Assembly (NCBI GenBank): GCA_024711295.1
Contig: JANJTB010000039.1
Coordinates: 72,319 to 136,318 of the forward strand
DNA from: a bacterium
GTDB taxonomy: Bacteria; Bacteroidota; Ignavibacteria; Kapaibacteriales; UBA2268
DNA length: 64,000 nt
Direction: 5' to 3'
The stretch's first letter is position 1. Each line of letters starts with the position of its first letter. The position numbers were made by a program, and so were the translations under genes. Under the pieces are notes generated by a model, which saw nothing but the letters and a program-made list of their open reading frames with translations, did no database searches and had not been told where the DNA came from. Positions 1 to 64,000 of the stretch are shown piece after piece.

Positions 1-1
1 G

Positions 2-58
2 CAAAAGTCGCAGGCAAAACCTCCAATTTTATCATCTCCTGTAACTGAAAATCAATAA
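2..58 (+). CDS. 3' end of a TldD/PmbA-related gene (partial, cut by window start)
   Basis: Only the last 18 codons are present, read in frame 2 and ending in TAA. They end with residues KPPILSSPVTENQ, which match the C-terminus of the TldD-related protein at 575-2350 (KPPILSNPISEKK) at most positions. The missing gene is therefore most likely a second copy of that secreted family. Its stop overlaps the next start as TAATG, so the two genes are probably translationally coupled. The function is inferred only from this tail similarity; a catalytic core cannot be seen. Confidence 0.6.
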   Translation, partial: QKSQAKPPILSSPVTENQ

Positions 59-564
59 TGTTAGAGAATAAAAATATAGTATATTCTAAAACAAGCAGAT
101 TTACTGATAATGTTTTTATTAAGTATTCAATGCTCTTTGTGTTTTTGGCATATCTGGTATTAATTTACACCCAAAAAGATTCAAACCTGAGCAATGATGA
201 CTTTTGGGGCATGATCTTTGGATTTTTGACTATTATCTTTGTTTTTAGTTTGCTGCATTTTGCAAAATTTGAATTTAACATTACCTCTAATGGTTTGCAA
301 TATAGATTTTTCCCAATACAGTTCAAATATAAATTTATTCACTTCAGCGAGATCAAATATTATGAAATCAGAAAATACAATCCTATATTGGAATATGGGG
401 GATGGGGAATAAGGTATGCATTCAAACGTGGATGGGCATTTACTGTAGGTGGAAATATCGGGCTACAGATTGTCACGAATGATGACAAAAGAATTCTTTT
501 CGGAACAAACGAACCCGAAATATTAATTACTCATTTCAATAATCAGAAGAAAAATTTTAAATAG
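58..564 (+). CDS. PH-like two-TM membrane protein
   Basis: A 168-residue protein with two hydrophobic segments (about residues 23-40 and 49-67) followed by a soluble beta-rich domain. The tail has the pattern seen in small bacterial membrane proteins with a PH-like fold in Bacteroidota: a GWGIRY segment near residue 117, then a GGN-GLQIV strand and an FGTNEPE motif near the end. No catalytic residues are visible. It lies between two TldD-related genes, overlapping the first by one base and 10 bp before the second, so it is probably part of their operon. Its role is unknown; a membrane adaptor or lipid-binding function would be speculation. Confidence 0.6.
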   Translation: MLENKNIVYSKTSRFTDNVFIKYSMLFVFLAYLVLIYTQKDSNLSNDDFWGMIFGFLTIIFVFSLLHFAKFEFNITSNGLQYRFFPIQFKYKFIHFSEIKYYEIRKYNPILEYGGWGIRYAFKRGWAFTVGGNIGLQIVTNDDKRILFGTNEPEILITHFNNQKKNFK

Positions 565-574
565 GCTGACAAAA

Positions 575-2350
575 ATGATTAAATCAATTAAAATATTATT
601 CATATTTACTTTATTTTCAATAACAAATTCAATTTCATTTGCTCAACAAAGCGATGATGCTATACTTAGAGCAATGCGCGACGAGATAAATCGAAATATG
701 AACAATCTGAAACTTGAAACCCTTCAGAAACCATACTATATTGAGTATAAGCTTAGATTACGTCAGGCTGACAGAGTTGTATCGAATTTAGGTAAAACTG
801 TTGAATCCGGCTCTACAAAATTTGCACAATTATCTGTAGAAGTAAGAATTGGCGATTATAAATTTGACAATACAAACTTCTTTGATGTCGGGCTTAGTTT
901 TTTTGGAAGTTCAGATGATGAAGAGAGTTTCAAAAACAGAAAAGTCCAATTTGAATTAGATTATAACGCGCTTCGAAGAGAACTATGGTTAGCCACTGAT
1001 GCTGCTTACAAACAAAGTTCTGAGATTTATACTAAAAAGGAATCTTCACTAAAAAGCAGAATGCGTAGAGATAGTACACCTGACTTTATGCCGGTTGAAG
1101 CACAAAAAAATTATCGAAAAAATGAATTCCCTAAATTTGATTTTAAATACTTCGAGAATCTTGCAAATAAGCTTTCTGAGGTGTTTATTAATTATCCTGA
1201 CATATTTAAATCTAGCGTTGGTATCGAATACATTCCTGAAGATATTTATTATGTCAACAGCGAAGGAATTGAATATATCAAAACCGAATATCAAACAGGA
1301 ATTGAAATAGCGGCATTTACTCAGGCAGATGATGGTATGCCGTTGAATGATTTTTTTACTGCATATTCTCAAGAACCTGAAAAATTGCCCAAATTGGATT
1401 CATTAATTAATGCAGCAAAGGATGTTGCCTCTAATTTATCAAAACTAAGAATTGCTCCATTCCTGGAAGAATCATATTCAGGTCCCGTAATTTTCGAAGA
1501 TCAGGCTGCATCAGAAGTGTTGGCGCAAGTATTTTTGCCAAATTTAGTTGCTCAGCGTAGTCAGATGAGTGAGGGTGGTGTTCAGCAACCTAACAGATTT
1601 CAGACATTCCAAACTAAAATTGGTGGGCGAGTTTTACCTGAATTTTTGTCAGTAATGGCAAAGCCACTCGCTGAAAACTTCGACAATACTCAGCTTATCG
1701 GTAATTTTGAAATTGACGACAACGGACTATTAACCAATGAAGTCTTACTTATTGATAATGGATATTTAAAGACCTTACTATCAGAAAGAATACCCACAAA
1801 GAGAATAAAAAATTCAAACGCTCATAAGCGGGGTGGAGCTGCAATGCTGAGTAATATGTTCATTAACTCATCCAAAGAAAAACAACTTACAAAGGATGAA
1901 CTAAAGTCTAAAATGATTTCTTTATGTAAAGATAGAGAATTACCATTTGGCTTAGTGGTACGAAAAATTACTAATCAAAATTTAATGTTCACTACCTTGT
2001 TTCGTTTAGCGATGGGTAGTCTTAGCATTCCAAGAGGTGAAGGCGCTATGAGTCTTGTTCGAACATACAAAGTATATCCTGATGGAAGTGAGGAACTTAT
2101 TAGAGGCTCAGAAGTATCATCTTTTGCTGTTGCTTCTTTCAAAGACATTATACATACCGGAAATAAAAATTATGCATATAATTATCTTTCTCCTTCGGTA
2201 ATATCTCCATTTATGAGTAGTGGTGACCAATATGTAGGTGTTAGTATAATTACTCCAGACCTTTTATTCGAGGATGTTGAAGTAAAATCTTCTGATGAAG
2301 ATTTTAAAAAACCACCAATATTATCTAATCCTATATCTGAAAAAAAATAA
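575..2350 (+). CDS. Secreted TldD/PmbA-related metallopeptidase-like protein
   Basis: A 591-residue protein with a Sec signal peptide (hydrophobic core about 6-20, likely cleavage after SFA). The C-terminal two thirds resemble the TldD/PmbA fold: a YSGPVIFEDQAASEVLAQ segment near residue 305, then GRVLPEFLSVM, DNGLLTNEVLLIDNGYLKTLL and a region where TldD relatives have their substrate-pocket turns. Cytoplasmic TldD/E process microcins and gyrase-targeting peptides. Exported relatives of this length are common in Bacteroidota and Acidobacteriota but poorly characterised. A canonical HExxxH zinc motif of TldD is not obvious, so activity is uncertain. It ends 42 bp before the Wzz-like gene, which has its own candidate -7 box. 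Confidence 0.7.
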   Translation: MIKSIKILFIFTLFSITNSISFAQQSDDAILRAMRDEINRNMNNLKLETLQKPYYIEYKLRLRQADRVVSNLGKTVESGSTKFAQLSVEVRIGDYKFDNTNFFDVGLSFFGSSDDEESFKNRKVQFELDYNALRRELWLATDAAYKQSSEIYTKKESSLKSRMRRDSTPDFMPVEAQKNYRKNEFPKFDFKYFENLANKLSEVFINYPDIFKSSVGIEYIPEDIYYVNSEGIEYIKTEYQTGIEIAAFTQADDGMPLNDFFTAYSQEPEKLPKLDSLINAAKDVASNLSKLRIAPFLEESYSGPVIFEDQAASEVLAQVFLPNLVAQRSQMSEGGVQQPNRFQTFQTKIGGRVLPEFLSVMAKPLAENFDNTQLIGNFEIDDNGLLTNEVLLIDNGYLKTLLSERIPTKRIKNSNAHKRGGAAMLSNMFINSSKEKQLTKDELKSKMISLCKDRELPFGLVVRKITNQNLMFTTLFRLAMGSLSIPRGEGAMSLVRTYKVYPDGSEELIRGSEVSSFAVASFKDIIHTGNKNYAYNYLSPSVISPFMSSGDQYVGVSIITPDLLFEDVEVKSSDEDFKKPPILSNPISEKK

Positions 2351-2351
2351 G

Positions 2352-2359
2352 TATTTTTG
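2352..2359 (+). promoter_or_regulatory. Candidate -7 box (TATTTTTG) for wzz-wzy-mrdA
   Basis: Exact match to the TAnnTTTG -7 element of the Bacteroidota primary sigma factor, just after the TldD-related stop and 34 bp before the Wzz-like ATG. No clear TTG -33 box at the usual distance. Confidence 0.4.
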
Positions 2360-2392
2360 TAAACTGATTTTTAAGAAAATTGATTATATAAA

Positions 2393-3559
2393 ATGAAAAT
2401 CAAACAAGTAGAAGAATTTGATTCTCTGATAGTATTTGCTATTCTAATCAAACACAAATTACTGATTATCGGAACTTCGTTATTGGCTGGTGTAATATCG
2501 GCTATTCTGGCATTTGTTTATTTGCCTAATGAATATAAGTCAACAGTTAATGTTGTTCCTCCACAAACATCTATGTCCGGAATGGAAAGTGCACTTGGGT
2601 CAATATCAGGAGCATTAAAGGATATCGGTCTTACAAAACTTGGAGGTTCGGGAGGTGAGACATACAATTTTATTGTGATTTTATCCAGCCGCTCAATTAT
2701 GGACTCACTTATTGAAGAATTTGATTTACCAAAAGTATATGATATTCCTAAAAATGAAATGTCATTAGTAAGGATGAAATTAGAAGAAAATCTTGATATT
2801 AACTATGAAAGAGATGGTAATTATTATATTTCGGTGTGGGATACAGATAAAAAAAGAGCTGCAGACATGGCGAATAAAATTGTAGAGTTAGCAAACAATT
2901 TAGCTATGAAGATTTATCGTGAAGAAGCTTCTCTGAATAAAAAGAATATGGAGGAAAGACTTCATGGCACTGACTCTACAATGAGAGCTGTAGCTGATAC
3001 TTTACAAAAATTCTCAAAGCGTACAGGTATGTATTATCCGACTGAGCAAGCAAGTGCTTTAAGCAAATCCATAGCAGATCTCAAAAGTGAAGAAATTAAA
3101 TATGATATATTTTACGATTATTATTCTAAAATATATGGTCAGGATGATTTTACAACACAATCAATTTTAGGAATGAAGCAAAAAATGACCGAGAAAATTG
3201 AGGAAGTAAAAAATCAACCAGGATTTGCCGGTAACTTTGCCTTAGATGATGCAGCGCGCGAAGGAATAGAGTTCTTGAGATTATATGCAGAATTAGAAAC
3301 TTATACCAAATTGAAATCTTTTCTTTTGCCAATGATTGAAAAAAATAAACTTGATGAGACAAAAAACCTAAAAAATCTTATCGTATTGGATAAAGCTATT
3401 CCTGCTGATAAAAAAGACAGACCAAGACGCTCGCTTATTGTTGCCGGCTCAGTAGTTGGTGTTTTTTCTCTTACAATCTTTATAATACTGCTGGTCAATT
3501 CGATCAGAACAGCTTCCAGAAAGATTAAACAAATAAATTCGCAAGGGAATGAAAGCTAG
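2393..3559 (+). CDS. Wzz/BexC-like chain-length determinant protein
   Basis: A 388-residue inner-membrane protein with the Wzz layout: a TM helix at about 25-47, a large periplasmic domain with predicted coiled coils (about 165-310), and a second TM helix at about 343-365 followed by a short basic tail. Wzz-type co-polymerases set the length of O-antigen or other surface polysaccharide chains made by a Wzy polymerase. No kinase domain is fused. The last 11 bp overlap the start of the Wzy/WaaL-like gene, which fits co-production of a co-polymerase and its polymerase. The N-terminal KSTVNVVPPQTS stretch is typical of the family. Confidence 0.8.
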   Translation: MKIKQVEEFDSLIVFAILIKHKLLIIGTSLLAGVISAILAFVYLPNEYKSTVNVVPPQTSMSGMESALGSISGALKDIGLTKLGGSGGETYNFIVILSSRSIMDSLIEEFDLPKVYDIPKNEMSLVRMKLEENLDINYERDGNYYISVWDTDKKRAADMANKIVELANNLAMKIYREEASLNKKNMEERLHGTDSTMRAVADTLQKFSKRTGMYYPTEQASALSKSIADLKSEEIKYDIFYDYYSKIYGQDDFTTQSILGMKQKMTEKIEEVKNQPGFAGNFALDDAAREGIEFLRLYAELETYTKLKSFLLPMIEKNKLDETKNLKNLIVLDKAIPADKKDRPRRSLIVAGSVVGVFSLTIFIILLVNSIRTASRKIKQINSQGNES

Positions 3560-4982
3560 TAATCATATAACTTCCTTCCATCATTTGCTGCTCAATAACG
3601 AGAAGTTCGGAATATACGGTAGTGTGATAACTGCTATTATTAGTGTTAGCGTTGTTAGTCTTTCTATAGTAGCTGATTTATACTTATTTGTTTTACCAAT
3701 TCTCATTGCGCTCCCTTTAATGTTTTTAGTTTTGTTCAGACCAAAAGTTTGGATGTATGTAACCATATTGTCAATGGGCGTTTTCTTCCATGCCAGTGAT
3801 GATGGTGTTGGAGCAATTGACGTTCTTTTGGGTGCTTTTTATTTAGGAAGCATTGTAATATGGTTTGTAAAAAAAGTTCTAATAGAGAAAGAAAAAGTAG
3901 TTGAAAATTGGGGAGATTGGGCTATACTTGCATTTTTCAGCTTGTTGTTACTAAACTTTTTACCTGCAGTGTTTAATGAGGTCGAGCCAATGAATTGGCT
4001 AAGAGAGTATCTTTTGGTTAGTATTTACTTGATTTACTTTCCTGTTAGAGATATATTAAAAAAAGAAAAAGACATAACCGGATTTCTACTTGCATTCGGA
4101 TTTGTAGTTTTGATTGCAGGAGCTTATCAATCTTTGGAATATTACCAAAAGGTTAATACTAATTTAGTTTATGCATACGAGCTAAAAAGTGCAATAACCA
4201 TAAATCAAACACTCTATACTGCTGCAGCAATATTTGCTTTTATTTTAGCTTTCTCTCAAAGAAAGAAAGTGAATGAGCTATTTGTTATTGCACTTACCTC
4301 AATATATATAGTGTACTTGATTTCAACTTTTTCACGTACATTCTGGCTGATTTTGGGAGCTTCGATTATTTTGATGTTCTTTTTGTTACCGGCTACAAAA
4401 AAAATCTTGTTTATGACATATCTCGGCGTAATAGCAGTGGTATTGTTTTTAGCTGCGGCACTATTTATGAAGGGACAAGCTGAGCTTGTTTTAGGGGTAG
4501 CTTTTACCAGATTTGAGTCAACTTCTGAGGGTAAAAAAGATATTTCCCTAATTGCCAGATTTGCTGAGTGGGAAGAGCTTTACGGACATATTGTTGACAA
4601 TCCCTTAGGAGGCAATGGTTTGGCTAAGAGTTTCTCATTTTATTTCCCGATCAATCTTAGGTCGAGACATACTACTACTATTCATAATGGTTATCTTTGG
4701 TTAGCATATCGAACGGGTATTCCACTTTCATTGCTTTTTTTGTTTTTCATTGGGAACTATAATATTAGAGCGGGAAAATTGATTGCTGCAGCCAAAGACC
4801 AAAAAGTAAGAGCTGTTGTTATAGCATCATTTGCAATTTTGCTTTCATTATACATAATTAATTTTACAAGCGCTCAGTACTTTACTAGAGACGGAATGAT
4901 GGTCACAGCGATGACAATTGCGTTGATTGGTGCATCTGAAAGGATAATAAAAAGAGAAACTTATAAAGAGGGGAATGCATAA
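3549..4982 (+). CDS. O-antigen ligase/polymerase-like (Wzy/WaaL) membrane protein
   Basis: A 477-residue polytopic protein with roughly 11-12 TM helices. It carries the O-antigen ligase pattern: an STFSRTFW segment near 258, then a large periplasmic loop with RFAEWEELYGHIVDNPLGGNGL and an HTTTIHNGYLWLAYRTGIP motif before the last helices. The family joins or polymerises undecaprenyl-linked glycans in the periplasm. The start overlaps wzz by 11 bp, and the stop overlaps the PBP2 start as TAATG. That is an unusual partner, because mrdA usually sits beside rodA. Whether this protein is a polymerase (Wzy) or ligase (WaaL) cannot be settled from sequence. Confidence 0.8.
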   Translation: MKASNHITSFHHLLLNNEKFGIYGSVITAIISVSVVSLSIVADLYLFVLPILIALPLMFLVLFRPKVWMYVTILSMGVFFHASDDGVGAIDVLLGAFYLGSIVIWFVKKVLIEKEKVVENWGDWAILAFFSLLLLNFLPAVFNEVEPMNWLREYLLVSIYLIYFPVRDILKKEKDITGFLLAFGFVVLIAGAYQSLEYYQKVNTNLVYAYELKSAITINQTLYTAAAIFAFILAFSQRKKVNELFVIALTSIYIVYLISTFSRTFWLILGASIILMFFLLPATKKILFMTYLGVIAVVLFLAAALFMKGQAELVLGVAFTRFESTSEGKKDISLIARFAEWEELYGHIVDNPLGGNGLAKSFSFYFPINLRSRHTTTIHNGYLWLAYRTGIPLSLLFLFFIGNYNIRAGKLIAAAKDQKVRAVVIASFAILLSLYIINFTSAQYFTRDGMMVTAMTIALIGASERIIKRETYKEGNA

Positions 4983-6871
4983 TGGCACAGAAATTCTACA
5001 TAAGCGGATCTGAAAAATTTGCCGATGCTTCAAAATATAAATTTGGCAAGTATATTACATTTTCTATCATGGCTGCATTTATATTGCGTTTAGGACAGCT
5101 TCAAATAATTGAAGGTGACAAATATAAATCAGTCAGTGAAGCCCAGGCTATTAAAAAAGTAAGAGTTGAGCCATTCAGAGGAAATATTTTTGATAGAAAC
5201 GGTAATATGGTTGTACATAATGAGGCATCATTCTCGGTTACACTTACACCTTCGAGTTTCAAACCCGAAGTAATGCCGTTATTGAGTTCAATACTTGAAA
5301 TGGATTCTACCGAAATTCAGGCAGTGGTAAAAAAGTACTTGGTATATTCAAAATTTAATCCGATTAAAATTTATAGGGATGCTGATTTCAGAATTGTGTC
5401 GCTAATTGAAGAATATAGTGATGAATTGCCCGGAATAGATGTTGTTGTTGAACCAAAAAGACTTTATGAGTTTAGCGGTAATATGGCGCATCTTCTTGGT
5501 TATACAAGAGAAATATCAAAACAACAATTGGCAAATGCTCCTTATTATTACCCTGGCGATTTAGTAGGTCAGGCAGGTATCGAAAGAACTTTTGAACAGG
5601 ATTTGAGAGGTAGAGAGGGAGTTGAATATGTGGCTGTTAATAAATTTGGACAAAGAGTAGCAAGCTATAACGAAGGTAAAAACGACGTTCCTGCAAAAAA
5701 TGGATTTGATTTATTTATTGGGATTGATATTCAACTGCAAGAGCTTGCAGAAAAATTGCTTGAAGGGAGAAGGGGTGCAGTCGTAGCTGTTAATCCTGAG
5801 GATGGTGGTGTATTGGCATTAGCTAGTAAGCCTGATTATGACCCAAGAAGTTTTTCAGGAAAAGTTACTGCGAGTGTTTTCCGTGAACTTAGTAATAATG
5901 AAGCATCACCGCTATTGCATAGAGCAATAATGTCGCAATATCCTCCGGGCTCTACATGGAAAATGCTTATTGCTATGGCTGCTCTGCAAGAAGGTATCAT
6001 AAACGAGCAAACAACTATTAATTGCGGTGGTGGTTTGCAATATGGCGGGAAATTCAGAAAATGTCATGGAGCTCACGGTCCTACAGCTGTCAGAAAAGCT
6101 ATCCAAACATCATGTAACGTCTTTTTCTATACCTTAGGTATGCGCTTAGGTTACGAAAAATTTGAAAGATACGGCAAAATGTTTGGCTTTGGCATGAAAA
6201 GCGGAGTAGATTTACCACACGAAAATGGTGGATTATTGCCTACAAAAAGTTGGCTTGAGTCTCGTCTTGGAAAAGGTGGCGCTTCTGAAGGGCGACTCGT
6301 TAATTATGGTATTGGACAGGGTGAAATCCTTGTTACTCCATTACAAATGGCTGTATATACTGCAGCTATCGCAAACGAAGGCACTTATAATCAACCACAT
6401 GTAGTTACTCATATCAGAAATAATATTACAAACAGGAAAGAACCTTTAAATTATAGATCCGAAAAATTACCCATTGATAAAAGCGTATTCAAAATTATCA
6501 AAGATGGTATGTTCGATGTTGTGAATGTCTCAGGCGGAACAGCTTCTGCAGCTAAGTTGTATGATGTAAGTGTTTGCGGAAAAACCGGAACTGCCGAAAA
6601 TCCACATGGACAAGATCACGCTTGGTTTGTTGCTTTTGCACCAAAAGAAAATCCCAAAATAGCATTATGTGTTTTTGTTGAAAATGCCGGATTTGGTGGT
6701 GCAATTGCTGCTCCAATTGCTCATAAACTGCTTGATGCATTTTTCCATAACGAAAAATACGATGAATACATGGGCAAAAAAATTCCAAGAAGAAAAGATT
6801 CAACTGCGGTAACTGCCGAACCTATCGTGATTCCAGAGATTCAGGAAACAGAAGATGTTATTGTCGATTAG
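4982..6871 (+). CDS. mrdA: Penicillin-binding protein 2 (peptidoglycan DD-transpeptidase)
   Basis: A 629-residue class B PBP with an N-terminal TM helix (about 25-42), a PBP dimerisation domain and a transpeptidase domain. The active-site motifs are present: STWK with nucleophile Ser324 and Lys327, SCN at 377-379, and KTG at 534-536. PBP2 cross-links peptidoglycan during elongation, normally with the SEDS glycosyltransferase RodA. No rodA, mreC or mreD is adjacent; the coupled upstream gene is instead an O-antigen ligase-like protein. The purine-rich GAGGGGAA just upstream is a good ribosome binding site. The 3' end overlaps the convergent lipoprotein gene by 14 bp. Confidence 0.95.
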   Translation: MAQKFYISGSEKFADASKYKFGKYITFSIMAAFILRLGQLQIIEGDKYKSVSEAQAIKKVRVEPFRGNIFDRNGNMVVHNEASFSVTLTPSSFKPEVMPLLSSILEMDSTEIQAVVKKYLVYSKFNPIKIYRDADFRIVSLIEEYSDELPGIDVVVEPKRLYEFSGNMAHLLGYTREISKQQLANAPYYYPGDLVGQAGIERTFEQDLRGREGVEYVAVNKFGQRVASYNEGKNDVPAKNGFDLFIGIDIQLQELAEKLLEGRRGAVVAVNPEDGGVLALASKPDYDPRSFSGKVTASVFRELSNNEASPLLHRAIMSQYPPGSTWKMLIAMAALQEGIINEQTTINCGGGLQYGGKFRKCHGAHGPTAVRKAIQTSCNVFFYTLGMRLGYEKFERYGKMFGFGMKSGVDLPHENGGLLPTKSWLESRLGKGGASEGRLVNYGIGQGEILVTPLQMAVYTAAIANEGTYNQPHVVTHIRNNITNRKEPLNYRSEKLPIDKSVFKIIKDGMFDVVNVSGGTASAAKLYDVSVCGKTGTAENPHGQDHAWFVAFAPKENPKIALCVFVENAGFGGAIAAPIAHKLLDAFFHNEKYDEYMGKKIPRRKDSTAVTAEPIVIPEIQETEDVIVD

Positions 6872-7292
6872 GAAATGCAGTTTTAGTTGCGTTTGTTTTG
6901 ACTGAGTGAAGTAAACTATAAAAATACTTTATATATTCAGAATTATATACTTCAAAATTATAATATTCAGTGCGTAATTCCTTGTTTTCTTTGAAAGTAT
7001 TCCTGACAACTATTGAAACATTACGATTACTTTTGTCGAAATTAGCTATTATTTCCATTGAAAACTGAAAATTCTCTGGATATTTGGCAAGAATAATTCC
7101 TTTATCAAAATTGGAATTCAATGTATCAATCTTAAAATTATGAGATTTCAAATCTTGATAATAGTAATCCATGAACATTTCAAAGTCATAATTTGCTCTA
7201 AAGTCAGTTGATCTTTTTTCTTTAATATCAACAACCGAAGAGCAAGAATAAAATCCTATTATTAAATAAAATGCTAAATAAATGTATTTCAT
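6858..7292 (-). CDS. Small lipoprotein of unknown function
   Basis: A 144-residue protein with a hydrophobic N-terminus ending in FYSC, consistent with a relaxed lipobox and lipidated Cys17. The mature part is hydrophilic, with alternating beta-type segments (SMEIIANFD, NVSIVVRNTF). No known family is recognised. It stands alone on the minus strand between mrdA and a divergent glycosyltransferase, and its stop lies inside the mrdA 3' end. Confidence 0.6.
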   Translation of the reverse strand: MKYIYLAFYLIIGFYSCSSVVDIKEKRSTDFRANYDFEMFMDYYYQDLKSHNFKIDTLNSNFDKGIILAKYPENFQFSMEIIANFDKSNRNVSIVVRNTFKENKELRTEYYNFEVYNSEYIKYFYSLLHSVKTNATKTAFPNRQ

Positions 7293-7363
7293 ACTTTTTC
7301 AAAAAATTAAACAATCATTTTATTAAAAATAACAAAAAAAGTAGCAAAGATGTATTTTTTTTT

Positions 7364-7371
7364 TAAATTTG
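7364..7371 (+). promoter_or_regulatory. Candidate -7 box (TAAATTTG) for the GT2 operon
   Basis: Matches TAnnTTTG, follows a 10-T tract, and lies 41 bp before the TTG start of the GT2 gene. Confidence 0.35.
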
Positions 7372-7411
7372 AACATTATAATTATCCAATATCAACTTTA
7401 AGTTAGTAAAA

Positions 7412-8119
7412 TTGAACAAATCTATCTTAATTATAGTTCCCGCTTACAATGAAGCTCAAAATATTGAGGCAGTGATAGATGATTTGAATAGTCTGGGAAT
7501 TGATTTAACAATTTTGGTTATAGATGATGGCTCGTCTGACAACACATCAGAAGTTGCAAAAAGTTGTCAAAGCTGTGTTGTCATTCGTCATTTTATCAAT
7601 TTAGGCATTGGGGGTGCTGTTCAATCAGGATTTAAATTTGCAAAAAGAAATAATTTCGATATAGCTATCCAATTTGATGGTGATGGTCAACATGATTCAG
7701 AATATATTAAACATTTAATAGATGAAGCCGAACAAGGTTATGATATGGTTATTGGCTCAAGATTTTTGTTTTTAGGTGATAACTTTAAATCAACATTGCC
7801 CAGGAGATTAGGAATCAAATTCCTTCAACTCGTGAGTTATATTTTAATAGGGACAAAAATTACTGATAGCACTTCAGGATTTAGGGCATATAGCAAAAAT
7901 GCTATTGAGTTTCTTGCTGAGAATTATCCTGAAGACTACCCTGAGCCTGAGGCAATTATTTTACTTTCTAAAAATAGTTATAAAATCAAAGAAATCCCTG
8001 TCAAAATGAATTCCCGACAAAAGGGGGAATCATCGATCAAAGGTTTTTCATATTTATACTACTTTTTTAAGGTCTCATTGGCTATGTTGTTGACAAATTT
8101 TAGACCAAAAATGAGGTAA
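7412..8119 (+). CDS. GT2 glycosyltransferase, dolichyl-phosphate mannose synthase-like
   Basis: A 235-residue GT-A enzyme. The N-terminal VPAYNEAQNI start, DDGSSDNT nucleotide-binding motif near residue 37 and the DGDGQH metal-binding motif near 89-94 are characteristic. It has no fused C-terminal TM domain, so it resembles soluble DPM1/DPM-like enzymes that transfer a sugar from a nucleotide donor to a polyprenyl phosphate at the cytoplasmic face. The start is TTG; no nearby ATG preserves the N-terminal strand. The DUF2304 gene begins 2 bp after its stop. Pairing of DPM-like GT2 with DUF2304 is common in polysaccharide loci. Confidence 0.85.
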   Translation: MNKSILIIVPAYNEAQNIEAVIDDLNSLGIDLTILVIDDGSSDNTSEVAKSCQSCVVIRHFINLGIGGAVQSGFKFAKRNNFDIAIQFDGDGQHDSEYIKHLIDEAEQGYDMVIGSRFLFLGDNFKSTLPRRLGIKFLQLVSYILIGTKITDSTSGFRAYSKNAIEFLAENYPEDYPEPEAIILLSKNSYKIKEIPVKMNSRQKGESSIKGFSYLYYFFKVSLAMLLTNFRPKMR

Positions 8120-8121
8120 AT

Positions 8122-8514
8122 ATGGGAAATGACTCAATAAATATCAATTTAAACATAATTCAATATATTTCTATCGCGGGAAGTTTAGTTATTTTATTGT
8201 TAGTTGTTGAACTTGTCCGTCGAAAAAAAATTAAAGAGCAGTATTCTCTTTTATGGTTATTTTTTAGCTTGATTTTTCTTGTCTTTTCTATTTGGAGAGA
8301 AGCATTGGATCTGTTGGCTGTAACCATCGGAATAGCATATCCTCCGGCAGCATTTCTTCTTATACTAGTCATGGCGATATATTTAATACTAATTCAATAT
8401 TCAATAATTATATCAAAATTAAGTAATAATCTAAAAGAATCAATTCAGGAAATAAGTTTATTAAAACATGAAATTGATAATCTAAAGAATAAAGTTCATA
8501 ATGAAAATGTCTGA
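8122..8514 (+). CDS. DUF2304 membrane protein
   Basis: A 130-residue protein with three TM helices (about 13-32, 42-59, 70-92) and a C-terminal coiled coil (about 96-127). The RRKKIKEQYSLLWL segment between helices 1 and 2 is the hallmark of DUF2304. These proteins accompany DPM-like glycosyltransferases and probably anchor or assist them; the biochemical role is not established. Its 3' end overlaps the next GT2 gene by 14 bp. Confidence 0.8.
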   Translation: MGNDSININLNIIQYISIAGSLVILLLVVELVRRKKIKEQYSLLWLFFSLIFLVFSIWREALDLLAVTIGIAYPPAAFLLILVMAIYLILIQYSIIISKLSNNLKESIQEISLLKHEIDNLKNKVHNENV

Positions 8515-9301
8515 ACTAACATTAATTATACCTGCTTATGATGAATCTCCATATATTGAAGAGTGTATTATTTCATTAAAGAATCAAAAACTTTATGCTG
8601 AAATTATTATCACTGCTGCAAAAAATTCAACTTTTTTGTCAGAAATATCAAATAAGTTTCAAATAAAATTAATTATAAATCCATCACCTGATAATACTAT
8701 AGCTGATGATTGGAATTTTGCAATTAATCAATGTCAGACTAAATATTTAGTATTAGCGCATCAGGATGATTATTACAAACCGGATTTCTCCGGTGAATTG
8801 ATTAAACTTGCGAATGAATGTTCTGATAACCTGATTACATTTACATTTTATGACGAAAAAGATTCGGGAGGTACTACAAGTAATTCATCTATTTTGTTAA
8901 TAAAAAAAATCATTTTATCAGCAACATTTTTGAATAAAAATATAGTTAGATCAAAATTTAGAAAAAGACTTTTGTTAATGTTTGGACCTGCAATTCCATG
9001 TCCCGCAGTTATGTATAACATTCAAAAGTTAAAAAATATAAGATTTGATCAAAACTTTAAAGTCAACCTTGACTGGGATTACTGGACTAAACTAATCAAG
9101 CAAAGAGGTTCAATAGGATTTGTAAACAAAAGTTTGATGGTTCATCGAATCCATTCCGGCAGCACAACATTTACCTCTGTTAAGTCAAACATCAGAAAAA
9201 AAGAAGATATGATATTATTCAAAAGGTTGTGGTATTTTCCATTAAATTTGATAATGGCAAAAATTTATACTTTAGGATATTCAAGGAATTTAAAAACTTA
9301 A
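8501..9301 (+). CDS. GT2 family glycosyltransferase
   Basis: A 266-residue GT-A fold protein. It starts with a LTLIIPAYDESPYIEECI motif and carries HQDDYY near residue 88 as the metal/nucleotide site. The C-terminal half has the LDWDYWTKLIK and HRIHSGSTT motifs common in enzymes acting on surface polysaccharides. The donor and acceptor cannot be inferred. The first ATG (8501) lies inside the DUF2304 gene; ATG 8507 is an alternative. This is the third and last gene of a small operon. Confidence 0.85.
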   Translation: MKMSELTLIIPAYDESPYIEECIISLKNQKLYAEIIITAAKNSTFLSEISNKFQIKLIINPSPDNTIADDWNFAINQCQTKYLVLAHQDDYYKPDFSGELIKLANECSDNLITFTFYDEKDSGGTTSNSSILLIKKIILSATFLNKNIVRSKFRKRLLLMFGPAIPCPAVMYNIQKLKNIRFDQNFKVNLDWDYWTKLIKQRGSIGFVNKSLMVHRIHSGSTTFTSVKSNIRKKEDMILFKRLWYFPLNLIMAKIYTLGYSRNLKT

Positions 9302-9320
9302 GAAATTACAAATAAATAAT

Positions 9321-9328
9321 TATATTTG
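9321..9328 (+). promoter_or_regulatory. Candidate -7 box (TATATTTG) for the 9.4-kb micro-ORF
   Basis: Matches TAnnTTTG, 50 bp before the TTG start of the micro-ORF and 20 bp after the GT2 stop. No -33 box seen. Confidence 0.3.
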
Positions 9329-9377
9329 TTAAATATAATATTGGAATTAATCTTATTTATCAGGGGAGGTGATTAAA

Positions 9378-9428
9378 TTGGGGAGCGGTAAAAAATATTC
9401 CCACGAAGAAATTCTGAAAAGAGGATAG
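9378..9428 (+). CDS. Possible 16-residue micro-ORF with strong Shine-Dalgarno
   Basis: A TTG-started frame encodes MGSGKKYSHEEILKRG and stops at TAG. Seven to eight bases upstream is GGGGAGGTGATT (9363-9374), close to the full complement of the 16S rRNA 3' tail and among the strongest ribosome binding sites in the window. A -7 box match lies 50 bp upstream. A GTG at 9369 in the same frame is an alternative start but overlaps the ribosome binding site. Reading through the TAG gives 13 more codons. It could be a small peptide, a leader, or the first codons of a lost gene; the KKYSxEEIL pattern is reminiscent of transposase or HTH N-termini, but this is weak. Confidence 0.3.
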   Translation: MGSGKKYSHEEILKRG

Positions 9429-9508
9429 GGTGGGTGGGTTGAATTTTATTTATTGAATCAGTTTAACTAAATTAAATTTACTATACATACAAATTAAGAA
9501 AAAATTAG

Positions 9509-9516
9509 TATTTTTG
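9509..9516 (+). promoter_or_regulatory. Candidate -7 box (TATTTTTG) for the transketolase operon
   Basis: Exact TAnnTTTG match 33 bp before the preferred ATG at 9550. Its final TTG can be mistaken for a start codon in frame with the gene. Confidence 0.45.
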
Positions 9517-9549
9517 TATTTTTACTTTCTGACCACAACAAAAAGTATT

Positions 9550-10428
9550 ATGGATTTTAAAGTAGAGTTTTCTGACTTAACATTCGAAAACAAGCGTCGT
9601 GAACCCGAGGAATACCATCAAATCGCACTCGAAATAAGAAGAGATATTATTAAAAGTTTGGTTTTGGCAAAGTCCGGCCATTCCGGTGGGCCCTTAGGTA
9701 TAAGTGATTTGATGACTGTATTGTTTTTTGGCGGATATATGAATTATCAGCCTCAAAATCCTTCTTATGAGCAAAGGGATAGATTTGTTCTTAGTTCAGG
9801 GCACATGGCACCTGTTTTGTATTCTATACTTGCACGAGCAGGATATTTTTCACCGCATGAATTAACCTCATTAAGAAAATTTGGAACCAGACTTCAAGGC
9901 CATCCCGGGTTAGACGTCCATTTACCTGGAATAGAAACATCTTCAGGCTCACTTGGGCAAGGTGTTTCTATTGCTGTAGGAATGGCTATCAGCGATAGAG
10001 TTATCGATAAGAATGACAGAGCCGTATTCACTCTTTCCGGTGACGGAGAGTTGCAGGAAGGTATTTGCTGGGAATCAGCAATGTCTGCCGGTTCTTTAGG
10101 ACTTGATAATTTATGTTGGATAGTTGATAACAATGATTGCCAGATTGATGGCAGAGTCAAAAATGTGATGAGTATTTATCCTATCAAGGATAAATTCGAA
10201 TCATTTAATTTTGATGTAATCGAAATTGATGCACATAATTATATTGAATTAGTCGAAGCGTTTGATAAATTTGAAAAAAATAAAAAATCTAAAATTGGAA
10301 AGCCAACTTGTATTATTGCTAAGTCTATAATGGGCAAGGGGGTATCATTTATGCACGATGATTATAAATGGCATGGTAATCCTCCAAATTTGGAACAAGC
10401 TAAAAAAGCCCTTGAGGAACTTATCTAG
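9550..10428 (+). CDS. Transketolase, N-terminal (ThDP pyrophosphate-binding) subunit
   Basis: A 292-residue protein matching the N-terminal domain of transketolase: GHSGGPLGISDL, SSGHMAPVLYSILA, the GSLGQG turn and the thiamine diphosphate motif GDGELQEG...NN (about residues 163-195). It catalyses two-carbon ketol transfer in the pentose phosphate pathway together with the C-terminal subunit at 11130-12137. Split transketolases are normal in many bacteria and archaea. ATG 9550 is preferred over an in-frame TTG at 9514, because that TTG is the end of a promoter box. The two halves are separated by one unrelated gene that begins directly after the stop codon. Confidence 0.9.
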   Translation: MDFKVEFSDLTFENKRREPEEYHQIALEIRRDIIKSLVLAKSGHSGGPLGISDLMTVLFFGGYMNYQPQNPSYEQRDRFVLSSGHMAPVLYSILARAGYFSPHELTSLRKFGTRLQGHPGLDVHLPGIETSSGSLGQGVSIAVGMAISDRVIDKNDRAVFTLSGDGELQEGICWESAMSAGSLGLDNLCWIVDNNDCQIDGRVKNVMSIYPIKDKFESFNFDVIEIDAHNYIELVEAFDKFEKNKKSKIGKPTCIIAKSIMGKGVSFMHDDYKWHGNPPNLEQAKKALEELI

Positions 10429-11118
10429 ATGTATAATTTGATGAAAGCCATATTGATTGGTCTTTTTTTGTTTACGTTTCTTAACTCAAATAAATGTAGT
10501 GAAGAGAAATCTCAGGTGCCAATCAAAGATTCGGTTAAAACTGAAAAACCGGTAATAAACTCTGAACAGCAAAGAATTGACTCTCTAAGGAGTATAAAAG
10601 AAAAAGAGTACTTAGCCAGACAAGAGCAAATCGTTCAGGAAAAGGTAAAAACCGAGATAATTCTTAAAGAAAAAAATCTGTCAAAGGAAACATTATTAGG
10701 TTTTCTACCCGAAAAAATTGACGGTTTTGTTGGTTTACCGCACATGACAGGAAAAACTCAGGATGATGATACGTCATTCACTGTATTTGTAAAGAAACAA
10801 TTCAAGGAAGTATCAGGCAGAAAATCTGTAATGTTTGACCTATTTGATTACGGTAGAGGAAATAAAATCCCGAATGAAATCATCTACGAAATTGTGCCCG
10901 GTGACCTTGATGCACCTGCAACTTCATATTCTAACAAGTATGCCGGTGGGTTTTCCTATTGGTTAGACCAGAAAGCTTACGGACACCTCGAAGTACTTGT
11001 TAATAAGAGGTTTGTCTTGATAATCAGACTAAACGGATTTAACAGAGATGACAAACTTTTTGATAAATTCATTAATCTTGTCAAATTGAATTCATTATAC
11101 AATTCTGCAAAAAAATAG
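10429..11118 (+). CDS. Unknown exported/lipoprotein-like protein inside the transketolase operon
   Basis: A 229-residue protein with an N-terminal hydrophobic segment (about 5-18) and a cysteine at 23 in a poor lipobox (SNKC), so lipidation is possible but not certain. Residues 24-85 are a charged, probably coiled-coil stretch. The C-terminal 145 residues form a compact domain beginning LLGFLPEKIDGFVGLPH. No family is recognised. The ATG follows the TAG of the transketolase N-subunit with no gap, and the C-subunit starts 11 bp after it, so all three are surely co-transcribed. An in-frame ATG at 10441 is an alternative start. Confidence 0.65.
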   Translation: MYNLMKAILIGLFLFTFLNSNKCSEEKSQVPIKDSVKTEKPVINSEQQRIDSLRSIKEKEYLARQEQIVQEKVKTEIILKEKNLSKETLLGFLPEKIDGFVGLPHMTGKTQDDDTSFTVFVKKQFKEVSGRKSVMFDLFDYGRGNKIPNEIIYEIVPGDLDAPATSYSNKYAGGFSYWLDQKAYGHLEVLVNKRFVLIIRLNGFNRDDKLFDKFINLVKLNSLYNSAKK

Positions 11119-11129
11119 TAATTAATATC

Positions 11130-12137
11130 ATGAAATATCAAAATTTAGGTTCGAAACCAACACGTAACGGTTTTGGCATTGCATTAGCTGAAATGGGAGA
11201 GAAGCACAATAATTTAGTTGTTATCGGTGCTGATGTAACCGGCTCCGTACTAACTTCATTTTTCAAAGAAAAGTTTCCCGAGAGGTTTATATCAGTTGGT
11301 GTTGCTGAGCAAAATGCAACAACTGTAGCTGCTGGATTAGCATTATCAGGCAAGATTGCAGTTTTCTCAAGTTATAGTGCTTTTTCTGCTTTTAGAAACG
11401 CTGATATGTTGAGGGTTTCTGTCGCATACAATGATGTGAACGTTAAAATAGGAGGAGGGCACGCAGGTGTTACGGTAGGACCCGATGGTGCTACACATCA
11501 ATCCCTAGAAGAAATTGCATTTGTAAGAGCTCTTCCAAATATGACGCTTGTTGTTCCTGCCGATTATGAAGAAACTCGGAAAGCTACAATAGCTGTTATC
11601 GAAAAACCAGGTCCTGCTTTCATAAGGTTTGGCAGACCTTCAGTGCCTATGTTTACCACACCTGAGTCTGTGTTCGAAATCGGTAAAGCCAATGTTCTTA
11701 CAGATGGTAGTGATGTTGCTATAGTTGCATGCGGTCACTTAGTTTGGGAAGCCTTGTTGGCTGCAGATATATTGGAATCGAAGCATGGCATCAAAGCACG
11801 TGTAATCAACAATCATACCATCAAACCAATAGATGTAAAGACCATCACTGATGCTTCTATTCAGTGTGGTGCTATCGTTACTGCCGAAGAACATCAGGTT
11901 CATGGAGGACTGGGTGGTGCCGTAGCAGAGGTTGTAGCCAAGAATTATCCTTGCCCAATCGAATTTGTTGGCATGAGAGATGAATTTGGTGGTAGTGGCG
12001 AGCCTGATGAGTTAATGATTAAGTATGGTATGACTCATAAAGAAATTGTTATGTCTGTATTCAAAGTTCTTGAGCGTAAGGAAAAAGGATTTGTGGGTTA
12101 CAGAAAAGTAAGTGATGTTCCAATATCTGATAATTAA
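11130..12137 (+). CDS. Transketolase, C-terminal (pyrimidine-binding) subunit
   Basis: A 335-residue protein with the transketolase pyrimidine-binding domain (VGVAEQNATTVAAGLALSG, where the Glu activates ThDP; then GGGHAGVTVGPDGATHQSLEE) and the C-terminal transketolase domain (EEHQVHGGLGGAVAEVVA). It completes the enzyme whose N-subunit is at 9550-10428. Similar modules occur in DXP synthase, but the split organisation and lengths favour transketolase. The CCA-adding-type gene starts 5 bp downstream. Confidence 0.9.
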   Translation: MKYQNLGSKPTRNGFGIALAEMGEKHNNLVVIGADVTGSVLTSFFKEKFPERFISVGVAEQNATTVAAGLALSGKIAVFSSYSAFSAFRNADMLRVSVAYNDVNVKIGGGHAGVTVGPDGATHQSLEEIAFVRALPNMTLVVPADYEETRKATIAVIEKPGPAFIRFGRPSVPMFTTPESVFEIGKANVLTDGSDVAIVACGHLVWEALLAADILESKHGIKARVINNHTIKPIDVKTITDASIQCGAIVTAEEHQVHGGLGGAVAEVVAKNYPCPIEFVGMRDEFGGSGEPDELMIKYGMTHKEIVMSVFKVLERKEKGFVGYRKVSDVPISDN

Positions 12138-12142
12138 TTATT

Positions 12143-13816
12143 GTGATTAATAGCAACGACCAACCGAAAAGAAAGAGAATACGTAAGGTAGTACCTGTCT
12201 TTACACAGACAACAAAAACTCCCGAAAGAGTTCGCATAGAAGAACCAATATTGCTTGAATTGGGTGAATTAGCCGACAAGCAAGGATTTGAACTATATGC
12301 TGTTGGTGGATATGTCAGAGATTATTTCCTTGAGAAAGTCAGGAAAGACATTGACTGCACCGTAGTAGGAGATTCTGTAAAATTTGCTAAAATTGTAGCT
12401 GACCACTACAATTCTAAAGCTGTTTTGTACGAGAGATTTCGCACTGCGATGGTTCCGGTCGGTAGTTACCAAATTGAATTTGTGGGTACTCGAAAAGAGA
12501 TATACTTACCAAATACCAGAAATCCTGTTGTAACTGAGGGCAGTCTTAATGATGATTTGCGAAGAAGAGACTTTACTATTAATTCAATGGCTGTTTCGCT
12601 CAATAAACTAAATTTCGGTGAATTGATTGACATGTTTGGAGGAAAAGAAGATTTGGATGCAAGAATCCTCCGAACACCACTCGAGCCAGGGATTACCTTC
12701 AGCGAAGATCCGCTTAGAATGATGCGTGCGGCAAGATTTTCTGCTCAGTTAGACTTTGATATAGCTCCTCAAGCTTTCAATCAAATGGAAAAAATGGCTG
12801 ACAGAATAAAAATTATTTCACAAGAAAGAGTAAGTGAAGAATTCCTAAAAATAATTGATTCTCCAAAGCCATCCATTGGTTTATCCCTGCTTTTTGAGAC
12901 TGGAATTCTCAGAACAATATTCCCGGAACTTAATCAGCTGGCGGGTGTGGATATTGTTCAGGAAGGTGAAAAAAGTTATGCTCATAAAGACGTTTTCCAC
13001 CACTCTTTGAAAGTTCTTGATAATATTTCGTTGACTACCAAGAGCAGATGGCTTAGATTTGCTGCTTTAGTTCATGATATAGCAAAACCTAAGACTAAAA
13101 AATTCATTGAGGGATCGGGATGGTCATTCCATGGACATGAAGAGCTGGGTGCCAGGTTGATGGGAAAGATTTTTAGAAGAATGAAATTCCCATTAGATTT
13201 CCTGCCTTATGTCGAAACATTGGTTCGTCTGCATCAGAGGCCAATGTCACTAGTTGATGAAGGTATTTCAGATTCTGCGATACGCCGATTGGCTTTTCAT
13301 GCTGGGGCATACCTTGATGATTTATTCACATTGGTAAGAGCGGATATAACAACTAAAAATCCTAATCTATCTGAGAAATACAAACAGAATTACGAAAAAG
13401 TTTTCCAAAAAGTTCTATTTGTTCAGGAAAAGGATAGATTGCGTGAATTTCAATCACCGGTCAGGGGTGAAGAAATTATGGAAATTTGTGGAATTGAGCC
13501 TTCAAAAACAGTCGGACTTATCAAAACGAGAATTGAAGAAGCAATTCTTGACGGGATTATTCCTAATGAATACGAAGCTGCAAGAAAATACTTTATGACA
13601 CATAAGAATGCATGGCTTAAAGAGTATGCAGTCGTTGTTCCGGGCAAAAAAAGAGGACCTAAGAAAAAGAAAGAAAAAGGGAATAACGAGAATATTGAAT
13701 CTTCAGAATCTTTATTATATAAAGAAGAAGATACTCTTTTTGGAGTATTGTTGAAAGATAAATCCACTATGGATAAATACGAGGAATTTGAGAAAAAATA
13801 CGGTGGATATAAATAA
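12143..13816 (+). CDS. CCA tRNA nucleotidyltransferase / poly(A) polymerase family with HD domain
   Basis: A 557-residue class II nucleotidyltransferase. The catalytic head shows GGYVRD (55-60) and the DxD metal ligands Asp69/Asp71, then RRRDFTINSMA and the EDPLRMMRAARFSAQLDF nucleotide-recognition helices. A C-terminal HD phosphohydrolase-like domain carries HDIAKP (His311, Asp312). The enzyme adds or repairs the tRNA 3' CCA end; in some lineages similar proteins add A only. The GTG start lies 5 bp after the transketolase stop. The basic, low-complexity KKKRGPKKKKEKG region near residue 505 and the acidic tail are unusual appendages. Confidence 0.85.
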   Translation: MINSNDQPKRKRIRKVVPVFTQTTKTPERVRIEEPILLELGELADKQGFELYAVGGYVRDYFLEKVRKDIDCTVVGDSVKFAKIVADHYNSKAVLYERFRTAMVPVGSYQIEFVGTRKEIYLPNTRNPVVTEGSLNDDLRRRDFTINSMAVSLNKLNFGELIDMFGGKEDLDARILRTPLEPGITFSEDPLRMMRAARFSAQLDFDIAPQAFNQMEKMADRIKIISQERVSEEFLKIIDSPKPSIGLSLLFETGILRTIFPELNQLAGVDIVQEGEKSYAHKDVFHHSLKVLDNISLTTKSRWLRFAALVHDIAKPKTKKFIEGSGWSFHGHEELGARLMGKIFRRMKFPLDFLPYVETLVRLHQRPMSLVDEGISDSAIRRLAFHAGAYLDDLFTLVRADITTKNPNLSEKYKQNYEKVFQKVLFVQEKDRLREFQSPVRGEEIMEICGIEPSKTVGLIKTRIEEAILDGIIPNEYEAARKYFMTHKNAWLKEYAVVVPGKKRGPKKKKEKGNNENIESSESLLYKEEDTLFGVLLKDKSTMDKYEEFEKKYGGYK

Positions 13817-13856
13817 TTAAACTTATTAAAAAAACTCAACAATTCTTACTCAATTA

Positions 13857-13875
13857 AATTAACTAACAGTTAATT
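13857..13875. repeat. 8-bp perfect inverted repeat (possible operator or weak terminator)
   Basis: AATTAACT and AGTTAATT arms separated by AAC, 41 bp after the CCA-type gene and 54 bp before the PqqD-like ATG. A T6 run follows five bases later, so it might act as a weak terminator; the symmetry also suits a dimeric regulator. Confidence 0.35.
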
Positions 13876-13928
13876 GGACATTTTTTCGTAAATTGCATTT
13901 CTATTTTAGTGTAATTTCCAAAAAATTT

Positions 13929-14288
13929 ATGCTTTTTTTAAATAAAAAAGAAAGTAGAGATATAAACTATCTGTCTTTGACACCTTACAGAAAATTTAAT
14001 CATAATCAGAAATCTGATGGATTAATTGATGTATTGGTTCCTAGGTTTACAGATAGAATTTTAGGGAAATTATTACAACCACGACTTAAAAATCCCTATA
14101 TTCGAGCTAATTTGGACGAACTTGGGTCTGCAACATGGCTTTGTATAGACGGGTATAAAAAAGTTGGTGAAATAATCAGTGAACTCGATACAGAACTTGG
14201 TGACAAAATTCAACCTGCACAGCAGAGAATAACAATGTTTTTATCAAACTTATATAGAAACGGATTTATTAACTTTAAAGAATTTTAA
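13929..14288 (+). CDS. PqqD-like peptide-binding protein
   Basis: A 119-residue protein whose residues 45-119 match the PqqD fold: a PRFTDRILGKLLQPRLKNP segment with small beta strands, then LDELGSATWLCIDGYKKVGEIISEL and a C-terminal helix ending NLYRNGFI. PqqD proteins bind precursor peptides for radical SAM maturases, but stand-alone PqqD-like proteins without such partners are common in this group. No radical SAM enzyme or precursor peptide is visible nearby. ATG 13929 is preferred over the upstream TTG at 13893. PepD starts 15 bp downstream with an AAGGAA ribosome binding site. Confidence 0.65.
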   Translation: MLFLNKKESRDINYLSLTPYRKFNHNQKSDGLIDVLVPRFTDRILGKLLQPRLKNPYIRANLDELGSATWLCIDGYKKVGEIISELDTELGDKIQPAQQRITMFLSNLYRNGFINFKEF

Positions 14289-14303
14289 TAAGGAAAAAAT
14301 GAT

Positions 14304-15767
14304 ATGGCACAAGCATTAGCCGGCATAAAACCGGAATTAGTATGGCACTATTTCGAGGAAATTACTAAATACCCTCGACCATCAAAAAAAGAAGAAAAAA
14401 TTGCAGCTTATATAAAGGGCTGGGCTAAAGAAATGGGATTTGAAGTACAGGAAGATGCTGCAGGCAACTTTGTGGTTCGCAAACCTGCAACTCCTGGTAT
14501 GGAAAACAGAAAACCTGTATGTATCCAAGGTCATATAGACATGGTTTGCGAAAAGAATTCTGATGTAGAATTCGATTTTGACAATGACCCTATTCAGGCA
14601 TATATAGATGGTGACTGGGTGAAAGCCAAAGGAACCACTTTAGGTGCTGACAACGGTGTTGGTGTGGCGATGGGTATGGCTGTTCTTGCATCTAATGACG
14701 TTCCTCATCCAGACATTGAATTATTATGTACTCTTGACGAAGAAACAGGCTTGACAGGTGCAATTCAGTTGAGCCCAAATTTATTGAAAGCCCAAATACT
14801 TATCAATCTTGATTCAGAAGAAGATGGTTCGTTTACAATTGGTTGTGCAGGTGGTATGAATACTCGTGCAATTTATAAATACGAGGCTGACAGTGTACCT
14901 AATGATACAACTGCTTTTAAATTAACTGTCAAAGGTCTTAAAGGCGGACACTCCGGAATCGAAATTCACGACGGTAGAGGAAATGCTGCAAAATTCTTGA
15001 ACAGACTTTTGTGGAATTTAAACAACAAATTCGATATTCGCTTGTCGGATTTTAATAGCGGTAACAAGCACAATGCAATACCCCGCGAAGGATTTGCAAA
15101 CATTGTTGTTGCAAACTCACATGTAGAAGCATTTAAGAAATTTGTTGCTGAATTTGAAGAACAATACAAGAAGGAATATATTTCCAAAGAGCCTAATTTG
15201 GCAATTTTTGCTGAGACTGTTTCAGCACCATCAAGAGTTATTACCAAAGATATGCAGAATAGATTGCTCACATCATTGTATGCTGTACCACATGGTGTTT
15301 ATAGAATGAGCCCAGATATAGCAGGTTTAGTTCAAACATCTACAAACTTTGCTATTGTCGAAACAAAAGAAAACACTATAGAAGTTCTGACAAGTCAACG
15401 TTCTTCTGTTGAATCAGAAAAACAAGACATGGTGGCAATGGTAGCTGCTGCGTTTTCTTTGGGTGGAGCAGAAATTCAGTTTGGTGACGGCTATCCTGCT
15501 TGGGAACCAAACGTTAATTCACCAATTCTGCACGAAGCTAAAGAAGTCTATAAAAGACTATTTGGAAAAGAAGTTCATATAGAAGCTATTCATGCAGGCT
15601 TGGAATGTGGACTTGTAGGTGAAAAATATCCAGGAATGGATATGCTGTCTTTTGGTCCAACTCTGAAAGATGTTCACTCACCGGACGAAAAAATTAATAT
15701 TCCTACAACTGAAAATTGCTGGAACTTACTAAAAGCAATTTTAGCAGATATACCTGCCAAAGCATAA
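14304..15767 (+). CDS. pepD: Aminoacyl-histidine dipeptidase (M20 peptidase)
   Basis: A 487-residue M20 family metallopeptidase, the usual PepD length. Zinc ligands and catalytic residues are in place: GHIDMV (His77, Asp79), LGADNGVG (Asp116) and DEETG with Glu146/Glu147. The LKGGHSGIEIHDGRGNA lid segment follows. It cleaves dipeptides such as Xaa-His in the cytoplasm. A good ribosome binding site (AAGGAA) precedes the ATG. A rho-independent terminator follows the stop. Confidence 0.92.
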   Translation: MAQALAGIKPELVWHYFEEITKYPRPSKKEEKIAAYIKGWAKEMGFEVQEDAAGNFVVRKPATPGMENRKPVCIQGHIDMVCEKNSDVEFDFDNDPIQAYIDGDWVKAKGTTLGADNGVGVAMGMAVLASNDVPHPDIELLCTLDEETGLTGAIQLSPNLLKAQILINLDSEEDGSFTIGCAGGMNTRAIYKYEADSVPNDTTAFKLTVKGLKGGHSGIEIHDGRGNAAKFLNRLLWNLNNKFDIRLSDFNSGNKHNAIPREGFANIVVANSHVEAFKKFVAEFEEQYKKEYISKEPNLAIFAETVSAPSRVITKDMQNRLLTSLYAVPHGVYRMSPDIAGLVQTSTNFAIVETKENTIEVLTSQRSSVESEKQDMVAMVAAAFSLGGAEIQFGDGYPAWEPNVNSPILHEAKEVYKRLFGKEVHIEAIHAGLECGLVGEKYPGMDMLSFGPTLKDVHSPDEKINIPTTENCWNLLKAILADIPAKA

Positions 15768-15796
15768 TGCTTCAATCTTGATTTTCATTCAATAAG

Positions 15797-15827
15797 GCTC
15801 TTTGGATAATTCCGAAGAGCTTTTTTT
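15797..15827 (+). terminator. Rho-independent terminator after pepD
   Basis: Nine-pair stem GCTCTTTGG / CCGAAGAGC (one G-T pair) with a 6-base loop, followed directly by seven T residues. Confidence 0.85.
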
Positions 15828-15939
15828 ACATATTCAATAATTGCTTCCTAGGTTTGATATAATTGAAAAAAATATCTTAATGTTAGGTACAAAATACCCT
15901 CTCTCAAAAAATAATAAGTTATAATTGGTTCGAATTTGT

Positions 15940-15947
15940 TAATTTTG
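15940..15947 (+). promoter_or_regulatory. Candidate -7 box (TAATTTTG) for the MFS gene
   Basis: TAnnTTTG match 41 bp before ATG 15989 and downstream of the pepD terminator. Confidence 0.45.
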
Positions 15948-15988
15948 CATTGATTAAAAATTCAATTATTCTTAAAAAAAGGAAGTTT

Positions 15989-17380
15989 ATGACACTTACC
16001 AACACTCTTTTAAAGGAATCAAAGGCAGCACGCTGGACCGCCTTGATGTTAATTGCATTTACAATGCTTGCAGCGTATTTTTTCGTTGACATGCTTGCAC
16101 CTCTGCAACAATTGCTTGAAGTAAATTACAAGTGGAATCCACAAGTATATGGTACTTTCTCGGGTTCTGAGTATTATCTGAATATGTTTGGCTTTTTACT
16201 TGTATCAGGAATTATACTCGATAAACTTGGTATAAGATTCTCAGGTTTGTTATCAACAGCTCTAATGTTGCTGGGTGGACTTATTAAGCTGTATGCATTA
16301 ACAGATTATTTTAATTCCGGTGGTTTTGGCTTTGGTTTTTTTGATTCGTTCCTTACATGGATGCCAGCGTCTGCAAAATTAGCCTCTGTTGGATATGCAA
16401 TTTTTGGTATTGGTGTAGAAATGTGTGGTATCACTGTTTCAAAAACTATTGTTAAATGGTTCAAGGGCAAAGAATTAGCTCTGGCTATGGGCATGGAAAT
16501 GGCCACTGCTAGAATGGGTGCTTCTGGTGCATTTTTCTTTTCATCAATGATAGCTGGTGACGAACCTAACAAAGTAGTTATAGTTGGTTGTGTCCTTTTA
16601 ATTATTGGTTTTCTGACTTTCCTTACATATATTATCGGTTATGACATTAGACTGGATAAACAAACTAAAGCCGAAAAAACTGAAGGACATGCTGAAGAAG
16701 AGTTTAAGTTTAGTGATATCGGCAAAATATTTTCAAACAAAGCTTTTTGGTATATTTCTCTATTATGTGTACTGTTCTATTCAGCAGTATTTCCTTTCTT
16801 GAAATATGCAGTAAATATGATGCAAAACAAACTTGATATTTCTGCTGAAATTGGTGGTTGGATTTCAGGTCTTCTCCCGGTAGGCACCATTCTGCTAACT
16901 CCAATTATAGGCGGTTTTATTGATAAGAAGGGAAAAGCAGCATCAACAATGATGCTTGGTGCAACGTTATTGTTTATCTCTCATTTAATTTTTGCAATAG
17001 CACCTCCAAGTCTTACACTTTATATAATAGCAATTATGGTTTTGGGTGTAGCTTTTTCGTTAGTTCCTGCATCACTTTGGCCATCTGTTCCAAAAGTAGT
17101 TGAAGAGAGATATTTGGGGTCAGCTTATGCCGTAGTGTTTTTAATACAAAATTGGGGATTAGGATTGATTCCGGCATTTATTGGCATTGTTCTTAATTCA
17201 GTAAATCCTGGAGTTGCTGAAGCTTTGGCAAATGGCGATGTTACTGCAAAATACGATTACACCATACCAATGTTGATTTTCGCATCATTGGGTATTTTTG
17301 CCTTAATTTTTGGATTTCTTCTAAAAATGGAAGATAAGAAAAAGAACTATGGATTAGAAATGCCAAATATTCAACACTGA
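15989..17380 (+). CDS. Major facilitator superfamily transporter
   Basis: A 463-residue protein with about 12 TM helices in two halves, joined by a charged cytoplasmic linker near residues 212-235 (KQTKAEKTEGHAEEEF). The conserved loop between helices 2 and 3 reads GIILDKLGIRFSG, and the matching loop in the second half reads GGFIDKKGKAAS. The overall pattern resembles nitrate/oxalate-formate-type or sugar MFS proteins, but the substrate cannot be assigned. ATG 15989 with AAAGGAAG upstream is preferred over a TTG at 15950. It is followed by a bidirectional terminator shared with the convergent reductase gene. Confidence 0.85.
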   Translation: MTLTNTLLKESKAARWTALMLIAFTMLAAYFFVDMLAPLQQLLEVNYKWNPQVYGTFSGSEYYLNMFGFLLVSGIILDKLGIRFSGLLSTALMLLGGLIKLYALTDYFNSGGFGFGFFDSFLTWMPASAKLASVGYAIFGIGVEMCGITVSKTIVKWFKGKELALAMGMEMATARMGASGAFFFSSMIAGDEPNKVVIVGCVLLIIGFLTFLTYIIGYDIRLDKQTKAEKTEGHAEEEFKFSDIGKIFSNKAFWYISLLCVLFYSAVFPFLKYAVNMMQNKLDISAEIGGWISGLLPVGTILLTPIIGGFIDKKGKAASTMMLGATLLFISHLIFAIAPPSLTLYIIAIMVLGVAFSLVPASLWPSVPKVVEERYLGSAYAVVFLIQNWGLGLIPAFIGIVLNSVNPGVAEALANGDVTAKYDYTIPMLIFASLGIFALIFGFLLKMEDKKKNYGLEMPNIQH

Positions 17381-17403
17381 TATTGGCTAGATAATATTTT
17401 TGA

Positions 17404-17437
17404 AAACCCCGTAATTTATTTTAAAATTTCGGGGTTT
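17404..17437. terminator. Bidirectional terminator between convergent genes
   Basis: AAACCCCG / CGGGGTTT stem with an 18-base AT-rich loop. The A-run on one side and T-run on the other serve both the MFS gene and the minus-strand operon. Confidence 0.75.
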
Positions 17438-17443
17438 ATTATT

Positions 17444-18442
17444 TTAGAAATTGTGCTTCAACACAACTCTTCCAACTTGTTCACCGGAAAGAATTTTATC
17501 AATTTCGTGACTTAGCTCAGATAATTTAACTTCTTTGTATATATCATTTAGGATATCAATTTTCCAGTTATCAGATAACTGCTCCCAAAGATATTTTCTT
17601 AATGTCATGTCCTTTGATGCTGAATCAATACCAATCAGTTTGATTCCCCGCAGTAAAAATGGATAAACACTAGAACTGAAATAATCACCTGAAACATTAC
17701 CCAAAACGCAAATAACACCGTGCATTTTGACAGATTTTATAGCATTTTCAAGCGTAACTCCTCCTACATTGTCAACAACAGCAGACCATTTTGCTGATGT
17801 CATTGGCTTAGAAGAGCTTTGTTCCAGTTCTTTTCTATCAATAATTTCCTGTGCACCCAACTTATATAAAAATTCACTTTGCTCTTTTTTGCCAGTAGAG
17901 CAAACAACATCATAACCTAATTTTGACAGAATTGCTGTTGCAATCGAGCCAACTCCACCTGTAGCCCCTGTAACGAGAATTTTACCGGATTTTCGTTCAA
18001 TGTCGCTTTTAATAATTTCATAAACGCAAATTGCTGCAGTAAATCCTGCTGTGCCATAAATCATTGATTCAAGTAAAGTTAAATTCCTTGGTTTTGATAC
18101 TATCCACTCATCGGGGACGATAATATACTCTCCGAACCCTCCATTGGTATCCATTCCCAAATCGTAACCGGTAACAATTACTTCATCACCGACATTGAAT
18201 GAGGAAGAATCGGTAACTTCAATTATTCCTGCCGCGTCAATACCGGGAGTATGAGGGTAATGTCTTGTGATGCCTTTGTGACCACGTGCAGATAAGGCGT
18301 CTTTATAATTGAGAGAAGAATAATGTACTCTAACTAACGTATGATTATCCGGTATCTCTTCAATGGCTCTTTTCATTATTCTCTTTACAAACTTATTTTC
18401 TTCTACCTCTTCGGTAACTAAAGCCATAAATTCTTTGTTCAT
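17444..18442 (-). CDS. YhdH/AcuI-type NADPH-dependent quinone or acryloyl-CoA reductase
   Basis: A 332-residue MDR-superfamily oxidoreductase without the structural zinc site. The N-terminal GroES-like domain includes HYSSLNYKDALSARGHKGI, a YhdH/AcuI signature, and HTPGIDAAGIIE. The Rossmann domain has VTGATGGVGSIA near residue 152. Members reduce acryloyl-CoA to propionyl-CoA or small quinones using NADPH. It is the last gene of the minus-strand run and starts 9 bp after the MEMO-family stop. The exact substrate is unknown. Confidence 0.85.
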   Translation of the reverse strand: MNKEFMALVTEEVEENKFVKRIMKRAIEEIPDNHTLVRVHYSSLNYKDALSARGHKGITRHYPHTPGIDAAGIIEVTDSSSFNVGDEVIVTGYDLGMDTNGGFGEYIIVPDEWIVSKPRNLTLLESMIYGTAGFTAAICVYEIIKSDIERKSGKILVTGATGGVGSIATAILSKLGYDVVCSTGKKEQSEFLYKLGAQEIIDRKELEQSSSKPMTSAKWSAVVDNVGGVTLENAIKSVKMHGVICVLGNVSGDYFSSSVYPFLLRGIKLIGIDSASKDMTLRKYLWEQLSDNWKIDILNDIYKEVKLSELSHEIDKILSGEQVGRVVLKHNF

Positions 18443-18451
18443 AATTTATCC

Positions 18452-19672
18452 TTAATTTGAAAGTGAAACTGATGCAAATGATACAGCTGATTGTGTTTCG
18501 GGTTCATACCATTGATTATACTTTAATAGTTGTGTGTTTGTAAAATCACCAACTGACAAAAGACTATAAATTGGAGATGTTCCGCATATCTTGAATTTAT
18601 CACAGTCATCACTGATTTTCTTTATAAAGCTTACTTTGTCATTATTTAAAATGTAATCTATGAGCTCCATATCATGTACTTTCAACTCATCAATAATATT
18701 TAATGCATCAAAATCATCCCCAAATTTTTTCCCTACATGTGCAAAATCTACACTTGCAATGTAAAGAGGTTTTAAACCTGATTCACTAATAGCAACTTTA
18801 AATGATTGTACTAAATTGTAAAAATGGATATCGGATTCGGGAAGAGATTTGTTAACAATATTATTATAAAATGAGCCAACTAGTATCGGCAGTATTTTGA
18901 AATTTTTGTTTTTAAAAAAGTACTGTGATAATAATACTTGGAACTCTATAGAATGCTCATTTTTATGAGCAAATTCGTTGATATGAATATCATAACCTAA
19001 TTTATCTTGCCATAAATTAATAAATTCATTGTTGGTTTCTACCACACCGAGTGGGGTTGAATAATCTTTTCTGCTCAACATAAAATAATCTGATGATTCA
19101 TTATGAGCTGTTCCAAAAATGACAATCAAGTCAAAGTCCGTTTCTGCAACAGATTTGTAACCAGAGCAGTAAACGGGATGCGAGAAATCTTTAAGCGACA
19201 AATCTATATGAGGAACAATAATTGCACTGGCTTTAGAAGTGCTTAAAGGCTCGGTCGAACTTGAAAAAAGATCATCAAGAAAACTATTAAGTTTCTTAAT
19301 ATCTTTAGGGTAAGAATTACCTGCAAAAATGTATGGTCTGATAGGGTTTGACAGGTATTCACTCTGTATAAAATCTCTTCTTTGCAAATAATTTTGATTA
19401 TCAAGTAGAAAATTATTATCTAAAAATTCAATATTCTCAATAATCAGATTTATTGTTTCGTTATCAAATGAGCTTAGAATGGATTTCAAATCCGAAACTG
19501 TTGCATCAAACCTTAAGTTTTCTATAAAATGATAGAAATCGGAAGTTATCAGAACAGGTTCAGACCCTAAATTTAAATTATCCTGAAGTATCAGAAACTC
19601 AGTATTGTCTTCTTTGTAAACAGTTAATCTTAAGTCTTTTCTGAATTTAGGGATAATCGAGTCGCTTTTCAT
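18452..19672 (-). CDS. MEMO family protein (AmmeMemoRadiSam system protein B)
   Basis: A 406-residue protein with an N-terminal domain (about 1-105) typical of longer AmmeMemoRadiSam B proteins and a MEMO domain resembling extradiol dioxygenases. Putative metal-binding His residues are seen in IIVPHIDLSL, FGTAHNESSDY and the NEHSIEFQVLL segment. The usual partners, an AMMECR1 domain protein and a radical SAM enzyme, are not in this window. The function of the system is not firmly known; human MEMO1 binds redox metals. It overlaps the upstream 89-residue gene by 4 bp. Confidence 0.85.
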   Translation of the reverse strand: MKSDSIIPKFRKDLRLTVYKEDNTEFLILQDNLNLGSEPVLITSDFYHFIENLRFDATVSDLKSILSSFDNETINLIIENIEFLDNNFLLDNQNYLQRRDFIQSEYLSNPIRPYIFAGNSYPKDIKKLNSFLDDLFSSSTEPLSTSKASAIIVPHIDLSLKDFSHPVYCSGYKSVAETDFDLIVIFGTAHNESSDYFMLSRKDYSTPLGVVETNNEFINLWQDKLGYDIHINEFAHKNEHSIEFQVLLSQYFFKNKNFKILPILVGSFYNNIVNKSLPESDIHFYNLVQSFKVAISESGLKPLYIASVDFAHVGKKFGDDFDALNIIDELKVHDMELIDYILNNDKVSFIKKISDDCDKFKICGTSPIYSLLSVGDFTNTQLLKYNQWYEPETQSAVSFASVSLSN

Positions 19673-19938
19673 TGCTGGTTATTATCAATTTTGGAACTGT
19701 TTTCCATCAAATCTGCATATTTATTTTGTATATGTTGAATTACAAACATGAAAGCAATTCCTGAGACAACCAAAATAACTCCAACAGCTAAGAGCCACAC
19801 ATTATCAGTTACAGAATAAGCTATAAAAAAGAAAATTGCCCCAATAACTGAAGATCCGGTGGTTACAAGTATTGATTTTTTTAAGTTTTGCTGAATATTG
19901 AGTGGTTTACTCATATCCAAATCATTATATTTATTCAT
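19669..19938 (-). CDS. Small two-TM membrane protein
   Basis: An 89-residue protein with two TM helices (about 21-42 and 47-67) and short polar ends. No family is recognised. It overlaps the MEMO-family gene by four bases, which suggests translational coupling, and follows dapD by 19 bp. It could be a small membrane anchor or an unrelated passenger in the operon. Confidence 0.55.
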   Translation of the reverse strand: MNKYNDLDMSKPLNIQQNLKKSILVTTGSSVIGAIFFFIAYSVTDNVWLLAVGVILVVSGIAFMFVIQHIQNKYADLMENSSKIDNNQQ

Positions 19939-19957
19939 TTTAGAAAAAAACCTTACA

Positions 19958-20797
19958 TTATCTCAAATCAAAATTTAATGCTGTTCGGGCATCGGTTTTA
20001 TCATCCCGATACTTAACAATCAATGGAGAAGAAATTGAAAGACCGTTTTTCTGACCAAATTCAGTATTAATGGCTCGTGACCCTGGCACAAGAACAGCTC
20101 CCTCAGGTATTTCCAAAGGTTCACCGAAAACGGAAGTAATAATTTTGTCATTTACTAAATCATAAACTTTAGTTGATGCAGTGAGCACAACTCCTGATCC
20201 TAAAACAGCTCTGTTACGGACAAGTACACCCTCGTAAATACCGCAATTACCACCGACCATTACATTATCCTCAATAATTACAGGTCTTGCACCTGCAGGC
20301 TCCAATACTCCACCAACCTGTGCAGCTGCAGATATATGTACATTTTTCCCAATTTGAGCACAAGTTCCGACTAAAGCATGTGAATCAATCATTGTTCCGC
20401 TATCAATGTATGCACCTATGTTGATGTACATCGGCGGCATACAAATTACACCGGGAGCAAGATACGAACCTGAGCGAACAGAAGAACCACCGGGGACAAT
20501 TCTAACACCATCATCCGTAGAGAAGGACTTGGCGGGTAAAAGTTGCTTATCGAAATACTTAAACTGGCCCTCGGACATATCAACAACCGGGCTATTTCTA
20601 AAAATAAGTAAAATCCCCTTTTTTACCCACTGGTTAACTACCCAATTACCATTGCCATCAGGTTCGGCAGCACGAATTTTTCCACTGTTTAGTCCTGATA
20701 TGAACTGTTCAAGAAGATACTCAATCTGTGGTTGAGCGAACTCTACTTCTTTGTTAAACAATTTTTCTATTTGAACTATAAGGCTTTCGGTGTACAT
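19958..20797 (-). CDS. dapD: Tetrahydrodipicolinate N-succinyltransferase
   Basis: A 279-residue left-handed beta-helix acyltransferase of typical DapD size. The N-terminal helical domain and the hexapeptide repeats are clear ([39 protein letters not shown], then [18 protein letters not shown]). It transfers succinyl from succinyl-CoA to tetrahydrodipicolinate, making meso-diaminopimelate for peptidoglycan and lysine. The surrounding genes are not other lysine genes, so it appears to have been placed in a mixed housekeeping operon. Confidence 0.95.
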
Positions 20798-20815
20798 ATT
20801 CTTTCTGTTATTTGG

Positions 20816-21472
20816 TTATGAAAATGATGATTGAGAATAGTTTGAAACAACTCTATTCTTATTCCTTCTGTAAGCACGAGCGAAGTAAATTATTACTGCA
20901 GCAATTATTAGTATTGTAAACAGCTTACCCCAATCGAATGATGGGGGATAGACATCTATTGATCCGTCACCCTTTTCAACATAAACAGGTCTTGAATAAA
21001 GCATTGATGGTGCCATCATCCACCAGGCCATATTACCCATCATGTAGCCTGTCATTAAAGAACTCGAAAAACCACCATAATGATGAACATTATAATTAAC
21101 AGGTGATCCTGCTGCATTTGTACCGGACATAGGTTGAACTTTACGTGGTACACCATATTTTGCCTGTGCTTGTTGCGAGCTCATTCTTTTACCTCCAAAG
21201 CTTGGAGTTCTTTGGGGATTTGATGGTCTAGTAGCCGTTCTTGCTGTACTTCGTGTTGTGCTTCTTGGACGTGATATTCCACGACTACGTCCAAAACTCC
21301 CTCCACCTCTTCTTGCAGAAATTAACTTGTCTAAGCTAAAATTACCTTTAATAATCTTTTCAAATTTATCAGCTATATTCAGGTTTACAAAAGTTGCCTG
21401 TGACATCAATTCCTGCTGGGTTGAGCACATGAAAATACTGATTAATGCAAATACAAATATTGTTTTTCTCAT
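20816..21472 (-). CDS. Exported Gly/Arg/Ser-rich membrane protein of unknown function
   Basis: A 218-residue protein with an N-terminal signal-like segment (4-20), a basic Gly/Ser/Arg/Thr-rich stretch at about 53-95 (GGGSFGRSRG and TTRSTARTATR), a Gly/Met/Trp-rich hydrophobic block (MTGYMMGNMAWWMMAPS, about 137-153) and a C-terminal TM helix (about 184-202) with basic tail. The layout suggests an envelope protein with a flexible linker. No known domain is recognised. It overlaps the upstream gene by 4 bp, so the pair is likely coupled. Confidence 0.6.
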   Translation of the reverse strand: MRKTIFVFALISIFMCSTQQELMSQATFVNLNIADKFEKIIKGNFSLDKLISARRGGGSFGRSRGISRPRSTTRSTARTATRPSNPQRTPSFGGKRMSSQQAQAKYGVPRKVQPMSGTNAAGSPVNYNVHHYGGFSSSLMTGYMMGNMAWWMMAPSMLYSRPVYVEKGDGSIDVYPPSFDWGKLFTILIIAAVIIYFARAYRRNKNRVVSNYSQSSFS

Positions 21473-21948
21473 AAAAATATATCCTCGGTTTCTAATGAAT
21501 CATCTTCGTTTCTAAACGTAATTTCTGACTTAAATGTTTCATTTATTAAATTATATTGTTTTTTCTTAAAGATTGAGCTGATACCATCTTTGTTCTTATC
21601 AACCTTGATATGCAAATATAAACTCACAACACCGTCAAGTGGTTCCTCATTCAGAAATAGAGTCGAACTTTCTACATCACCATCGCTTTCGATTGTAAGT
21701 AGTTGCAGTAATTGAGCTTCCTCTTCTGAGAATGAGGCTGGAACAGTTCTGACGTTTGTTAATGTATCAGTAAAAATTTGTTTAGTGTATAGTTTCTTGT
21801 CACTACCTTCGTATTGAATAACACAATCAAATAGGCCTTCTTCATCAATATTAACCAATAATTCCTTTATGCCTGATATTTGACTGCCATTATAATAAAC
21901 TGCAGTTTTTTCGAGCATTCCATTGCTTTCAATAGATAATGTCGGCAT
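21469..21948 (-). CDS. Unknown protein with an internal duplication
   Basis: A 159-residue acidic protein made of two similar halves. Residues 4-40 (LSIESNGMLEKTAVYYNGSQISGIKEL...) and about 89-125 (LTIESDGDVESSTLFLNEEPLDGVVSL...) align in pattern, each forming probable beta strands followed by a turn. No signal peptide, membrane segment or catalytic motif is visible. It begins one base after the peptide deformylase stop and overlaps the next gene by 4 bp. This is a tight operon position, but the function is unknown. Confidence 0.65.
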   Translation of the reverse strand: MPTLSIESNGMLEKTAVYYNGSQISGIKELLVNIDEEGLFDCVIQYEGSDKKLYTKQIFTDTLTNVRTVPASFSEEEAQLLQLLTIESDGDVESSTLFLNEEPLDGVVSLYLHIKVDKNKDGISSIFKKKQYNLINETFKSEITFRNEDDSLETEDIFL

Positions 21949-21949
21949 T

Positions 21950-22534
21950 TTATTCTCCTAAATATTCTGAACCTGTAAGTTTACCATCGGGTTGAATCAT
22001 TGGGTATTGTGGAATGATCGCCCCCTTTCTAATTCTGTTTAATTTGTTTTTTGATAAAGTTCGTCGCATAGGTGATAGCCTCTCATAAATCAGAATTCCA
22101 TCTAAATGATCAAATTCGTGCTGAAATACTCTCGCTAAAAAACCATCAAGATCAACTTTATGTTCTTTTTCTTTTAAATCGTAGTATTTAATACTAATTT
22201 CTTTTGGTCTTTTGACTTTTTCATAAAATTCCGGAATACTCAAACATCCTTCAGTGTCCTCTTCAATATCATCCGAAAATTTTATAATTTCAGGATTTAT
22301 GAATACCATAGGTGCAGAGTTGGGATTGTCAGATCCAACACTCAAATCAACAATAAAAAGCGATTTGTCAGCTCCTACTTGATTTGCTGCAAGCCCTACT
22401 CCATTCGAAATGTTGTAAAGTGTGTCAAACATATTGTTAACAAGTGAGTTAACGCTGTCGTCAATATTTTGAACGTGATTTGTCTTTTGTTTCAAAACCG
22501 GATGAAAACAATTATATACAGGAATTACTGCCAT
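21950..22534 (-). CDS. def: Peptide deformylase
   Basis: A 194-residue enzyme with all three PDF motifs: GVGLAANQVG (45-54), EGCLS (96-100, zinc ligand Cys98) and QHEFDH (138-143, zinc ligands His139 and His143 and catalytic Glu140). It removes the formyl group from the N-terminal methionine of new proteins at the ribosome exit. It follows the FAA-hydrolase gene by 34 bp. The length and motifs fit type I deformylases. Confidence 0.95.
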   Translation of the reverse strand: MAVIPVYNCFHPVLKQKTNHVQNIDDSVNSLVNNMFDTLYNISNGVGLAANQVGADKSLFIVDLSVGSDNPNSAPMVFINPEIIKFSDDIEEDTEGCLSIPEFYEKVKRPKEISIKYYDLKEKEHKVDLDGFLARVFQHEFDHLDGILIYERLSPMRRTLSKNKLNRIRKGAIIPQYPMIQPDGKLTGSEYLGE

Positions 22535-22568
22535 TTTTAATAATTTAGAATCAATTTTTAAAAATATA

Positions 22569-23588
22569 TTATTTGATAGGTTTCTTTTTATCTAATATTG
22601 AAATTGAGTTATCTGATAATTTGATTTTATTCGTCAAACTGCCCAATTTCTCAATTTTAAGCTCAATTTCATCACCATCTGTTAGCCAAACAGGAATGAA
22701 TGTTTCGCCTCTTTCTTTAGCTTCGCGATTCCAGGTGCCATTCAGTTCAAGATAACAACCGGTGCCAACTGTTCCTGACCCGATTACATCACCTGCAAAA
22801 AGCTGGACACCATAAGAAGCTCTTTCAATAATTTCGGCAAATGTCCAATCCATATCAGCAGTATTACCTTCAGAAACTAACTTACCATTGTGATAGGCTT
22901 CCATCTTAAGATTGAATTTATTACCAAAAGGGGTTTCTATCTTAACATCTTCCAATTCATCGGGAGTTACCAACCAGGGACCTAATGTTGTAGCGAAATC
23001 TTTACCTTTTGCGGGACCTAAATTCAGTAACATCTCTTCCATTTGCAAAGTTCTTGCAGAAAGATCGTTCATTATTGTATAACCTGCAATATAATCATCT
23101 GCTTCGCCGGAGGTTATGTTCTTTCCGTCTTTTGCAATAACTACTGCCCACTCTAACTCAAAATCTAATTTATTTAAATGGTCATTCTCAACAATGACTT
23201 CACCTTCACCAAATACAGCATTATGGTTGGTAAAGTAAAATATTGGATAAGAATCGAATTCCGGTATCATGTCAACTCCTCTATTGCGTCTTGCCGCTGC
23301 TACATGCTGCCTGAAGGCATAACCATCTCTCATTGAAGGTGGATTTGGTACCGGAGAATCAAATTTGACAAAATCAGCTGTCCTGAAATTTTCAGAGTTG
23401 GATATTCTTTCCTGTAGTGATTTAGCCAACAAATAGTTCTTATTCCAATCTTTTAGAAAGTCTTTCATATTGTCAGGAAGTTGAATGTCTGCTTGCTTAG
23501 AGCAATCGGACATATCATAAACGAAATTATTTATCAATATACCAAGTTTCTGTAGATTTTGTTTATTTAAATAAGTTACTAATTTCAT
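22569..23588 (-). CDS. Fumarylacetoacetate hydrolase family protein
   Basis: A 339-residue protein with the FAH beta-roll pattern: FDSPVPNPPSMRDGYAFRQHV, LDFELEWAVVIAKDGKNI with the acidic metal ligands, YTIMNDLSARTLQ, and the GDVIGSGTVGTGC turn near the end. Members hydrolyse or hydrate beta-diketo acids; this longer type is often annotated as fumarylacetoacetase, acting in aromatic amino acid breakdown. No neighbouring tyrosine-degradation gene is visible, so the substrate is open. It appears to lead the minus-strand run that ends at the reductase gene. Confidence 0.85.
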   Translation of the reverse strand: MKLVTYLNKQNLQKLGILINNFVYDMSDCSKQADIQLPDNMKDFLKDWNKNYLLAKSLQERISNSENFRTADFVKFDSPVPNPPSMRDGYAFRQHVAAARRNRGVDMIPEFDSYPIFYFTNHNAVFGEGEVIVENDHLNKLDFELEWAVVIAKDGKNITSGEADDYIAGYTIMNDLSARTLQMEEMLLNLGPAKGKDFATTLGPWLVTPDELEDVKIETPFGNKFNLKMEAYHNGKLVSEGNTADMDWTFAEIIERASYGVQLFAGDVIGSGTVGTGCYLELNGTWNREAKERGETFIPVWLTDGDEIELKIEKLGSLTNKIKLSDNSISILDKKKPIK

Positions 23589-23689
23589 ACACTCAAAAAA
23601 ATAATGAAAATATCAAAAAAAATTTAATGACGTATAATATCGAAAATATGTGGATATCAGAACTATTATCTTAAGGTTTTTATGAATTA

Positions 23690-24310
23690 TTAATTAGACC
23701 TTACTGTAAACAATATTATTACCGTTAGTATTGCAGTTGATACAAGAATAGCCGGTTCAACAATCTGTTTGAAAAAACTTTTTTCTTTTGTTGGAATAGA
23801 AGCCCTTGTATAAGGAAGATTTTTGCTTTCAATTAATTCAATATCGTTAATGTAAATAGTATCATGGAAACTAATCTGATGATTTTTGAATCCATTTTTG
23901 CTAATCAGATTGCTTTTTGAATAAATATCCAAAAAGATTGACCTTTTTAATGAATCAGGTGAATCATCAATCAAAGAATATTTAACTTCATACCTTAAAA
24001 CTTTGATTTTTAAAAAATTGCTATCATTTTTAATTTCAGAATGGATGTTTAACTCAATGAACTTGTTTGATGTATTGCGTAATATCAAACCGGAGTTGCT
24101 AGTATCCTCAATCTCAAGTTTGATTCCATTTACATTATCGAGATTCAATGATGTAAATAAAGAGTCCGCAAATTTTTCGGAAAGTTCATTCATTATTGAA
24201 TAATTTGTTTTATATTCACCCGCACTTAACTCCATGAATGAAATTGCTATAGTACTAATTACAAATACAATTTTAATCACTAAATGTTTAAGAGCAAAAT
24301 TCTTCTGCAT
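23690..24310 (-). CDS. Unknown exported protein with C-terminal TM helix
   Basis: A 206-residue protein with an N-terminal signal-like helix (about 9-28) and a C-terminal TM helix (about 185-202). The part in between is probably periplasmic and beta-rich (ELNIHSEIKNDSNFLKIKVLRYEVKYSLI). No family is recognised. It begins one base after the stop of the neighbouring two-TM gene, within the murG operon. Confidence 0.55.
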   Translation of the reverse strand: MQKNFALKHLVIKIVFVISTIAISFMELSAGEYKTNYSIMNELSEKFADSLFTSLNLDNVNGIKLEIEDTSNSGLILRNTSNKFIELNIHSEIKNDSNFLKIKVLRYEVKYSLIDDSPDSLKRSIFLDIYSKSNLISKNGFKNHQISFHDTIYINDIELIESKNLPYTRASIPTKEKSFFKQIVEPAILVSTAILTVIILFTVRSN

Positions 24311-24311
24311 A

Positions 24312-24791
24312 TCAATTATTCTTTATTTTTTTGGAAATATTGATAAGTAGCTTTACTAAATGTTCTTCGTTTTCGAAAGCTGAAGGTCGTACTCTGACAT
24401 ACAATTTACGATTTGGAAGTTTGATTTTGACAATTCCATATTTTCGTCTGCTATGGAATATTCGTTCTCTCGAAAACTTAATTTCAATTATTTCATTTGA
24501 AAAATATTTCTTTTGTTTGAATCTACTTTTGAATATTATATAATTATTGCTGATAATGATAGCACGTTTACGGGACAATTTGTAAAGAAGTGATATCGAA
24601 GTGCTTAGAATAATTAAAATAAGAAGTATGACAACAGGGTTGGTCGAATTTATTGCAAATGTTCCTTCTTCAATTGTTCCAAAGACCAACATATAAAAAA
24701 TTAAAACGATTGAATATACGGCAATCGAACGCCAATAAAATTCTAAATTTTGACGAAATTCAAAACTATCATTCATTACTTCCTCACTCAT
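24312..24791 (-). CDS. PH-like two-TM membrane protein
   Basis: A 159-residue protein with two TM segments (about 21-40 and 50-66) and a soluble C-terminal domain of short beta strands (IIISNNYIIFKSRFKQKKYFSNEIIEIKF, then RKYGIVKIKLPNRKLYVRVRP). The layout resembles small bacterial PH-like membrane proteins such as the one at 58-564, but sequence identity is low. The start overlaps the end of murG by 8 bp. The function is unknown. Confidence 0.55.
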   Translation of the reverse strand: MSEEVMNDSFEFRQNLEFYWRSIAVYSIVLIFYMLVFGTIEEGTFAINSTNPVVILLILIILSTSISLLYKLSRKRAIIISNNYIIFKSRFKQKKYFSNEIIEIKFSRERIFHSRRKYGIVKIKLPNRKLYVRVRPSAFENEEHLVKLLINISKKIKNN

Positions 24792-25872
24792 AATAACCTA
24801 AATCTTTGAGTATTGATTCTGCAATATTTTGAGCTGCATCCGGAAATGCCAGCTTCTTTGCATTTTCAGACATTTTAGACAACTTTTCTTTACTGCTCAT
24901 TTGTTCAGTAACGATCTTAAGCAAGTTTGAATGTATATCCTTATCCTCGACAACAATAGCAGCACCAACCTCTTGCAGAAGAAGGGCATTACGCAATTGT
25001 TCGTTGTTTGAAGCCGAAGGATATGGTATTAATACTGACGGTTTCCCGCAGAGAGTAAGCTCAGAAACAGTCGAAGCACCTGATCTGCAAATAACTAAAT
25101 CAGCTGCTGCATAGAACTTTTCTATATCATCAATATAAGTGTAAACCTTTAATCCATTTTCAGATACTGCTTTAATTTGGGTTTTTGTACCGGTCTGCCA
25201 AGCAATTTGATAACCGTGTTCCAAAAGCTTTGGGTAATTATTAATTACAAAATTATTGATTGAATCTGCACCTAAAGATCCACCAAATACAAAAATTAAA
25301 GGTTTTGCTGTGTCAAAACCAAGTTCAGACTTTGCTAAAGCTTTGTCATAATTACTTTTAAAGGAGCTTCTTATTGGATTTCCAGTAAGAATAATTTTAT
25401 TCTTTAATTTTTCTGGGAAATAGTTCTTGCTTTCATCGAAAGAGGTAAACACTGATTTAGATTTTGCGGTCAGGAATGATATAGCTTTACCCGGATTAAC
25501 ATTTGATTCCATCAGGTAAAGTGGCTTTTTTGTGCTGACAGCAGCCAATCCAGGTGGGAGACTTATATAAGCTCCGGCAACTATGACTGCCTGACAATTA
25601 TTTTGATGAATGAATTTTACAAGTTTCTTTTTGGCAATAAATAACTTAACAATACTTTTTATTGAGTTCGGGTTTGGCTTCAAGGAAACAGGTAAAATAT
25701 CCAAAGGTAAAAAATCGAAACCGTACAATGTGACTTTGCTTCCCTCGATTTTGTCTTCTCTACCTGCAAATGTTATTCTAAATTTGTTATTAATTTTCTT
25801 CAAAGCTTCTGCTACTGCTATAGCAGGATAAAGATGACCACCTGTTCCGCCGGCACCAAAAAGAAAATGCAT
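24784..25872 (-). CDS. murG: UDP-GlcNAc:undecaprenyl-PP-MurNAc-pentapeptide GlcNAc transferase
   Basis: A 362-residue GT28 enzyme that makes lipid II at the cytoplasmic face of the inner membrane. The N-terminal glycine-rich loop GAGGTGGHLYPA (6-17) binds the lipid acceptor diphosphate. A second GNPIR and FGGSLGADSIN motif and the ICRSGASTVSEL donor-site motif are present. ATG 25872 is chosen because it places the conserved loop at the usual distance; a TTG four codons upstream is possible. It is isolated from the other mur genes; murC is 11 kb away on the other strand. Confidence 0.93.
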   Translation of the reverse strand: MHFLFGAGGTGGHLYPAIAVAEALKKINNKFRITFAGREDKIEGSKVTLYGFDFLPLDILPVSLKPNPNSIKSIVKLFIAKKKLVKFIHQNNCQAVIVAGAYISLPPGLAAVSTKKPLYLMESNVNPGKAISFLTAKSKSVFTSFDESKNYFPEKLKNKIILTGNPIRSSFKSNYDKALAKSELGFDTAKPLIFVFGGSLGADSINNFVINNYPKLLEHGYQIAWQTGTKTQIKAVSENGLKVYTYIDDIEKFYAAADLVICRSGASTVSELTLCGKPSVLIPYPSASNNEQLRNALLLQEVGAAIVVEDKDIHSNLLKIVTEQMSSKEKLSKMSENAKKLAFPDAAQNIAESILKDLGYYE

Positions 25873-25927
25873 TTTTGTAATCAAAAAGTTAAAAAAAAAT
25901 TGAATTATAATCGTCTAAACTTGATTA

Positions 25928-25935
25928 CAAATATA
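25928..25935 (-). promoter_or_regulatory. Candidate -7 box (TATATTTG) for the murG operon
   Basis: Minus-strand TAnnTTTG match 55 bp upstream of the murG ATG, in the divergent region shared with the DUF2723 gene. Confidence 0.4.
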
Positions 25936-25952
25936 AATATAAAAATTCAAAA

Positions 25953-25987
25953 TTACTTTAATATATGATAAAATATTGTTACTTTAA
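25953..25987. repeat. Direct repeat TTACTTTAA x2 in the murG-DUF2723 divergent region
   Basis: Two exact 9-base copies (25953-25961 and 25979-25987) with a 26-base period. They may be chance in AT-rich DNA or paired regulator sites. Confidence 0.25.
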
Positions 25988-26042
25988 AAATTTAATTCTA
26001 ACCAAAACGAAAAAATATTTTTAATATAAAAACGGAAATTCT

Positions 26043-29000
26043 ATGGACAACAAAATGTTGCACAAGGTATTTGGCTTGCTTTCATTTTTATTGGCAGCTG
26101 TAACTTATGTAATGACAGTACAGCCATCAGTCCCATTTTGGGATTGCGGGGAGTTCACTGCAGCTGCAACCTGGCAGCAAGTGCCACACCCTCCCGGTGC
26201 TCCACTGTTTTTGATGATTGGTAAAGTATTTCAAATTATAATACCTTTTGGAGACTTAGGCTGGAGAGTAAACTTAGCTGCTGCATTTTCTGGTGCATTC
26301 AGTGTGCTGTTTACATATCTTATTACAGTTAAAGTATTAGAAAATTTCAGAGGCATACCCAAAAATACAGGAGATGCTTTAAGTATTTATTTGTCAGGTT
26401 TTATTGCAGCAGCTGCATTGACATTCAGTGATACTATGTGGTTCAATAGTGTTGAATCTGAAGTTTATGCAACATCTCTTACCTTCGTTGCTTTAATCAT
26501 TTGGCTGATGATGAAATGGAATGAAAAGGCAGAAATGCCCGGACATGAGAAATATTTGCTTTTGATAGCTTACTTGATAGGTTTATCAACAGGTGTTCAC
26601 CTTCTGTCAATATTAACAATCTTCTCGATTGTGCTTGTGGTTTATTTCCGTAAATATACATTTTCGATGAAGTCATTTATTTTGATGGGTCTTATTTCTG
26701 TTGTTACATTTTTCTTTATTTATCCCATAATAGTTAAATGGATTCCTGCATTTTTAGCAGGACATTCAGCAAGCAGAGATGCATTGACACGTGAATATGC
26801 TATCGAAAACTCTATGTTTTTGCAAATAGTTGCTATAGGATCAATAATTGGCGCTATTGCATTATTTTATTACGGAGTAACCAAGAAAAAAAGTATTATG
26901 GCTTTATCAGCAGCATCTTTCCTCTTGATTTTGCTGGGATATACCACTTATACTCAAATCTTATTAAGATCGAACGCAAATCCGCCAATGAATGAAAATG
27001 AGCCCAAGAATTTTTCGAAGTTAGCTTCATACTTAGGACGTGAACAGTATGGCGATGCTCCATTCTGGCCCCGTCGGTATCAAACAGATGATTACTTTGT
27101 TCAGAACTATATTTCTAAGGACAAAAACGGTAATTATGTGTATGGTGAATGGTATCCACCAACTAGAGGCGAAGCAAGAAGAAAAGATGGTTCGCTGACA
27201 GCTACACAGGAGTTTACAAGCATAAATTCATCCGGTGAAATAAATTATCTGATAAAGTATCAGATAAACCACATGTATTTCAGGTATTTTGGCTGGAATT
27301 TTGTAGGACGTGTGAGTGATGCACAAGACGCAGGGGTAGCTTGGTTTACAAAAACACCTGAAAGTGAGGTACTCAATTACAAGTCCGGATATGCGAAGTA
27401 TTTCCCAATTCGATTTTTTGCATTACCATTACTGTTTGGATTATTGGGTTTTGTTTTCCATTTTTATCGTGATCCAAAAATGGCTGTGGTGTACCTTGTG
27501 ATGTTTCTTACTATGGGTGTGCTGGCTGCCATTCAGCAAAATCAACAAGACCCTCAACCTCGTGAACGTGACTACTTTTATACAGGGTCATTTTTAGTTT
27601 GGACCATCTGGATTGGATTAGGAACATTCAGCCTTATGGACTGGTTAGGGAAGAAAAATATTACTTCTGCTGTTGCTATAGGTGTAGCAGCAGCTTCATT
27701 CCTGATTGTACCATTCAATATGGCTTATGGAGGATGGAAAATACACAGCAGAGCAGGTAATTTCCTACCTTTTGATTATGCATATAATATACTACAGAGT
27801 GTTGAAGAAAATGCAATTCTTTTTACAAACGGTGATAATGATACATTCCCACTATGGTATTTGCAAGATGTAGCAGGTGTTCGCAGGGATGTTCGTGTAG
27901 CAAATTTAAGTCTCGGTAATACTCTTTGGTACGTTGATCAATTAAAAAACAGAGAGCCATGGGGTGCTGAAAAAATTCCTTTAAGTTTTTCTGATGCAAG
28001 TGTCCAGAACATAGATGAAAATGATGACAGAGCCCTTTCCTATGATTTTGGTGAAGCACAAAATGTTGTAATTCCTGTCAGAAAAGAAATTCTTGAAAAA
28101 TATACAAGTGATCCGGCAATTCTTGCTGACGGGAATATGAGATTTACGTTTACAGGAAGGGATTACGGTACTAACGAAAATAAAACAATGTATTTGATTA
28201 GAGTTCAGGATAAGCTTATACTTGATATTCTCAAACAAATACGCTTCGAAAGACCTGTATATTTTTCAAATACAGTAGGACCAGATGCTTATGCAGGTTT
28301 AGAAGGACATTTCCGCTACGAAGGTATGGCCATGAGAATTTGCCCTGTTCCTCAATCAAGTCCGTATGGTGCTGAAGTTATTGATGAAAACATTATGGAA
28401 CAATGTCTGATGAACATTGATAACTCTGATAATTACTCAAAAACTCCTAAGTATGGTTTCAAATTCAGAAATCTTAACAATATGGATGTTTATTATGATG
28501 AAGTCGCTCGAAGATTAATGACTTCTTATAGAAGTATGTATCAGATTTATGCATCACATCTAATTAGAAATAAGAAAGATAACAAAAAGGCGATTGAAGT
28601 ACTCAATAAAATGAATGAGATTATTTCTACTAAGCAGTTTCCACTATCTTTTGATATGGAATACAGAATTTCGAAATTATATGTAGAAGCAGGTGCTGAC
28701 AAAGAAGCTCAATTATTTGCAGACATGGGTATCAGGTCTGCACTCGAAGTAATCAATAATCCAAATATTTCTCCTGAATATGGTTATTACGAAGCTACTT
28801 CGAGAAGAGCAGGACCTTATACTGTTGCTGCTACACTTTACGAAGTGAAAGGTGATTTCAAGAGTGCAATAGACATAACTGAAAGGCTCAAAGCTTATTC
28901 ATTGCAAATATTGGCTTCAGTGCAGGGTAGAACAGCTGAATCTAACCAATTGATACAAAGACTTGGCGACATCGAAAGCATGATTTGCGATTACAAGATT

Positions 29001-29177
29001 GCTGCTGCCGAAAAAGAAGGTGGATCCGAAGCTGCTATCAATACAGCTATTGAGTTATATAAACAATTTGAATCATCAAATTCGCAATACAAAACCTATG
29101 TTCTTGGATTTTTGGGTTCTGAGTTGAAGCAAAGAGTTGGTGATGATAATCAAATAATGAGTTTATTAAATAAATAG
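26043..29177 (+). CDS. DUF2723 family polytopic membrane protein with C-terminal repeat region
   Basis: A 1044-residue protein. The N-terminal DUF2723 domain opens with TVQPSVPFWDCGEFTAAATWQQVPHPPGAPLF, with an acidic pair in the first periplasmic loop as in GT-C glycosyltransferases, followed by about a dozen TM helices to about residue 565. The C-terminal soluble part (from about 580) starts with NAILFTNGDNDTFPLWYLQDVAGVRRDVRVANLSL and ends in a helical TPR-like region (about 830-1040). GT-C relatives transfer sugars from polyprenyl phosphates to proteins or glycans in the periplasm. The downstream Alg5-like GT2 could supply such a donor, but this is inference. Confidence 0.85.
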   Translation: MDNKMLHKVFGLLSFLLAAVTYVMTVQPSVPFWDCGEFTAAATWQQVPHPPGAPLFLMIGKVFQIIIPFGDLGWRVNLAAAFSGAFSVLFTYLITVKVLENFRGIPKNTGDALSIYLSGFIAAAALTFSDTMWFNSVESEVYATSLTFVALIIWLMMKWNEKAEMPGHEKYLLLIAYLIGLSTGVHLLSILTIFSIVLVVYFRKYTFSMKSFILMGLISVVTFFFIYPIIVKWIPAFLAGHSASRDALTREYAIENSMFLQIVAIGSIIGAIALFYYGVTKKKSIMALSAASFLLILLGYTTYTQILLRSNANPPMNENEPKNFSKLASYLGREQYGDAPFWPRRYQTDDYFVQNYISKDKNGNYVYGEWYPPTRGEARRKDGSLTATQEFTSINSSGEINYLIKYQINHMYFRYFGWNFVGRVSDAQDAGVAWFTKTPESEVLNYKSGYAKYFPIRFFALPLLFGLLGFVFHFYRDPKMAVVYLVMFLTMGVLAAIQQNQQDPQPRERDYFYTGSFLVWTIWIGLGTFSLMDWLGKKNITSAVAIGVAAASFLIVPFNMAYGGWKIHSRAGNFLPFDYAYNILQSVEENAILFTNGDNDTFPLWYLQDVAGVRRDVRVANLSLGNTLWYVDQLKNREPWGAEKIPLSFSDASVQNIDENDDRALSYDFGEAQNVVIPVRKEILEKYTSDPAILADGNMRFTFTGRDYGTNENKTMYLIRVQDKLILDILKQIRFERPVYFSNTVGPDAYAGLEGHFRYEGMAMRICPVPQSSPYGAEVIDENIMEQCLMNIDNSDNYSKTPKYGFKFRNLNNMDVYYDEVARRLMTSYRSMYQIYASHLIRNKKDNKKAIEVLNKMNEIISTKQFPLSFDMEYRISKLYVEAGADKEAQLFADMGIRSALEVINNPNISPEYGYYEATSRRAGPYTVAATLYEVKGDFKSAIDITERLKAYSLQILASVQGRTAESNQLIQRLGDIESMICDYKIAAAEKEGGSEAAINTAIELYKQFESSNSQYKTYVLGFLGSELKQRVGDDNQIMSLLNK

Positions 29178-29203
29178 ATTTTTATAAATCAGAATTAGCA
29201 GGG

Positions 29204-29292
29204 TTTGTCTTATGTTTTTTTGTGTATTGATGTAATAATTTAATAATCTGTGAATGAGTATTAAAATTTTTTCAATACAAACATAAGACAAA
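29204..29292. repeat. 89-bp imperfect inverted repeat (14-bp perfect arms)
   Basis: Arms TTTGTCTTATGTTT (29204-29217) and AAACATAAGACAAA (29279-29292) are perfectly complementary. After a 6-base bulge on the left, GTATTG (29224-29229) pairs with CAATAC (29273-29278), giving 20 pairs around a 43-base loop. It fills most of the gap between the DUF2723 and GT2 genes. It is not GC-rich and lacks a terminal T-run, so a simple terminator is unlikely. Confidence 0.7.
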
Positions 29293-29317
29293 TCTTGTGT
29301 TAATTACACCAATAATT

Positions 29318-30016
29318 ATGAGTTGTTACCTGTCCCTGATAATTCCTGCTTATAATGAAGAGGAGCGGATTTCTGCTTCTCTGGAAAAGGTAATTGCTTA
29401 TTTGCAAAAGCAAAATTTTACTTTCGAAATCATTGTTGTTGATGATGGCTCAACAGATAAAACTTTCGAAATAGCTAATAGATATGACCTTGTGAAGCCA
29501 ATAAGGCTTGAAAAAAACTCCGGTAAAGGAGCTGCAGTAAGAGAAGGAATGCTAAATGCATCAGGTGAATATGTAATTTTTTCCGATGCTGATTTATCAA
29601 CTCCAATTGAAGAAATTCCTAAATTAATGAAGTATCTTACGTCAGGTATAGATGTTTGTGTTGGCAGTAGAGCCCTTGACAGCTCATTGATCAAATTGCA
29701 TCAACCATTTTACAGAGAGTTTATGGGTAAAACATTTAACAAAATTGTCCAGCTTTTGGTTGTAAAGGGTATAAGTGATACTCAGTGCGGGTTCAAAGGT
29801 TTTACTCAAAGTGCTGTCAAAAAAATATTCCCAAATCAAAAAATTAATGGATTTGGGTTTGATGTTGAGATAATTTACATAGCTAAAAAAAACGGCTTGA
29901 AAATCATTGAAACACCGGTAGTATGGTATAACGATAACCGAAGCAAAGTTGATCCCATCAAAGATTCAGTTAAGATGTTGATGGAAATAATTGAAATCAG
30001 AAGCTTGCATAAGTAA
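29318..30016 (+). CDS. GT2 glycosyltransferase, Alg5/dolichyl-phosphate glucosyltransferase-like
   Basis: A 232-residue GT-A enzyme with LSLIIPAYNEEERISASL, VVDDGSTDKT, a glycine-rich NSGKGAAVREGML segment and the SDADLSTP metal-binding motif. The DTQCGFKGF and GFGFDVEII motifs are the signature of the Alg5-like subgroup, which transfers glucose from UDP-glucose to a polyprenyl phosphate. ATG 29318 is preferred; an upstream GTG (29297) adds seven residues. It overlaps the MFS gene as TAATG. Confidence 0.85.
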   Translation: MSCYLSLIIPAYNEEERISASLEKVIAYLQKQNFTFEIIVVDDGSTDKTFEIANRYDLVKPIRLEKNSGKGAAVREGMLNASGEYVIFSDADLSTPIEEIPKLMKYLTSGIDVCVGSRALDSSLIKLHQPFYREFMGKTFNKIVQLLVVKGISDTQCGFKGFTQSAVKKIFPNQKINGFGFDVEIIYIAKKNGLKIIETPVVWYNDNRSKVDPIKDSVKMLMEIIEIRSLHK

Positions 30017-31257
30017 TGCCAGGCGTTGCAGATATTAAACATCCGGAAAACCTTCCAAATTATATCATTTCAGACAATTCGTGGAAAAGAAACTTATTAA
30101 TTATCAGTATAGCTCAATTCATTGTTATGATTGGAATGAGTTCTGTCATTCCATTTATGCCTCTTTATGTAAGAGAACTTGGTGTTTCAGATCCAGGTGA
30201 AGCAAATATCTGGAGTGGTTTGATTTTTGCCGGTCCATACATTCTATCAGTTATTACTACACCTTTTTGGGGTGCCATAGGTGACAAATACGGTAGAAAA
30301 CTGATGATTATACGCTCTGTATTTGGGCTTTCAGTTGCTGTTTTTTTTATGGCATTTGTAAGCAACGTTTATCAGTTATTTGCTCTGAGAGTATTCCAAG
30401 GCGCTATAAGCGGAATGATAGCATCAGCACTGGCATTTGTTTCAGCAAATACACCAAACGAAAAATCTGGATATGCAATAGGTATTTTGCAAAGTTCACT
30501 CTCAGCAGGTAATATTATAGGACCATTTGTGGGTGGAATAATTTCTGACTTTTTTGGTATAAGAAATGTTTTCTTTCTTGTAAGCTTTTTAACATTCATT
30601 TCCGGCGTATTAGTAATTTTAATGGTTAACGAGAAAGTTAGATCAAGTTCAAATATTATCAAATCAAGTATAGCAACAAATCTGAAATATGCTATGGGAG
30701 ATATTAATATTAGATTTATATTAATATTGATAGTAGTTTCTCAGGCAGGTGTTAATTATACAAATCCGATTTTCCCATACTTCATAGAACAATTACATGC
30801 GCCTGCAAAGTATTTATCCACTATTACAGGCTCTTTAGTTGCCATAGTTGGTGTAATGAGCATAATATTTTCGCCAATTTGGGGAAAGAGGAATGACAAA
30901 AAAGGATATAAGATGCAGGTCATGGTTGCATCTTTAATTATCTCTATGGTAGCATTCATTCACCCATTGATACAGCATTATATTTATTTATATCCCTTGA
31001 GAGCTCTAGCGGGAATTTTCTTCGCAGCAATCCTGCCTTCTCTATACGCCGGATTAAACAAACTTACTCCTAATGAAAGCAAAGGTGGTGTTATGGGAAT
31101 TGCTTCGAGCGCTAACCTTGTTGGCATCCTGATTGGCTATTCAACTTGTGGATTTCTGGCATCAGCATTTGGAATTGTTTCTACTTTTATTATATCTGGA
31201 TTTTTACTATTGATGGTTGTATTTTTACTTATTAAAAAAACGGATAGTCTAAAATGA
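30016..31257 (+). CDS. MFS efflux-type transporter
   Basis: A 413-residue protein with about 12 TM helices. It resembles the drug/proton antiporter branch: the helix 2-3 loop GAIGDKYGRKLMI, RVFQGAISGMIASALAFVSANTP (motif C region) and the helix 8-9 loop PIWGKRNDKKGYK. Substrate unknown; an exported glycoconjugate precursor or drug is equally possible. It is translationally coupled to the upstream GT2 gene. Confidence 0.85.
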   Translation: MPGVADIKHPENLPNYIISDNSWKRNLLIISIAQFIVMIGMSSVIPFMPLYVRELGVSDPGEANIWSGLIFAGPYILSVITTPFWGAIGDKYGRKLMIIRSVFGLSVAVFFMAFVSNVYQLFALRVFQGAISGMIASALAFVSANTPNEKSGYAIGILQSSLSAGNIIGPFVGGIISDFFGIRNVFFLVSFLTFISGVLVILMVNEKVRSSSNIIKSSIATNLKYAMGDINIRFILILIVVSQAGVNYTNPIFPYFIEQLHAPAKYLSTITGSLVAIVGVMSIIFSPIWGKRNDKKGYKMQVMVASLIISMVAFIHPLIQHYIYLYPLRALAGIFFAAILPSLYAGLNKLTPNESKGGVMGIASSANLVGILIGYSTCGFLASAFGIVSTFIISGFLLLMVVFLLIKKTDSLK

Positions 31258-31264
31258 CTACCCG
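31241..31264. terminator. Weak hairpin at the MFS gene end
   Basis: CGG(A)TAGTC / GACTA(C)CCG stem with one mismatch and a 6-base loop that includes the region just before the stop codon. There is no real T-run, so the terminator role is tentative. Confidence 0.3.
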
Positions 31265-31298
31265 ATTTCATTAAAGTATATATGCTGTTTACTGTTTA

Positions 31299-32159
31299 CT
31301 ATTTATTAATTATAAACTTATCAGTTTTAACAGCGTTACCCATTTTCAACGTATATATATAAACACCTGGTTGAAGTCCAAATGGGTTTACAAAATACTC
31401 ATAATCTCCGGGTGTTAATATTCCGTAGTTCTTCTCATCAAATTTATTACCATTCATATCACTTAGAATAAGCACTACATTTGCACTTTGTGTTACGGTG
31501 AACTTGATTTTACTCACTTCATTAACAGGATTTGGTGCAACTTTTGACTCAATATCAGGAGTTTGAGATTTTTCAAGTGGAGTTAACTGACACGCACCAT
31601 CAAATAGAAATACCCGCTCAATGCTTAACCCTTTACGCATCATTTTTAATCCTACTCTAGATTTTCTTGCATTTTCAGTGTTATTTAAACCATTACTCAA
31701 AATTTCAGCTATCATTTTTTTCCATTCTATTCTTTTAGTATCTAGAGATTCCTTGATTTCATTCACAAGGTTTTCGTTAGTCTCTAATAATTTATACAAT
31801 TCATTGAAAATTTCATTTCTTTTTGCTTTGCTTTCTTGATTTCTGCACTCACCTTTACTACCATGTCTTTTCCCTTGATTTTCAGCCATTCCTTTACAAT
31901 CCATATTCATCTGGCTTCTTTTTTCTCTCAATTCTTTTGCTTCGTTTCTTAATTCATTTAGCTTTGATAAATCCTCGGTGCTCAATGTTTTATCAATTTG
32001 TACCTTCCAGGTATTCATCTGTGGGCAAATAGTTGTTCGATTAAACTCGTACATCATTTCTTGATTAATTTTTTTGAAATCTCTTTTTTGTTGTTGTGAA
32101 AATGCGCTAGTACTAAACAGAGCTATAACTACAATCGTAGATAAAATGAAGCTTTTCAT
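31299..32159 (-). CDS. Helical Cys-containing exported protein with T9SS sorting domain
   Basis: A 286-residue protein with a signal peptide (cleavage likely after AFS). A charged, helical middle (about 25-185) rich in Lys/Glu includes an LNELRNEAKELREKRSQM coiled coil and a few cysteines (CPQMN, DCKGM, ECRN). The C-terminal 80 residues form a type A T9SS sorting domain: APNPVNEVSKIKFTV, then DMNGN and the PGVYIYTLKMGN...KFIINK end. The helical part recalls Spy/CpxP-type chaperones in composition, but the LTxxQ motif is not seen. It is presumably exported across the outer membrane and attached to the cell surface. Confidence 0.7.
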   Translation of the reverse strand: MKSFILSTIVVIALFSTSAFSQQQKRDFKKINQEMMYEFNRTTICPQMNTWKVQIDKTLSTEDLSKLNELRNEAKELREKRSQMNMDCKGMAENQGKRHGSKGECRNQESKAKRNEIFNELYKLLETNENLVNEIKESLDTKRIEWKKMIAEILSNGLNNTENARKSRVGLKMMRKGLSIERVFLFDGACQLTPLEKSQTPDIESKVAPNPVNEVSKIKFTVTQSANVVLILSDMNGNKFDEKNYGILTPGDYEYFVNPFGLQPGVYIYTLKMGNAVKTDKFIINK

Positions 32160-32261
32160 TGATTAATTCTCCAATATTTATAAAAATTCAACTTTATTTA
32201 TTAGACACAGTAACTGAAATTTAGTTTAATCGTCTATAAAGATTATTTTTACAATCACAAA

Positions 32262-32284
32262 TTGTATTTGTTTATTTGTATTTG
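32262..32284 (+). repeat. Direct repeat TTGTATTTG x2 upstream of the OmpA-family gene
   Basis: Two exact 9-base copies with a 14-base period (32262-32270, 32276-32284), 33 bp before the ATG. They may hold overlapping promoter-like TTTG elements, but no exact TAnnTTTG. Confidence 0.3.
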
Positions 32285-32316
32285 AAATTTTTACAAATTT
32301 TATAAGGATTTACGTT

Positions 32317-33498
32317 ATGAAAAGGTTTTCACTTATTGTATTAGCAGCAGTAATTATGTTGCAAGGTCATTTACTCTCACAGGATAAATCAATATCCGTT
32401 GGATTGGGGGTTGGTTTGACCAGAGGTATAAATGAAGGTATTCCTTCTGAGAGAACATTAGGTCCATTATTTGGAATTTTTGGAATTTACGAAAATGGTT
32501 TGATGAACAGACTCTCTCCTGAATTGGCTTTTACTTATTACACAAACGGTACATCAGAGGTCAATGGTGGATTTTCTCAATACGAAACTACTCATCTTGT
32601 GCCTGAATTAAGATTAAGATACGCGCTCACAGAAAAAGGAGAGTGGAATCCTTATGTTTTGGGTGGCGTTGGTCTGCTGATTTATTCTATGGACGAAAAC
32701 AAAATGCCATTTGACAAAGCACCTGAAGCTGAAGCAAGTGGTATGAGTGTTACATTCCCAGTAGGTGCAGGACTAAGCTGGCAACTTGACCCTAAATGGG
32801 CTTTAGAATTTAATGCAGGTGTTTATCTGACTTTGACTGACGATTTAAATCCCGTTTATGATGATATCAAAGACGGTAATTGGTTCGGAAGATTAGGTGT
32901 TAGTTACAAAGTAATAGAATTTGAGAAAGATACAGATGGCGATGGTTTATCAGATGAACAGGAATTAAAGATTGGCACTGACCCTAATAATCCTGATACA
33001 GATGGCGACGGCTTATTAGATGGCGAAGAAGTTAATGAATATAAAACTAATCCGCTTGATCCGGATACTGACGGTGGCGGCATAAAAGACGGTGTAGAAG
33101 TGCGTAATGGTGCAGACCCGTTAGATGCTGATGATGACATCCTTAATATCGGTGTTGGTGAAAGAATTATCCTAAAGAATATCGAATTTGCTACCGGAAA
33201 AGCAACAATCACTTCAAAGTCTGAAAGAATTTTAGGCAATGCTTTAAAAGCGATGCAGAAAATGCCGGAATTGAATTTCGAAATAGTTGGTCATACCGAT
33301 GATGTTGGTAATCGTGAAAGCAATATTACTCTTTCACAGGAAAGAGCTGATGCTGTTAAACAGTGGTTAGTTAACAAAGGTATATCAGGTGATAGACTGA
33401 CTACTAAAGGTTTAGGTCCTGACCAGCCTCTTGTACCTAATACAAGTGAAGCAAACAGACAGAAAAACCGCAGAGTTGAATTCTATCGTTCTAAATAA
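32317..33498 (+). CDS. OmpA-family outer membrane protein with thrombospondin type 3 repeats
   Basis: A 393-residue protein with a signal peptide (cleavage after LLSQ region), an N-terminal eight-strand beta-barrel-like domain (about 22-200), calcium-binding type 3 repeats at about 205-275 (DTDGDGLSDEQE, DTDGDGLLDGEE, DTDGGG), and a C-terminal OmpA domain (about 285-393) with NIEFATGKATIT and the peptidoglycan-binding GHTDDVGNRESNITLSQERADAV motif. It anchors the outer membrane to peptidoglycan. AAGGAT forms a reasonable ribosome binding site. A terminator follows. Confidence 0.92.
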   Translation: MKRFSLIVLAAVIMLQGHLLSQDKSISVGLGVGLTRGINEGIPSERTLGPLFGIFGIYENGLMNRLSPELAFTYYTNGTSEVNGGFSQYETTHLVPELRLRYALTEKGEWNPYVLGGVGLLIYSMDENKMPFDKAPEAEASGMSVTFPVGAGLSWQLDPKWALEFNAGVYLTLTDDLNPVYDDIKDGNWFGRLGVSYKVIEFEKDTDGDGLSDEQELKIGTDPNNPDTDGDGLLDGEEVNEYKTNPLDPDTDGGGIKDGVEVRNGADPLDADDDILNIGVGERIILKNIEFATGKATITSKSERILGNALKAMQKMPELNFEIVGHTDDVGNRESNITLSQERADAVKQWLVNKGISGDRLTTKGLGPDQPLVPNTSEANRQKNRRVEFYRSK

Positions 33499-33523
33499 TG
33501 TAATAATAATTAATTTCTTTTGG

Positions 33524-33559
33524 AAGGTCGTGGTTTATTAACTGCGACCTTTCTTTTTT
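33524..33559 (+). terminator. Rho-independent terminator after the OmpA-family gene
   Basis: AAGGTCG / CGACCTT stem, extendable inward by GTGGTT / AACTGC pairs to a 4-base loop, followed by TCTTTTTTT. Confidence 0.85.
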
Positions 33560-33597
33560 TATTTAAAAAACTACTTAGATAAAACAAAATTAAGTAT

Positions 33598-33605
33598 TAT
33601 TTTTG
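33598..33605 (+). promoter_or_regulatory. Candidate -7 box (TATTTTTG) for the hydrolase-ABC-murC run
   Basis: TAnnTTTG match 31 bp before ATG 33636 and just downstream of a terminator. Its last three bases look like a TTG start in frame with the gene. Confidence 0.5.
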
Positions 33606-33635
33606 AAATTAATTATAAACCATTTCAAACCAATG

Positions 33636-34430
33636 ATGAAAATAAGTTTAGTACAATTCAGTCCTGAATTTGGAAACATTAAAAGTAATTCCAAAAAAAT
33701 CCTTGATTATTGTAACAATATCGAATCTGAAATAATTGTATTCCCTGAATTGGCATTCTCCGGGTATGATTTTAGAAATAGGGAGGAGGCTTTCGACTTA
33801 TCATTCGAGTTCGGAAAAGAATACATGATAGATTTGCAGAATATTTCTACCAAAAATAATAAAATAATTTGTGTCGGATTTTCTGAGAGAATAGATGATA
33901 AACTTTACAACTCTGCTGCAGTTTTCCTTCCAAAAGAAGAATTATCATTCACATATCACAAAGTTCATTTATTTTTTAAAGAAAGATTTATTTTTAATGA
34001 GTCCGAAAAAGGTTTTTTAGTAAAGTATTATGAGGACTATGATATAAATGTTGGTTTGATGATTTGCTATGATTGGCGTTTCCCCGAAGCTTCGAGAACT
34101 TTAGCACTAAAGGGGGCAGATATAATCTTATGTCCGTCAAATCTTGTTACAAATGTTTGGCACATATCTACGCCATCAAGAGCTCTCGAAAACAAGGTTT
34201 ATCTTGCAATTGCAAATCGTATTGGTAATGAAAATAGGAACGGCACAGAATTACTGTTTAACGGCGGTTCTGTAATCCATTCATATAATGGCTCAGATTT
34301 GATAAAAGCTTCAGTTGATTTGGAGCAAACCATTACAGCAGAGATTTCACCAGAGAAAACTCGTGATAAATCTTTTAATGATTTTAATAATATTTTTAGT
34401 GACAGAAGAGCAGGGTTTTATGCAAAGTAA
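33636..34430 (+). CDS. Carbon-nitrogen hydrolase (nitrilase superfamily)
   Basis: A 264-residue protein with the Glu-Lys-Cys catalytic triad: FPEL (Glu38), YHKVHLF (Lys109) and MICYDWRFPE (Cys144). The family hydrolyses amides or nitriles; members of this length include omega-amidase/deaminated glutathione amidase-like enzymes. ATG 33636 is preferred because it begins the first beta strand (MKISLVQFSPEFGN); ATG 33633 is one codon earlier, and a TTG at 33603 is part of the -7 box. The 3' end overlaps the ABC ATPase gene by 11 bp. Confidence 0.88.
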   Translation: MKISLVQFSPEFGNIKSNSKKILDYCNNIESEIIVFPELAFSGYDFRNREEAFDLSFEFGKEYMIDLQNISTKNNKIICVGFSERIDDKLYNSAAVFLPKEELSFTYHKVHLFFKERFIFNESEKGFLVKYYEDYDINVGLMICYDWRFPEASRTLALKGADIILCPSNLVTNVWHISTPSRALENKVYLAIANRIGNENRNGTELLFNGGSVIHSYNGSDLIKASVDLEQTITAEISPEKTRDKSFNDFNNIFSDRRAGFYAK

Positions 34431-35160
34431 GGCAAATGAGATTTTAAAGATTGAAAATTTGAGCAAGACATACAACAAAGGCTCAAAATCCGAAACAAAG
34501 GCACTCAGAAATATTTCTTTGACTCTTTACTCAGGCGAGATAACAGGTTTGATAGGTCCGAATGGGGCTGGAAAAACTACTCTCATCAAGATTATTATGG
34601 GATTTGAGCCAGCTGATAGTGGACTGGTTAGTATATCAGGCTTTGAACCAAACGATTTGGATGTAAAAAATATACTTTCATATCAGGCAGATGCTCATTT
34701 TGTAAGCAAGGATTTTACAGTCTGGAGTTATCTGAAAATGCACTCTTTACTATATGATATCGATAAATATGAAGAAAGATTAAATTTTCTGCTTGAGAAA
34801 TTCAGTCTAAGTGATGCAAAACATAAAAAAATTAATGGCCTTTCAAAAGGTATGAGGCAAAAACTTGAACTAATAGTTTCTTTTCTTAATAATTCTAAAT
34901 TTGTACTTCTTGACGAGCCAACATCTGCACTTGACCCTCCATCAGTATTTGAATTAAGGGATTTTATCGGTAATTACAGGTCAGAAGGTAAAACTGTTTT
35001 ATTTAGCTCACATCATCTTACTGAAGTTGAGAAAGTATGCGATAGAGTAATATTTATTGATAAAGGAGAGATCGTATCTGATGTTTACCTGTCAAGTGTT
35101 GAAACAGGATTTCTTGAAGATGCTTTCCTTAAATACGAACGTGAGAGGAGGTTCTTATGA
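34420..35160 (+). CDS. ABC transporter ATP-binding protein
   Basis: A 246-residue ATPase with Walker A GPNGAGKT (46-53), a signature [11 protein letters not shown], Walker [14 protein letters not shown] and an SSHH switch. The chain resembles NatA/NosF/CcmA-type ABC-2 exporters. The ATG lies inside the hydrolase gene, and the 3' end overlaps the permease by 4 bp, after an AGGAGG ribosome binding site. It probably powers the membrane protein encoded next. Confidence 0.92.
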
Positions 35161-35936
35161 GATTATTCTATAAACTAATAATGATAGATTTCCTAAGGCA
35201 GTGGAATTTCACTAAAGTATCAATTTTATTAGTACTTACAGTCATTGCTGGTTTTTTGTCTGCCTTGCCGGGTATTATGGGTTGGGTTGCAGAAATACCT
35301 GCGTTATATATGCCGCTAACAGATTACTTGCTTCAAATTTGGAAAATTATTGTTCCATTTTCAGTACTTTTCTTTAGTTCAGGAATTATTGCCGGTGATA
35401 TTAAAAACCATTGGATTCGTTCTATATTGATTCATCGTATAACCCGTCAGGATTTATTACTTTCAAAAATCATAGCTACATTGGTTTCTGTAATCATTAC
35501 TATGATGTTGTTAGGGGCTTTGCCTGTCATAGTATTTGCAACAGGAATAGGAGTTAAACTTGATTTTAACATTCTTAATTTTGTTCAGGTCTTGATGTAT
35601 TTTATATTCGAAGCAATATTGTTCATAACAATTGCGACCTGGTTGTCGTGTTTTTTGAATGGATTTATGAATATTTTTGTACTTGCTTTCTGGATGTTCT
35701 TAGATAATATTTTAATGAAAGGAGTTTTATCTTTATGGATGTCAAATTCATTCGCAGGAAGTGTAATTATTGATGTGTTCTTTCCATCAGGATTCTCTGA
35801 AGCTGCAATAGTGGCAAGTACATCCGGTATATTTCCATACGAGTCTTTATTATGGGGTTTTGCGTCTTTAAGTTTCTTTTTGGGGATAGCGATTTTCAGC
35901 TTTAGTAAAATAAATATTGACAAAAGTTCGGATTAA
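35157..35936 (+). CDS. ABC-2 type permease
   Basis: A 259-residue membrane protein with about six TM helices, matching ABC-2/NosY-like permeases in length and layout (an SSGIIAGDIKNHWIRSILIHRITRQDLLLSKI segment is typical of the cytoplasmic loop after helix 2). It pairs with the ATPase upstream with a 4-bp overlap. The substrate is unknown; the adjacent degenerate thioredoxin-like protein suggests an envelope role. Confidence 0.85.
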   Translation: MRLFYKLIMIDFLRQWNFTKVSILLVLTVIAGFLSALPGIMGWVAEIPALYMPLTDYLLQIWKIIVPFSVLFFSSGIIAGDIKNHWIRSILIHRITRQDLLLSKIIATLVSVIITMMLLGALPVIVFATGIGVKLDFNILNFVQVLMYFIFEAILFITIATWLSCFLNGFMNIFVLAFWMFLDNILMKGVLSLWMSNSFAGSVIIDVFFPSGFSEAAIVASTSGIFPYESLLWGFASLSFFLGIAIFSFSKINIDKSSD

Positions 35937-35941
35937 ATATA

Positions 35942-36793
35942 ATGAAACAAAACAGTATATCATATATTAAGTTCATAGTTCCTGCTTTCATCATTTTCTT
36001 TGTTGCTTCATTGATACTATATTTTATGGAGAATAGCGGCAAAGTAAAATGGCTTGACTATAATGAAGCTCTTGTTAAATCACAAAATAATAACTTACCA
36101 GTATTATTGTACCCTCTACAGTCTTGGTCTGCTAAAGGTAAACTGGCAAATAAGTCAATTTTTTCGGATGATTCGGTGGTTAAATTTATTTATAGAAACT
36201 TTGTACCTGCAAAGCTTGATATTGATGATAAAGCCGAGAAAAACTTTTTAAAGGATAGATATAAAGTCGAAAATCCAAATTTTACTTTAGTTCTAGATAA
36301 ATATGGAAGAGGTATAAATTTCCTGGATAATGGCTGGTCGTCGGTTATGTTTTTAAATTTTGCAAAAGAATCACTCAAACATCCATTTTTGAAGTATAAA
36401 GATATTAACTCTTGCCTAGCAGAGTCGGCTCAGGATGGTAAAAGTGTGATGCTTTTTGTTACTAATAATTATATTCAGAATATTGGATTTCAGGATATTA
36501 TTAATGACAGCTCAATGACCGAAATTATAAAGAATAGCTTCCATCCTACGGTACTGATGAGTTTTTATCCTCCGGATTTAGAATACCTAAAACTATATTA
36601 CAATCTTGATGATCCAGTTATATTATCTAATACAGAAAGTATAATTACAGAAGCAATTCAATCATCGAAAGCACCTTCGGAAGAAATACTTTTGTTGAAT
36701 TCAAAAAATTCGGTAATAAAAAGAATTAAATTAAGTGAATCAAGGGATTCCCTGACTGCAATATTAAGTAATTTTATAAACAATAATAAATAA
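35942..36793 (+). CDS. Membrane-anchored protein with degenerate thioredoxin-like folds
   Basis: A 283-residue protein with an N-terminal TM anchor (about 10-28). Residues 37-120 follow the thioredoxin-7/DsbD-gamma pattern (WLDYNEALVKSQNNNLPVLL, an aromatic SWSAKGKL turn where CxxC normally sits, then FVPAKLDID and NFTLVLDKYGRG), but both catalytic cysteines are absent. A second similar half at about 155-280 (SVMLFVTNNY, SFHPTVLMSF, ILLLNSKN) also lacks CxxC. It lies 5 bp after the permease and 2 bp before murC. A structural or chaperone role for the ABC transporter is possible; redox activity is unlikely. Confidence 0.65.
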   Translation: MKQNSISYIKFIVPAFIIFFVASLILYFMENSGKVKWLDYNEALVKSQNNNLPVLLYPLQSWSAKGKLANKSIFSDDSVVKFIYRNFVPAKLDIDDKAEKNFLKDRYKVENPNFTLVLDKYGRGINFLDNGWSSVMFLNFAKESLKHPFLKYKDINSCLAESAQDGKSVMLFVTNNYIQNIGFQDIINDSSMTEIIKNSFHPTVLMSFYPPDLEYLKLYYNLDDPVILSNTESIITEAIQSSKAPSEEILLLNSKNSVIKRIKLSESRDSLTAILSNFINNNK

Positions 36794-36795
36794 AT

Positions 36796-38166
36796 ATGTT
36801 TAAAAGCGTAAAGAGAATTCATTTTGTAGGTATTGGTGGCATTGGTATGAGTGGAATAGCCGAAATACTTATAAACAGAGGTTTTGAGGTCAGTGGCTCG
36901 GACATGTCAAAATCTCAAAATACAGACTATTTGGCAAATATTGGTGCCAAAATAATGATTGGCCATAAAAAGGAGAATATTGTTGATGCACAGGTGGTTG
37001 TTTATTCAAGCGCAGTTGCTCCTCAAGAAAATCCGGAAACAATGCATGCTTTGGAGCTTGGAATACCCATTATTCGACGTGCAGAAATGCTTGCCGAAGT
37101 AGCAAGATTAAATTATTGCCTTGCTATTGCCGGTACACATGGCAAAACTACAACTACATCTATGCTTGCATTGATATTAATTAAAGCCGGTCACGACCCA
37201 ACAGTAATAGTAGGTGGGCGTCTGGCTGATTTTGGTGGTACAAATGCACGACTTGGTCATGGAAATTGGACTGTTGTTGAGGCAGATGAGTATGACCGTT
37301 CATTTTTGCAACTTTTACCGACAATATCTGTTATCAATAATATTGAGCCAGAGCACTTAGACATATATTCTGATTTTAATGATATCAAGAATACATTTTC
37401 AGAATTTGCCAATAAAGTTCCATTCTATGGCTTGGTATCTGTTGGTATTGATGATGAGGGATGCAGAGACATAATCCAAAGAATCAATAAGCAGGTTGTA
37501 ACATTTGGTATAACTGATATTGCAGATTATACTGCCAATGAAATAAAATCGGATGCAACCACAATCGAAGCAATGATATTTGAGTATGGAAAGCCATTAG
37601 GTTTGCTTAAATTAAATATTCCGGGATTACATAATCTGAAAAATGCTTTGGCAGCGATTTCTGTAGCCAGAAAAATGGGTATTGACTTTGAGGTGATACA
37701 GGCAGCACTGAATAACTTTAAAGGTGTATACCGCAGATTCGATATCAAGGGAGAGCATAAAGGGGTGCTGGTAATTGATGATTATGCACACCATCCTACC
37801 GAGATAAAAGCTGCTCTATCTGCTGCAAGAAGAGGATGGAGTGACAGAAGAATTGTGGCAGCATTCCAACCACATACTTTTACCCGTACAAGAGCTATGT
37901 GGAAAGATTTCGCAGAATCTTTTGACGATGCAGATGTAGTTATCATTAGTGAAATTTATCCTGCTAGAGAAAAGCCCATTTATGGTATAACTGCAAAAAT
38001 GATTTATGATGAAATGCTCAAAAATTCTGATAAAGAAATATATTATGTTCCGGTTATTTCTGATATTTCTGCTTTTCTAAATGATTTTTTACAACCATCG
38101 GATATCTTTATTACCTTGGGTGCAGGAAATATATGTGACTGTGCTGATAGTTTTGTCACAAGTTAG
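36796..38166 (+). CDS. murC: UDP-N-acetylmuramate--L-alanine ligase
   Basis: A 456-residue Mur ligase with the N-terminal Rossmann motif VGIGGIGMSG (11-20), ATP-binding GTHGKTTT (113-120, Lys117), EADEYDRSFLQL and NIEPEHLDIY in the central domain, and IDDYAHHPTEIKAAL in the C-terminal domain. It adds L-Ala to UDP-MurNAc, the first peptide step of peptidoglycan synthesis. It is the only mur gene in this run and appears co-transcribed with the ABC transporter genes. Confidence 0.95.
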   Translation: MFKSVKRIHFVGIGGIGMSGIAEILINRGFEVSGSDMSKSQNTDYLANIGAKIMIGHKKENIVDAQVVVYSSAVAPQENPETMHALELGIPIIRRAEMLAEVARLNYCLAIAGTHGKTTTTSMLALILIKAGHDPTVIVGGRLADFGGTNARLGHGNWTVVEADEYDRSFLQLLPTISVINNIEPEHLDIYSDFNDIKNTFSEFANKVPFYGLVSVGIDDEGCRDIIQRINKQVVTFGITDIADYTANEIKSDATTIEAMIFEYGKPLGLLKLNIPGLHNLKNALAAISVARKMGIDFEVIQAALNNFKGVYRRFDIKGEHKGVLVIDDYAHHPTEIKAALSAARRGWSDRRIVAAFQPHTFTRTRAMWKDFAESFDDADVVIISEIYPAREKPIYGITAKMIYDEMLKNSDKEIYYVPVISDISAFLNDFLQPSDIFITLGAGNICDCADSFVTS

Positions 38167-38270
38167 GACAATTTTCTGCTACCAAAATAGCATGTGGAAA
38201 TCAATTAAAACAACACGGCAAATGCTATTAAGTGATTGAATAATAAATAGTTAAATTGTCGTAATATTAC
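38167..38270. repeat. Nested inverted repeats and palindrome between murC and the cytochrome gene
   Basis: Outer arms GACAATTT (38167-38174) and AAATTGTC (38253-38260) enclose inner arms AATAGCAT (38186-38193) and ATGCTATT (38222-38229), both perfect. A GTG/CAC pair extends the inner stem with a bulge. The outer right arm abuts the perfect palindrome GTAATATTAC (38261-38270). The structure begins immediately after the murC stop. It may fold as an RNA of about 94 nt or hold DNA-binding sites. Confidence 0.5.
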
Positions 38271-38320
38271 GTTTTATGTTACAAAACTAAAATTTCACTT
38301 TTTTTTGAATTTATATAACA

Positions 38321-38328
38321 TATTTTTG
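38321..38328 (+). promoter_or_regulatory. Candidate -7 box (TATTTTTG) for the hexaheme cytochrome gene
   Basis: TAnnTTTG match 107 bp before the ATG, giving a leader of about 100 nt that ends in a strong AGGAAGGG ribosome binding site. Confidence 0.45.
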
Positions 38329-38435
38329 TCTTGTTAAATGATGTAAAAACAGAAATTTTGTTTTGAAATTTGTAATTATAAACATATTTAATAATTTTAT
38401 TAACTTTTTTCTCTAATTTATTTAGGAAGGGTATT

Positions 38436-39506
38436 ATGGAAATTTTGAAAAAATTCTCTATGCTCATGTTGGTTCTCGCATTGAGTGCAATGATGTGGAA
38501 CTGTACAAAAGAAGGTCCTGCAGGACCAGCCGGTAAAGATGGTAAAGATGGAAACGCAACATGCGGTGTTTGTCACGCAGATAACGCTGATGCTGTTAAC
38601 TTAATCTTTGCTCAATATAACTTATCAATGCACAATCAAGGTATCGTTTACGAAGAAGAAGCCGGCAGAATAGTTTGCGGTGGTTGCCACTCAGGTGATG
38701 GTTTTGTTGAAGCTATCAAACTTGGAAAAGATGATCCAAGCACAGTAGCAACTTCAAAAATTAGTTGCCGTACATGTCACCCAATCCACGACAAGTATGA
38801 TGAATCAGACTTTGCTCTACGTTGGAATCAATCAGTTAAACTTCGCAAAGGCGGAACAGAAGTTGACTTCAAATTAGGTAACACTTGTGCAAAATGTCAT
38901 CAGGCACGTGCTTACAATGATGTAGTTGGTCCTGACACTACTTTCAAAACTTCAGGAAGCACAACTTACACTCGTTTTGGACCTCACTATGGTACACCTG
39001 CAAACGTTTACTCAATGAAAGGCTTGTATCCTATCGAAGGTCCTGAAACTATTCCTTCAACTAACGTTCATGGTAACTTGACAAAAGGTTGCGTAAGCTG
39101 CCACATGGGCAAATTGGCTTCTAACCCTGCAGTTGGTGGTCACTCATTCTTAATGACTGCTGCTCAATTTACAGAAATTCAAGAATGTAAAACTTGTCAC
39201 CCTGACAACACCACATTTACAGAAACTCCAAAAGCAAAAGAAATTGCAGCTATGTTGACTGAAATGAGACAAATTCTTCTTGATAAAGGTTGGTTAGATA
39301 TTTCTCAAACTAATACTGAACATGGATATCAAGTATTATCAGAATATATTGCTCAGTCTAAAGCTGGTGTTCAGATGACAAAAGAACAAGTTCAAGCTAT
39401 CTTAAATTATATGTATATAGCTAAAGATAGAAGTAATGGTATTCACAACCCACGTTATGTTTATGCAATTACTAAAAACACTTTAGAATTCTTAAAGAAA
39501 CAATAA
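38436..39506 (+). CDS. Hexaheme c-type cytochrome lipoprotein with collagen-like linker
   Basis: A 356-residue protein with a lipoprotein-like signal (candidate Cys23), then GPAGPAGKDGKDGN, a collagen-like linker as in OmcA/MtrC-type surface cytochromes. Six CxxCH heme sites lie at residues 43-47, 81-85, 111-115, 151-155, 219-223 and 251-255; several nearby His (66, 118, 184, 212, 236) could be axial ligands. The C-terminal 90 residues are helical. Multiheme proteins of this kind carry electrons at the cell envelope. Codon use is biased to C-ending codons (13 of 19 Asn are AAC; 10 of 13 His are CAC), unlike neighbours, which suggests high expression. A strong terminator follows. Confidence 0.9.
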   Translation: MEILKKFSMLMLVLALSAMMWNCTKEGPAGPAGKDGKDGNATCGVCHADNADAVNLIFAQYNLSMHNQGIVYEEEAGRIVCGGCHSGDGFVEAIKLGKDDPSTVATSKISCRTCHPIHDKYDESDFALRWNQSVKLRKGGTEVDFKLGNTCAKCHQARAYNDVVGPDTTFKTSGSTTYTRFGPHYGTPANVYSMKGLYPIEGPETIPSTNVHGNLTKGCVSCHMGKLASNPAVGGHSFLMTAAQFTEIQECKTCHPDNTTFTETPKAKEIAAMLTEMRQILLDKGWLDISQTNTEHGYQVLSEYIAQSKAGVQMTKEQVQAILNYMYIAKDRSNGIHNPRYVYAITKNTLEFLKKQ

Positions 39507-39533
39507 TTTTAGTTTCATAAGTCATTCCTATAT

Positions 39534-39565
39534 AGAGCTGTTCAGTAAACTGAGCAGCTCTTTTC
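39534..39565. terminator. Terminator between cytochrome and subtilase genes
   Basis: AGAGCTGTTCAG / CTGAGCAGCTCT stem with one T-G pair and a TAAA loop, followed by TTT on the plus strand. It lies between convergent genes. Confidence 0.85.
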
Positions 39566-39582
39566 ATATTTATCAAACTTGT

Positions 39583-42500
39583 TTATGGGACTATTGCAAA
39601 CTTACCCTGTTCTTCAAAAACTTCGAGTCCTTCAGTGTTTGTACCTGTAACCCTGAAAATATAAATTCCAGTTCTTAAATAATTTCCGTTTCTGTCTTTT
39701 CCGCTCCATTCTACACCACCATTACCATCAGATTCTTGTAAAATGGTAATCTCTTGTCCATCCAAAGTTAGAATAGTTACTGTTGCTCGTGGTGTAAGAT
39801 TACCGAAATAAATGGTTGGCTCATCTGACAATCTAATAGGTTGCGGATATACATAAACATCTCTTAAATTTTCTTTCGACATTACGAACCCTAATGTATT
39901 ACCAGGACCGGTGGTTATTGACTTTCCTGATTCTGAAATGATGTTTTTGACAGTTATGGAATAATTTGCACCGCGGGCACCATCTCTTCTGATCTCAGGA
40001 CTAAGATTTACCAAAACAAACTTACTGTCAGTAGGGTCTAATTCAGCATTTATTACCCTACCAACAGGTGATAAAAAGTAGTTTTCGAAGTTCTGTGCAC
40101 CATCAATTAGTATATTTTCGGAGAATTCCAGTCTTACTAATCCAATATCCAGAACTTGCAACTTCTTCAAAAATAACTCATCAGTAATTGTGTTTGATAT
40201 GACTGTAAATTGAATTGTTGTGTCGCTTGTATAATTATTGAAGAAATCTCTGAATGATGTGATATGCAAAGTATATTCACCTTCAGACAGTAATGATTCA
40301 TAGCTTAACAATAGTGAATTAGGCGATAATAGAACTGCACTGGCAATATTGAATTTTAATCCACCACTATTATTTATCGTAAAATATTCAGGGAGAATAT
40401 GATTACCTTTTAATCTGCCCTCAAAATTTAATATAAGCGAGTTTTGAGTAATGTTTTCTACCATGAGCGGTTTGGATAATGGATAAGTATATACGGTCAC
40501 TACATCACTAAAATCACCAATATTTGTTGAATATTCGTTATTGTATGAAGCAATGGAGAAATTGTATATCGAGTTTGGATTGAGGCTGGTAATTAACAAC
40601 TCAGTGCCTGAAGTTTTTGCAACTTCTCTTGCCTGAGGTGGATTTGTCTGAAAATCAATCATGAACAATACATATTCCTTTGCCTGAGGATGTGAGTCCC
40701 ATTTGAGGTATGCACTTGTACTTGACTCAGCCCAACCATCAAAATTTAAAGGTACTCCCGGCCCAGAAATTGAGTTATCAAATTCAAAGAAAGCAGTATT
40801 CCCAAATGTGGATACTCCTAATTCTTTTACTCCGTTTTTATCAAAATCGTGAATAATTGCTGAATTGGAAAATGTTGTCGGGTAATACCAAAATGGTGTC
40901 ATCTTCTTTTGCAAATTATCGTATTTCCATATATATAGATTAGGGAAAAATGATAATACTATTTCGTCTTTATTATCGCCGTTCAAATCTCCTGATGAAG
41001 AACCATTCCTAAAGAATACACCCTGACGTGTTGTTCCTGTCCTAACTCCATAAACATTTTCTGACCAAAACTCAGGTTGATAATTATTCGGTGATTCTGA
41101 TTTTATCAATCTTACTGTCCATAGTGGTGTACCTGATTCAATTTGTCCAGTTGTAATGCTTGTACCGGCAAAAGAATGCATGATTTCAGGAATCCCATCT
41201 CCATCTATATCCGGTGATTCTATAAATTGAGTACTGCTTGATTTACTCAATGAATCTATGTATTCTAGAGATAATTTACCATCGCTGAATTCATAAATGA
41301 ATAAATTGCCTCTTTGATTTGCAAAAACCAGCTCGTACTTTCCATCATTGTCAAAATCTGCAATTGCTGAATTCCTCGTTAAAGAAATATTTTTAAGGTT
41401 TGGGGGTAATATTGCTCTTGCTTTTTGTTGGTATTTACCGTCTGAATACTTGTAGATTGTGTAATAATTACCATTATCGAAATCATATTTGAACCCTATT
41501 AATTCATCTATTCCATCTTTGTCAATATCAAAGATTTTTTCAGCCCAAAACACTGAATCTATCGGAGAACGATATAGTTCTGATTCGAATGGACTGCTAT
41601 CAGTTGATTTCCTCTGCTTGATTGTACTCCTTCCATCAGATGTTCCAAAAATTTCTGGAATATTATCACCGTTAGAGTCTCCATAACCAGCAGGAATCCA
41701 ACCCTCGCTTGAAGAATCTCTCATACGAAATGAATTATTTGAAAACTCGTATATGTGGGTATCACCGATATATAAATTCGAAAGGTCATTCACTGCTATG
41801 TGTTCAGTACCATTACCATATAAATCAATGACCTGATTTAAAACATATGAACGAGGGATTGAGTAACCTTTTCTAACAAATCTTGTAGTAGCAAAGAGAT
41901 CTTGCTTTTTCGAAAAATCAAATTTATGTATCAGCGTATCCAATTCATTTGTAAAGAAATATGCTTCACCTGTATATTGAACACCTGATTCAATGCTTTC
42001 ATCTAGTAATATAGAATGTGTTTTTGAGTTGAAATCTATCTGTCTTGTAGTTAGGTAGTCTTCAGAGCCAGCTTTTTGATATTTCAGGACAAGTTTACAT
42101 TTTCTATCTGTAGCAGCTGTTACTAACACAACTCTTTTGTCGTTATAATATGCATCAATTGCCGCAAAATGATTAAGCTTCACTTTGCTTTGGTCTGAAG
42201 TTATGTTAATGTATATTCTTCTTTCGATGACGTTTTGATTTTTCTGATATACTCTAAGTGAAATTGTATAGATACTATCAGTCAAATTAGATATATCAAT
42301 CACTCCAAGCTCAGAATTTAACACCTGATTATAACTACGATTACTAATAAAAGACCAGTTTTGTGGTAATATACCAGGGCCTATAGCAATGTCGTAGCTG
42401 TCAAACAATGTTGACGAAGAGGTTCCAATAACTGAAATAAATTGGCTTTTGCTCTTATTGAATGTTTGTTCGTGATAGGGTGAAGTAATTTCGAAAGAAG

Positions 42501-43869
42501 AAGAACCTTCACTTTCCAGAGTCTTAGAAAAATCTGCAATACCTGCTCCGTAATTTACATCCCATACTGTATGATTAATTCTTTGAGCAGACATTTGTAT
42601 ATTTGCTCTTATTTCTGAAGGTGTTAAATTTGGATTTCTTTCCAACATCAAGGCTGCAAGTGCTGAAATAATAGGTGCTGATAACGATGTACCGCCTGTC
42701 AACTTGAACTGACCACCAACATCAGTAGTTATGATATTTACAGATGGAGCAGTAATATCAAGTAATGATCCATAGTTAGCTTTGCCGCTTCGCCTTAGAG
42801 ACTCATCAATACCACCAACAGAAATTACTTCTGGGTGGTCACTTGGATAGTGCTCAAATTGCCATCCATTGTTACCCGAAGAAGCAATCATAACACAACC
42901 CATTGAATAGGCAAATTTAATGGCATCATAAACTATAGGTGATTCGCTCCTTTCACCAAAACTGAAGTTCAGTACTTTTGCTCCGTTAAGAACTGCATAT
43001 AATATGGCTCTTGCAATGTCATCAGATTCTGCGTTTCCTGTTATGTCAAATGCTTTTGATGTAAGAATTTTGGCGTTTGGTGCTAAGCCGGCTATTCCGA
43101 TTTTGTTATTACGCTGAGCGCCAATTACACCCGCAACCAACGTTCCATGCTCACCCTGGTCTTCCGGTATAGGGTCAGGAGTGGAGTAATCACCTATATT
43201 TACAACACTTTGGTTTACAAAATCATATCCGATAACATCGTCTGCAAATCCATTTCCATCATTATCATTTCCGTCAAAATCTCCTGTAACTCCATCTCTG
43301 CTTTCCAAATGACTCCAGGGTTCGAAAGTACCATTACCATTGAGGTCTTCGAGTTTATTTATCCATAAGTTATTTTTTAAATCAGGATGTTCAAAATCTA
43401 TTCCGGTGTCAATCAAACCAATAATAATATTTTTACCGGTAAATTCATTCCATTTCCTTTCAGCATTGACTGCATTAATGTACCACTGCTTGTTAAATAG
43501 TGAATCATTAGGATTATCCTTATTAATTCGGTATATGTAATTTGGAAAAGCGACGATATTCTTGAAGTTGCTTTGTAAGTTATTTATTGTTGATTCCAGT
43601 TGCTCAACATCATCATTATGGATTGTAATATAATCAGCCATACTTTCAATCAAAAGTAATTGATCTTTGCTCAGGAATGAATTCAAATCTCTCTTAAGAT
43701 AATTTGGGAAACTGATTGAAGAGTGGAATTTAATATTGCTGTTTTCAAGATAAGCCGTAATCTTTTGCTTATTATCATTTAATTTAATAATATATGAGTT
43801 AAACTCATAAGCCTCAACATTTTGCAACACGCAAAACAATAAACAAAGAAGTATTGATATTTTTTTCAT
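39583..43869 (-). CDS. Large S8 subtilase with FG-GAP-like repeats, FnIII domain and T9SS sorting domain
   Basis: A 1428-residue secreted protease with a signal peptide (cleavage after VEA). The S8 triad is Asp154 (IDTGIDFEHPD), His241 (GEHGTLVAG) and Ser395 (GGTSLSAP). Calcium-type DGNDNDGNG loops occur near 199-206. The region about 690-1030 has repeated DxDxDG-type motifs (GDSNGDNIPEIFG, DIDKDGIDELIG, DFDNDGKYELVF, DIDGDGIPEI, DLNGDNKDEIVL) typical of FG-GAP/VCBS propellers. A fibronectin III domain spans about 1036-1125. The C-terminal 80 residues are a FlgD/T9SS-like domain ending TGIYIFRVTG...KFAIVP. It is probably exported by T9SS and degrades or processes extracellular proteins. Confidence 0.92.
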   Translation of the reverse strand: MKKISILLCLLFCVLQNVEAYEFNSYIIKLNDNKQKITAYLENSNIKFHSSISFPNYLKRDLNSFLSKDQLLLIESMADYITIHNDDVEQLESTINNLQSNFKNIVAFPNYIYRINKDNPNDSLFNKQWYINAVNAERKWNEFTGKNIIIGLIDTGIDFEHPDLKNNLWINKLEDLNGNGTFEPWSHLESRDGVTGDFDGNDNDGNGFADDVIGYDFVNQSVVNIGDYSTPDPIPEDQGEHGTLVAGVIGAQRNNKIGIAGLAPNAKILTSKAFDITGNAESDDIARAILYAVLNGAKVLNFSFGERSESPIVYDAIKFAYSMGCVMIASSGNNGWQFEHYPSDHPEVISVGGIDESLRRSGKANYGSLLDITAPSVNIITTDVGGQFKLTGGTSLSAPIISALAALMLERNPNLTPSEIRANIQMSAQRINHTVWDVNYGAGIADFSKTLESEGSSSFEITSPYHEQTFNKSKSQFISVIGTSSSTLFDSYDIAIGPGILPQNWSFISNRSYNQVLNSELGVIDISNLTDSIYTISLRVYQKNQNVIERRIYINITSDQSKVKLNHFAAIDAYYNDKRVVLVTAATDRKCKLVLKYQKAGSEDYLTTRQIDFNSKTHSILLDESIESGVQYTGEAYFFTNELDTLIHKFDFSKKQDLFATTRFVRKGYSIPRSYVLNQVIDLYGNGTEHIAVNDLSNLYIGDTHIYEFSNNSFRMRDSSSEGWIPAGYGDSNGDNIPEIFGTSDGRSTIKQRKSTDSSPFESELYRSPIDSVFWAEKIFDIDKDGIDELIGFKYDFDNGNYYTIYKYSDGKYQQKARAILPPNLKNISLTRNSAIADFDNDGKYELVFANQRGNLFIYEFSDGKLSLEYIDSLSKSSSTQFIESPDIDGDGIPEIMHSFAGTSITTGQIESGTPLWTVRLIKSESPNNYQPEFWSENVYGVRTGTTRQGVFFRNGSSSGDLNGDNKDEIVLSFFPNLYIWKYDNLQKKMTPFWYYPTTFSNSAIIHDFDKNGVKELGVSTFGNTAFFEFDNSISGPGVPLNFDGWAESSTSAYLKWDSHPQAKEYVLFMIDFQTNPPQAREVAKTSGTELLITSLNPNSIYNFSIASYNNEYSTNIGDFSDVVTVYTYPLSKPLMVENITQNSLILNFEGRLKGNHILPEYFTINNSGGLKFNIASAVLLSPNSLLLSYESLLSEGEYTLHITSFRDFFNNYTSDTTIQFTVISNTITDELFLKKLQVLDIGLVRLEFSENILIDGAQNFENYFLSPVGRVINAELDPTDSKFVLVNLSPEIRRDGARGANYSITVKNIISESGKSITTGPGNTLGFVMSKENLRDVYVYPQPIRLSDEPTIYFGNLTPRATVTILTLDGQEITILQESDGNGGVEWSGKDRNGNYLRTGIYIFRVTGTNTEGLEVFEEQGKFAIVP

Positions 43870-43948
43870 GAGAATGGAAAATGATTAGACAACCACAAAA
43901 GGAATGACGGATGAAGTCTTAATGTGTTGAAAAAAGAGAGGAAGCCGA

Positions 43949-44791
43949 TTACAACCAGCCAAATTTGTTTCTGTCTGTGAGATATTTAATTGACTCAACA
44001 ACAGTATAAGGTACGTGGAAATTACCAAAATTGCTGTCATCAAATTCTCTTGAGCCATGATAATCCGAACCACCTGTTTCCAGCAACCAATATTGGCTTG
44101 CAACGTAATGATAGAATTTTCTTTGTTCTTCGGAATGACTGGGGTGATTTACTTCAATTCCATCAAGCCCTTTCTGAATTAATTCATACAACTTTGCCTG
44201 TTCTATATAATTGCGTGGGTGTGCAAGTACAGCAACACCATTGGCTTTATTAATCATTTTTATAGCCATTTCGACGGGGAAAACAGCTTTTGGTTGGTAT
44301 GCAGGTGCACCTTCACCAATGAATTTCATGAATGCTTCTTTGAGATCCGTTACATATCCTTTCTTAACCATAACAGATGCTATATGTGGGCGGGCAACAG
44401 GTGCCTTATCCGCAGCTTCGAGTATGTCGTCGAATGTAATATTTACACCCAGTACATTCAGTTTATTATGAATTTGGCGTGCTCTTGAGAGTCGAATATT
44501 CCTATAATTATTAAGATGGGTTTTAAGATTAGCGTTATCGGGATCGAAAGCATATCCGAGTAAATGGTACTCCTTTCCATTCTCGTAGCAGGAAAATTCA
44601 CATCCCATGATTACTTCAATGTTGTATTCTGATGCTATTGCAGAAGCTTCAAGATTCCCATCAAGTGTATCATGGTCAACTATACTAATTACATTCAATC
44701 CCCTCGAGCTTGCCAGATTCAGCAACTCTGAGGGTTTAAGAATACCATCTGAATAAGTAGTATGTGTATGTAAATCGGCCTTTAATTCCAT
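43949..44791 (-). CDS. PHP-domain phosphoesterase (nucleoside bisphosphate phosphatase-like)
   Basis: A 280-residue PHP protein. Metal-binding motifs are HTHTTYSDG near residue 8, DHDTLDGN near 39, GCEFSCYENGKEYHLLGY (Glu and His ligands), AHPRNYIE near 191 and a GSDYHG motif near 249. Relatives such as RNase AM/YciV hydrolyse 3',5'-nucleoside bisphosphates or trim short RNA ends. It starts 6 bp after the proS stop and is probably co-transcribed. Confidence 0.85.
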   Translation of the reverse strand: MELKADLHTHTTYSDGILKPSELLNLASSRGLNVISIVDHDTLDGNLEASAIASEYNIEVIMGCEFSCYENGKEYHLLGYAFDPDNANLKTHLNNYRNIRLSRARQIHNKLNVLGVNITFDDILEAADKAPVARPHIASVMVKKGYVTDLKEAFMKFIGEGAPAYQPKAVFPVEMAIKMINKANGVAVLAHPRNYIEQAKLYELIQKGLDGIEVNHPSHSEEQRKFYHYVASQYWLLETGGSDYHGSREFDDSNFGNFHVPYTVVESIKYLTDRNKFGWL

Positions 44792-44797
44792 TTGATA

Positions 44798-46504
44798 CTA
44801 TTGAATACTAGAATACAAGTTTTTAATTTCTTCCATGATTTCGTCAGTTTTGATAATTTTTCTGTCACCTGTTTTACGATTCTTTATCTCAACGTATCCC
44901 TGGGTCAAGTTTTTATTCCCGATAATTACTTGAACAGGAATACCTATCAGGTCAGCATCATTGAACTTGATACCCGGTGACTCATTTCTATCATCATATA
45001 AAACTTCATATCCGGCTATTATTAATTCGCTATATAAACTTTCAGCAAAATTCTTGACATCAGGAAATTTTGATTCGTTTAGACCTAAAATATGAATATG
45101 GAACGGCGTCAGGCTGTTTTCCCAAATAATTCCTGCCGTATCGCAATGTTGTTCAATAAAGCAAGCCATAACCCTTTCAACACCTATACCATAGCTACCC
45201 ATAATTATCGGGTGCTCGTTGCTTTCAGAGTCCAGGAATGACGCTCCAAGTGCCTCAGAATATTTGGTGCCAAGCTTAAAAATATGCCCCAATTCAATTG
45301 CTTTAACAACTCTGATTGGGGAGCCATCAACAATGTCCGGCTCTCCGGCTTTCACAGTTCTTAAGTCCTGATATTCCGGAATGCTGCAATCTCTTGTAAA
45401 GTCAATATTTTTATAGTGATAACCATCTTTGTTTGCTCCACTTATCAATCCATTGGCATCTTTCAGAAGGTTGTCAGCAATAATTCGAATATTTGATTTT
45501 AAATTTATCGGTCCTATTGATCCATGATCTGCACCGGTATATTGAATTAATTCGTGTGCTAATGCAGGTCTCAGATTTGAAGTGCCCAGAATAGACTGTA
45601 ATTTTGTTTCATTAAGTTCATCGTTGCCACGCATGAATAGTAAAATCGGTTGGCCATCTGCTATGTAAACAACACTTTTTGCGCATCTCTCTTCAGAGAA
45701 ACCATATTGTTGAACCAAGTCGTCAATGGTTTTTGCTGTTGGAGTAGGGAATAATTCCAAGGGTAAGTCATCTGATATTCTTCCAACTGCTGAAATAGCT
45801 GACTGAGCTACTTCAATGTTGGCCGCATAACCTGAATCTGAAATAGCACATGTATCTTCGCCGCTATCAGACTCAACCATAAACTCCTGAGATTGTCTAC
45901 CACCCATTGCACCACTAGAAGCTCCAACAACAAAGAATTTAATACCTGCTCGGTTAAAAATTGCCTTGTATGCTTCTGCATGTTTATTGTAACTAACGTC
46001 GAGACCTTCCCAGGAAGTATCCATGGAATAGGCATCTTTCATAATGAACTGCCTTCCGCGTAATACTCCGGATTTTGGTCTTGGTTCGTTTCTAAATTTA
46101 GTTTGTATCTGATACCAAATTTGTGGCATATCTCTGTAAGATTTGACATGCTGTTTGGCATGATAAGTAATTATTTCTTCATGAGTGGGTGCTAATACTA
46201 AACCATCCCGATTTTTGATATGAAACATCACATCACCCATAGATTCTACCCTGCCTGTCTGTTCCCATATCTCTATTGGGTTCAATGCAGGTAATAAAAA
46301 CTCTTGGCCACCAATTTTATTCATTTCTTCCCTGATTATATTGATTACTTTATTAAGAACTCTAAATCCTAGGGGTAAAAATGAAAATATACCTGAAGCT
46401 AATTGCCTAACCATCCCACTTCTCAGCATTAACTGATGTGATGGTATTTGCGCATCTGCAGGAGTTTCTCTAAGAGTAGGGACAAAATATTCTGACTGTT
46501 TCAT
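44798..46504 (-). CDS. proS: Prolyl-tRNA synthetase (bacterial type, with editing insertion)
   Basis: A 568-residue class II synthetase. Motif 2 is near FRNEPRPKSGVLRGRQFIMKDAYS, and the class II core resumes after an inserted YbaK/ProX-like editing domain at about residues 230-390 (CAKSVVYIADGQPILLFMRGNDELNETKL). The C-terminal anticodon-binding domain ends IGNKNLTQGYVEIKNR. It charges tRNA-Pro and edits mischarged Ala-tRNA-Pro. It leads the proS-PHP operon. Confidence 0.95.
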   Translation of the reverse strand: MKQSEYFVPTLRETPADAQIPSHQLMLRSGMVRQLASGIFSFLPLGFRVLNKVINIIREEMNKIGGQEFLLPALNPIEIWEQTGRVESMGDVMFHIKNRDGLVLAPTHEEIITYHAKQHVKSYRDMPQIWYQIQTKFRNEPRPKSGVLRGRQFIMKDAYSMDTSWEGLDVSYNKHAEAYKAIFNRAGIKFFVVGASSGAMGGRQSQEFMVESDSGEDTCAISDSGYAANIEVAQSAISAVGRISDDLPLELFPTPTAKTIDDLVQQYGFSEERCAKSVVYIADGQPILLFMRGNDELNETKLQSILGTSNLRPALAHELIQYTGADHGSIGPINLKSNIRIIADNLLKDANGLISGANKDGYHYKNIDFTRDCSIPEYQDLRTVKAGEPDIVDGSPIRVVKAIELGHIFKLGTKYSEALGASFLDSESNEHPIIMGSYGIGVERVMACFIEQHCDTAGIIWENSLTPFHIHILGLNESKFPDVKNFAESLYSELIIAGYEVLYDDRNESPGIKFNDADLIGIPVQVIIGNKNLTQGYVEIKNRKTGDRKIIKTDEIMEEIKNLYSSIQ

Positions 46505-46557
46505 TACAAAAATCTCAAAAAAAAATAAATTTTCAGAAAATTAAAAAAATTCAACTA

Positions 46558-46565
46558 CAAAGTTA
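46558..46565 (-). promoter_or_regulatory. Candidate -7 box (TAACTTTG) for proS
   Basis: Minus-strand TAnnTTTG match 54 bp upstream of the proS ATG. Confidence 0.4.
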
Positions 46566-46679
46566 CGGATTTTCATTGAAATTTACTTGATTAATTTATC
46601 TACATTCCACAAATTGAGCTACAAATTCAATTATTTTTTACATTTTTGCAATTCATTCTTATTATTATTGGTAATTATT

Positions 46680-47096
46680 ATGAAAAGTTACAGAAAAGAG
46701 CTGGTTTTTAAAACAGAATCAAGGCGTAAATATGTTAATATTACTTCTGAGGTTGAAAGATGTCTGTCAGATAGTGGAATAAAGGAGGGGATGGTATTGG
46801 TTAATGCAATGCACATCACAGCAAGTGTTTTCATAAATGATGATGAAAGTGGACTTCACCATGACTTTGAAGTGTGGCTCGAAAAACTTGCACCTGAAAA
46901 ACCACATTCTCAATACCATCATAACGGTTTTGAAGATAATGCCGATGCACATCTAAAGAGACAAATTATGGGTAGGGAAGTTGTTGTTGCAATAACTAAC
47001 GGTAAACTTGATTTTGGACCTTGGGAACAAATATTTTATGGTGAGTATGATGGCAGAAGACCAAAAAGAGTATTGGTAAAAATAATTGGTGAATAG
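46680..47096 (+). CDS. YjbQ/UPF0047 family protein
   Basis: A 138-residue protein of the YjbQ family: [34 protein letters not shown], then [21 protein letters not shown] with conserved His residues, and [28 protein letters not shown] at the end. Some members show thiamine phosphate synthase activity in vitro, but the physiological role is uncertain. ATG 46680 gives the family-standard N-terminus; the longer in-frame TTG/ATT extension upstream is non-coding-like. It is divergent from proS. Confidence 0.88.
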
Positions 47097-47100
47097 AAAA

Positions 47101-47127
47101 TAGAGTCCGGTTTAATTCCGGACTCTA
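47101..47127. terminator. Bidirectional terminator after the YjbQ-like gene
   Basis: TAGAGTCCGG / CCGGACTCTA perfect 10-bp stem with a 7-base loop, followed by ATAATTTTT. The stop codon of the convergent HmuY-like gene lies in the right arm. Confidence 0.9.
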
Positions 47128-48129
47128 TAATTTTTGGAACTCAAATTTTGGTGCTCCGCGTTCACCATCATTATTGTAGTAATCAAGGAAATGTAACTTG
47201 TAATAAAATCCATTCCTATCACGAATGATATAGTTTTTCCAGGGATATGTCACGTATTGACCTGAATCAAAAATGTAATTTTTCCAATCAAAGCCGATAA
47301 TGTCGGTTTTATTGGTATAATTATAATTCTCGACCATATCTAATGTTATTTCTTCATATTTATTGACAGAATCAACTGCCACATGAGTAAACTTTGGATT
47401 CAGCAAAACACCTGTAACAATATAGGGTGTATATTCAGGTACATAATATGTATAAGTGTATTTAGTAAATACAATATCCCAATCATTACTAGGAGGTTCA
47501 ATTTCTTTTATTTCATCATTGACAAGTGATAAAGCAATATAATTTATACCTTCTTTCTTATTGATTCTGATGTTTCTGTCATTATTGCCATTGAGGTCAG
47601 CTACCCTGATGTCAAATCCTTCTTTATCTGCTCCCAAAATCATCAACTTGCGATAACCCAATGGTCTACTGTTGAAACTTACTCCACGGTTAACAATAAA
47701 AACATCATTTTTGGATATTACTTTATCATTTTCTATGTTGTACCAAATACCAAGAGCTGATGAATCAATAATCAAATATCCATCAACATGTTCGTTTTTG
47801 GGCACAAATCCTTTTGAAGAAGTAACATCTTCGAATGCAACTTGTCCCATGTTCATAACTGACATAAATGTAGCTGCATTTAATAAAATTGTGTTGTTAT
47901 CTGCATCACAATTAAATGCTAAGTCCCAGTCAGTCATCATACTTCTTTTAATCTCTTTGTTGTCGTTAAGATTAAAAAACACCTGCCATTTGGAGTCACC
48001 TTCCATATCTATCTGGGTAATTATAGCATCACCTCTGTCAAAAGGTTTTACAGGGCTGTCTTTTGGCATACAACCCTGTAAAATAACATAGAATATCATG
48101 CTTACAATTATTATGCTATTAATTTTCAT
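47125..48129 (-). CDS. HmuY-like lipoprotein
   Basis: A 334-residue protein with a canonical lipobox (LQGC, Cys20). The body follows the HmuY pattern: SKWQVFFNLNDNKEIKRSMMTDWDLAFNCD near residues 47-77 and PPSNDWDIVFTKYTYTY near 215-231, then an FDWKNYIFDSGQYV and FYYKLHFLDYYN end. HmuY proteins of Porphyromonas bind heme; here the two heme-ligating His are not evident, so the ligand is unknown. It shares the DWDIVFTKY...VTGVLLNPK block with the next gene, so the pair likely arose by duplication. Confidence 0.75.
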   Translation of the reverse strand: MKINSIIIVSMIFYVILQGCMPKDSPVKPFDRGDAIITQIDMEGDSKWQVFFNLNDNKEIKRSMMTDWDLAFNCDADNNTILLNAATFMSVMNMGQVAFEDVTSSKGFVPKNEHVDGYLIIDSSALGIWYNIENDKVISKNDVFIVNRGVSFNSRPLGYRKLMILGADKEGFDIRVADLNGNNDRNIRINKKEGINYIALSLVNDEIKEIEPPSNDWDIVFTKYTYTYYVPEYTPYIVTGVLLNPKFTHVAVDSVNKYEEITLDMVENYNYTNKTDIIGFDWKNYIFDSGQYVTYPWKNYIIRDRNGFYYKLHFLDYYNNDGERGAPKFEFQKL

Positions 48130-48152
48130 AAATAATCTGTTTATATTATTAT

Positions 48153-49415
48153 TTATTGAACTATCAATTTTTGGATTGCTTTACCAAATTTATTCGTTAG
48201 AGTAATATAATACATACCAGTGGATAAATTGGCTGTGCTGATGGTTTCAATTGATAATTCGTTATTACTACTTAATGAAGAAGTGTATATTAGTTTACCA
48301 TCATTTGAGAATATTTCGATATTTCCATCATTAATGTCAGAAAATACTGATACTGTTTCTCCACGATTGATTACATTAGGATAAACCGATAAACTGAAAG
48401 AATTCGCATCATTATTATCGCTAACACTTGTAGCAACTTCTTCTCTTTTGAAAACATATTTTCCTGTAGAGCTACCGCCAAATCCTGTAAATAACAGTCT
48501 GAATGATTTTTGGGTATCTGTTCTATACAAGAAAAATGCAAGGGTGTCAGAAATTACAAATTTTGTACCGTCAAACCTTTTCCAATCTGAGCCAATAGTT
48601 GTAATATTGGTTGTAAAATCAGCTACGTCAGGTATTGGATGAGTCTCAGGAGAATTTGTGCCAACTCTGATTGATTTTATTTTAGGATTGGTTTTAACAC
48701 CGGTTACAGGGTAAGGAGTATCTTTATTTTCGCCTTCCATACTGATATATTTCGTAAATACGATGTCCCATTCATTAATTGAAGGTTCAAAATTATTGAA
48801 AGTATCATTGTCAATGCTATAATAAGCAAAGTTACGATCTTCATAATTTGATTTATTTAATGATTTTTCAATTAATTCTGTACCATCTAGGTTTGCAATT
48901 CTAAAATTGTAAATTCTTGCGGTCAGGTCATCAATAACGATTTTTTTCCATTTTCCGGTTATAGTTTTAACCACATAAAATCTTGATGCAATTACACTAT
49001 GAGTAGCAAGTGAGTATTCACCCCACCCTAAGTCAAAGTCGTTCTCCGGATCTTTAGAATTTACAAAAGCTCCCTCAGTCCATGTAAAAACAGAATTATA
49101 AAGTTGCTTCCAGTTCTTTTTAACATCATCTAGGTCAACATTGTTTTCAAAGTCTTCGTAAGTTAGTGAAGGATTGTAATATACTTGTACGCCGTAACCG
49201 TCATTGCTAAGAATAGAATATCCTGCACCAATAATCTCAAATGCAATATCCCATAAGTTTGCGTCAGAACTCTTTGATTGTGCGTTATGAAGACTGTAAT
49301 AGACCTCTTGTTTGTATGCAGGTCCGGTTAACACTGAATCCTGTACAAAAACCTCAGCAGCATTTATTTCAGTAAAGATTAACATAGCAAAGAGTATGTA
49401 GAAAAGGTTTTTCAT
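48153..49415 (-). CDS. HmuY-like protein with T9SS sorting domain
   Basis: A 420-residue protein with a signal peptide (cleavage after NAA region). Residues about 20-330 are an HmuY-like domain with NLWDIAFEIIG near 50 and INEWDIVFTKYISMEG near 205, followed by PYPVTGVKTNPKI and SFRLLFTGFGG. The C-terminal 80 residues form a type A T9SS domain (FSLSVYPNVINRGETVSV ... TGMYYITLTNKFGKAIQKLIVQ). ATG 49415 is preferred over a start 12 codons upstream because it begins the signal peptide (MKNLFYILFAML) and follows AAGAGG. The paralogue at 47125 is lipid-anchored instead. Confidence 0.8.
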   Translation of the reverse strand: MKNLFYILFAMLIFTEINAAEVFVQDSVLTGPAYKQEVYYSLHNAQSKSSDANLWDIAFEIIGAGYSILSNDGYGVQVYYNPSLTYEDFENNVDLDDVKKNWKQLYNSVFTWTEGAFVNSKDPENDFDLGWGEYSLATHSVIASRFYVVKTITGKWKKIVIDDLTARIYNFRIANLDGTELIEKSLNKSNYEDRNFAYYSIDNDTFNNFEPSINEWDIVFTKYISMEGENKDTPYPVTGVKTNPKIKSIRVGTNSPETHPIPDVADFTTNITTIGSDWKRFDGTKFVISDTLAFFLYRTDTQKSFRLLFTGFGGSSTGKYVFKREEVATSVSDNNDANSFSLSVYPNVINRGETVSVFSDINDGNIEIFSNDGKLIYTSSLSSNNELSIETISTANLSTGMYYITLTNKFGKAIQKLIVQ

Positions 49416-49448
49416 TATTTTATACCTCTTAAATAAATTAAAAAAAAA

Positions 49449-49481
49449 CAAATTTATACTTATAAATTACTTACAAATTTA
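49449..49481 (-). promoter_or_regulatory. Two candidate -7 boxes (TAAATTTG) for the HmuY-like genes
   Basis: Identical minus-strand TAnnTTTG matches at 49449-49456 and 49474-49481, 34 and 59 bp upstream of ATG 49415. Confidence 0.4.
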
Positions 49482-49526
49482 GCTAATTTATTTGAATTTA
49501 GCAAACAATTGATAATTATTTGAAAT

Positions 49527-49547
49527 ATCTAATAAAAACTATTAGAT
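49527..49547. repeat. 7-bp inverted repeat (ATCTAAT / ATTAGAT)
   Basis: Perfect arms with a 7-base loop, 31 bp after the L,D-transpeptidase stop (minus strand). No T-run on either side, so a terminator role is doubtful; a regulator site is possible. Confidence 0.25.
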
Positions 49548-49577
49548 TATCCTAAAAAATAAGGTATATTTTGCTAA

Positions 49578-50438
49578 TCAATTGTTTGAAAAATGTGATA
49601 TTTTCGTATTATCAATTTGAGAATAGGAGAAAATAGTATTTTTACCAACATACTTTTGCTTGTGAGCAATCAATGAATCCGCCCCAATACCGATCTTAAG
49701 TTTTTTTAGGACAATTCCGGATTGTATGAGCAAGTTGTTTCCATAATCAGAATTTGCATAACCATTATATAGATTATTCAGCCGGGTATTTAGCACTTTT
49801 CTAAAGGTTGGATTATCATCAATATATGTAAATTTAGAATGTATGCTATCAGGCAAAAATGCGATAATTCTAGCTGGTGAATCTTCAATAACAATTACCG
49901 GTGTGCCAATTTTGACATATTTATATAATGTGTCGCTGCTTTCTCTTCCGATGCGAACGCAACCATGTGAAGAAGGCCTCTTTCCCAAATGTCCGTAATA
50001 TCCGTTTGTCCTTAGTCCATGAAAGCCGATATTCCCGTTAAAGCCTATCCAGTTTATAAGTTCAGCATTTTCGAACTGCTTGGATATTGCTAATCTTGAC
50101 TTTGACTGAACTGTAAAAATCCCGGGAGTAGTTTTAATTCCCTTCAGTATATTTGGATTCCCTGTTGATACCTTGAATACCAAATCAGAATCATTTTTTC
50201 TTTTAAGTGTAGCCAACTGTGTTTTCAAAGAAATTTCGATATATCTGTCATTTTCAATAAATACTGTATCTTTGCGGGGTATATATTGGTAGTCGTAACT
50301 CAAATTTGGCATCAGGTGATTAACCTGACTTTCAATAATATAGTCATGCTTCAAACTCTTACTCTTTATAGAAAATAGTAAATAGTTAACTACAAATAAA
50401 AAGAATAGAACCAGCAATATATATATAAGTTTCTTCAA
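49578..50438 (-). CDS. L,D-transpeptidase (YkuD/ErfK family)
   Basis: A 286-residue protein with an N-terminal TM anchor (MKKLIYILLVLFFLFVV). The YkuD catalytic motif GFHGLRTN followed by SHGCVRIGRE contains His158 and nucleophile Cys160. These enzymes form 3-3 peptidoglycan cross-links or attach proteins to the wall. The TTG at 50438 is preferred because it gives a clean signal anchor just after the upstream stop; the longest frame starts at TTG 50492 and would overlap the DUF486 gene by 47 bp. Confidence 0.88.
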   Translation of the reverse strand: MKKLIYILLVLFFLFVVNYLLFSIKSKSLKHDYIIESQVNHLMPNLSYDYQYIPRKDTVFIENDRYIEISLKTQLATLKRKNDSDLVFKVSTGNPNILKGIKTTPGIFTVQSKSRLAISKQFENAELINWIGFNGNIGFHGLRTNGYYGHLGKRPSSHGCVRIGRESSDTLYKYVKIGTPVIVIEDSPARIIAFLPDSIHSKFTYIDDNPTFRKVLNTRLNNLYNGYANSDYGNNLLIQSGIVLKKLKIGIGADSLIAHKQKYVGKNTIFSYSQIDNTKISHFSNN

Positions 50439-50445
50439 TGATTTT

Positions 50446-50817
50446 TTAAAATTTGTTAAAAATAAAATATACAGCAAATACCAAACAAACAAATCCAGCT
50501 ATATGGTTCCATTTTATTGGCTCATCTTTAAAAAAAATAATTGTAAATAACATAAAGACAGATAGAGTGATCACTTCCTGCAAAACTTTTAACTCAACCA
50601 GAGAAAATGATCCTCCGTTGTCCTTGAATCCATATTTATTTGCAGGAACCTGAAATATGTACTCAAAAAATGCTACACCCCAACTAATTAAAATAATTGT
50701 AAATAATCCCAATTTATCAAAACCTGGCATTTCCTTAAATTTTAGATGTCCATACCAGGCAAAAGTCATGAAAATATTGGCAACAATAAGTAAACCAATT
50801 GTGTAATATGATGGCAT
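50446..50817 (-). CDS. DUF486 / DMT-like small membrane protein
   Basis: A 123-residue protein with four TM helices (about 4-21, 35-52, 76-96, 104-121). The WYGHLKF and ISWGVAFFEYIFQVPANKYGF motifs are the DUF486 signature. The family resembles half of an EamA transporter; the substrate is not known. It is likely co-transcribed with the L,D-transpeptidase gene, whose start lies about 8 bp after its stop. Confidence 0.85.
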   Translation of the reverse strand: MPSYYTIGLLIVANIFMTFAWYGHLKFKEMPGFDKLGLFTIILISWGVAFFEYIFQVPANKYGFKDNGGSFSLVELKVLQEVITLSVFMLFTIIFFKDEPIKWNHIAGFVCLVFAVYFIFNKF

Positions 50818-50864
50818 AATAATAAAAATGAAAAATTGCTTAAATTATCATCTATATACGCAAT

Positions 50865-50872
50865 CAAAAATA
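50865..50872 (-). promoter_or_regulatory. Candidate -7 box (TATTTTTG) for DUF486-L,D-transpeptidase
   Basis: Minus-strand TAnnTTTG match 48 bp upstream of the DUF486 ATG. Confidence 0.4.
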
Positions 50873-50926
50873 ATTAATTATTTTATAATATCATTTTGAA
50901 TATTTTGAACAATAACAAAAAAAAAC

Positions 50927-50957
50927 TTGTTTTAGTCTTCAAAATTTAATAAGTTTG
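50927..50957 (+). promoter_or_regulatory. Candidate promoter (TTG-N20-TAAGTTTG) for the TPR-ppk run
   Basis: This is the best two-part match in the window: TTG at 50927-50929, 20-base spacer, TAAGTTTG at 50950-50957, 48 bp before the ATG at 51005. The spacing fits the Bacteroidota -33/-7 promoter. Confidence 0.55.
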
Positions 50958-51004
50958 ATGTTTAGAAATTGAAAAGTTTTTTATTAAAAATGAAGTGATT
51001 ATTT

Positions 51005-52018
51005 ATGAGTAGGTTAGCACTATTAATTTGTGTGTCAATATTTTATTTAATTAGTATTTGTAAAGCTCAGGTAACTGTCAATAATCCTCAGGTAATTATG
51101 CAATACATCCAGAAATCTCCTATACTTTACAGCCTTGATGTATTGAAAGATTCAATTCCTCCACCTGATAGAAGTAATAATATTGTAAAGAATAAATTCC
51201 GAAGAATAAAAGATGCTAGCGAATATCTTATAATGGAGTATGATGAATTAATCATGGCGGATGAATTGTATTTGAAATCAAATAAGCTTTTTGATGAAAA
51301 AAAATTCTCTGAAGCAGAGAGTGAATTTAAGAAATTATACGAAAAATATCCTGATTATACCCTAGCCCTTACAATGCAGGCAAAGTGTCTAATAAATCAA
51401 AATAAAACAGATGAAGCATTAGATATCCTCAGAAAAGCAATATCCGAAAATTATATTGATTACGAAGCACATTATCTATTGGCTGACTTGTATAAGAAAA
51501 TTGATCTGATTGACGCTGCAGTCAGGTTTATTACTACTGCCCATATTTTGAACAGGAATGATAATACTATTCAATCATTGATGTCTGAAATCTACAAAGT
51601 TAAAGGATTAAACCTTCAAAATTGGCAATTTGTACCCCAAATAAAATACGAACACAGCCGTGATGAAGTAAAGATTTATTGTAAAACTCAATACGAAGGG
51701 TATGCCTGGGCTGAGGCACTTTGGAAATTCGACAATGACTATCGAATTACAAAAAATAACCTTGATAAGAAATACAATTTAAATCAGTACCAGGAGTGTT
51801 TGATGTATCATTCAATTGCTTTGCAGGCATTACCATGGTACGCTGCTACAGAAGAAGGAAAAGCTTTTAAACATTCTTTAGAAACCCGTAAATTTAATGA
51901 ATTCATTTTTTATGAAATAATTCTTCCCGAATTTCCTGAAGAATCATTAAAGTTTACAGAAGATCAGATGAATAAAATGGTTGACTATATAATGGTTATT
52001 AGAGCCGGACAAAAGTAA
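51005..52018 (+). CDS. Exported TPR-repeat protein of unknown function
   Basis: A 337-residue protein with a signal peptide (cleavage after CKA). TPR-like helices span about 85-200 (ADELYLKSNKLFDEKKFSEAESEFKKLYEKYP, then ALDILRKAISENYIDYEAHYLLADLYKKID). The C-terminal domain (about 205-337) has conserved-looking aromatic patches (GYAWAEALWKFDNDY, ALQALPWYAATEEGK). A known family is not recognised. It precedes ppk1 by 36 bp and may share its promoter. Confidence 0.6.
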   Translation: MSRLALLICVSIFYLISICKAQVTVNNPQVIMQYIQKSPILYSLDVLKDSIPPPDRSNNIVKNKFRRIKDASEYLIMEYDELIMADELYLKSNKLFDEKKFSEAESEFKKLYEKYPDYTLALTMQAKCLINQNKTDEALDILRKAISENYIDYEAHYLLADLYKKIDLIDAAVRFITTAHILNRNDNTIQSLMSEIYKVKGLNLQNWQFVPQIKYEHSRDEVKIYCKTQYEGYAWAEALWKFDNDYRITKNNLDKKYNLNQYQECLMYHSIALQALPWYAATEEGKAFKHSLETRKFNEFIFYEIILPEFPEESLKFTEDQMNKMVDYIMVIRAGQK

Positions 52019-52054
52019 ATTTAATAACAAGAAACCTAAAGTTAAACATATATT

Positions 52055-54181
52055 ATGAAAAGAAATGCTTCTGCCGAAAGCAGAATTGGTGCAAGAAATA
52101 AAAGTAAATCAATGTCTTTGAACTCGCATGAGTTCTATTTTAATCGTGAACTAAGCTTGATTGAGTTCCAGAAAAGAGTTCTTAGCGAAGCAGAAAATCC
52201 TAAGCAGCCTCTCCTCGAAAGATTGAAATTCTGTGCTATACTGAGTTCAAATTTGGATGAATTTTTCATGATAAGAGTCGCTGGTTTGAAAAGTCAGGTC
52301 AGCAATGAAGTTGTTGAATTGTCATACGATGGTATGACTCCAAAAGATCAATTGGCAGAAATTCGCAAACAATTAATTCCTTTATACAAAAAACAGGAAA
52401 TAATTGTCAAAAATCATATTATTCCTGAGTTAGAAAAGAATGGAATTATTATTGAGCACTACAGAAATTTGAATGAAGATGAAAAGGAATCAATCAAAGA
52501 ACATTTCAAGTCTGAAATATTGCCCTTGCTTACGCCACTTAGTTTAGGTCCTGCTAATCCTTTTCCAAGATTGATTAACAGAAGTCTGAATATTGCATTT
52601 GTTTTGAAGGACGATAATGATGATGGTGATGAAAATCATGTGGCATTTATTCAATTACCCAATGTTTTACCAAGATTTATTCCATTATCAAATAATGGTA
52701 CTAGTAGATTTGTACTTATTGAACATGTTATTATTTCTTTGGCAGAGATTATTTTCCCTGGATTAAATATTGAAGCTGCAAATACTTTTAGAGTAACCAG
52801 AGATGCAGACTTCGAAATAGCAGAAGACGAAGCAGATGACTTGCTTTCTGAGATTGCTGAACAAATACGTCAACGTAATTGGGGAAAAGCAGCTGTAAGG
52901 CTCGAAGTAACAGCAAAAATGCCTGAATACCTTGTTACTTTATTAATGAATGCTTTAGAACTTGAACCAAACGACGTATATATACACGACAGACCATTAA
53001 ATTTAGGCGATTTCATGACATTGATGAAAGTCGAAAAAAGGTATCTGAAAGACATTCCTTTTTCATCAAGAAGAATTACTGAGTTTTTGTCTGATTCACA
53101 AAATTTATTTGATTATCTAAAGAAAAATGATGTACTTGTGCATCATCCCTTCGATTCATTCACCCACAGCACTTTAAAGCTAATTTCTGACAGTGCTTGC
53201 GATCCGGATGTATTGGCTATAAAAATTACTTTGTACCGTGCCGGAAGCAATTCCGGGGTTGTAGAGGCATTAAAGAAAGCCGCAGAGAATGGTAAATATG
53301 TAACTGCTTTTGTCGAATTGAAAGCAAGATTCGACGAAGAAAAAAATATTATTTGGGCTCGTGAGCTTGAGCAAGCAGGAGCACATGTGGTATATGGTGT
53401 ACCCGGTCTTAAAACACATTGCAAAATTGCGCTTATTGTTCGTCGTGAGAGTGGTAAGCTGAATACTTATGTTCATTTATCTACTGGAAATTACAATCAA
53501 ATCACAGCAAGATTATACACAGATATCGGGTATTTTACATCTAATGATAAATTTGGCCAGGATGCTACATATCTCTTTAATTATTTGACTGCTTATTCCT
53601 ATCATAAAGATTGGAATCATATAATAGTAGCACCAAATAATCTAAGAACGCGCATTATAGAATTAATTGAGCGTGAAATTGAGTCCCATACCCCTGAGAA
53701 TCCCGGAATGATATTTGCAAAAATGAACTCACTTGCACACAGAGAGGTAATACCTGCTTTGTATCGTGCTTCTCAAAAGGGAGTAAAGATAAAACTGCTG
53801 ATTAGAGGAATTTGTTGTCTAAAGCCTGATATTCCTGGAGTAAGCGACAATATTGAAGTAAGAAGTGTTATCGGAAGATTTTTGGAACACAGTAGAATTT
53901 TTTACTTCAAGAACGCCGGAAATGAAGAATTTTATCTGTCAAGTGCTGATTGGATGAGCAGAAATTTGCATCGAAGAGTTGAAATAATGTTCCCTGTTTT
54001 AGATGAAGGATTGAGAAAGCAGCTTTGGAAAATACTTAATATTTATTGGGAAGACAATCAAAACTCTTGGAGACTTGATAATTCAGGCGAATACTTCAAA
54101 TTAACTCCTGAAGATGATGATGAACCAATTTCTGCTCAGGAGTACTTTCTTGAAGAGATCCAAAATTATTTGTTATTTTGA
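52055..54181 (+). CDS. ppk1: Polyphosphate kinase 1
   Basis: A 708-residue PPK1 of standard length. The N-domain opens with FYFNRELSLIEFQKRVL and SSNLDEFFMIRVAGL. The C-domains are PLD-like and carry LAIKITLYRAGSNSGVV, KARFDEEKNIIWARELEQAGAHVVYG, a probable phosphoryl-accepting His455 (LKTHCKIAL) and NLHRRVEIMFPV. It reversibly makes polyphosphate from ATP. Its TGA nearly touches the next gene's start region, which suggests coupled translation. Confidence 0.95.
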   Translation: MKRNASAESRIGARNKSKSMSLNSHEFYFNRELSLIEFQKRVLSEAENPKQPLLERLKFCAILSSNLDEFFMIRVAGLKSQVSNEVVELSYDGMTPKDQLAEIRKQLIPLYKKQEIIVKNHIIPELEKNGIIIEHYRNLNEDEKESIKEHFKSEILPLLTPLSLGPANPFPRLINRSLNIAFVLKDDNDDGDENHVAFIQLPNVLPRFIPLSNNGTSRFVLIEHVIISLAEIIFPGLNIEAANTFRVTRDADFEIAEDEADDLLSEIAEQIRQRNWGKAAVRLEVTAKMPEYLVTLLMNALELEPNDVYIHDRPLNLGDFMTLMKVEKRYLKDIPFSSRRITEFLSDSQNLFDYLKKNDVLVHHPFDSFTHSTLKLISDSACDPDVLAIKITLYRAGSNSGVVEALKKAAENGKYVTAFVELKARFDEEKNIIWARELEQAGAHVVYGVPGLKTHCKIALIVRRESGKLNTYVHLSTGNYNQITARLYTDIGYFTSNDKFGQDATYLFNYLTAYSYHKDWNHIIVAPNNLRTRIIELIEREIESHTPENPGMIFAKMNSLAHREVIPALYRASQKGVKIKLLIRGICCLKPDIPGVSDNIEVRSVIGRFLEHSRIFYFKNAGNEEFYLSSADWMSRNLHRRVEIMFPVLDEGLRKQLWKILNIYWEDNQNSWRLDNSGEYFKLTPEDDDEPISAQEYFLEEIQNYLLF

Positions 54182-54183
54182 TT

Positions 54184-55419
54184 ATGAAAGTAGAACAATT
54201 CATAGCTTTTAGATACATCATAACTAAAAGAACTTATCACTTCATTTCGATAATAACAATACTTTCTCTGATTGGTATAACTGTTGGAGTTGCAGCAATT
54301 ATTGCTGTTCTGTCAATATTTAACGGATTTCAGGTCTTGACTAAGTCTCAATTCATTGGATTCGACCCTCACATTAGAATTATTCCCGAAAGCGGTGCAT
54401 GGATTAACTTTCAAGACTCCCTTTATAATGAAATTAGTAAAATTGAAGAAATCGAAATTATCTCAAAGAACATTCAAGGTAGAATAATCGGCTCAAACAG
54501 GTCGGAGTTGCAAGTGTTTACTTTGGTTACAGTTCCTGAAGATAAATCTTATTATTTGGATGGTGTCAGAAAGAGTACTATATTCGGGAAATTTTCAATT
54601 TCATCAGATAATAGATTGCCTAATATAGTTATAGGAAATGCAATTGCTGACAGGTTGAGAGTATCAATAGGTGATACCATCAGACTTTTATCAGCAAAGC
54701 AAGTTGAACAGGCAATCGTAAGTTTTGCACGCCAAAGAGAAGTTAAGGCAATAGTCTCAGGTATTTTCATGTCAAATATTAAGGATTATGATATAACTTA
54801 CGGATTTTCATCAGATGTTTTAGGAAAATTACTATTTAATCCAAAAATTGGTGCTGTCAGTGCAATTGATATAAAGCTTAAGAATATTGATGATTTGAAC
54901 AATATAAAGTCAAAATTGGAAAATTATATTAATGATGATAAGTTTAAAGTGATTACTTGGCAAGAGTTGAATCCTGATTTATTTAATATTATGAAGTTTG
55001 AAAGGTTTGCCACATTTGCAATTTTAAGTATAATAATTTTTTTAGCTGTATTTAATGTTTTAGTATCGTTATCAATGACAGTAGTCGAAAAACGCCAGGA
55101 CATTGGTGTACTTAAGGCTCTGGGTGCAGATAACAAGATTATCAGCAGAATATTTATCTGGGAAGGTATTGCAATTGGTATAGTGAGTACTTTAGCTGGC
55201 ACATTACTAGGTTTAGGTTTTTGTTATGGACAGATAAATTTCAAGTGGTTCAAGATAGATGGAAGTAAGTTTATTATTGATGCTATCCCGGTCGAGGTTG
55301 TAGCTATGGATGTAATTACTGTGGCCGTGTTTTCTTTGGTGCTGACATCATTAGCAACAATTTATCCATCAATCCGGGCATCATCTACCAGAGTAATCGA
55401 AGCTATTCGAAGTGAATAG
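54184..55419 (+). CDS. LolC/E-like lipoprotein-releasing ABC permease
   Basis: A 411-residue FtsX-type permease with one TM helix near the N-terminus (about 22-45, GITVGVAAIIAVLSIFNGFQ) and three C-terminal helices (about 280-300, 325-350, 375-395), separated by a large periplasmic domain. The VEKRQDIGVLKALGA segment couples to a LolD-like ATPase. It likely extracts lipoproteins from the inner membrane. No lolD is adjacent. ATG 54184 is preferred over TTG 54178. It lies 2 bp after the ppk1 stop. Confidence 0.88.
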   Translation: MKVEQFIAFRYIITKRTYHFISIITILSLIGITVGVAAIIAVLSIFNGFQVLTKSQFIGFDPHIRIIPESGAWINFQDSLYNEISKIEEIEIISKNIQGRIIGSNRSELQVFTLVTVPEDKSYYLDGVRKSTIFGKFSISSDNRLPNIVIGNAIADRLRVSIGDTIRLLSAKQVEQAIVSFARQREVKAIVSGIFMSNIKDYDITYGFSSDVLGKLLFNPKIGAVSAIDIKLKNIDDLNNIKSKLENYINDDKFKVITWQELNPDLFNIMKFERFATFAILSIIIFLAVFNVLVSLSMTVVEKRQDIGVLKALGADNKIISRIFIWEGIAIGIVSTLAGTLLGLGFCYGQINFKWFKIDGSKFIIDAIPVEVVAMDVITVAVFSLVLTSLATIYPSIRASSTRVIEAIRSE

Positions 55420-55451
55420 TAATTGGGAATTTATATTATGGGAGTTATATT

Positions 55452-55940
55452 ATGAAATACAAAATTGAGCTCAAGTGGGCTGCTGGTTTCGCTATCATGT
55501 CAATGCTGTGGATGCTTCTCGAGAGAATTGTTGGGCTGCATTCATCAAATATTGACAAACATGCTGTTTATACTAATTTTGTAGCAATACCATCAATTTT
55601 AATATATGTTTTTGCATTTTTGGATAAGCAGAGATCATTTTATCCTGATGGGATCAGTTTTAAAGACGGAATTATTTTTGGATTGTTTATGACGTTATTT
55701 ATTACATTAATCAGCCCTGTCAATATTTTGATTACTCTATATGTTATAACTCCTGATTTTTTTAATAATGCCATAGAATATGCAGTTAAATCTGGTAATA
55801 TGACTCAAGCTACTGCGCAAGATTATTTTAATACTGGCTCATATATTATGCAGGGATTAATAGGTGCGCCGATAATGGGAATTATCACTACTGTTCTTGT
55901 AAATTCCGGAATATTTGCGTTTAACAAATATAGAAAGTAA
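55452..55940 (+). CDS. DUF4199 membrane protein
   Basis: A 162-residue protein with four TM helices (about 9-26, 39-57, 73-95, 133-156), matching DUF4199 in length and in the KWAAGFAIMSMLWM start and YPDGISFKDGIIFGLFMTLF segment. The family is frequent in Bacteroidota and has no assigned function. It follows the Lol permease by 32 bp with a GGGAG ribosome binding site. A terminator follows. Confidence 0.8.
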   Translation: MKYKIELKWAAGFAIMSMLWMLLERIVGLHSSNIDKHAVYTNFVAIPSILIYVFAFLDKQRSFYPDGISFKDGIIFGLFMTLFITLISPVNILITLYVITPDFFNNAIEYAVKSGNMTQATAQDYFNTGSYIMQGLIGAPIMGIITTVLVNSGIFAFNKYRK

Positions 55941-55959
55941 TTACTTAAATAAAGAAAAA

Positions 55960-55992
55960 GCCGGTTTGCTTTGTAATCAAACCGGCACTTTT
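55960..55992. terminator. Terminator between DUF4199 and dtxR-like genes
   Basis: GCCGGTTTG / CAAACCGGC perfect 9-bp stem with a 9-base loop, A-run before and ACTTTTT after; probably works for both convergent genes. Confidence 0.88.
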
Positions 55993-56013
55993 TAAGATTA
56001 ATTCTGAACATGA

Positions 56014-56712
56014 TTATTCTATTTCATCAACAAACATATTTTTAGCTATTTCGTGCCCAATAATTTCCTCTTTTCCATTATATAGAATAGATATTGGACC
56101 ATTAAAAGGAGCTCTTGATAATGGAGTTAGATGAAGTCCAGGTAGAAATCCTTTTTCTTCAAAATATGCAATCATTTCATTATTGTGGTCAGAGATTCTT
56201 TGAACTACATACTTACGATTAAGCTCAGCTACTGCCAGTGACAGTTTTGAACTTTTAGGTACCTCGCCATCCTTATTTGGAATGGGATTTCCCAATGGGC
56301 TATAACTTGGATTTCCTAAAATTGAATCAATTTTTTCTACAAAATCCTCAGAAATATAATGCTCTAATTCATCAGCCTCAGTATGTACTTTTGCCAAAGA
56401 AAATCCTAATGATTCCTTCAAAAATAATTCGAGCAAACGATGATTTCTAAGAACATTTAATGCAACCCTAGTACCAAAGCTGGTAAGTCTAACACCTTTA
56501 TACGAATTATAATCAACAAGCGGGTTATCATTCTCGTCTCTAATTTCTGCTAAACGCTTCAACATGCCTGTAACAGAAGCACCCGTAAATCCAAGTTCAT
56601 TGGCAATTTGTGTTGTCGAAACTGTCCCCTCGGATTCTTGTAGTTTATAAATTGTTTTGAGATAATCCTGCACGGATTCAGTAATTTTGTGTTCTTCTGA
56701 TTCACTTTTCAT
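56014..56712 (-). CDS. DtxR/MntR-family metal-dependent transcriptional regulator
   Basis: A 232-residue protein with an N-terminal winged helix (about 10-75: ESVQDYLKTIYKLQESEGTVSTTQIANELGFTGASVTGMLKRL), a metal-binding/dimerisation domain (about 80-155, with HRLLELFLKESLGFS and EADELEHYISEDFVEKID) and a C-terminal FeoA/SH3-like domain (about 160-232). Such proteins repress iron or manganese uptake genes when metal-loaded. No transporter gene is adjacent, so the target is unknown; the FeoA-type domain is usual in longer members. Confidence 0.9.
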   Translation of the reverse strand: MKSESEEHKITESVQDYLKTIYKLQESEGTVSTTQIANELGFTGASVTGMLKRLAEIRDENDNPLVDYNSYKGVRLTSFGTRVALNVLRNHRLLELFLKESLGFSLAKVHTEADELEHYISEDFVEKIDSILGNPSYSPLGNPIPNKDGEVPKSSKLSLAVAELNRKYVVQRISDHNNEMIAYFEEKGFLPGLHLTPLSRAPFNGPISILYNGKEEIIGHEIAKNMFVDEIE

Positions 56713-56812
56713 AACTGCTCTTTTTAATAATTTAAATACTAATATATATTTTTGTCTAAAATAATAAAAATTTTACAAATAATTAAATAAATAATTAATG
56801 ATTGCAAAAATA

Positions 56813-56974
56813 TCAAGATTTTGAAAAACATGAAGTTTTACTCGATTTAATAATAAATGTGTAAAATATTGTCGAATAATAAAGAGTATTAACTCTTTCT
56901 AATGATTTAACTAAAGTGAAATCATCAGTTATATCTAAGTCCAACAATCTTTTAGTATCGCTATTTGACTTCAT
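56813..56974 (-). CDS. Possible 53-residue ORF
   Basis: ATG-started frame whose first half (MKSNSDTKRLLDLDITDDF, then TLVKSLERV) looks like ordinary protein sequence with a predicted helix. The C-terminal part is Ser/Phe/Lys-rich and less convincing. No strong ribosome binding site. It ends next to the minus-strand -7 box. It could be a small gene or chance in AT-rich DNA. Confidence 0.25.
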   Translation of the reverse strand: MKSNSDTKRLLDLDITDDFTLVKSLERVNTLYYSTIFYTFIIKSSKTSCFSKS

Positions 56975-57176
56975 GTTAAGAAAGTTTTTTGAAAATTAGA
57001 AATTTCTAACAGCAAAATTAGTTAAATCTAACGAGATAATTAAATTATTTTTCATTGAATATAATTTTTTTGTTACTTTCTTTATTGATATTTAACACAA
57101 AAAATTGAATCTAAATTATTGGAAATAATAAAAAATAATTAAAATATTCTCCAAAAAATGATTTAATCAAAAAAAG

Positions 57177-57184
57177 TATTTTTG
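57177..57184 (+). promoter_or_regulatory. Candidate -7 box (TATTTTTG) for the kinase cluster
   Basis: TAnnTTTG match 72 bp before the hybrid kinase ATG; a -33 TTG is not clear. Confidence 0.4.
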
Positions 57185-57255
57185 ATTTTAAATTATTGTG
57201 TATATTGCATTGTAATTTTTTCAATAATATCATATATCTTTAATTACAGATTACA

Positions 57256-60200
57256 ATGCTGAACTTTCTAAAACTGACGACCGCAAATTATTCTAAAAGT
57301 ATTTTTTTAGGACTTTTAAGCACTGTGGTTTTGTCATTATTAGTTGTTTTGCTTTCAATTTATATTATTTATGATACATCCATCCAGTATACAAAATCAA
57401 AACTTCTCGACATTGTTCTAAGTGAAAAGAATACCATCATAACTTTACATAAAATTACTGGTAATAAGGATTCGACAGTAAAATTGTACATGTCTATTAA
57501 AAAATCAAAACATAGTTTTGGTTTAAGTGGAGAACTTTTGTTGGCTGAGGCAAAATTAAATAAAGTTAGACTAATGCCAATTTCAATTTTTCCAAAATAT
57601 ATTGAATTTGATGCAATGAGTGAAAAATATAAAAAATTACCTATATATTATTCAATGTTAGAAAGTACGGGATCTATCGAAACTTATGACTACAAAGGCA
57701 ATAATGTACTGAGCGCATTTTCATATATTGATGATCTAAAGATGGGGATTGTAGCAAAGGTTGATTATGATGAATTCTTTGCACCGTATAGAATTGCATA
57801 CATTTTAATACTATCCATTACTTTAATAGCACTGATTTTAATAGGATTTTTGTTTTTTATTTCATTCAGACCATTTGTAAAACTAATAACACAAAGCGAA
57901 AATAATTTTAAATCAATATTTGAATCTTCAGGTGATGCTATTGTTGTTTTTGACTCTGACAGTAATATAATTAAATATAATACTAAGTTTGCTGATTTAA
58001 CGGGTTATGATGAGAAATCACTTAAAATAATAAAGCTCACTGATATTGATAATGGCAATAATCTTAAAAGTGTTTTGAAGTCGTTAAGTAGTATTTCTGG
58101 GGTGGGCAACAATTTTTATTGTACTACTGAGATAATCGGAAAAAATAATCACATTATATCGGTAGAATGCAACATAACAACTACAATGATAGATGATGCT
58201 AATTATTATTTATCAACAATACGAGATATATCAAGCATCCGTAAAAAAGAAAGAAGTCTAAAAGAAACAACAAAGTACTTGGAAAATTTGCTGAAATATG
58301 CAAGTGGGCCCATAATAACATGGAATAAAGAGTATGTTATCACCGGTGCAAATAGTGCATTTCACAGACTAATAAATTCAGAATATGGAACGCTTGAGGG
58401 GCAAAAAGTTGAAGTAATTTTTCCGATTAATAAAGTTTGTGAGTACACTGAATTTATTAAGTTAGCTTCATCAGGTCAAAGACTGGAATCAATTGATATT
58501 GACATAGTAAGTTCTGATGGAATTATTAAGAATTGCTTGTGGAGCTCTGCAAATGTAACAGATGATGAAGGTAACATTAAATCAACTATTGCACAATGTA
58601 TTGATATTTCAATCCGCAAGAATGCTCTCAAGTCCCTTAGTGAGAGTGAAACCAAATACAGGAATTTAGTCGAAGCAATTTCAGATTTTATTTGGGAAAC
58701 AGATTCTGACAGAAAATATACCTATCTTAGCCCTCAGGTTGAAAAGTTATTTGGATACAAGCCTGAGGAATTAATCGGAAAGACGCCCTTTGAATTTATG
58801 GAAGATCTGGTTATTGATGAGCAATTATCACAATCAGATAAGATTGTAAGTGAAAAGGTGCCTTTTTACAATTTAATAAGTACATTTATCTCCAAGGATG
58901 GAGAACCTGTTTATGTTGAAACAAGTGGTCAACCAATTTATGACGATAAAAATAATTTTATCGGTTATAGAGGAATAAGCCATAATGCTACAAAAAGGAT
59001 AAAATCACTTGAGCAGCTTAAAAAAAGTGAAGAAAGATTCAGATTGATGTTTGAGACTCATTTGTCAGTAATGATGTTGATTGACCCCAATACCGGCAAC
59101 ATATTGGATGTTAACCAAACAGCTGTTGATTTTTACGGTTGGTCAAGAGAAGAGCTACAAAACATGAACATTGCAGATATAAATGCAATGACTACTGCTG
59201 AAATTTATGAAGAAATGCAAAAAGCTTTATCCAAAAATCAAATTCATTTTGAGTTTAAACACCGTCTAGCTGATAAGTCAATGAGAGACGTTGAAGTATA
59301 CTCAAGTAAAATAAATTTAGATGGTAAAGATTATCTTTTTTCTATCATTCATGATGTAACCAATCGAAGAAATGCTGAAAAACAAATTATAGACACTAAT
59401 AATCGGTTACAAAAGCTAATAAATATCTACAATTACAACTTTACAACAATTCAAGATTTTTTAGATTACTCACTTGATCAAGCCATCTCTCTAACCGAAA
59501 GCAAAATCGGATATATATATTTTTATAATGAAGAAGAACAAATGTTCATCTTGAACTCGTGGTCAAAAGATGTGATGAAAGAATGCAGCATTGTTAATCC
59601 TCAAACTTGTTATGAACTCGACAAAACTGGTGTTTGGGGCGAAGCTGTAAGACAGAAAAAAGAAATTATTATGAATGATTTCGATGAGCATAATCCACTC
59701 AAAAAAGGATATCCTGAAGGTCATGTTCATTTGAAGAAATACATGACACTGCCTATTATTGATAATGATAAAATTGTTGCTGTAGTAGGAGTAGCTAATA
59801 AGGAATCTGATTATTCTGAGCGTGATGTTTATGAGTTGCGATTATTGATGAACAGTGTATGGGCAACAGTTAAACGAAGGGAGTCAGATGATAGAAATAT
59901 TTTATTAATCGAAGCCATCGAAAACAGTCCTGCCGGAATTATGATTACTGATTCAGAGGGTAAAATTGATTATGTTAATAGTAAGTTATGCGAAATTAGC
60001 GGTTTTTCACAAAATGAATTAATTGGTAAAAAACCTAACATCTTGAGTTCAGGATTTCACTCAAAGGAATTTTATGTCGAGTTGTGGCAAACAATTATTC
60101 AAGGCGAGACTTGGAAAGGTGAGTTTTGTAATCGAAGAAAGAATGGTGACTCATATTGGGAGAACACTATAATTTCTCCAATTAAAAATAAAATTGGTGA

Positions 60201-61434
60201 AATAACAAATTTTGTTGCTGTTAAAGATGATGTTACTGAAAATCGTATAATGCTCGAAAAAATTATAAAGGCAAAACAACTTGCCGAGCAAAGTGAGCAG
60301 CTTAAAACTAATTTTCTTGCTAACATGAGTCATGAAATCAGAACTCCAATGAACGGAATAATGGGTTTCACGAATCTTTTGATGGATTCAGAAGATCTGG
60401 ATGAAGTTCACGAGCTAGCAAAAATTGCTCACTCAAGCTCAAAAAGATTGTTATCTACTCTGAATATGCTGGTTGATTTATCCCAATTAAAGTCAGGCAT
60501 TTCTCAGCAAATACAAGAAGAAGTGGACATACATTATATCATATCTGAGCAAATGGATTTTCACAGAGAGTTTGCATATTCAAAAAGTCTTGAATTTGAC
60601 ATGAATATTGAGTTTAGCAATATTGAGGTAAAATCATCAAGAATTGCTCTTGAGAGTATAATAAGTAATCTTTTGAATAATGCTATCAAATTTACGGACA
60701 AAGGATTTGTAAAGATAAATGCAAAACTTATCCTAAAAAACAAAACTTATTATTTGATAATTAATGTTACTGATTCTGGTATTGGAATAGATGAGAAGCA
60801 CTTTGATTTAATATTTGAAGAATTTAGGCAAGTTTTCGAAGGTCTTAACAGATCTTACGAAGGTTCGGGAATTGGATTAACTATTGTCAAAGAGTATTTA
60901 AGGACTCTCAATGGTACGATTGAGGTTGAATCCAAGCTCGGTAAAGGGTCGTCTTTTACAGTTACAATACCTGTTGAAGCGATTACCGATAATTTATCAA
61001 AAGAAGATATGTTATCCGATATTTCTGAATATCACAAACCGACTCCAGTTAAGCATAATATTATTTTGGTTAGTGATAATCCTTACGATATCAAGGTTAT
61101 CGAAAGATCATTGTCTGGTTTTGTAAATTTGATTAATTTGTCAAACCCATTATTACTGAAAGAAGAAAATGCATATATTTGTAGAATGTTGTTAATTGAT
61201 TTAAACAATCTTATTGATAATAGTTATAGCGAAACGATTATGTATGTAAGAAAAATAAAATCATTATCAAAAATTCCGGTTTTAGCTATTGCAAATACTA
61301 TTGATAGCAATCTATTAAATAATTTGAGGAATTCCGGTTTTGAAGATGTGATTGTAAAACCTTATGATTCTGAAGTTTTAATCGGCAAAATGTTGAAATT
61401 TGAACTTTTATCTGATTCTTTTGATAATGTCTGA
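57256..61434 (+). CDS. Hybrid sensor histidine kinase (five PAS, GAF, degenerate receiver)
   Basis: A 1392-residue membrane kinase. TM helices at about 16-39 and 181-203 enclose a 140-residue extracytoplasmic sensor with a Cache-like feel. Then PAS domains start near residues 218, 340, 469 and 595, a GAF domain spans about 722-875, and a fifth PAS about 885-1000. HisKA carries phospho-accepting His1026 (NMSHEIRTPMNG). HATPase motifs are VTDSGIGIDE (about 1173) and GSGIGLTIVKE (about 1205). The C-terminal receiver (about 1267-1390) keeps an aspartate in LLIDLN and the KPY lysine, but its acidic pocket is VSDN and the usual Thr/Ser is not in place. It heads a three-gene signalling cluster. Confidence 0.93.
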   Translation: MLNFLKLTTANYSKSIFLGLLSTVVLSLLVVLLSIYIIYDTSIQYTKSKLLDIVLSEKNTIITLHKITGNKDSTVKLYMSIKKSKHSFGLSGELLLAEAKLNKVRLMPISIFPKYIEFDAMSEKYKKLPIYYSMLESTGSIETYDYKGNNVLSAFSYIDDLKMGIVAKVDYDEFFAPYRIAYILILSITLIALILIGFLFFISFRPFVKLITQSENNFKSIFESSGDAIVVFDSDSNIIKYNTKFADLTGYDEKSLKIIKLTDIDNGNNLKSVLKSLSSISGVGNNFYCTTEIIGKNNHIISVECNITTTMIDDANYYLSTIRDISSIRKKERSLKETTKYLENLLKYASGPIITWNKEYVITGANSAFHRLINSEYGTLEGQKVEVIFPINKVCEYTEFIKLASSGQRLESIDIDIVSSDGIIKNCLWSSANVTDDEGNIKSTIAQCIDISIRKNALKSLSESETKYRNLVEAISDFIWETDSDRKYTYLSPQVEKLFGYKPEELIGKTPFEFMEDLVIDEQLSQSDKIVSEKVPFYNLISTFISKDGEPVYVETSGQPIYDDKNNFIGYRGISHNATKRIKSLEQLKKSEERFRLMFETHLSVMMLIDPNTGNILDVNQTAVDFYGWSREELQNMNIADINAMTTAEIYEEMQKALSKNQIHFEFKHRLADKSMRDVEVYSSKINLDGKDYLFSIIHDVTNRRNAEKQIIDTNNRLQKLINIYNYNFTTIQDFLDYSLDQAISLTESKIGYIYFYNEEEQMFILNSWSKDVMKECSIVNPQTCYELDKTGVWGEAVRQKKEIIMNDFDEHNPLKKGYPEGHVHLKKYMTLPIIDNDKIVAVVGVANKESDYSERDVYELRLLMNSVWATVKRRESDDRNILLIEAIENSPAGIMITDSEGKIDYVNSKLCEISGFSQNELIGKKPNILSSGFHSKEFYVELWQTIIQGETWKGEFCNRRKNGDSYWENTIISPIKNKIGEITNFVAVKDDVTENRIMLEKIIKAKQLAEQSEQLKTNFLANMSHEIRTPMNGIMGFTNLLMDSEDLDEVHELAKIAHSSSKRLLSTLNMLVDLSQLKSGISQQIQEEVDIHYIISEQMDFHREFAYSKSLEFDMNIEFSNIEVKSSRIALESIISNLLNNAIKFTDKGFVKINAKLILKNKTYYLIINVTDSGIGIDEKHFDLIFEEFRQVFEGLNRSYEGSGIGLTIVKEYLRTLNGTIEVESKLGKGSSFTVTIPVEAITDNLSKEDMLSDISEYHKPTPVKHNIILVSDNPYDIKVIERSLSGFVNLINLSNPLLLKEENAYICRMLLIDLNNLIDNSYSETIMYVRKIKSLSKIPVLAIANTIDSNLLNNLRNSGFEDVIVKPYDSEVLIGKMLKFELLSDSFDNV

Positions 61435-61447
61435 AGGAAGTTAATAA

Positions 61448-63619
61448 ATGAGAAAATCCAGAATACTAGTAGTTGATGATCAGGAAATCAATTTAATATT
61501 AATAGAAAAAACGCTTAGGGGTCTGGAAATCGAACTTGTACGTGCATATTCAGGTGAAGAAGCACTAAAAATATTATCAAATGACAAAGAGTTTGATATT
61601 ATTCTGATGGATATTCAAATGTCCGGTTTGACAGGATTTGATACAGTTAGATTAATTAAAGATGACGAAAGTTTGGTTGATATTCCTGTTATTTTTATAA
61701 CTGCATATTATAATCAGTCTGAACATATTGGACAGGGATATGCTCTTGGGGCATTTGACTATATTGTTAAACCTATTGATAAGAATACTTTAATAGGTAA
61801 AGTAAAACTCTACATAAATTTAGAATCTGAAAAAAGACAAAATAAAGAGAAAAACGATCAATTAGCAGAAATGAACCGTTCTTTAAACATTCTAAACGAA
61901 TGTAACACTGCATTGATTTATTCCGAAACCGAAATTGAACTTCTTAATTCATATTGTACAATTCTTACTGATTTTGGAAATTATCCATTAGTATGGGCTG
62001 CTGAAGTAAAAATTGACGAGGTTACCCAAAAAGAAAATTTCAGTATTATTGCGATTTCTGATAAAGGAATTATAAATACTAACAAAGCTTTGTTTGAGGA
62101 AAATGATTTCTATACTGATTTATGTCCTCAACTTAATAATGGTCATAATTCAATCATAGAATTTAATTGCATTGAAAATAACTGTGGGCTTTGTAGAGCT
62201 CTAACTTATAATGGTTCGATATACTTCTTTGTTAAGAAAATTAGAATTTTTGATAAGCAAATTTTCTTTATTATTAATTATATTGACAAAGATGAGCTGA
62301 GTAGTTATGAAAAACAGCTTCTAACATCGGTTGTCATTAATCTTAAATACGGAATGAATGCTCTCGAAACAAAACGAAGGAATATAAATTTTCAACTTGA
62401 ATTAAACAGGGAAAAAGAAGAACTTTCTAAGACTTTAGCAAGTATTACTGATGGCGTGATTTTTGCCAATCTTAACGGAAAAATTGTTTATTGCAATCCT
62501 GCATCTTACAAAACATTGGGGTTTAGTGAAGTTGAATTAAAATCTACAAGTATATTCGAGATTTTTAAAATTTTGAACGATAGTAATGTTGATTTGTTTA
62601 ATCCAATAGACATGATTCAGAACTATAATAAGCACGAAATTCAAAAATTTCAACTAAATGTCATTACTCAAAAAGAAAAAAAGATGATATTGCAATGCTC
62701 ATTGGCACCTATTTACAAAGGTGAAACACAAACTTTGGAAGCTGTTACTTTTTCTTTTCAGGATATTACCGAACAAATCAAACTAACAAACGACCTTGCA
62801 CTTTCTCAAAAGATGCAAAGCGTAGGTCAGTTGGCAGCCGGAATTGCACATGAAATCAACACTCCACTGCAATTTATTGGAGACAATAACTTTTTTCTCA
62901 AAGATGCTTCAAAGAATGTAACAGATTATTACAATTATATAAATTCATTGCTGATTGAAAATGATAATAACATTGTTTATCAAGAGCTTATTAATAAAAT
63001 CAGAGCTTATGCCGATAATCTGAGTCTTGACTTTTTAATTAATGAAATGCAAAAAGCCATAGATAGTAACCTTGATGGAATTCAGAGGGTTAATAGAATT
63101 GTCACTGCAATGAAAAATTTTGCCCATCCATCAGAAAAGACCAAAACACTTTCGAACATCAACGAAACTATCGAAACTACATCTGTTATTACAAGGAATG
63201 AATGGAAATATTCAGCAGAATTGGAATTACTGCTCGAACCTGATTTACCTCTTGTAAGCTGCGTACTTGATGAAATAAATCAAGTCTTGCTAAACATGAT
63301 AATAAATGCAGTCCATACTATAAAGGATTGCATTGGACAAAAGAAATATGAGTTGGGGTTAATACAAATCAAAACTTATCATACTTATGGATTTGTTTAT
63401 ATTGAGATTAAGGATAATGGTGCAGGTATATCAAAAGAGATTTTAAATAGAATTTATGATCCATTCTTTACCACAAAGCCTGTTGGAATGGGTACTGGTC
63501 AGGGATTAGCAATATCACATGATATCATTGTCAATAAACACCAGGGCAAAATTGATATAACATCTGAGGTTGGTGTTGGAACTACATTCATAATTTCATT
63601 GCCGCTTATAGGAGAATAA
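61448..63619 (+). CDS. REC-GAF-PAS histidine kinase
   Basis: A 723-residue soluble protein. The N-terminal receiver is complete: Asp10/Asp11, phosphoacceptor Asp55, Thr85 and Lys108. A GAF-like domain (about 145-300) starts NECNTALIYSETEIELLNSYCTI and contains a CX4CX2C cluster (Cys241, Cys246, Cys249) plus Cys226. A PAS domain spans about 325-440. The kinase core has His468 (AAGIAHEINTPLQFI), an N-box near DEINQVLLNMIINA and glycine-rich GTGQGLAISHDI. It starts 13 bp after the hybrid kinase gene with an AAGGAAG site. A receiver at the N-terminus implies that it may take phosphate from another kinase in a relay. Confidence 0.92.
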   Translation: MRKSRILVVDDQEINLILIEKTLRGLEIELVRAYSGEEALKILSNDKEFDIILMDIQMSGLTGFDTVRLIKDDESLVDIPVIFITAYYNQSEHIGQGYALGAFDYIVKPIDKNTLIGKVKLYINLESEKRQNKEKNDQLAEMNRSLNILNECNTALIYSETEIELLNSYCTILTDFGNYPLVWAAEVKIDEVTQKENFSIIAISDKGIINTNKALFEENDFYTDLCPQLNNGHNSIIEFNCIENNCGLCRALTYNGSIYFFVKKIRIFDKQIFFIINYIDKDELSSYEKQLLTSVVINLKYGMNALETKRRNINFQLELNREKEELSKTLASITDGVIFANLNGKIVYCNPASYKTLGFSEVELKSTSIFEIFKILNDSNVDLFNPIDMIQNYNKHEIQKFQLNVITQKEKKMILQCSLAPIYKGETQTLEAVTFSFQDITEQIKLTNDLALSQKMQSVGQLAAGIAHEINTPLQFIGDNNFFLKDASKNVTDYYNYINSLLIENDNNIVYQELINKIRAYADNLSLDFLINEMQKAIDSNLDGIQRVNRIVTAMKNFAHPSEKTKTLSNINETIETTSVITRNEWKYSAELELLLEPDLPLVSCVLDEINQVLLNMIINAVHTIKDCIGQKKYELGLIQIKTYHTYGFVYIEIKDNGAGISKEILNRIYDPFFTTKPVGMGTGQGLAISHDIIVNKHQGKIDITSEVGVGTTFIISLPLIGE

Positions 63620-63623
63620 GTAA

Positions 63624-64000
63624 ATGAAGACTAAAATATTGATGGTTGATGACGAACCTGAAATAATAAATGCATATAGAAGATTGTTTTTCAGCTTCAA
63701 AAATGTATGGGAAATCAATTTTGCTACCAGTGGTGCTGAAGCAATTGAATTTCTAAAAAATAATGAAGTAGATGTTGTGGTTTCGGATATGAGAATGCCC
63801 GGTATGAATGGGGATGAACTGTTAAGAATCATTCAATCAGATTTTCCGGGCACTTTGAGAATTATTCTATCCGGTTATCAGGATGAAATAAGTATAATAA
63901 GAAGCTTATCCTCAGCGCATCAATTTTTAATTAAGCCATGTGAGCCTGATAAATTAAAAGTCACAATTGAAAATGCTTATGCTTTAAGAGATTTGATCGA
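63624..64000 (+). CDS. Response regulator, N-terminal receiver (cut by window end)
   Basis: At least 125 residues of a complete receiver domain: Asp9/Asp10, phosphoacceptor Asp55 (VVSDMRMPGMNG), Ser83 and Lys104. The AHQFLIKPCEP ending is typical of receivers fused to HD-GYP or HDOD output domains, but the output lies outside the window. It starts 4 bp after the kinase stop with GGAG upstream, so all three signalling genes form one operon. Confidence 0.9.
   Translation, partial: MKTKILMVDDEPEIINAYRRLFFSFKNVWEINFATSGAEAIEFLKNNEVDVVVSDMRMPGMNGDELLRIIQSDFPGTLRIILSGYQDEISIIRSLSSAHQFLIKPCEPDKLKVTIENAYALRDLI

Follow-up and report, generated by a model that had tools for sequence, protein, structure and literature searches.

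The analysed window, a stretch of DNA 64,000 nucleotides long, carries at positions 38436 to 39506 the gene for a six-heme lipoprotein that we take, with a probability of roughly 0.6, to be an outer-surface multiheme component of a porin-linked system for extracellular electron transfer (EET). Relatives of this protein are nearly always encoded beside a heme-bearing outer-membrane pore, and the hexaheme protein hence looks like one part of an electrical link between the cell and its outside.

The hexaheme gene and its product

The open reading frame specifies six CxxCH heme sites and a predicted lipoprotein signal, as an earlier reading of the sequence alone (the sequence-only reading) had described. 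Chance can be dismissed as the source of these sites, since residue shuffles of the window protein produced on average 0.017 and at most two of them. The features of the locus, in window coordinates, are the following.

38436..39506, + strand: hexaheme lipoprotein gene (open reading frame of 356 aa, six CxxCH)
38436..38504, + strand: signal peptide and lipobox, Cys23 being the predicted lipidated residue (by eye)
38505..38561, + strand: Gly-X-Y-rich tether TKEGPAGPAGKDGKDGNAT, from lipid anchor to first heme (from the sequence)
38562..38576, + strand: heme site 1, CGVCH, residues 43-47 (CxxCH motif)
38676..38690, + strand: heme site 2, CGGCH, residues 81-85 (CxxCH motif)
38766..38780, + strand: heme site 3, CRTCH, residues 111-115 (CxxCH motif)
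38886..38900, + strand: heme site 4, CAKCH, residues 151-155 (CxxCH motif)
39090..39104, + strand: heme site 5, CVSCH, residues 219-223 (CxxCH motif)
39186..39200, + strand: heme site 6, CKTCH, residues 251-255 (CxxCH motif)
39066..39497, + strand: NrfA-like C-terminal part with H212, CxxCHM, GGH, CxxCH, helices and S-G-I-H337-N-P (profile match, fold)
39534..39561, + strand: terminator-like hairpin, 12 pairs and a T-rich tail (consensus match only)

The lipobox-like MMWN-C23 is followed by the tether, and its cysteine is invariant in all 37 full-length relatives; with lipidation predicted, the window protein has the make-up of an outer cytochrome, that is, of a lipid-anchored multiheme c-type protein. 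The linker had been likened to collagen, and a short Gly-X-Y stretch is indeed present, but at about four units (2-14 in relatives, in which the tether spans 11-47 residues) the repeats are too few for collagen and we regard the stretch as a tether. The gene on the 3' side is convergent and, together with the terminator-like hairpin, this makes the hexaheme gene look monocistronic: it appears to be transcribed alone. A promoter scan at the gene returned nothing above chance. By eye, T9SS-like tails are carried by two further products of the window, a large subtilisin-like protease with FG-GAP-like repeats (39583-43869) and a small secreted protein (31299-32159), suggesting that the organism uses type IX secretion.

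The codon choice of the gene had been singled out as a signature of strong expression, and the numbers bear this out. AAC accounts for 13 of 19 cases, against 26% in other genes (binomial p 1e-4), and CAC for 10 of 13, against 30% (binomial p 6e-4). Using the ribosomal-protein and elongation-factor genes of the same genome as reference (L095), the gene reaches a CAI of 0.817 (median 0.678) and ranks first among 352 genes of at least 150 aa, drawn from about a seventh of the genome; rank 2 falls to flagellin, named from its sequence, and rank 4 to the hexaheme gene of a paralogous operon. In 33 of 39 family members, C-ending codons are likewise more frequent than elsewhere in the locus. From the top CAI and the excess of C-ending codons, high expression of the window gene is a reasonable inference.

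Heme ligation and relationship to the NrfA fold

Across the 37 full-length members, the histidines of the six CxxCH sites are invariant together with exactly six further ones (66, 118, 184, 212, 236 and 337; H337 in 36, with one gap), and the spacer of the sixth site is longer in some, as in CAQSDCH. This pattern fits six bis-His hemes, which the protein could contain, invariance being no proof of ligation. Because there is a candidate second histidine for every heme, and no CxxCK in the window protein, the hexaheme protein should carry electrons rather than catalyse, in agreement with the surface or periplasmic carrier envisaged by the sequence-only reading.

Residues 211-354 match four NrfA chains by profile (E 6e-6 to 2e-5), in an alignment that pairs H212, CxxCHM, CxxCH and an HNP motif. 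Judging from the profiles, the C-terminal half has a relative in NrfA and, at a weaker level, in OcwA (direct profile match, E 0.04), and it shares with the NrfA-fold superfamily (NrfA, octaheme proteins, OcwA) a homologous C-terminal heme pair and a helical bundle. A PDB search with the single protein gave weak NrfA matches (E 0.24 and 0.32), and the window protein scored below the cut-offs of Pfam Cytochrom_C552 (PF02335; 23.8 against 24.1) and TIGR03152 (11.2 against 692.5). The best structural neighbours are MccA, OcwA, the undecaheme S-layer cytochrome 6qvm and NrfA/nitrite reductases, with fold Z values of 7.4-8.6 for the first three, but the AlphaFold model behind these comparisons is of low confidence (pLDDT 49.8), owing to the absence of hemes and a shallow alignment. 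Foldseek returned no match to it with E under 0.001, and the fold evidence is thus secondary.

With the pentaheme nitrite reductase NrfA the window protein has in common the C-terminal heme pair, the distal histidine pattern and the HNP motif, whereas it lacks the CxxCK heme and the N-terminal catalytic region, has two extra hemes in the middle and is a lipoprotein. OcwA, a nonaheme cell-surface terminal reductase of Thermincola potens with an NrfA fold (PDB 6i5b) and two active-site hemes (PMC6703420), is comparable in its multiheme nature, its NrfA-type C-terminal helices and its EET role at the surface. It differs in having nine hemes, active-site hemes among them, in being Gram-positive and in having no porin, as opposed to the six hemes with six further invariant histidines, the lipid anchor and the porin-linked relatives found here. 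The protein also stands apart from MtrC, OmcA and UndA, as had been claimed for the first two, with six rather than 10-11 hemes and a score for PF22113 of 27.3 bits against a cut-off of 30. Clear membership in a nitrite or tetrathionate reductase family, which the sequence-only reading had named as evidence against itself, did not emerge from these family and structure searches.

Genomic context of the family

The family comprises 40 copies, 37 of them in loci that could be assessed. In 32 of the 37, the next gene on the same strand encodes a barrel, about 400 aa long, whose N-terminal part holds a single CxxCH; in two it encodes a heme-less barrel, and in one it is another hexaheme copy, with a barrel gene behind it. 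Linkage to a barrel overall, including the case via a neighbouring copy, thus extends to 35 of 37 loci and supports the connection with EET that had been suggested. The two exceptions are the window copy, correctly described beforehand as having no adjacent porin or quinol-oxidase gene, and its orthologue L044 in the sister species G001. The notion of a standalone conduit, on the other hand, does not hold up. A lipoprotein without a barrel cannot span the outer membrane alone, its relatives are porin-linked, and a second copy in the same genome (G000), 40% identical, lies on contig C32 in an operon that runs lipoprotein, porin, Rieske protein and cytochrome c. This operon is a porin-cytochrome module of the kind that the sequence-only reading proposed to seek elsewhere in the genome, as it did cytochrome c maturation genes, which are present as CcmE/CcmF-type genes on C28. 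Genes for 13-heme and b561 proteins are located on C8 and C7; a second multiheme cluster in this genome (L094 6345-12893, G000:C7) consists of consecutive genes, whose products are a 19-heme protein that includes a b561 domain, a protein with 13 hemes, a b561 protein and a hexaheme protein of the NapC type.

The barrel prediction (pLDDT 64.5, pTM 0.70) finds its best Foldseek matches in solved porins (E 1e-10 to 1e-11), and the C-terminal residue of the heme-porin is tyrosine; the porin matches no Pfam or NCBIfam family. The genes that often follow encode a Rieske lipoprotein of the Tat type, a monoheme cytochrome c, a 13-heme protein whose C-terminus holds a membrane segment, and a b561 protein, the last fused in several genomes to a NapC-type multiheme part. 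The heme-porin occurs in 78 of 100 genomes of the order, many of them from families in which the hexaheme protein was not found, which points to another or a broader role for the porin; the basic role of the barrel may hence be broader than the hexaheme electron path. At L150-L169, mostly from other families of the order, a heme-porin without the hexaheme protein has as neighbours a Rieske lipoprotein, a small membrane protein (about 110 aa) and a secreted one (about 225 aa) that is YceI-like by eye, and this set would constitute an order-wide module.

The partner porin, a barrel about 400 aa long that bears a single CxxCH N-terminally, resembles in this respect Cyc2, a single heme fused to a barrel with the motif AXPXFAR[Q/K][T/Y] (PMC8406198). 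Its heme context, RPQYSILQ-x-x-G-x-K-C-x-x-CH, is nonetheless different, and in the listed members ARPQYSILQ and similar sequences precede CxxCH in place of the Cyc2 motif. Porin-cytochrome (Pcc) and Mtr clusters (Shi et al. 2014; PMC4245776) are similar in that an outer-membrane barrel gene adjoins multiheme cytochrome genes. The main arrangement described here departs from them in that the porin brings one heme of its own and has a Rieske lipoprotein as partner, and the window copy in being unlinked.

Some family members do follow the plan of known porin-cytochrome clusters (PMC4245776), and in other families of the class the lipoprotein is grouped with a porin and a cytochrome of 12-14 hemes. 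In L079 its gene has as neighbours those of a 12-heme cytochrome and of a porin that lacks heme; in L129 they are those of a porin-like barrel and a 14-heme cytochrome. Both barrels are called porins by sequence appearance, with no match to Pfam or NCBIfam. In addition, the 670-aa, nine-heme relative L133, the only long relative covered by the scan for such tails, ends in Por_Secre_tail, a T9SS sorting domain. These distant relatives indicate the cell surface, and the hexaheme lipoprotein is very probably an outer-surface electron carrier. Longer relatives are not restricted to L133 (9023-11032), other profile matches measuring 660-1000 aa, many with nine CxxCH. In another class of the phylum, a family member (L136 9019-13391) lies beside a monoheme cytochrome and a protein with an EB_dh domain, the heme-b type of ethylbenzene dehydrogenase.

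Distribution and history

The hexaheme gene was found in 35 of 100 related genomes, all 35 belonging to a single Kapaibacterium-like family (54 genomes searched), with no match at 1e-10 in the 46 genomes that represent other families of the order. The relatives that carry a name are Candidatus Kapaibacterium and MAGs of Ignavibacteria. When 395 genomes of the phylum were searched with a profile, more distant relatives came up in many families. At the distant matches L011, L012 and L014 (Polyangiaceae/Myxococcales, Krumholzibacteriota), ORF calling gave no clean family member. One genome (G011) holds three hexaheme gene copies and two heme-porins in tandem (L054 8080-16556).

In a maximum-likelihood tree the solo copies of the window and of G001 group together (support 100/98) within a clade of 17 rows (100/100), in which porin linkage holds for all other members that could be assessed; the sister row G015 lies at a contig end, outside the locus assessment, and the operon paralogue of the same genome falls in another clade. 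Read most simply, this topology means that a porin-linked gene gave rise to the solo copy, which in this genus lost or left its partner. A remnant of a porin near the window gene was also considered and rejected, the one porin match of the genome being at C32.

Proposed electron path and alternative explanations

In the path that we propose, electrons from the quinone pool would pass to the b561/NapC-type and 13-heme proteins, then through the small cytochrome c and the Rieske lipoprotein to the heme-porin, and from there to the hexaheme protein, which, held outside by its lipid and Gly-rich stalk, would exchange them with an external acceptor such as a mineral, humic matter, a flavin or a partner cell. 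The window copy, having lost or left its own porin, would probably be charged via the porin that the paralogous operon encodes and, produced in quantity, probably serve as an extra surface relay or capacitor. The less certain step of this scheme is its direction, taken here as outward (reduction) and not as iron oxidation. The same parts could conceivably run inward to oxidise iron or another donor, with the heme-porin acting like Cyc2, whose plan of a single heme fused to a barrel it shares; we consider this unlikely, in view of the missing AXPXFAR motif and of inner-membrane partners, b561 and NapC-type proteins, that usually oxidise quinol.

The location of the protein admits a different reading, since lipoproteins can also face the periplasm. 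A periplasm-facing outer-membrane lipoprotein, serving as reservoir or shuttle for periplasmic reductases, would suit both the window copy without an adjoining porin and an operon that also encodes periplasmic-type carriers. Yet that slot is already filled by the 12-heme cytochrome in L079 and the 14-heme cytochrome in L129, and the sorting tail of the related nine-heme protein speaks for the exterior, which leaves the periplasmic placement with perhaps one chance in five. Even more doubtful is an outer-membrane enzyme of the NrfA, OcwA or octaheme kind, reducing nitrite, hydroxylamine, sulfite or similar substrates: the NrfA profile match (E 6e-6) and the structural neighbours would favour it, but six hemes with six further invariant histidines leave no obvious open heme, CxxCK is missing, and OcwA, by contrast, has two active-site hemes (PMC6703420).

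Within the preferred reading of a porin-linked surface lipoprotein, a more specific and tentative proposal, to which we would give somewhat less than even odds, is that these loci form a separate class of conduit. In this class a single-heme barrel would receive electrons from a Rieske lipoprotein exported by Tat and from cytochrome c, and would deliver them to an NrfA-derived six-heme surface lipoprotein, of which the window holds an over-produced orphan copy. If so, it would represent another recruitment of the NrfA fold as a surface terminal cytochrome, now Gram-negative and porin-linked.

Porin-cytochrome conduits of Ignavibacteria have so far been recognised by likeness to Geobacter or Shewanella porins (PMC7399161). 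With no MtrC-like outer cytochrome and a porin that matches neither Pfam nor NCBIfam, the hexaheme family would probably be missed by such searches. The open-access papers searched yielded no description of the family and no link between 'Kapabacteria' and 'extracellular electron transfer'. If the reading put forward here is true, minerals, electrodes or partners could exchange electrons with bacteria of the Kapaibacterium-like family, and a surface cytochrome would, by the codon signature of the window gene, rank with the most abundant proteins that the cell makes.
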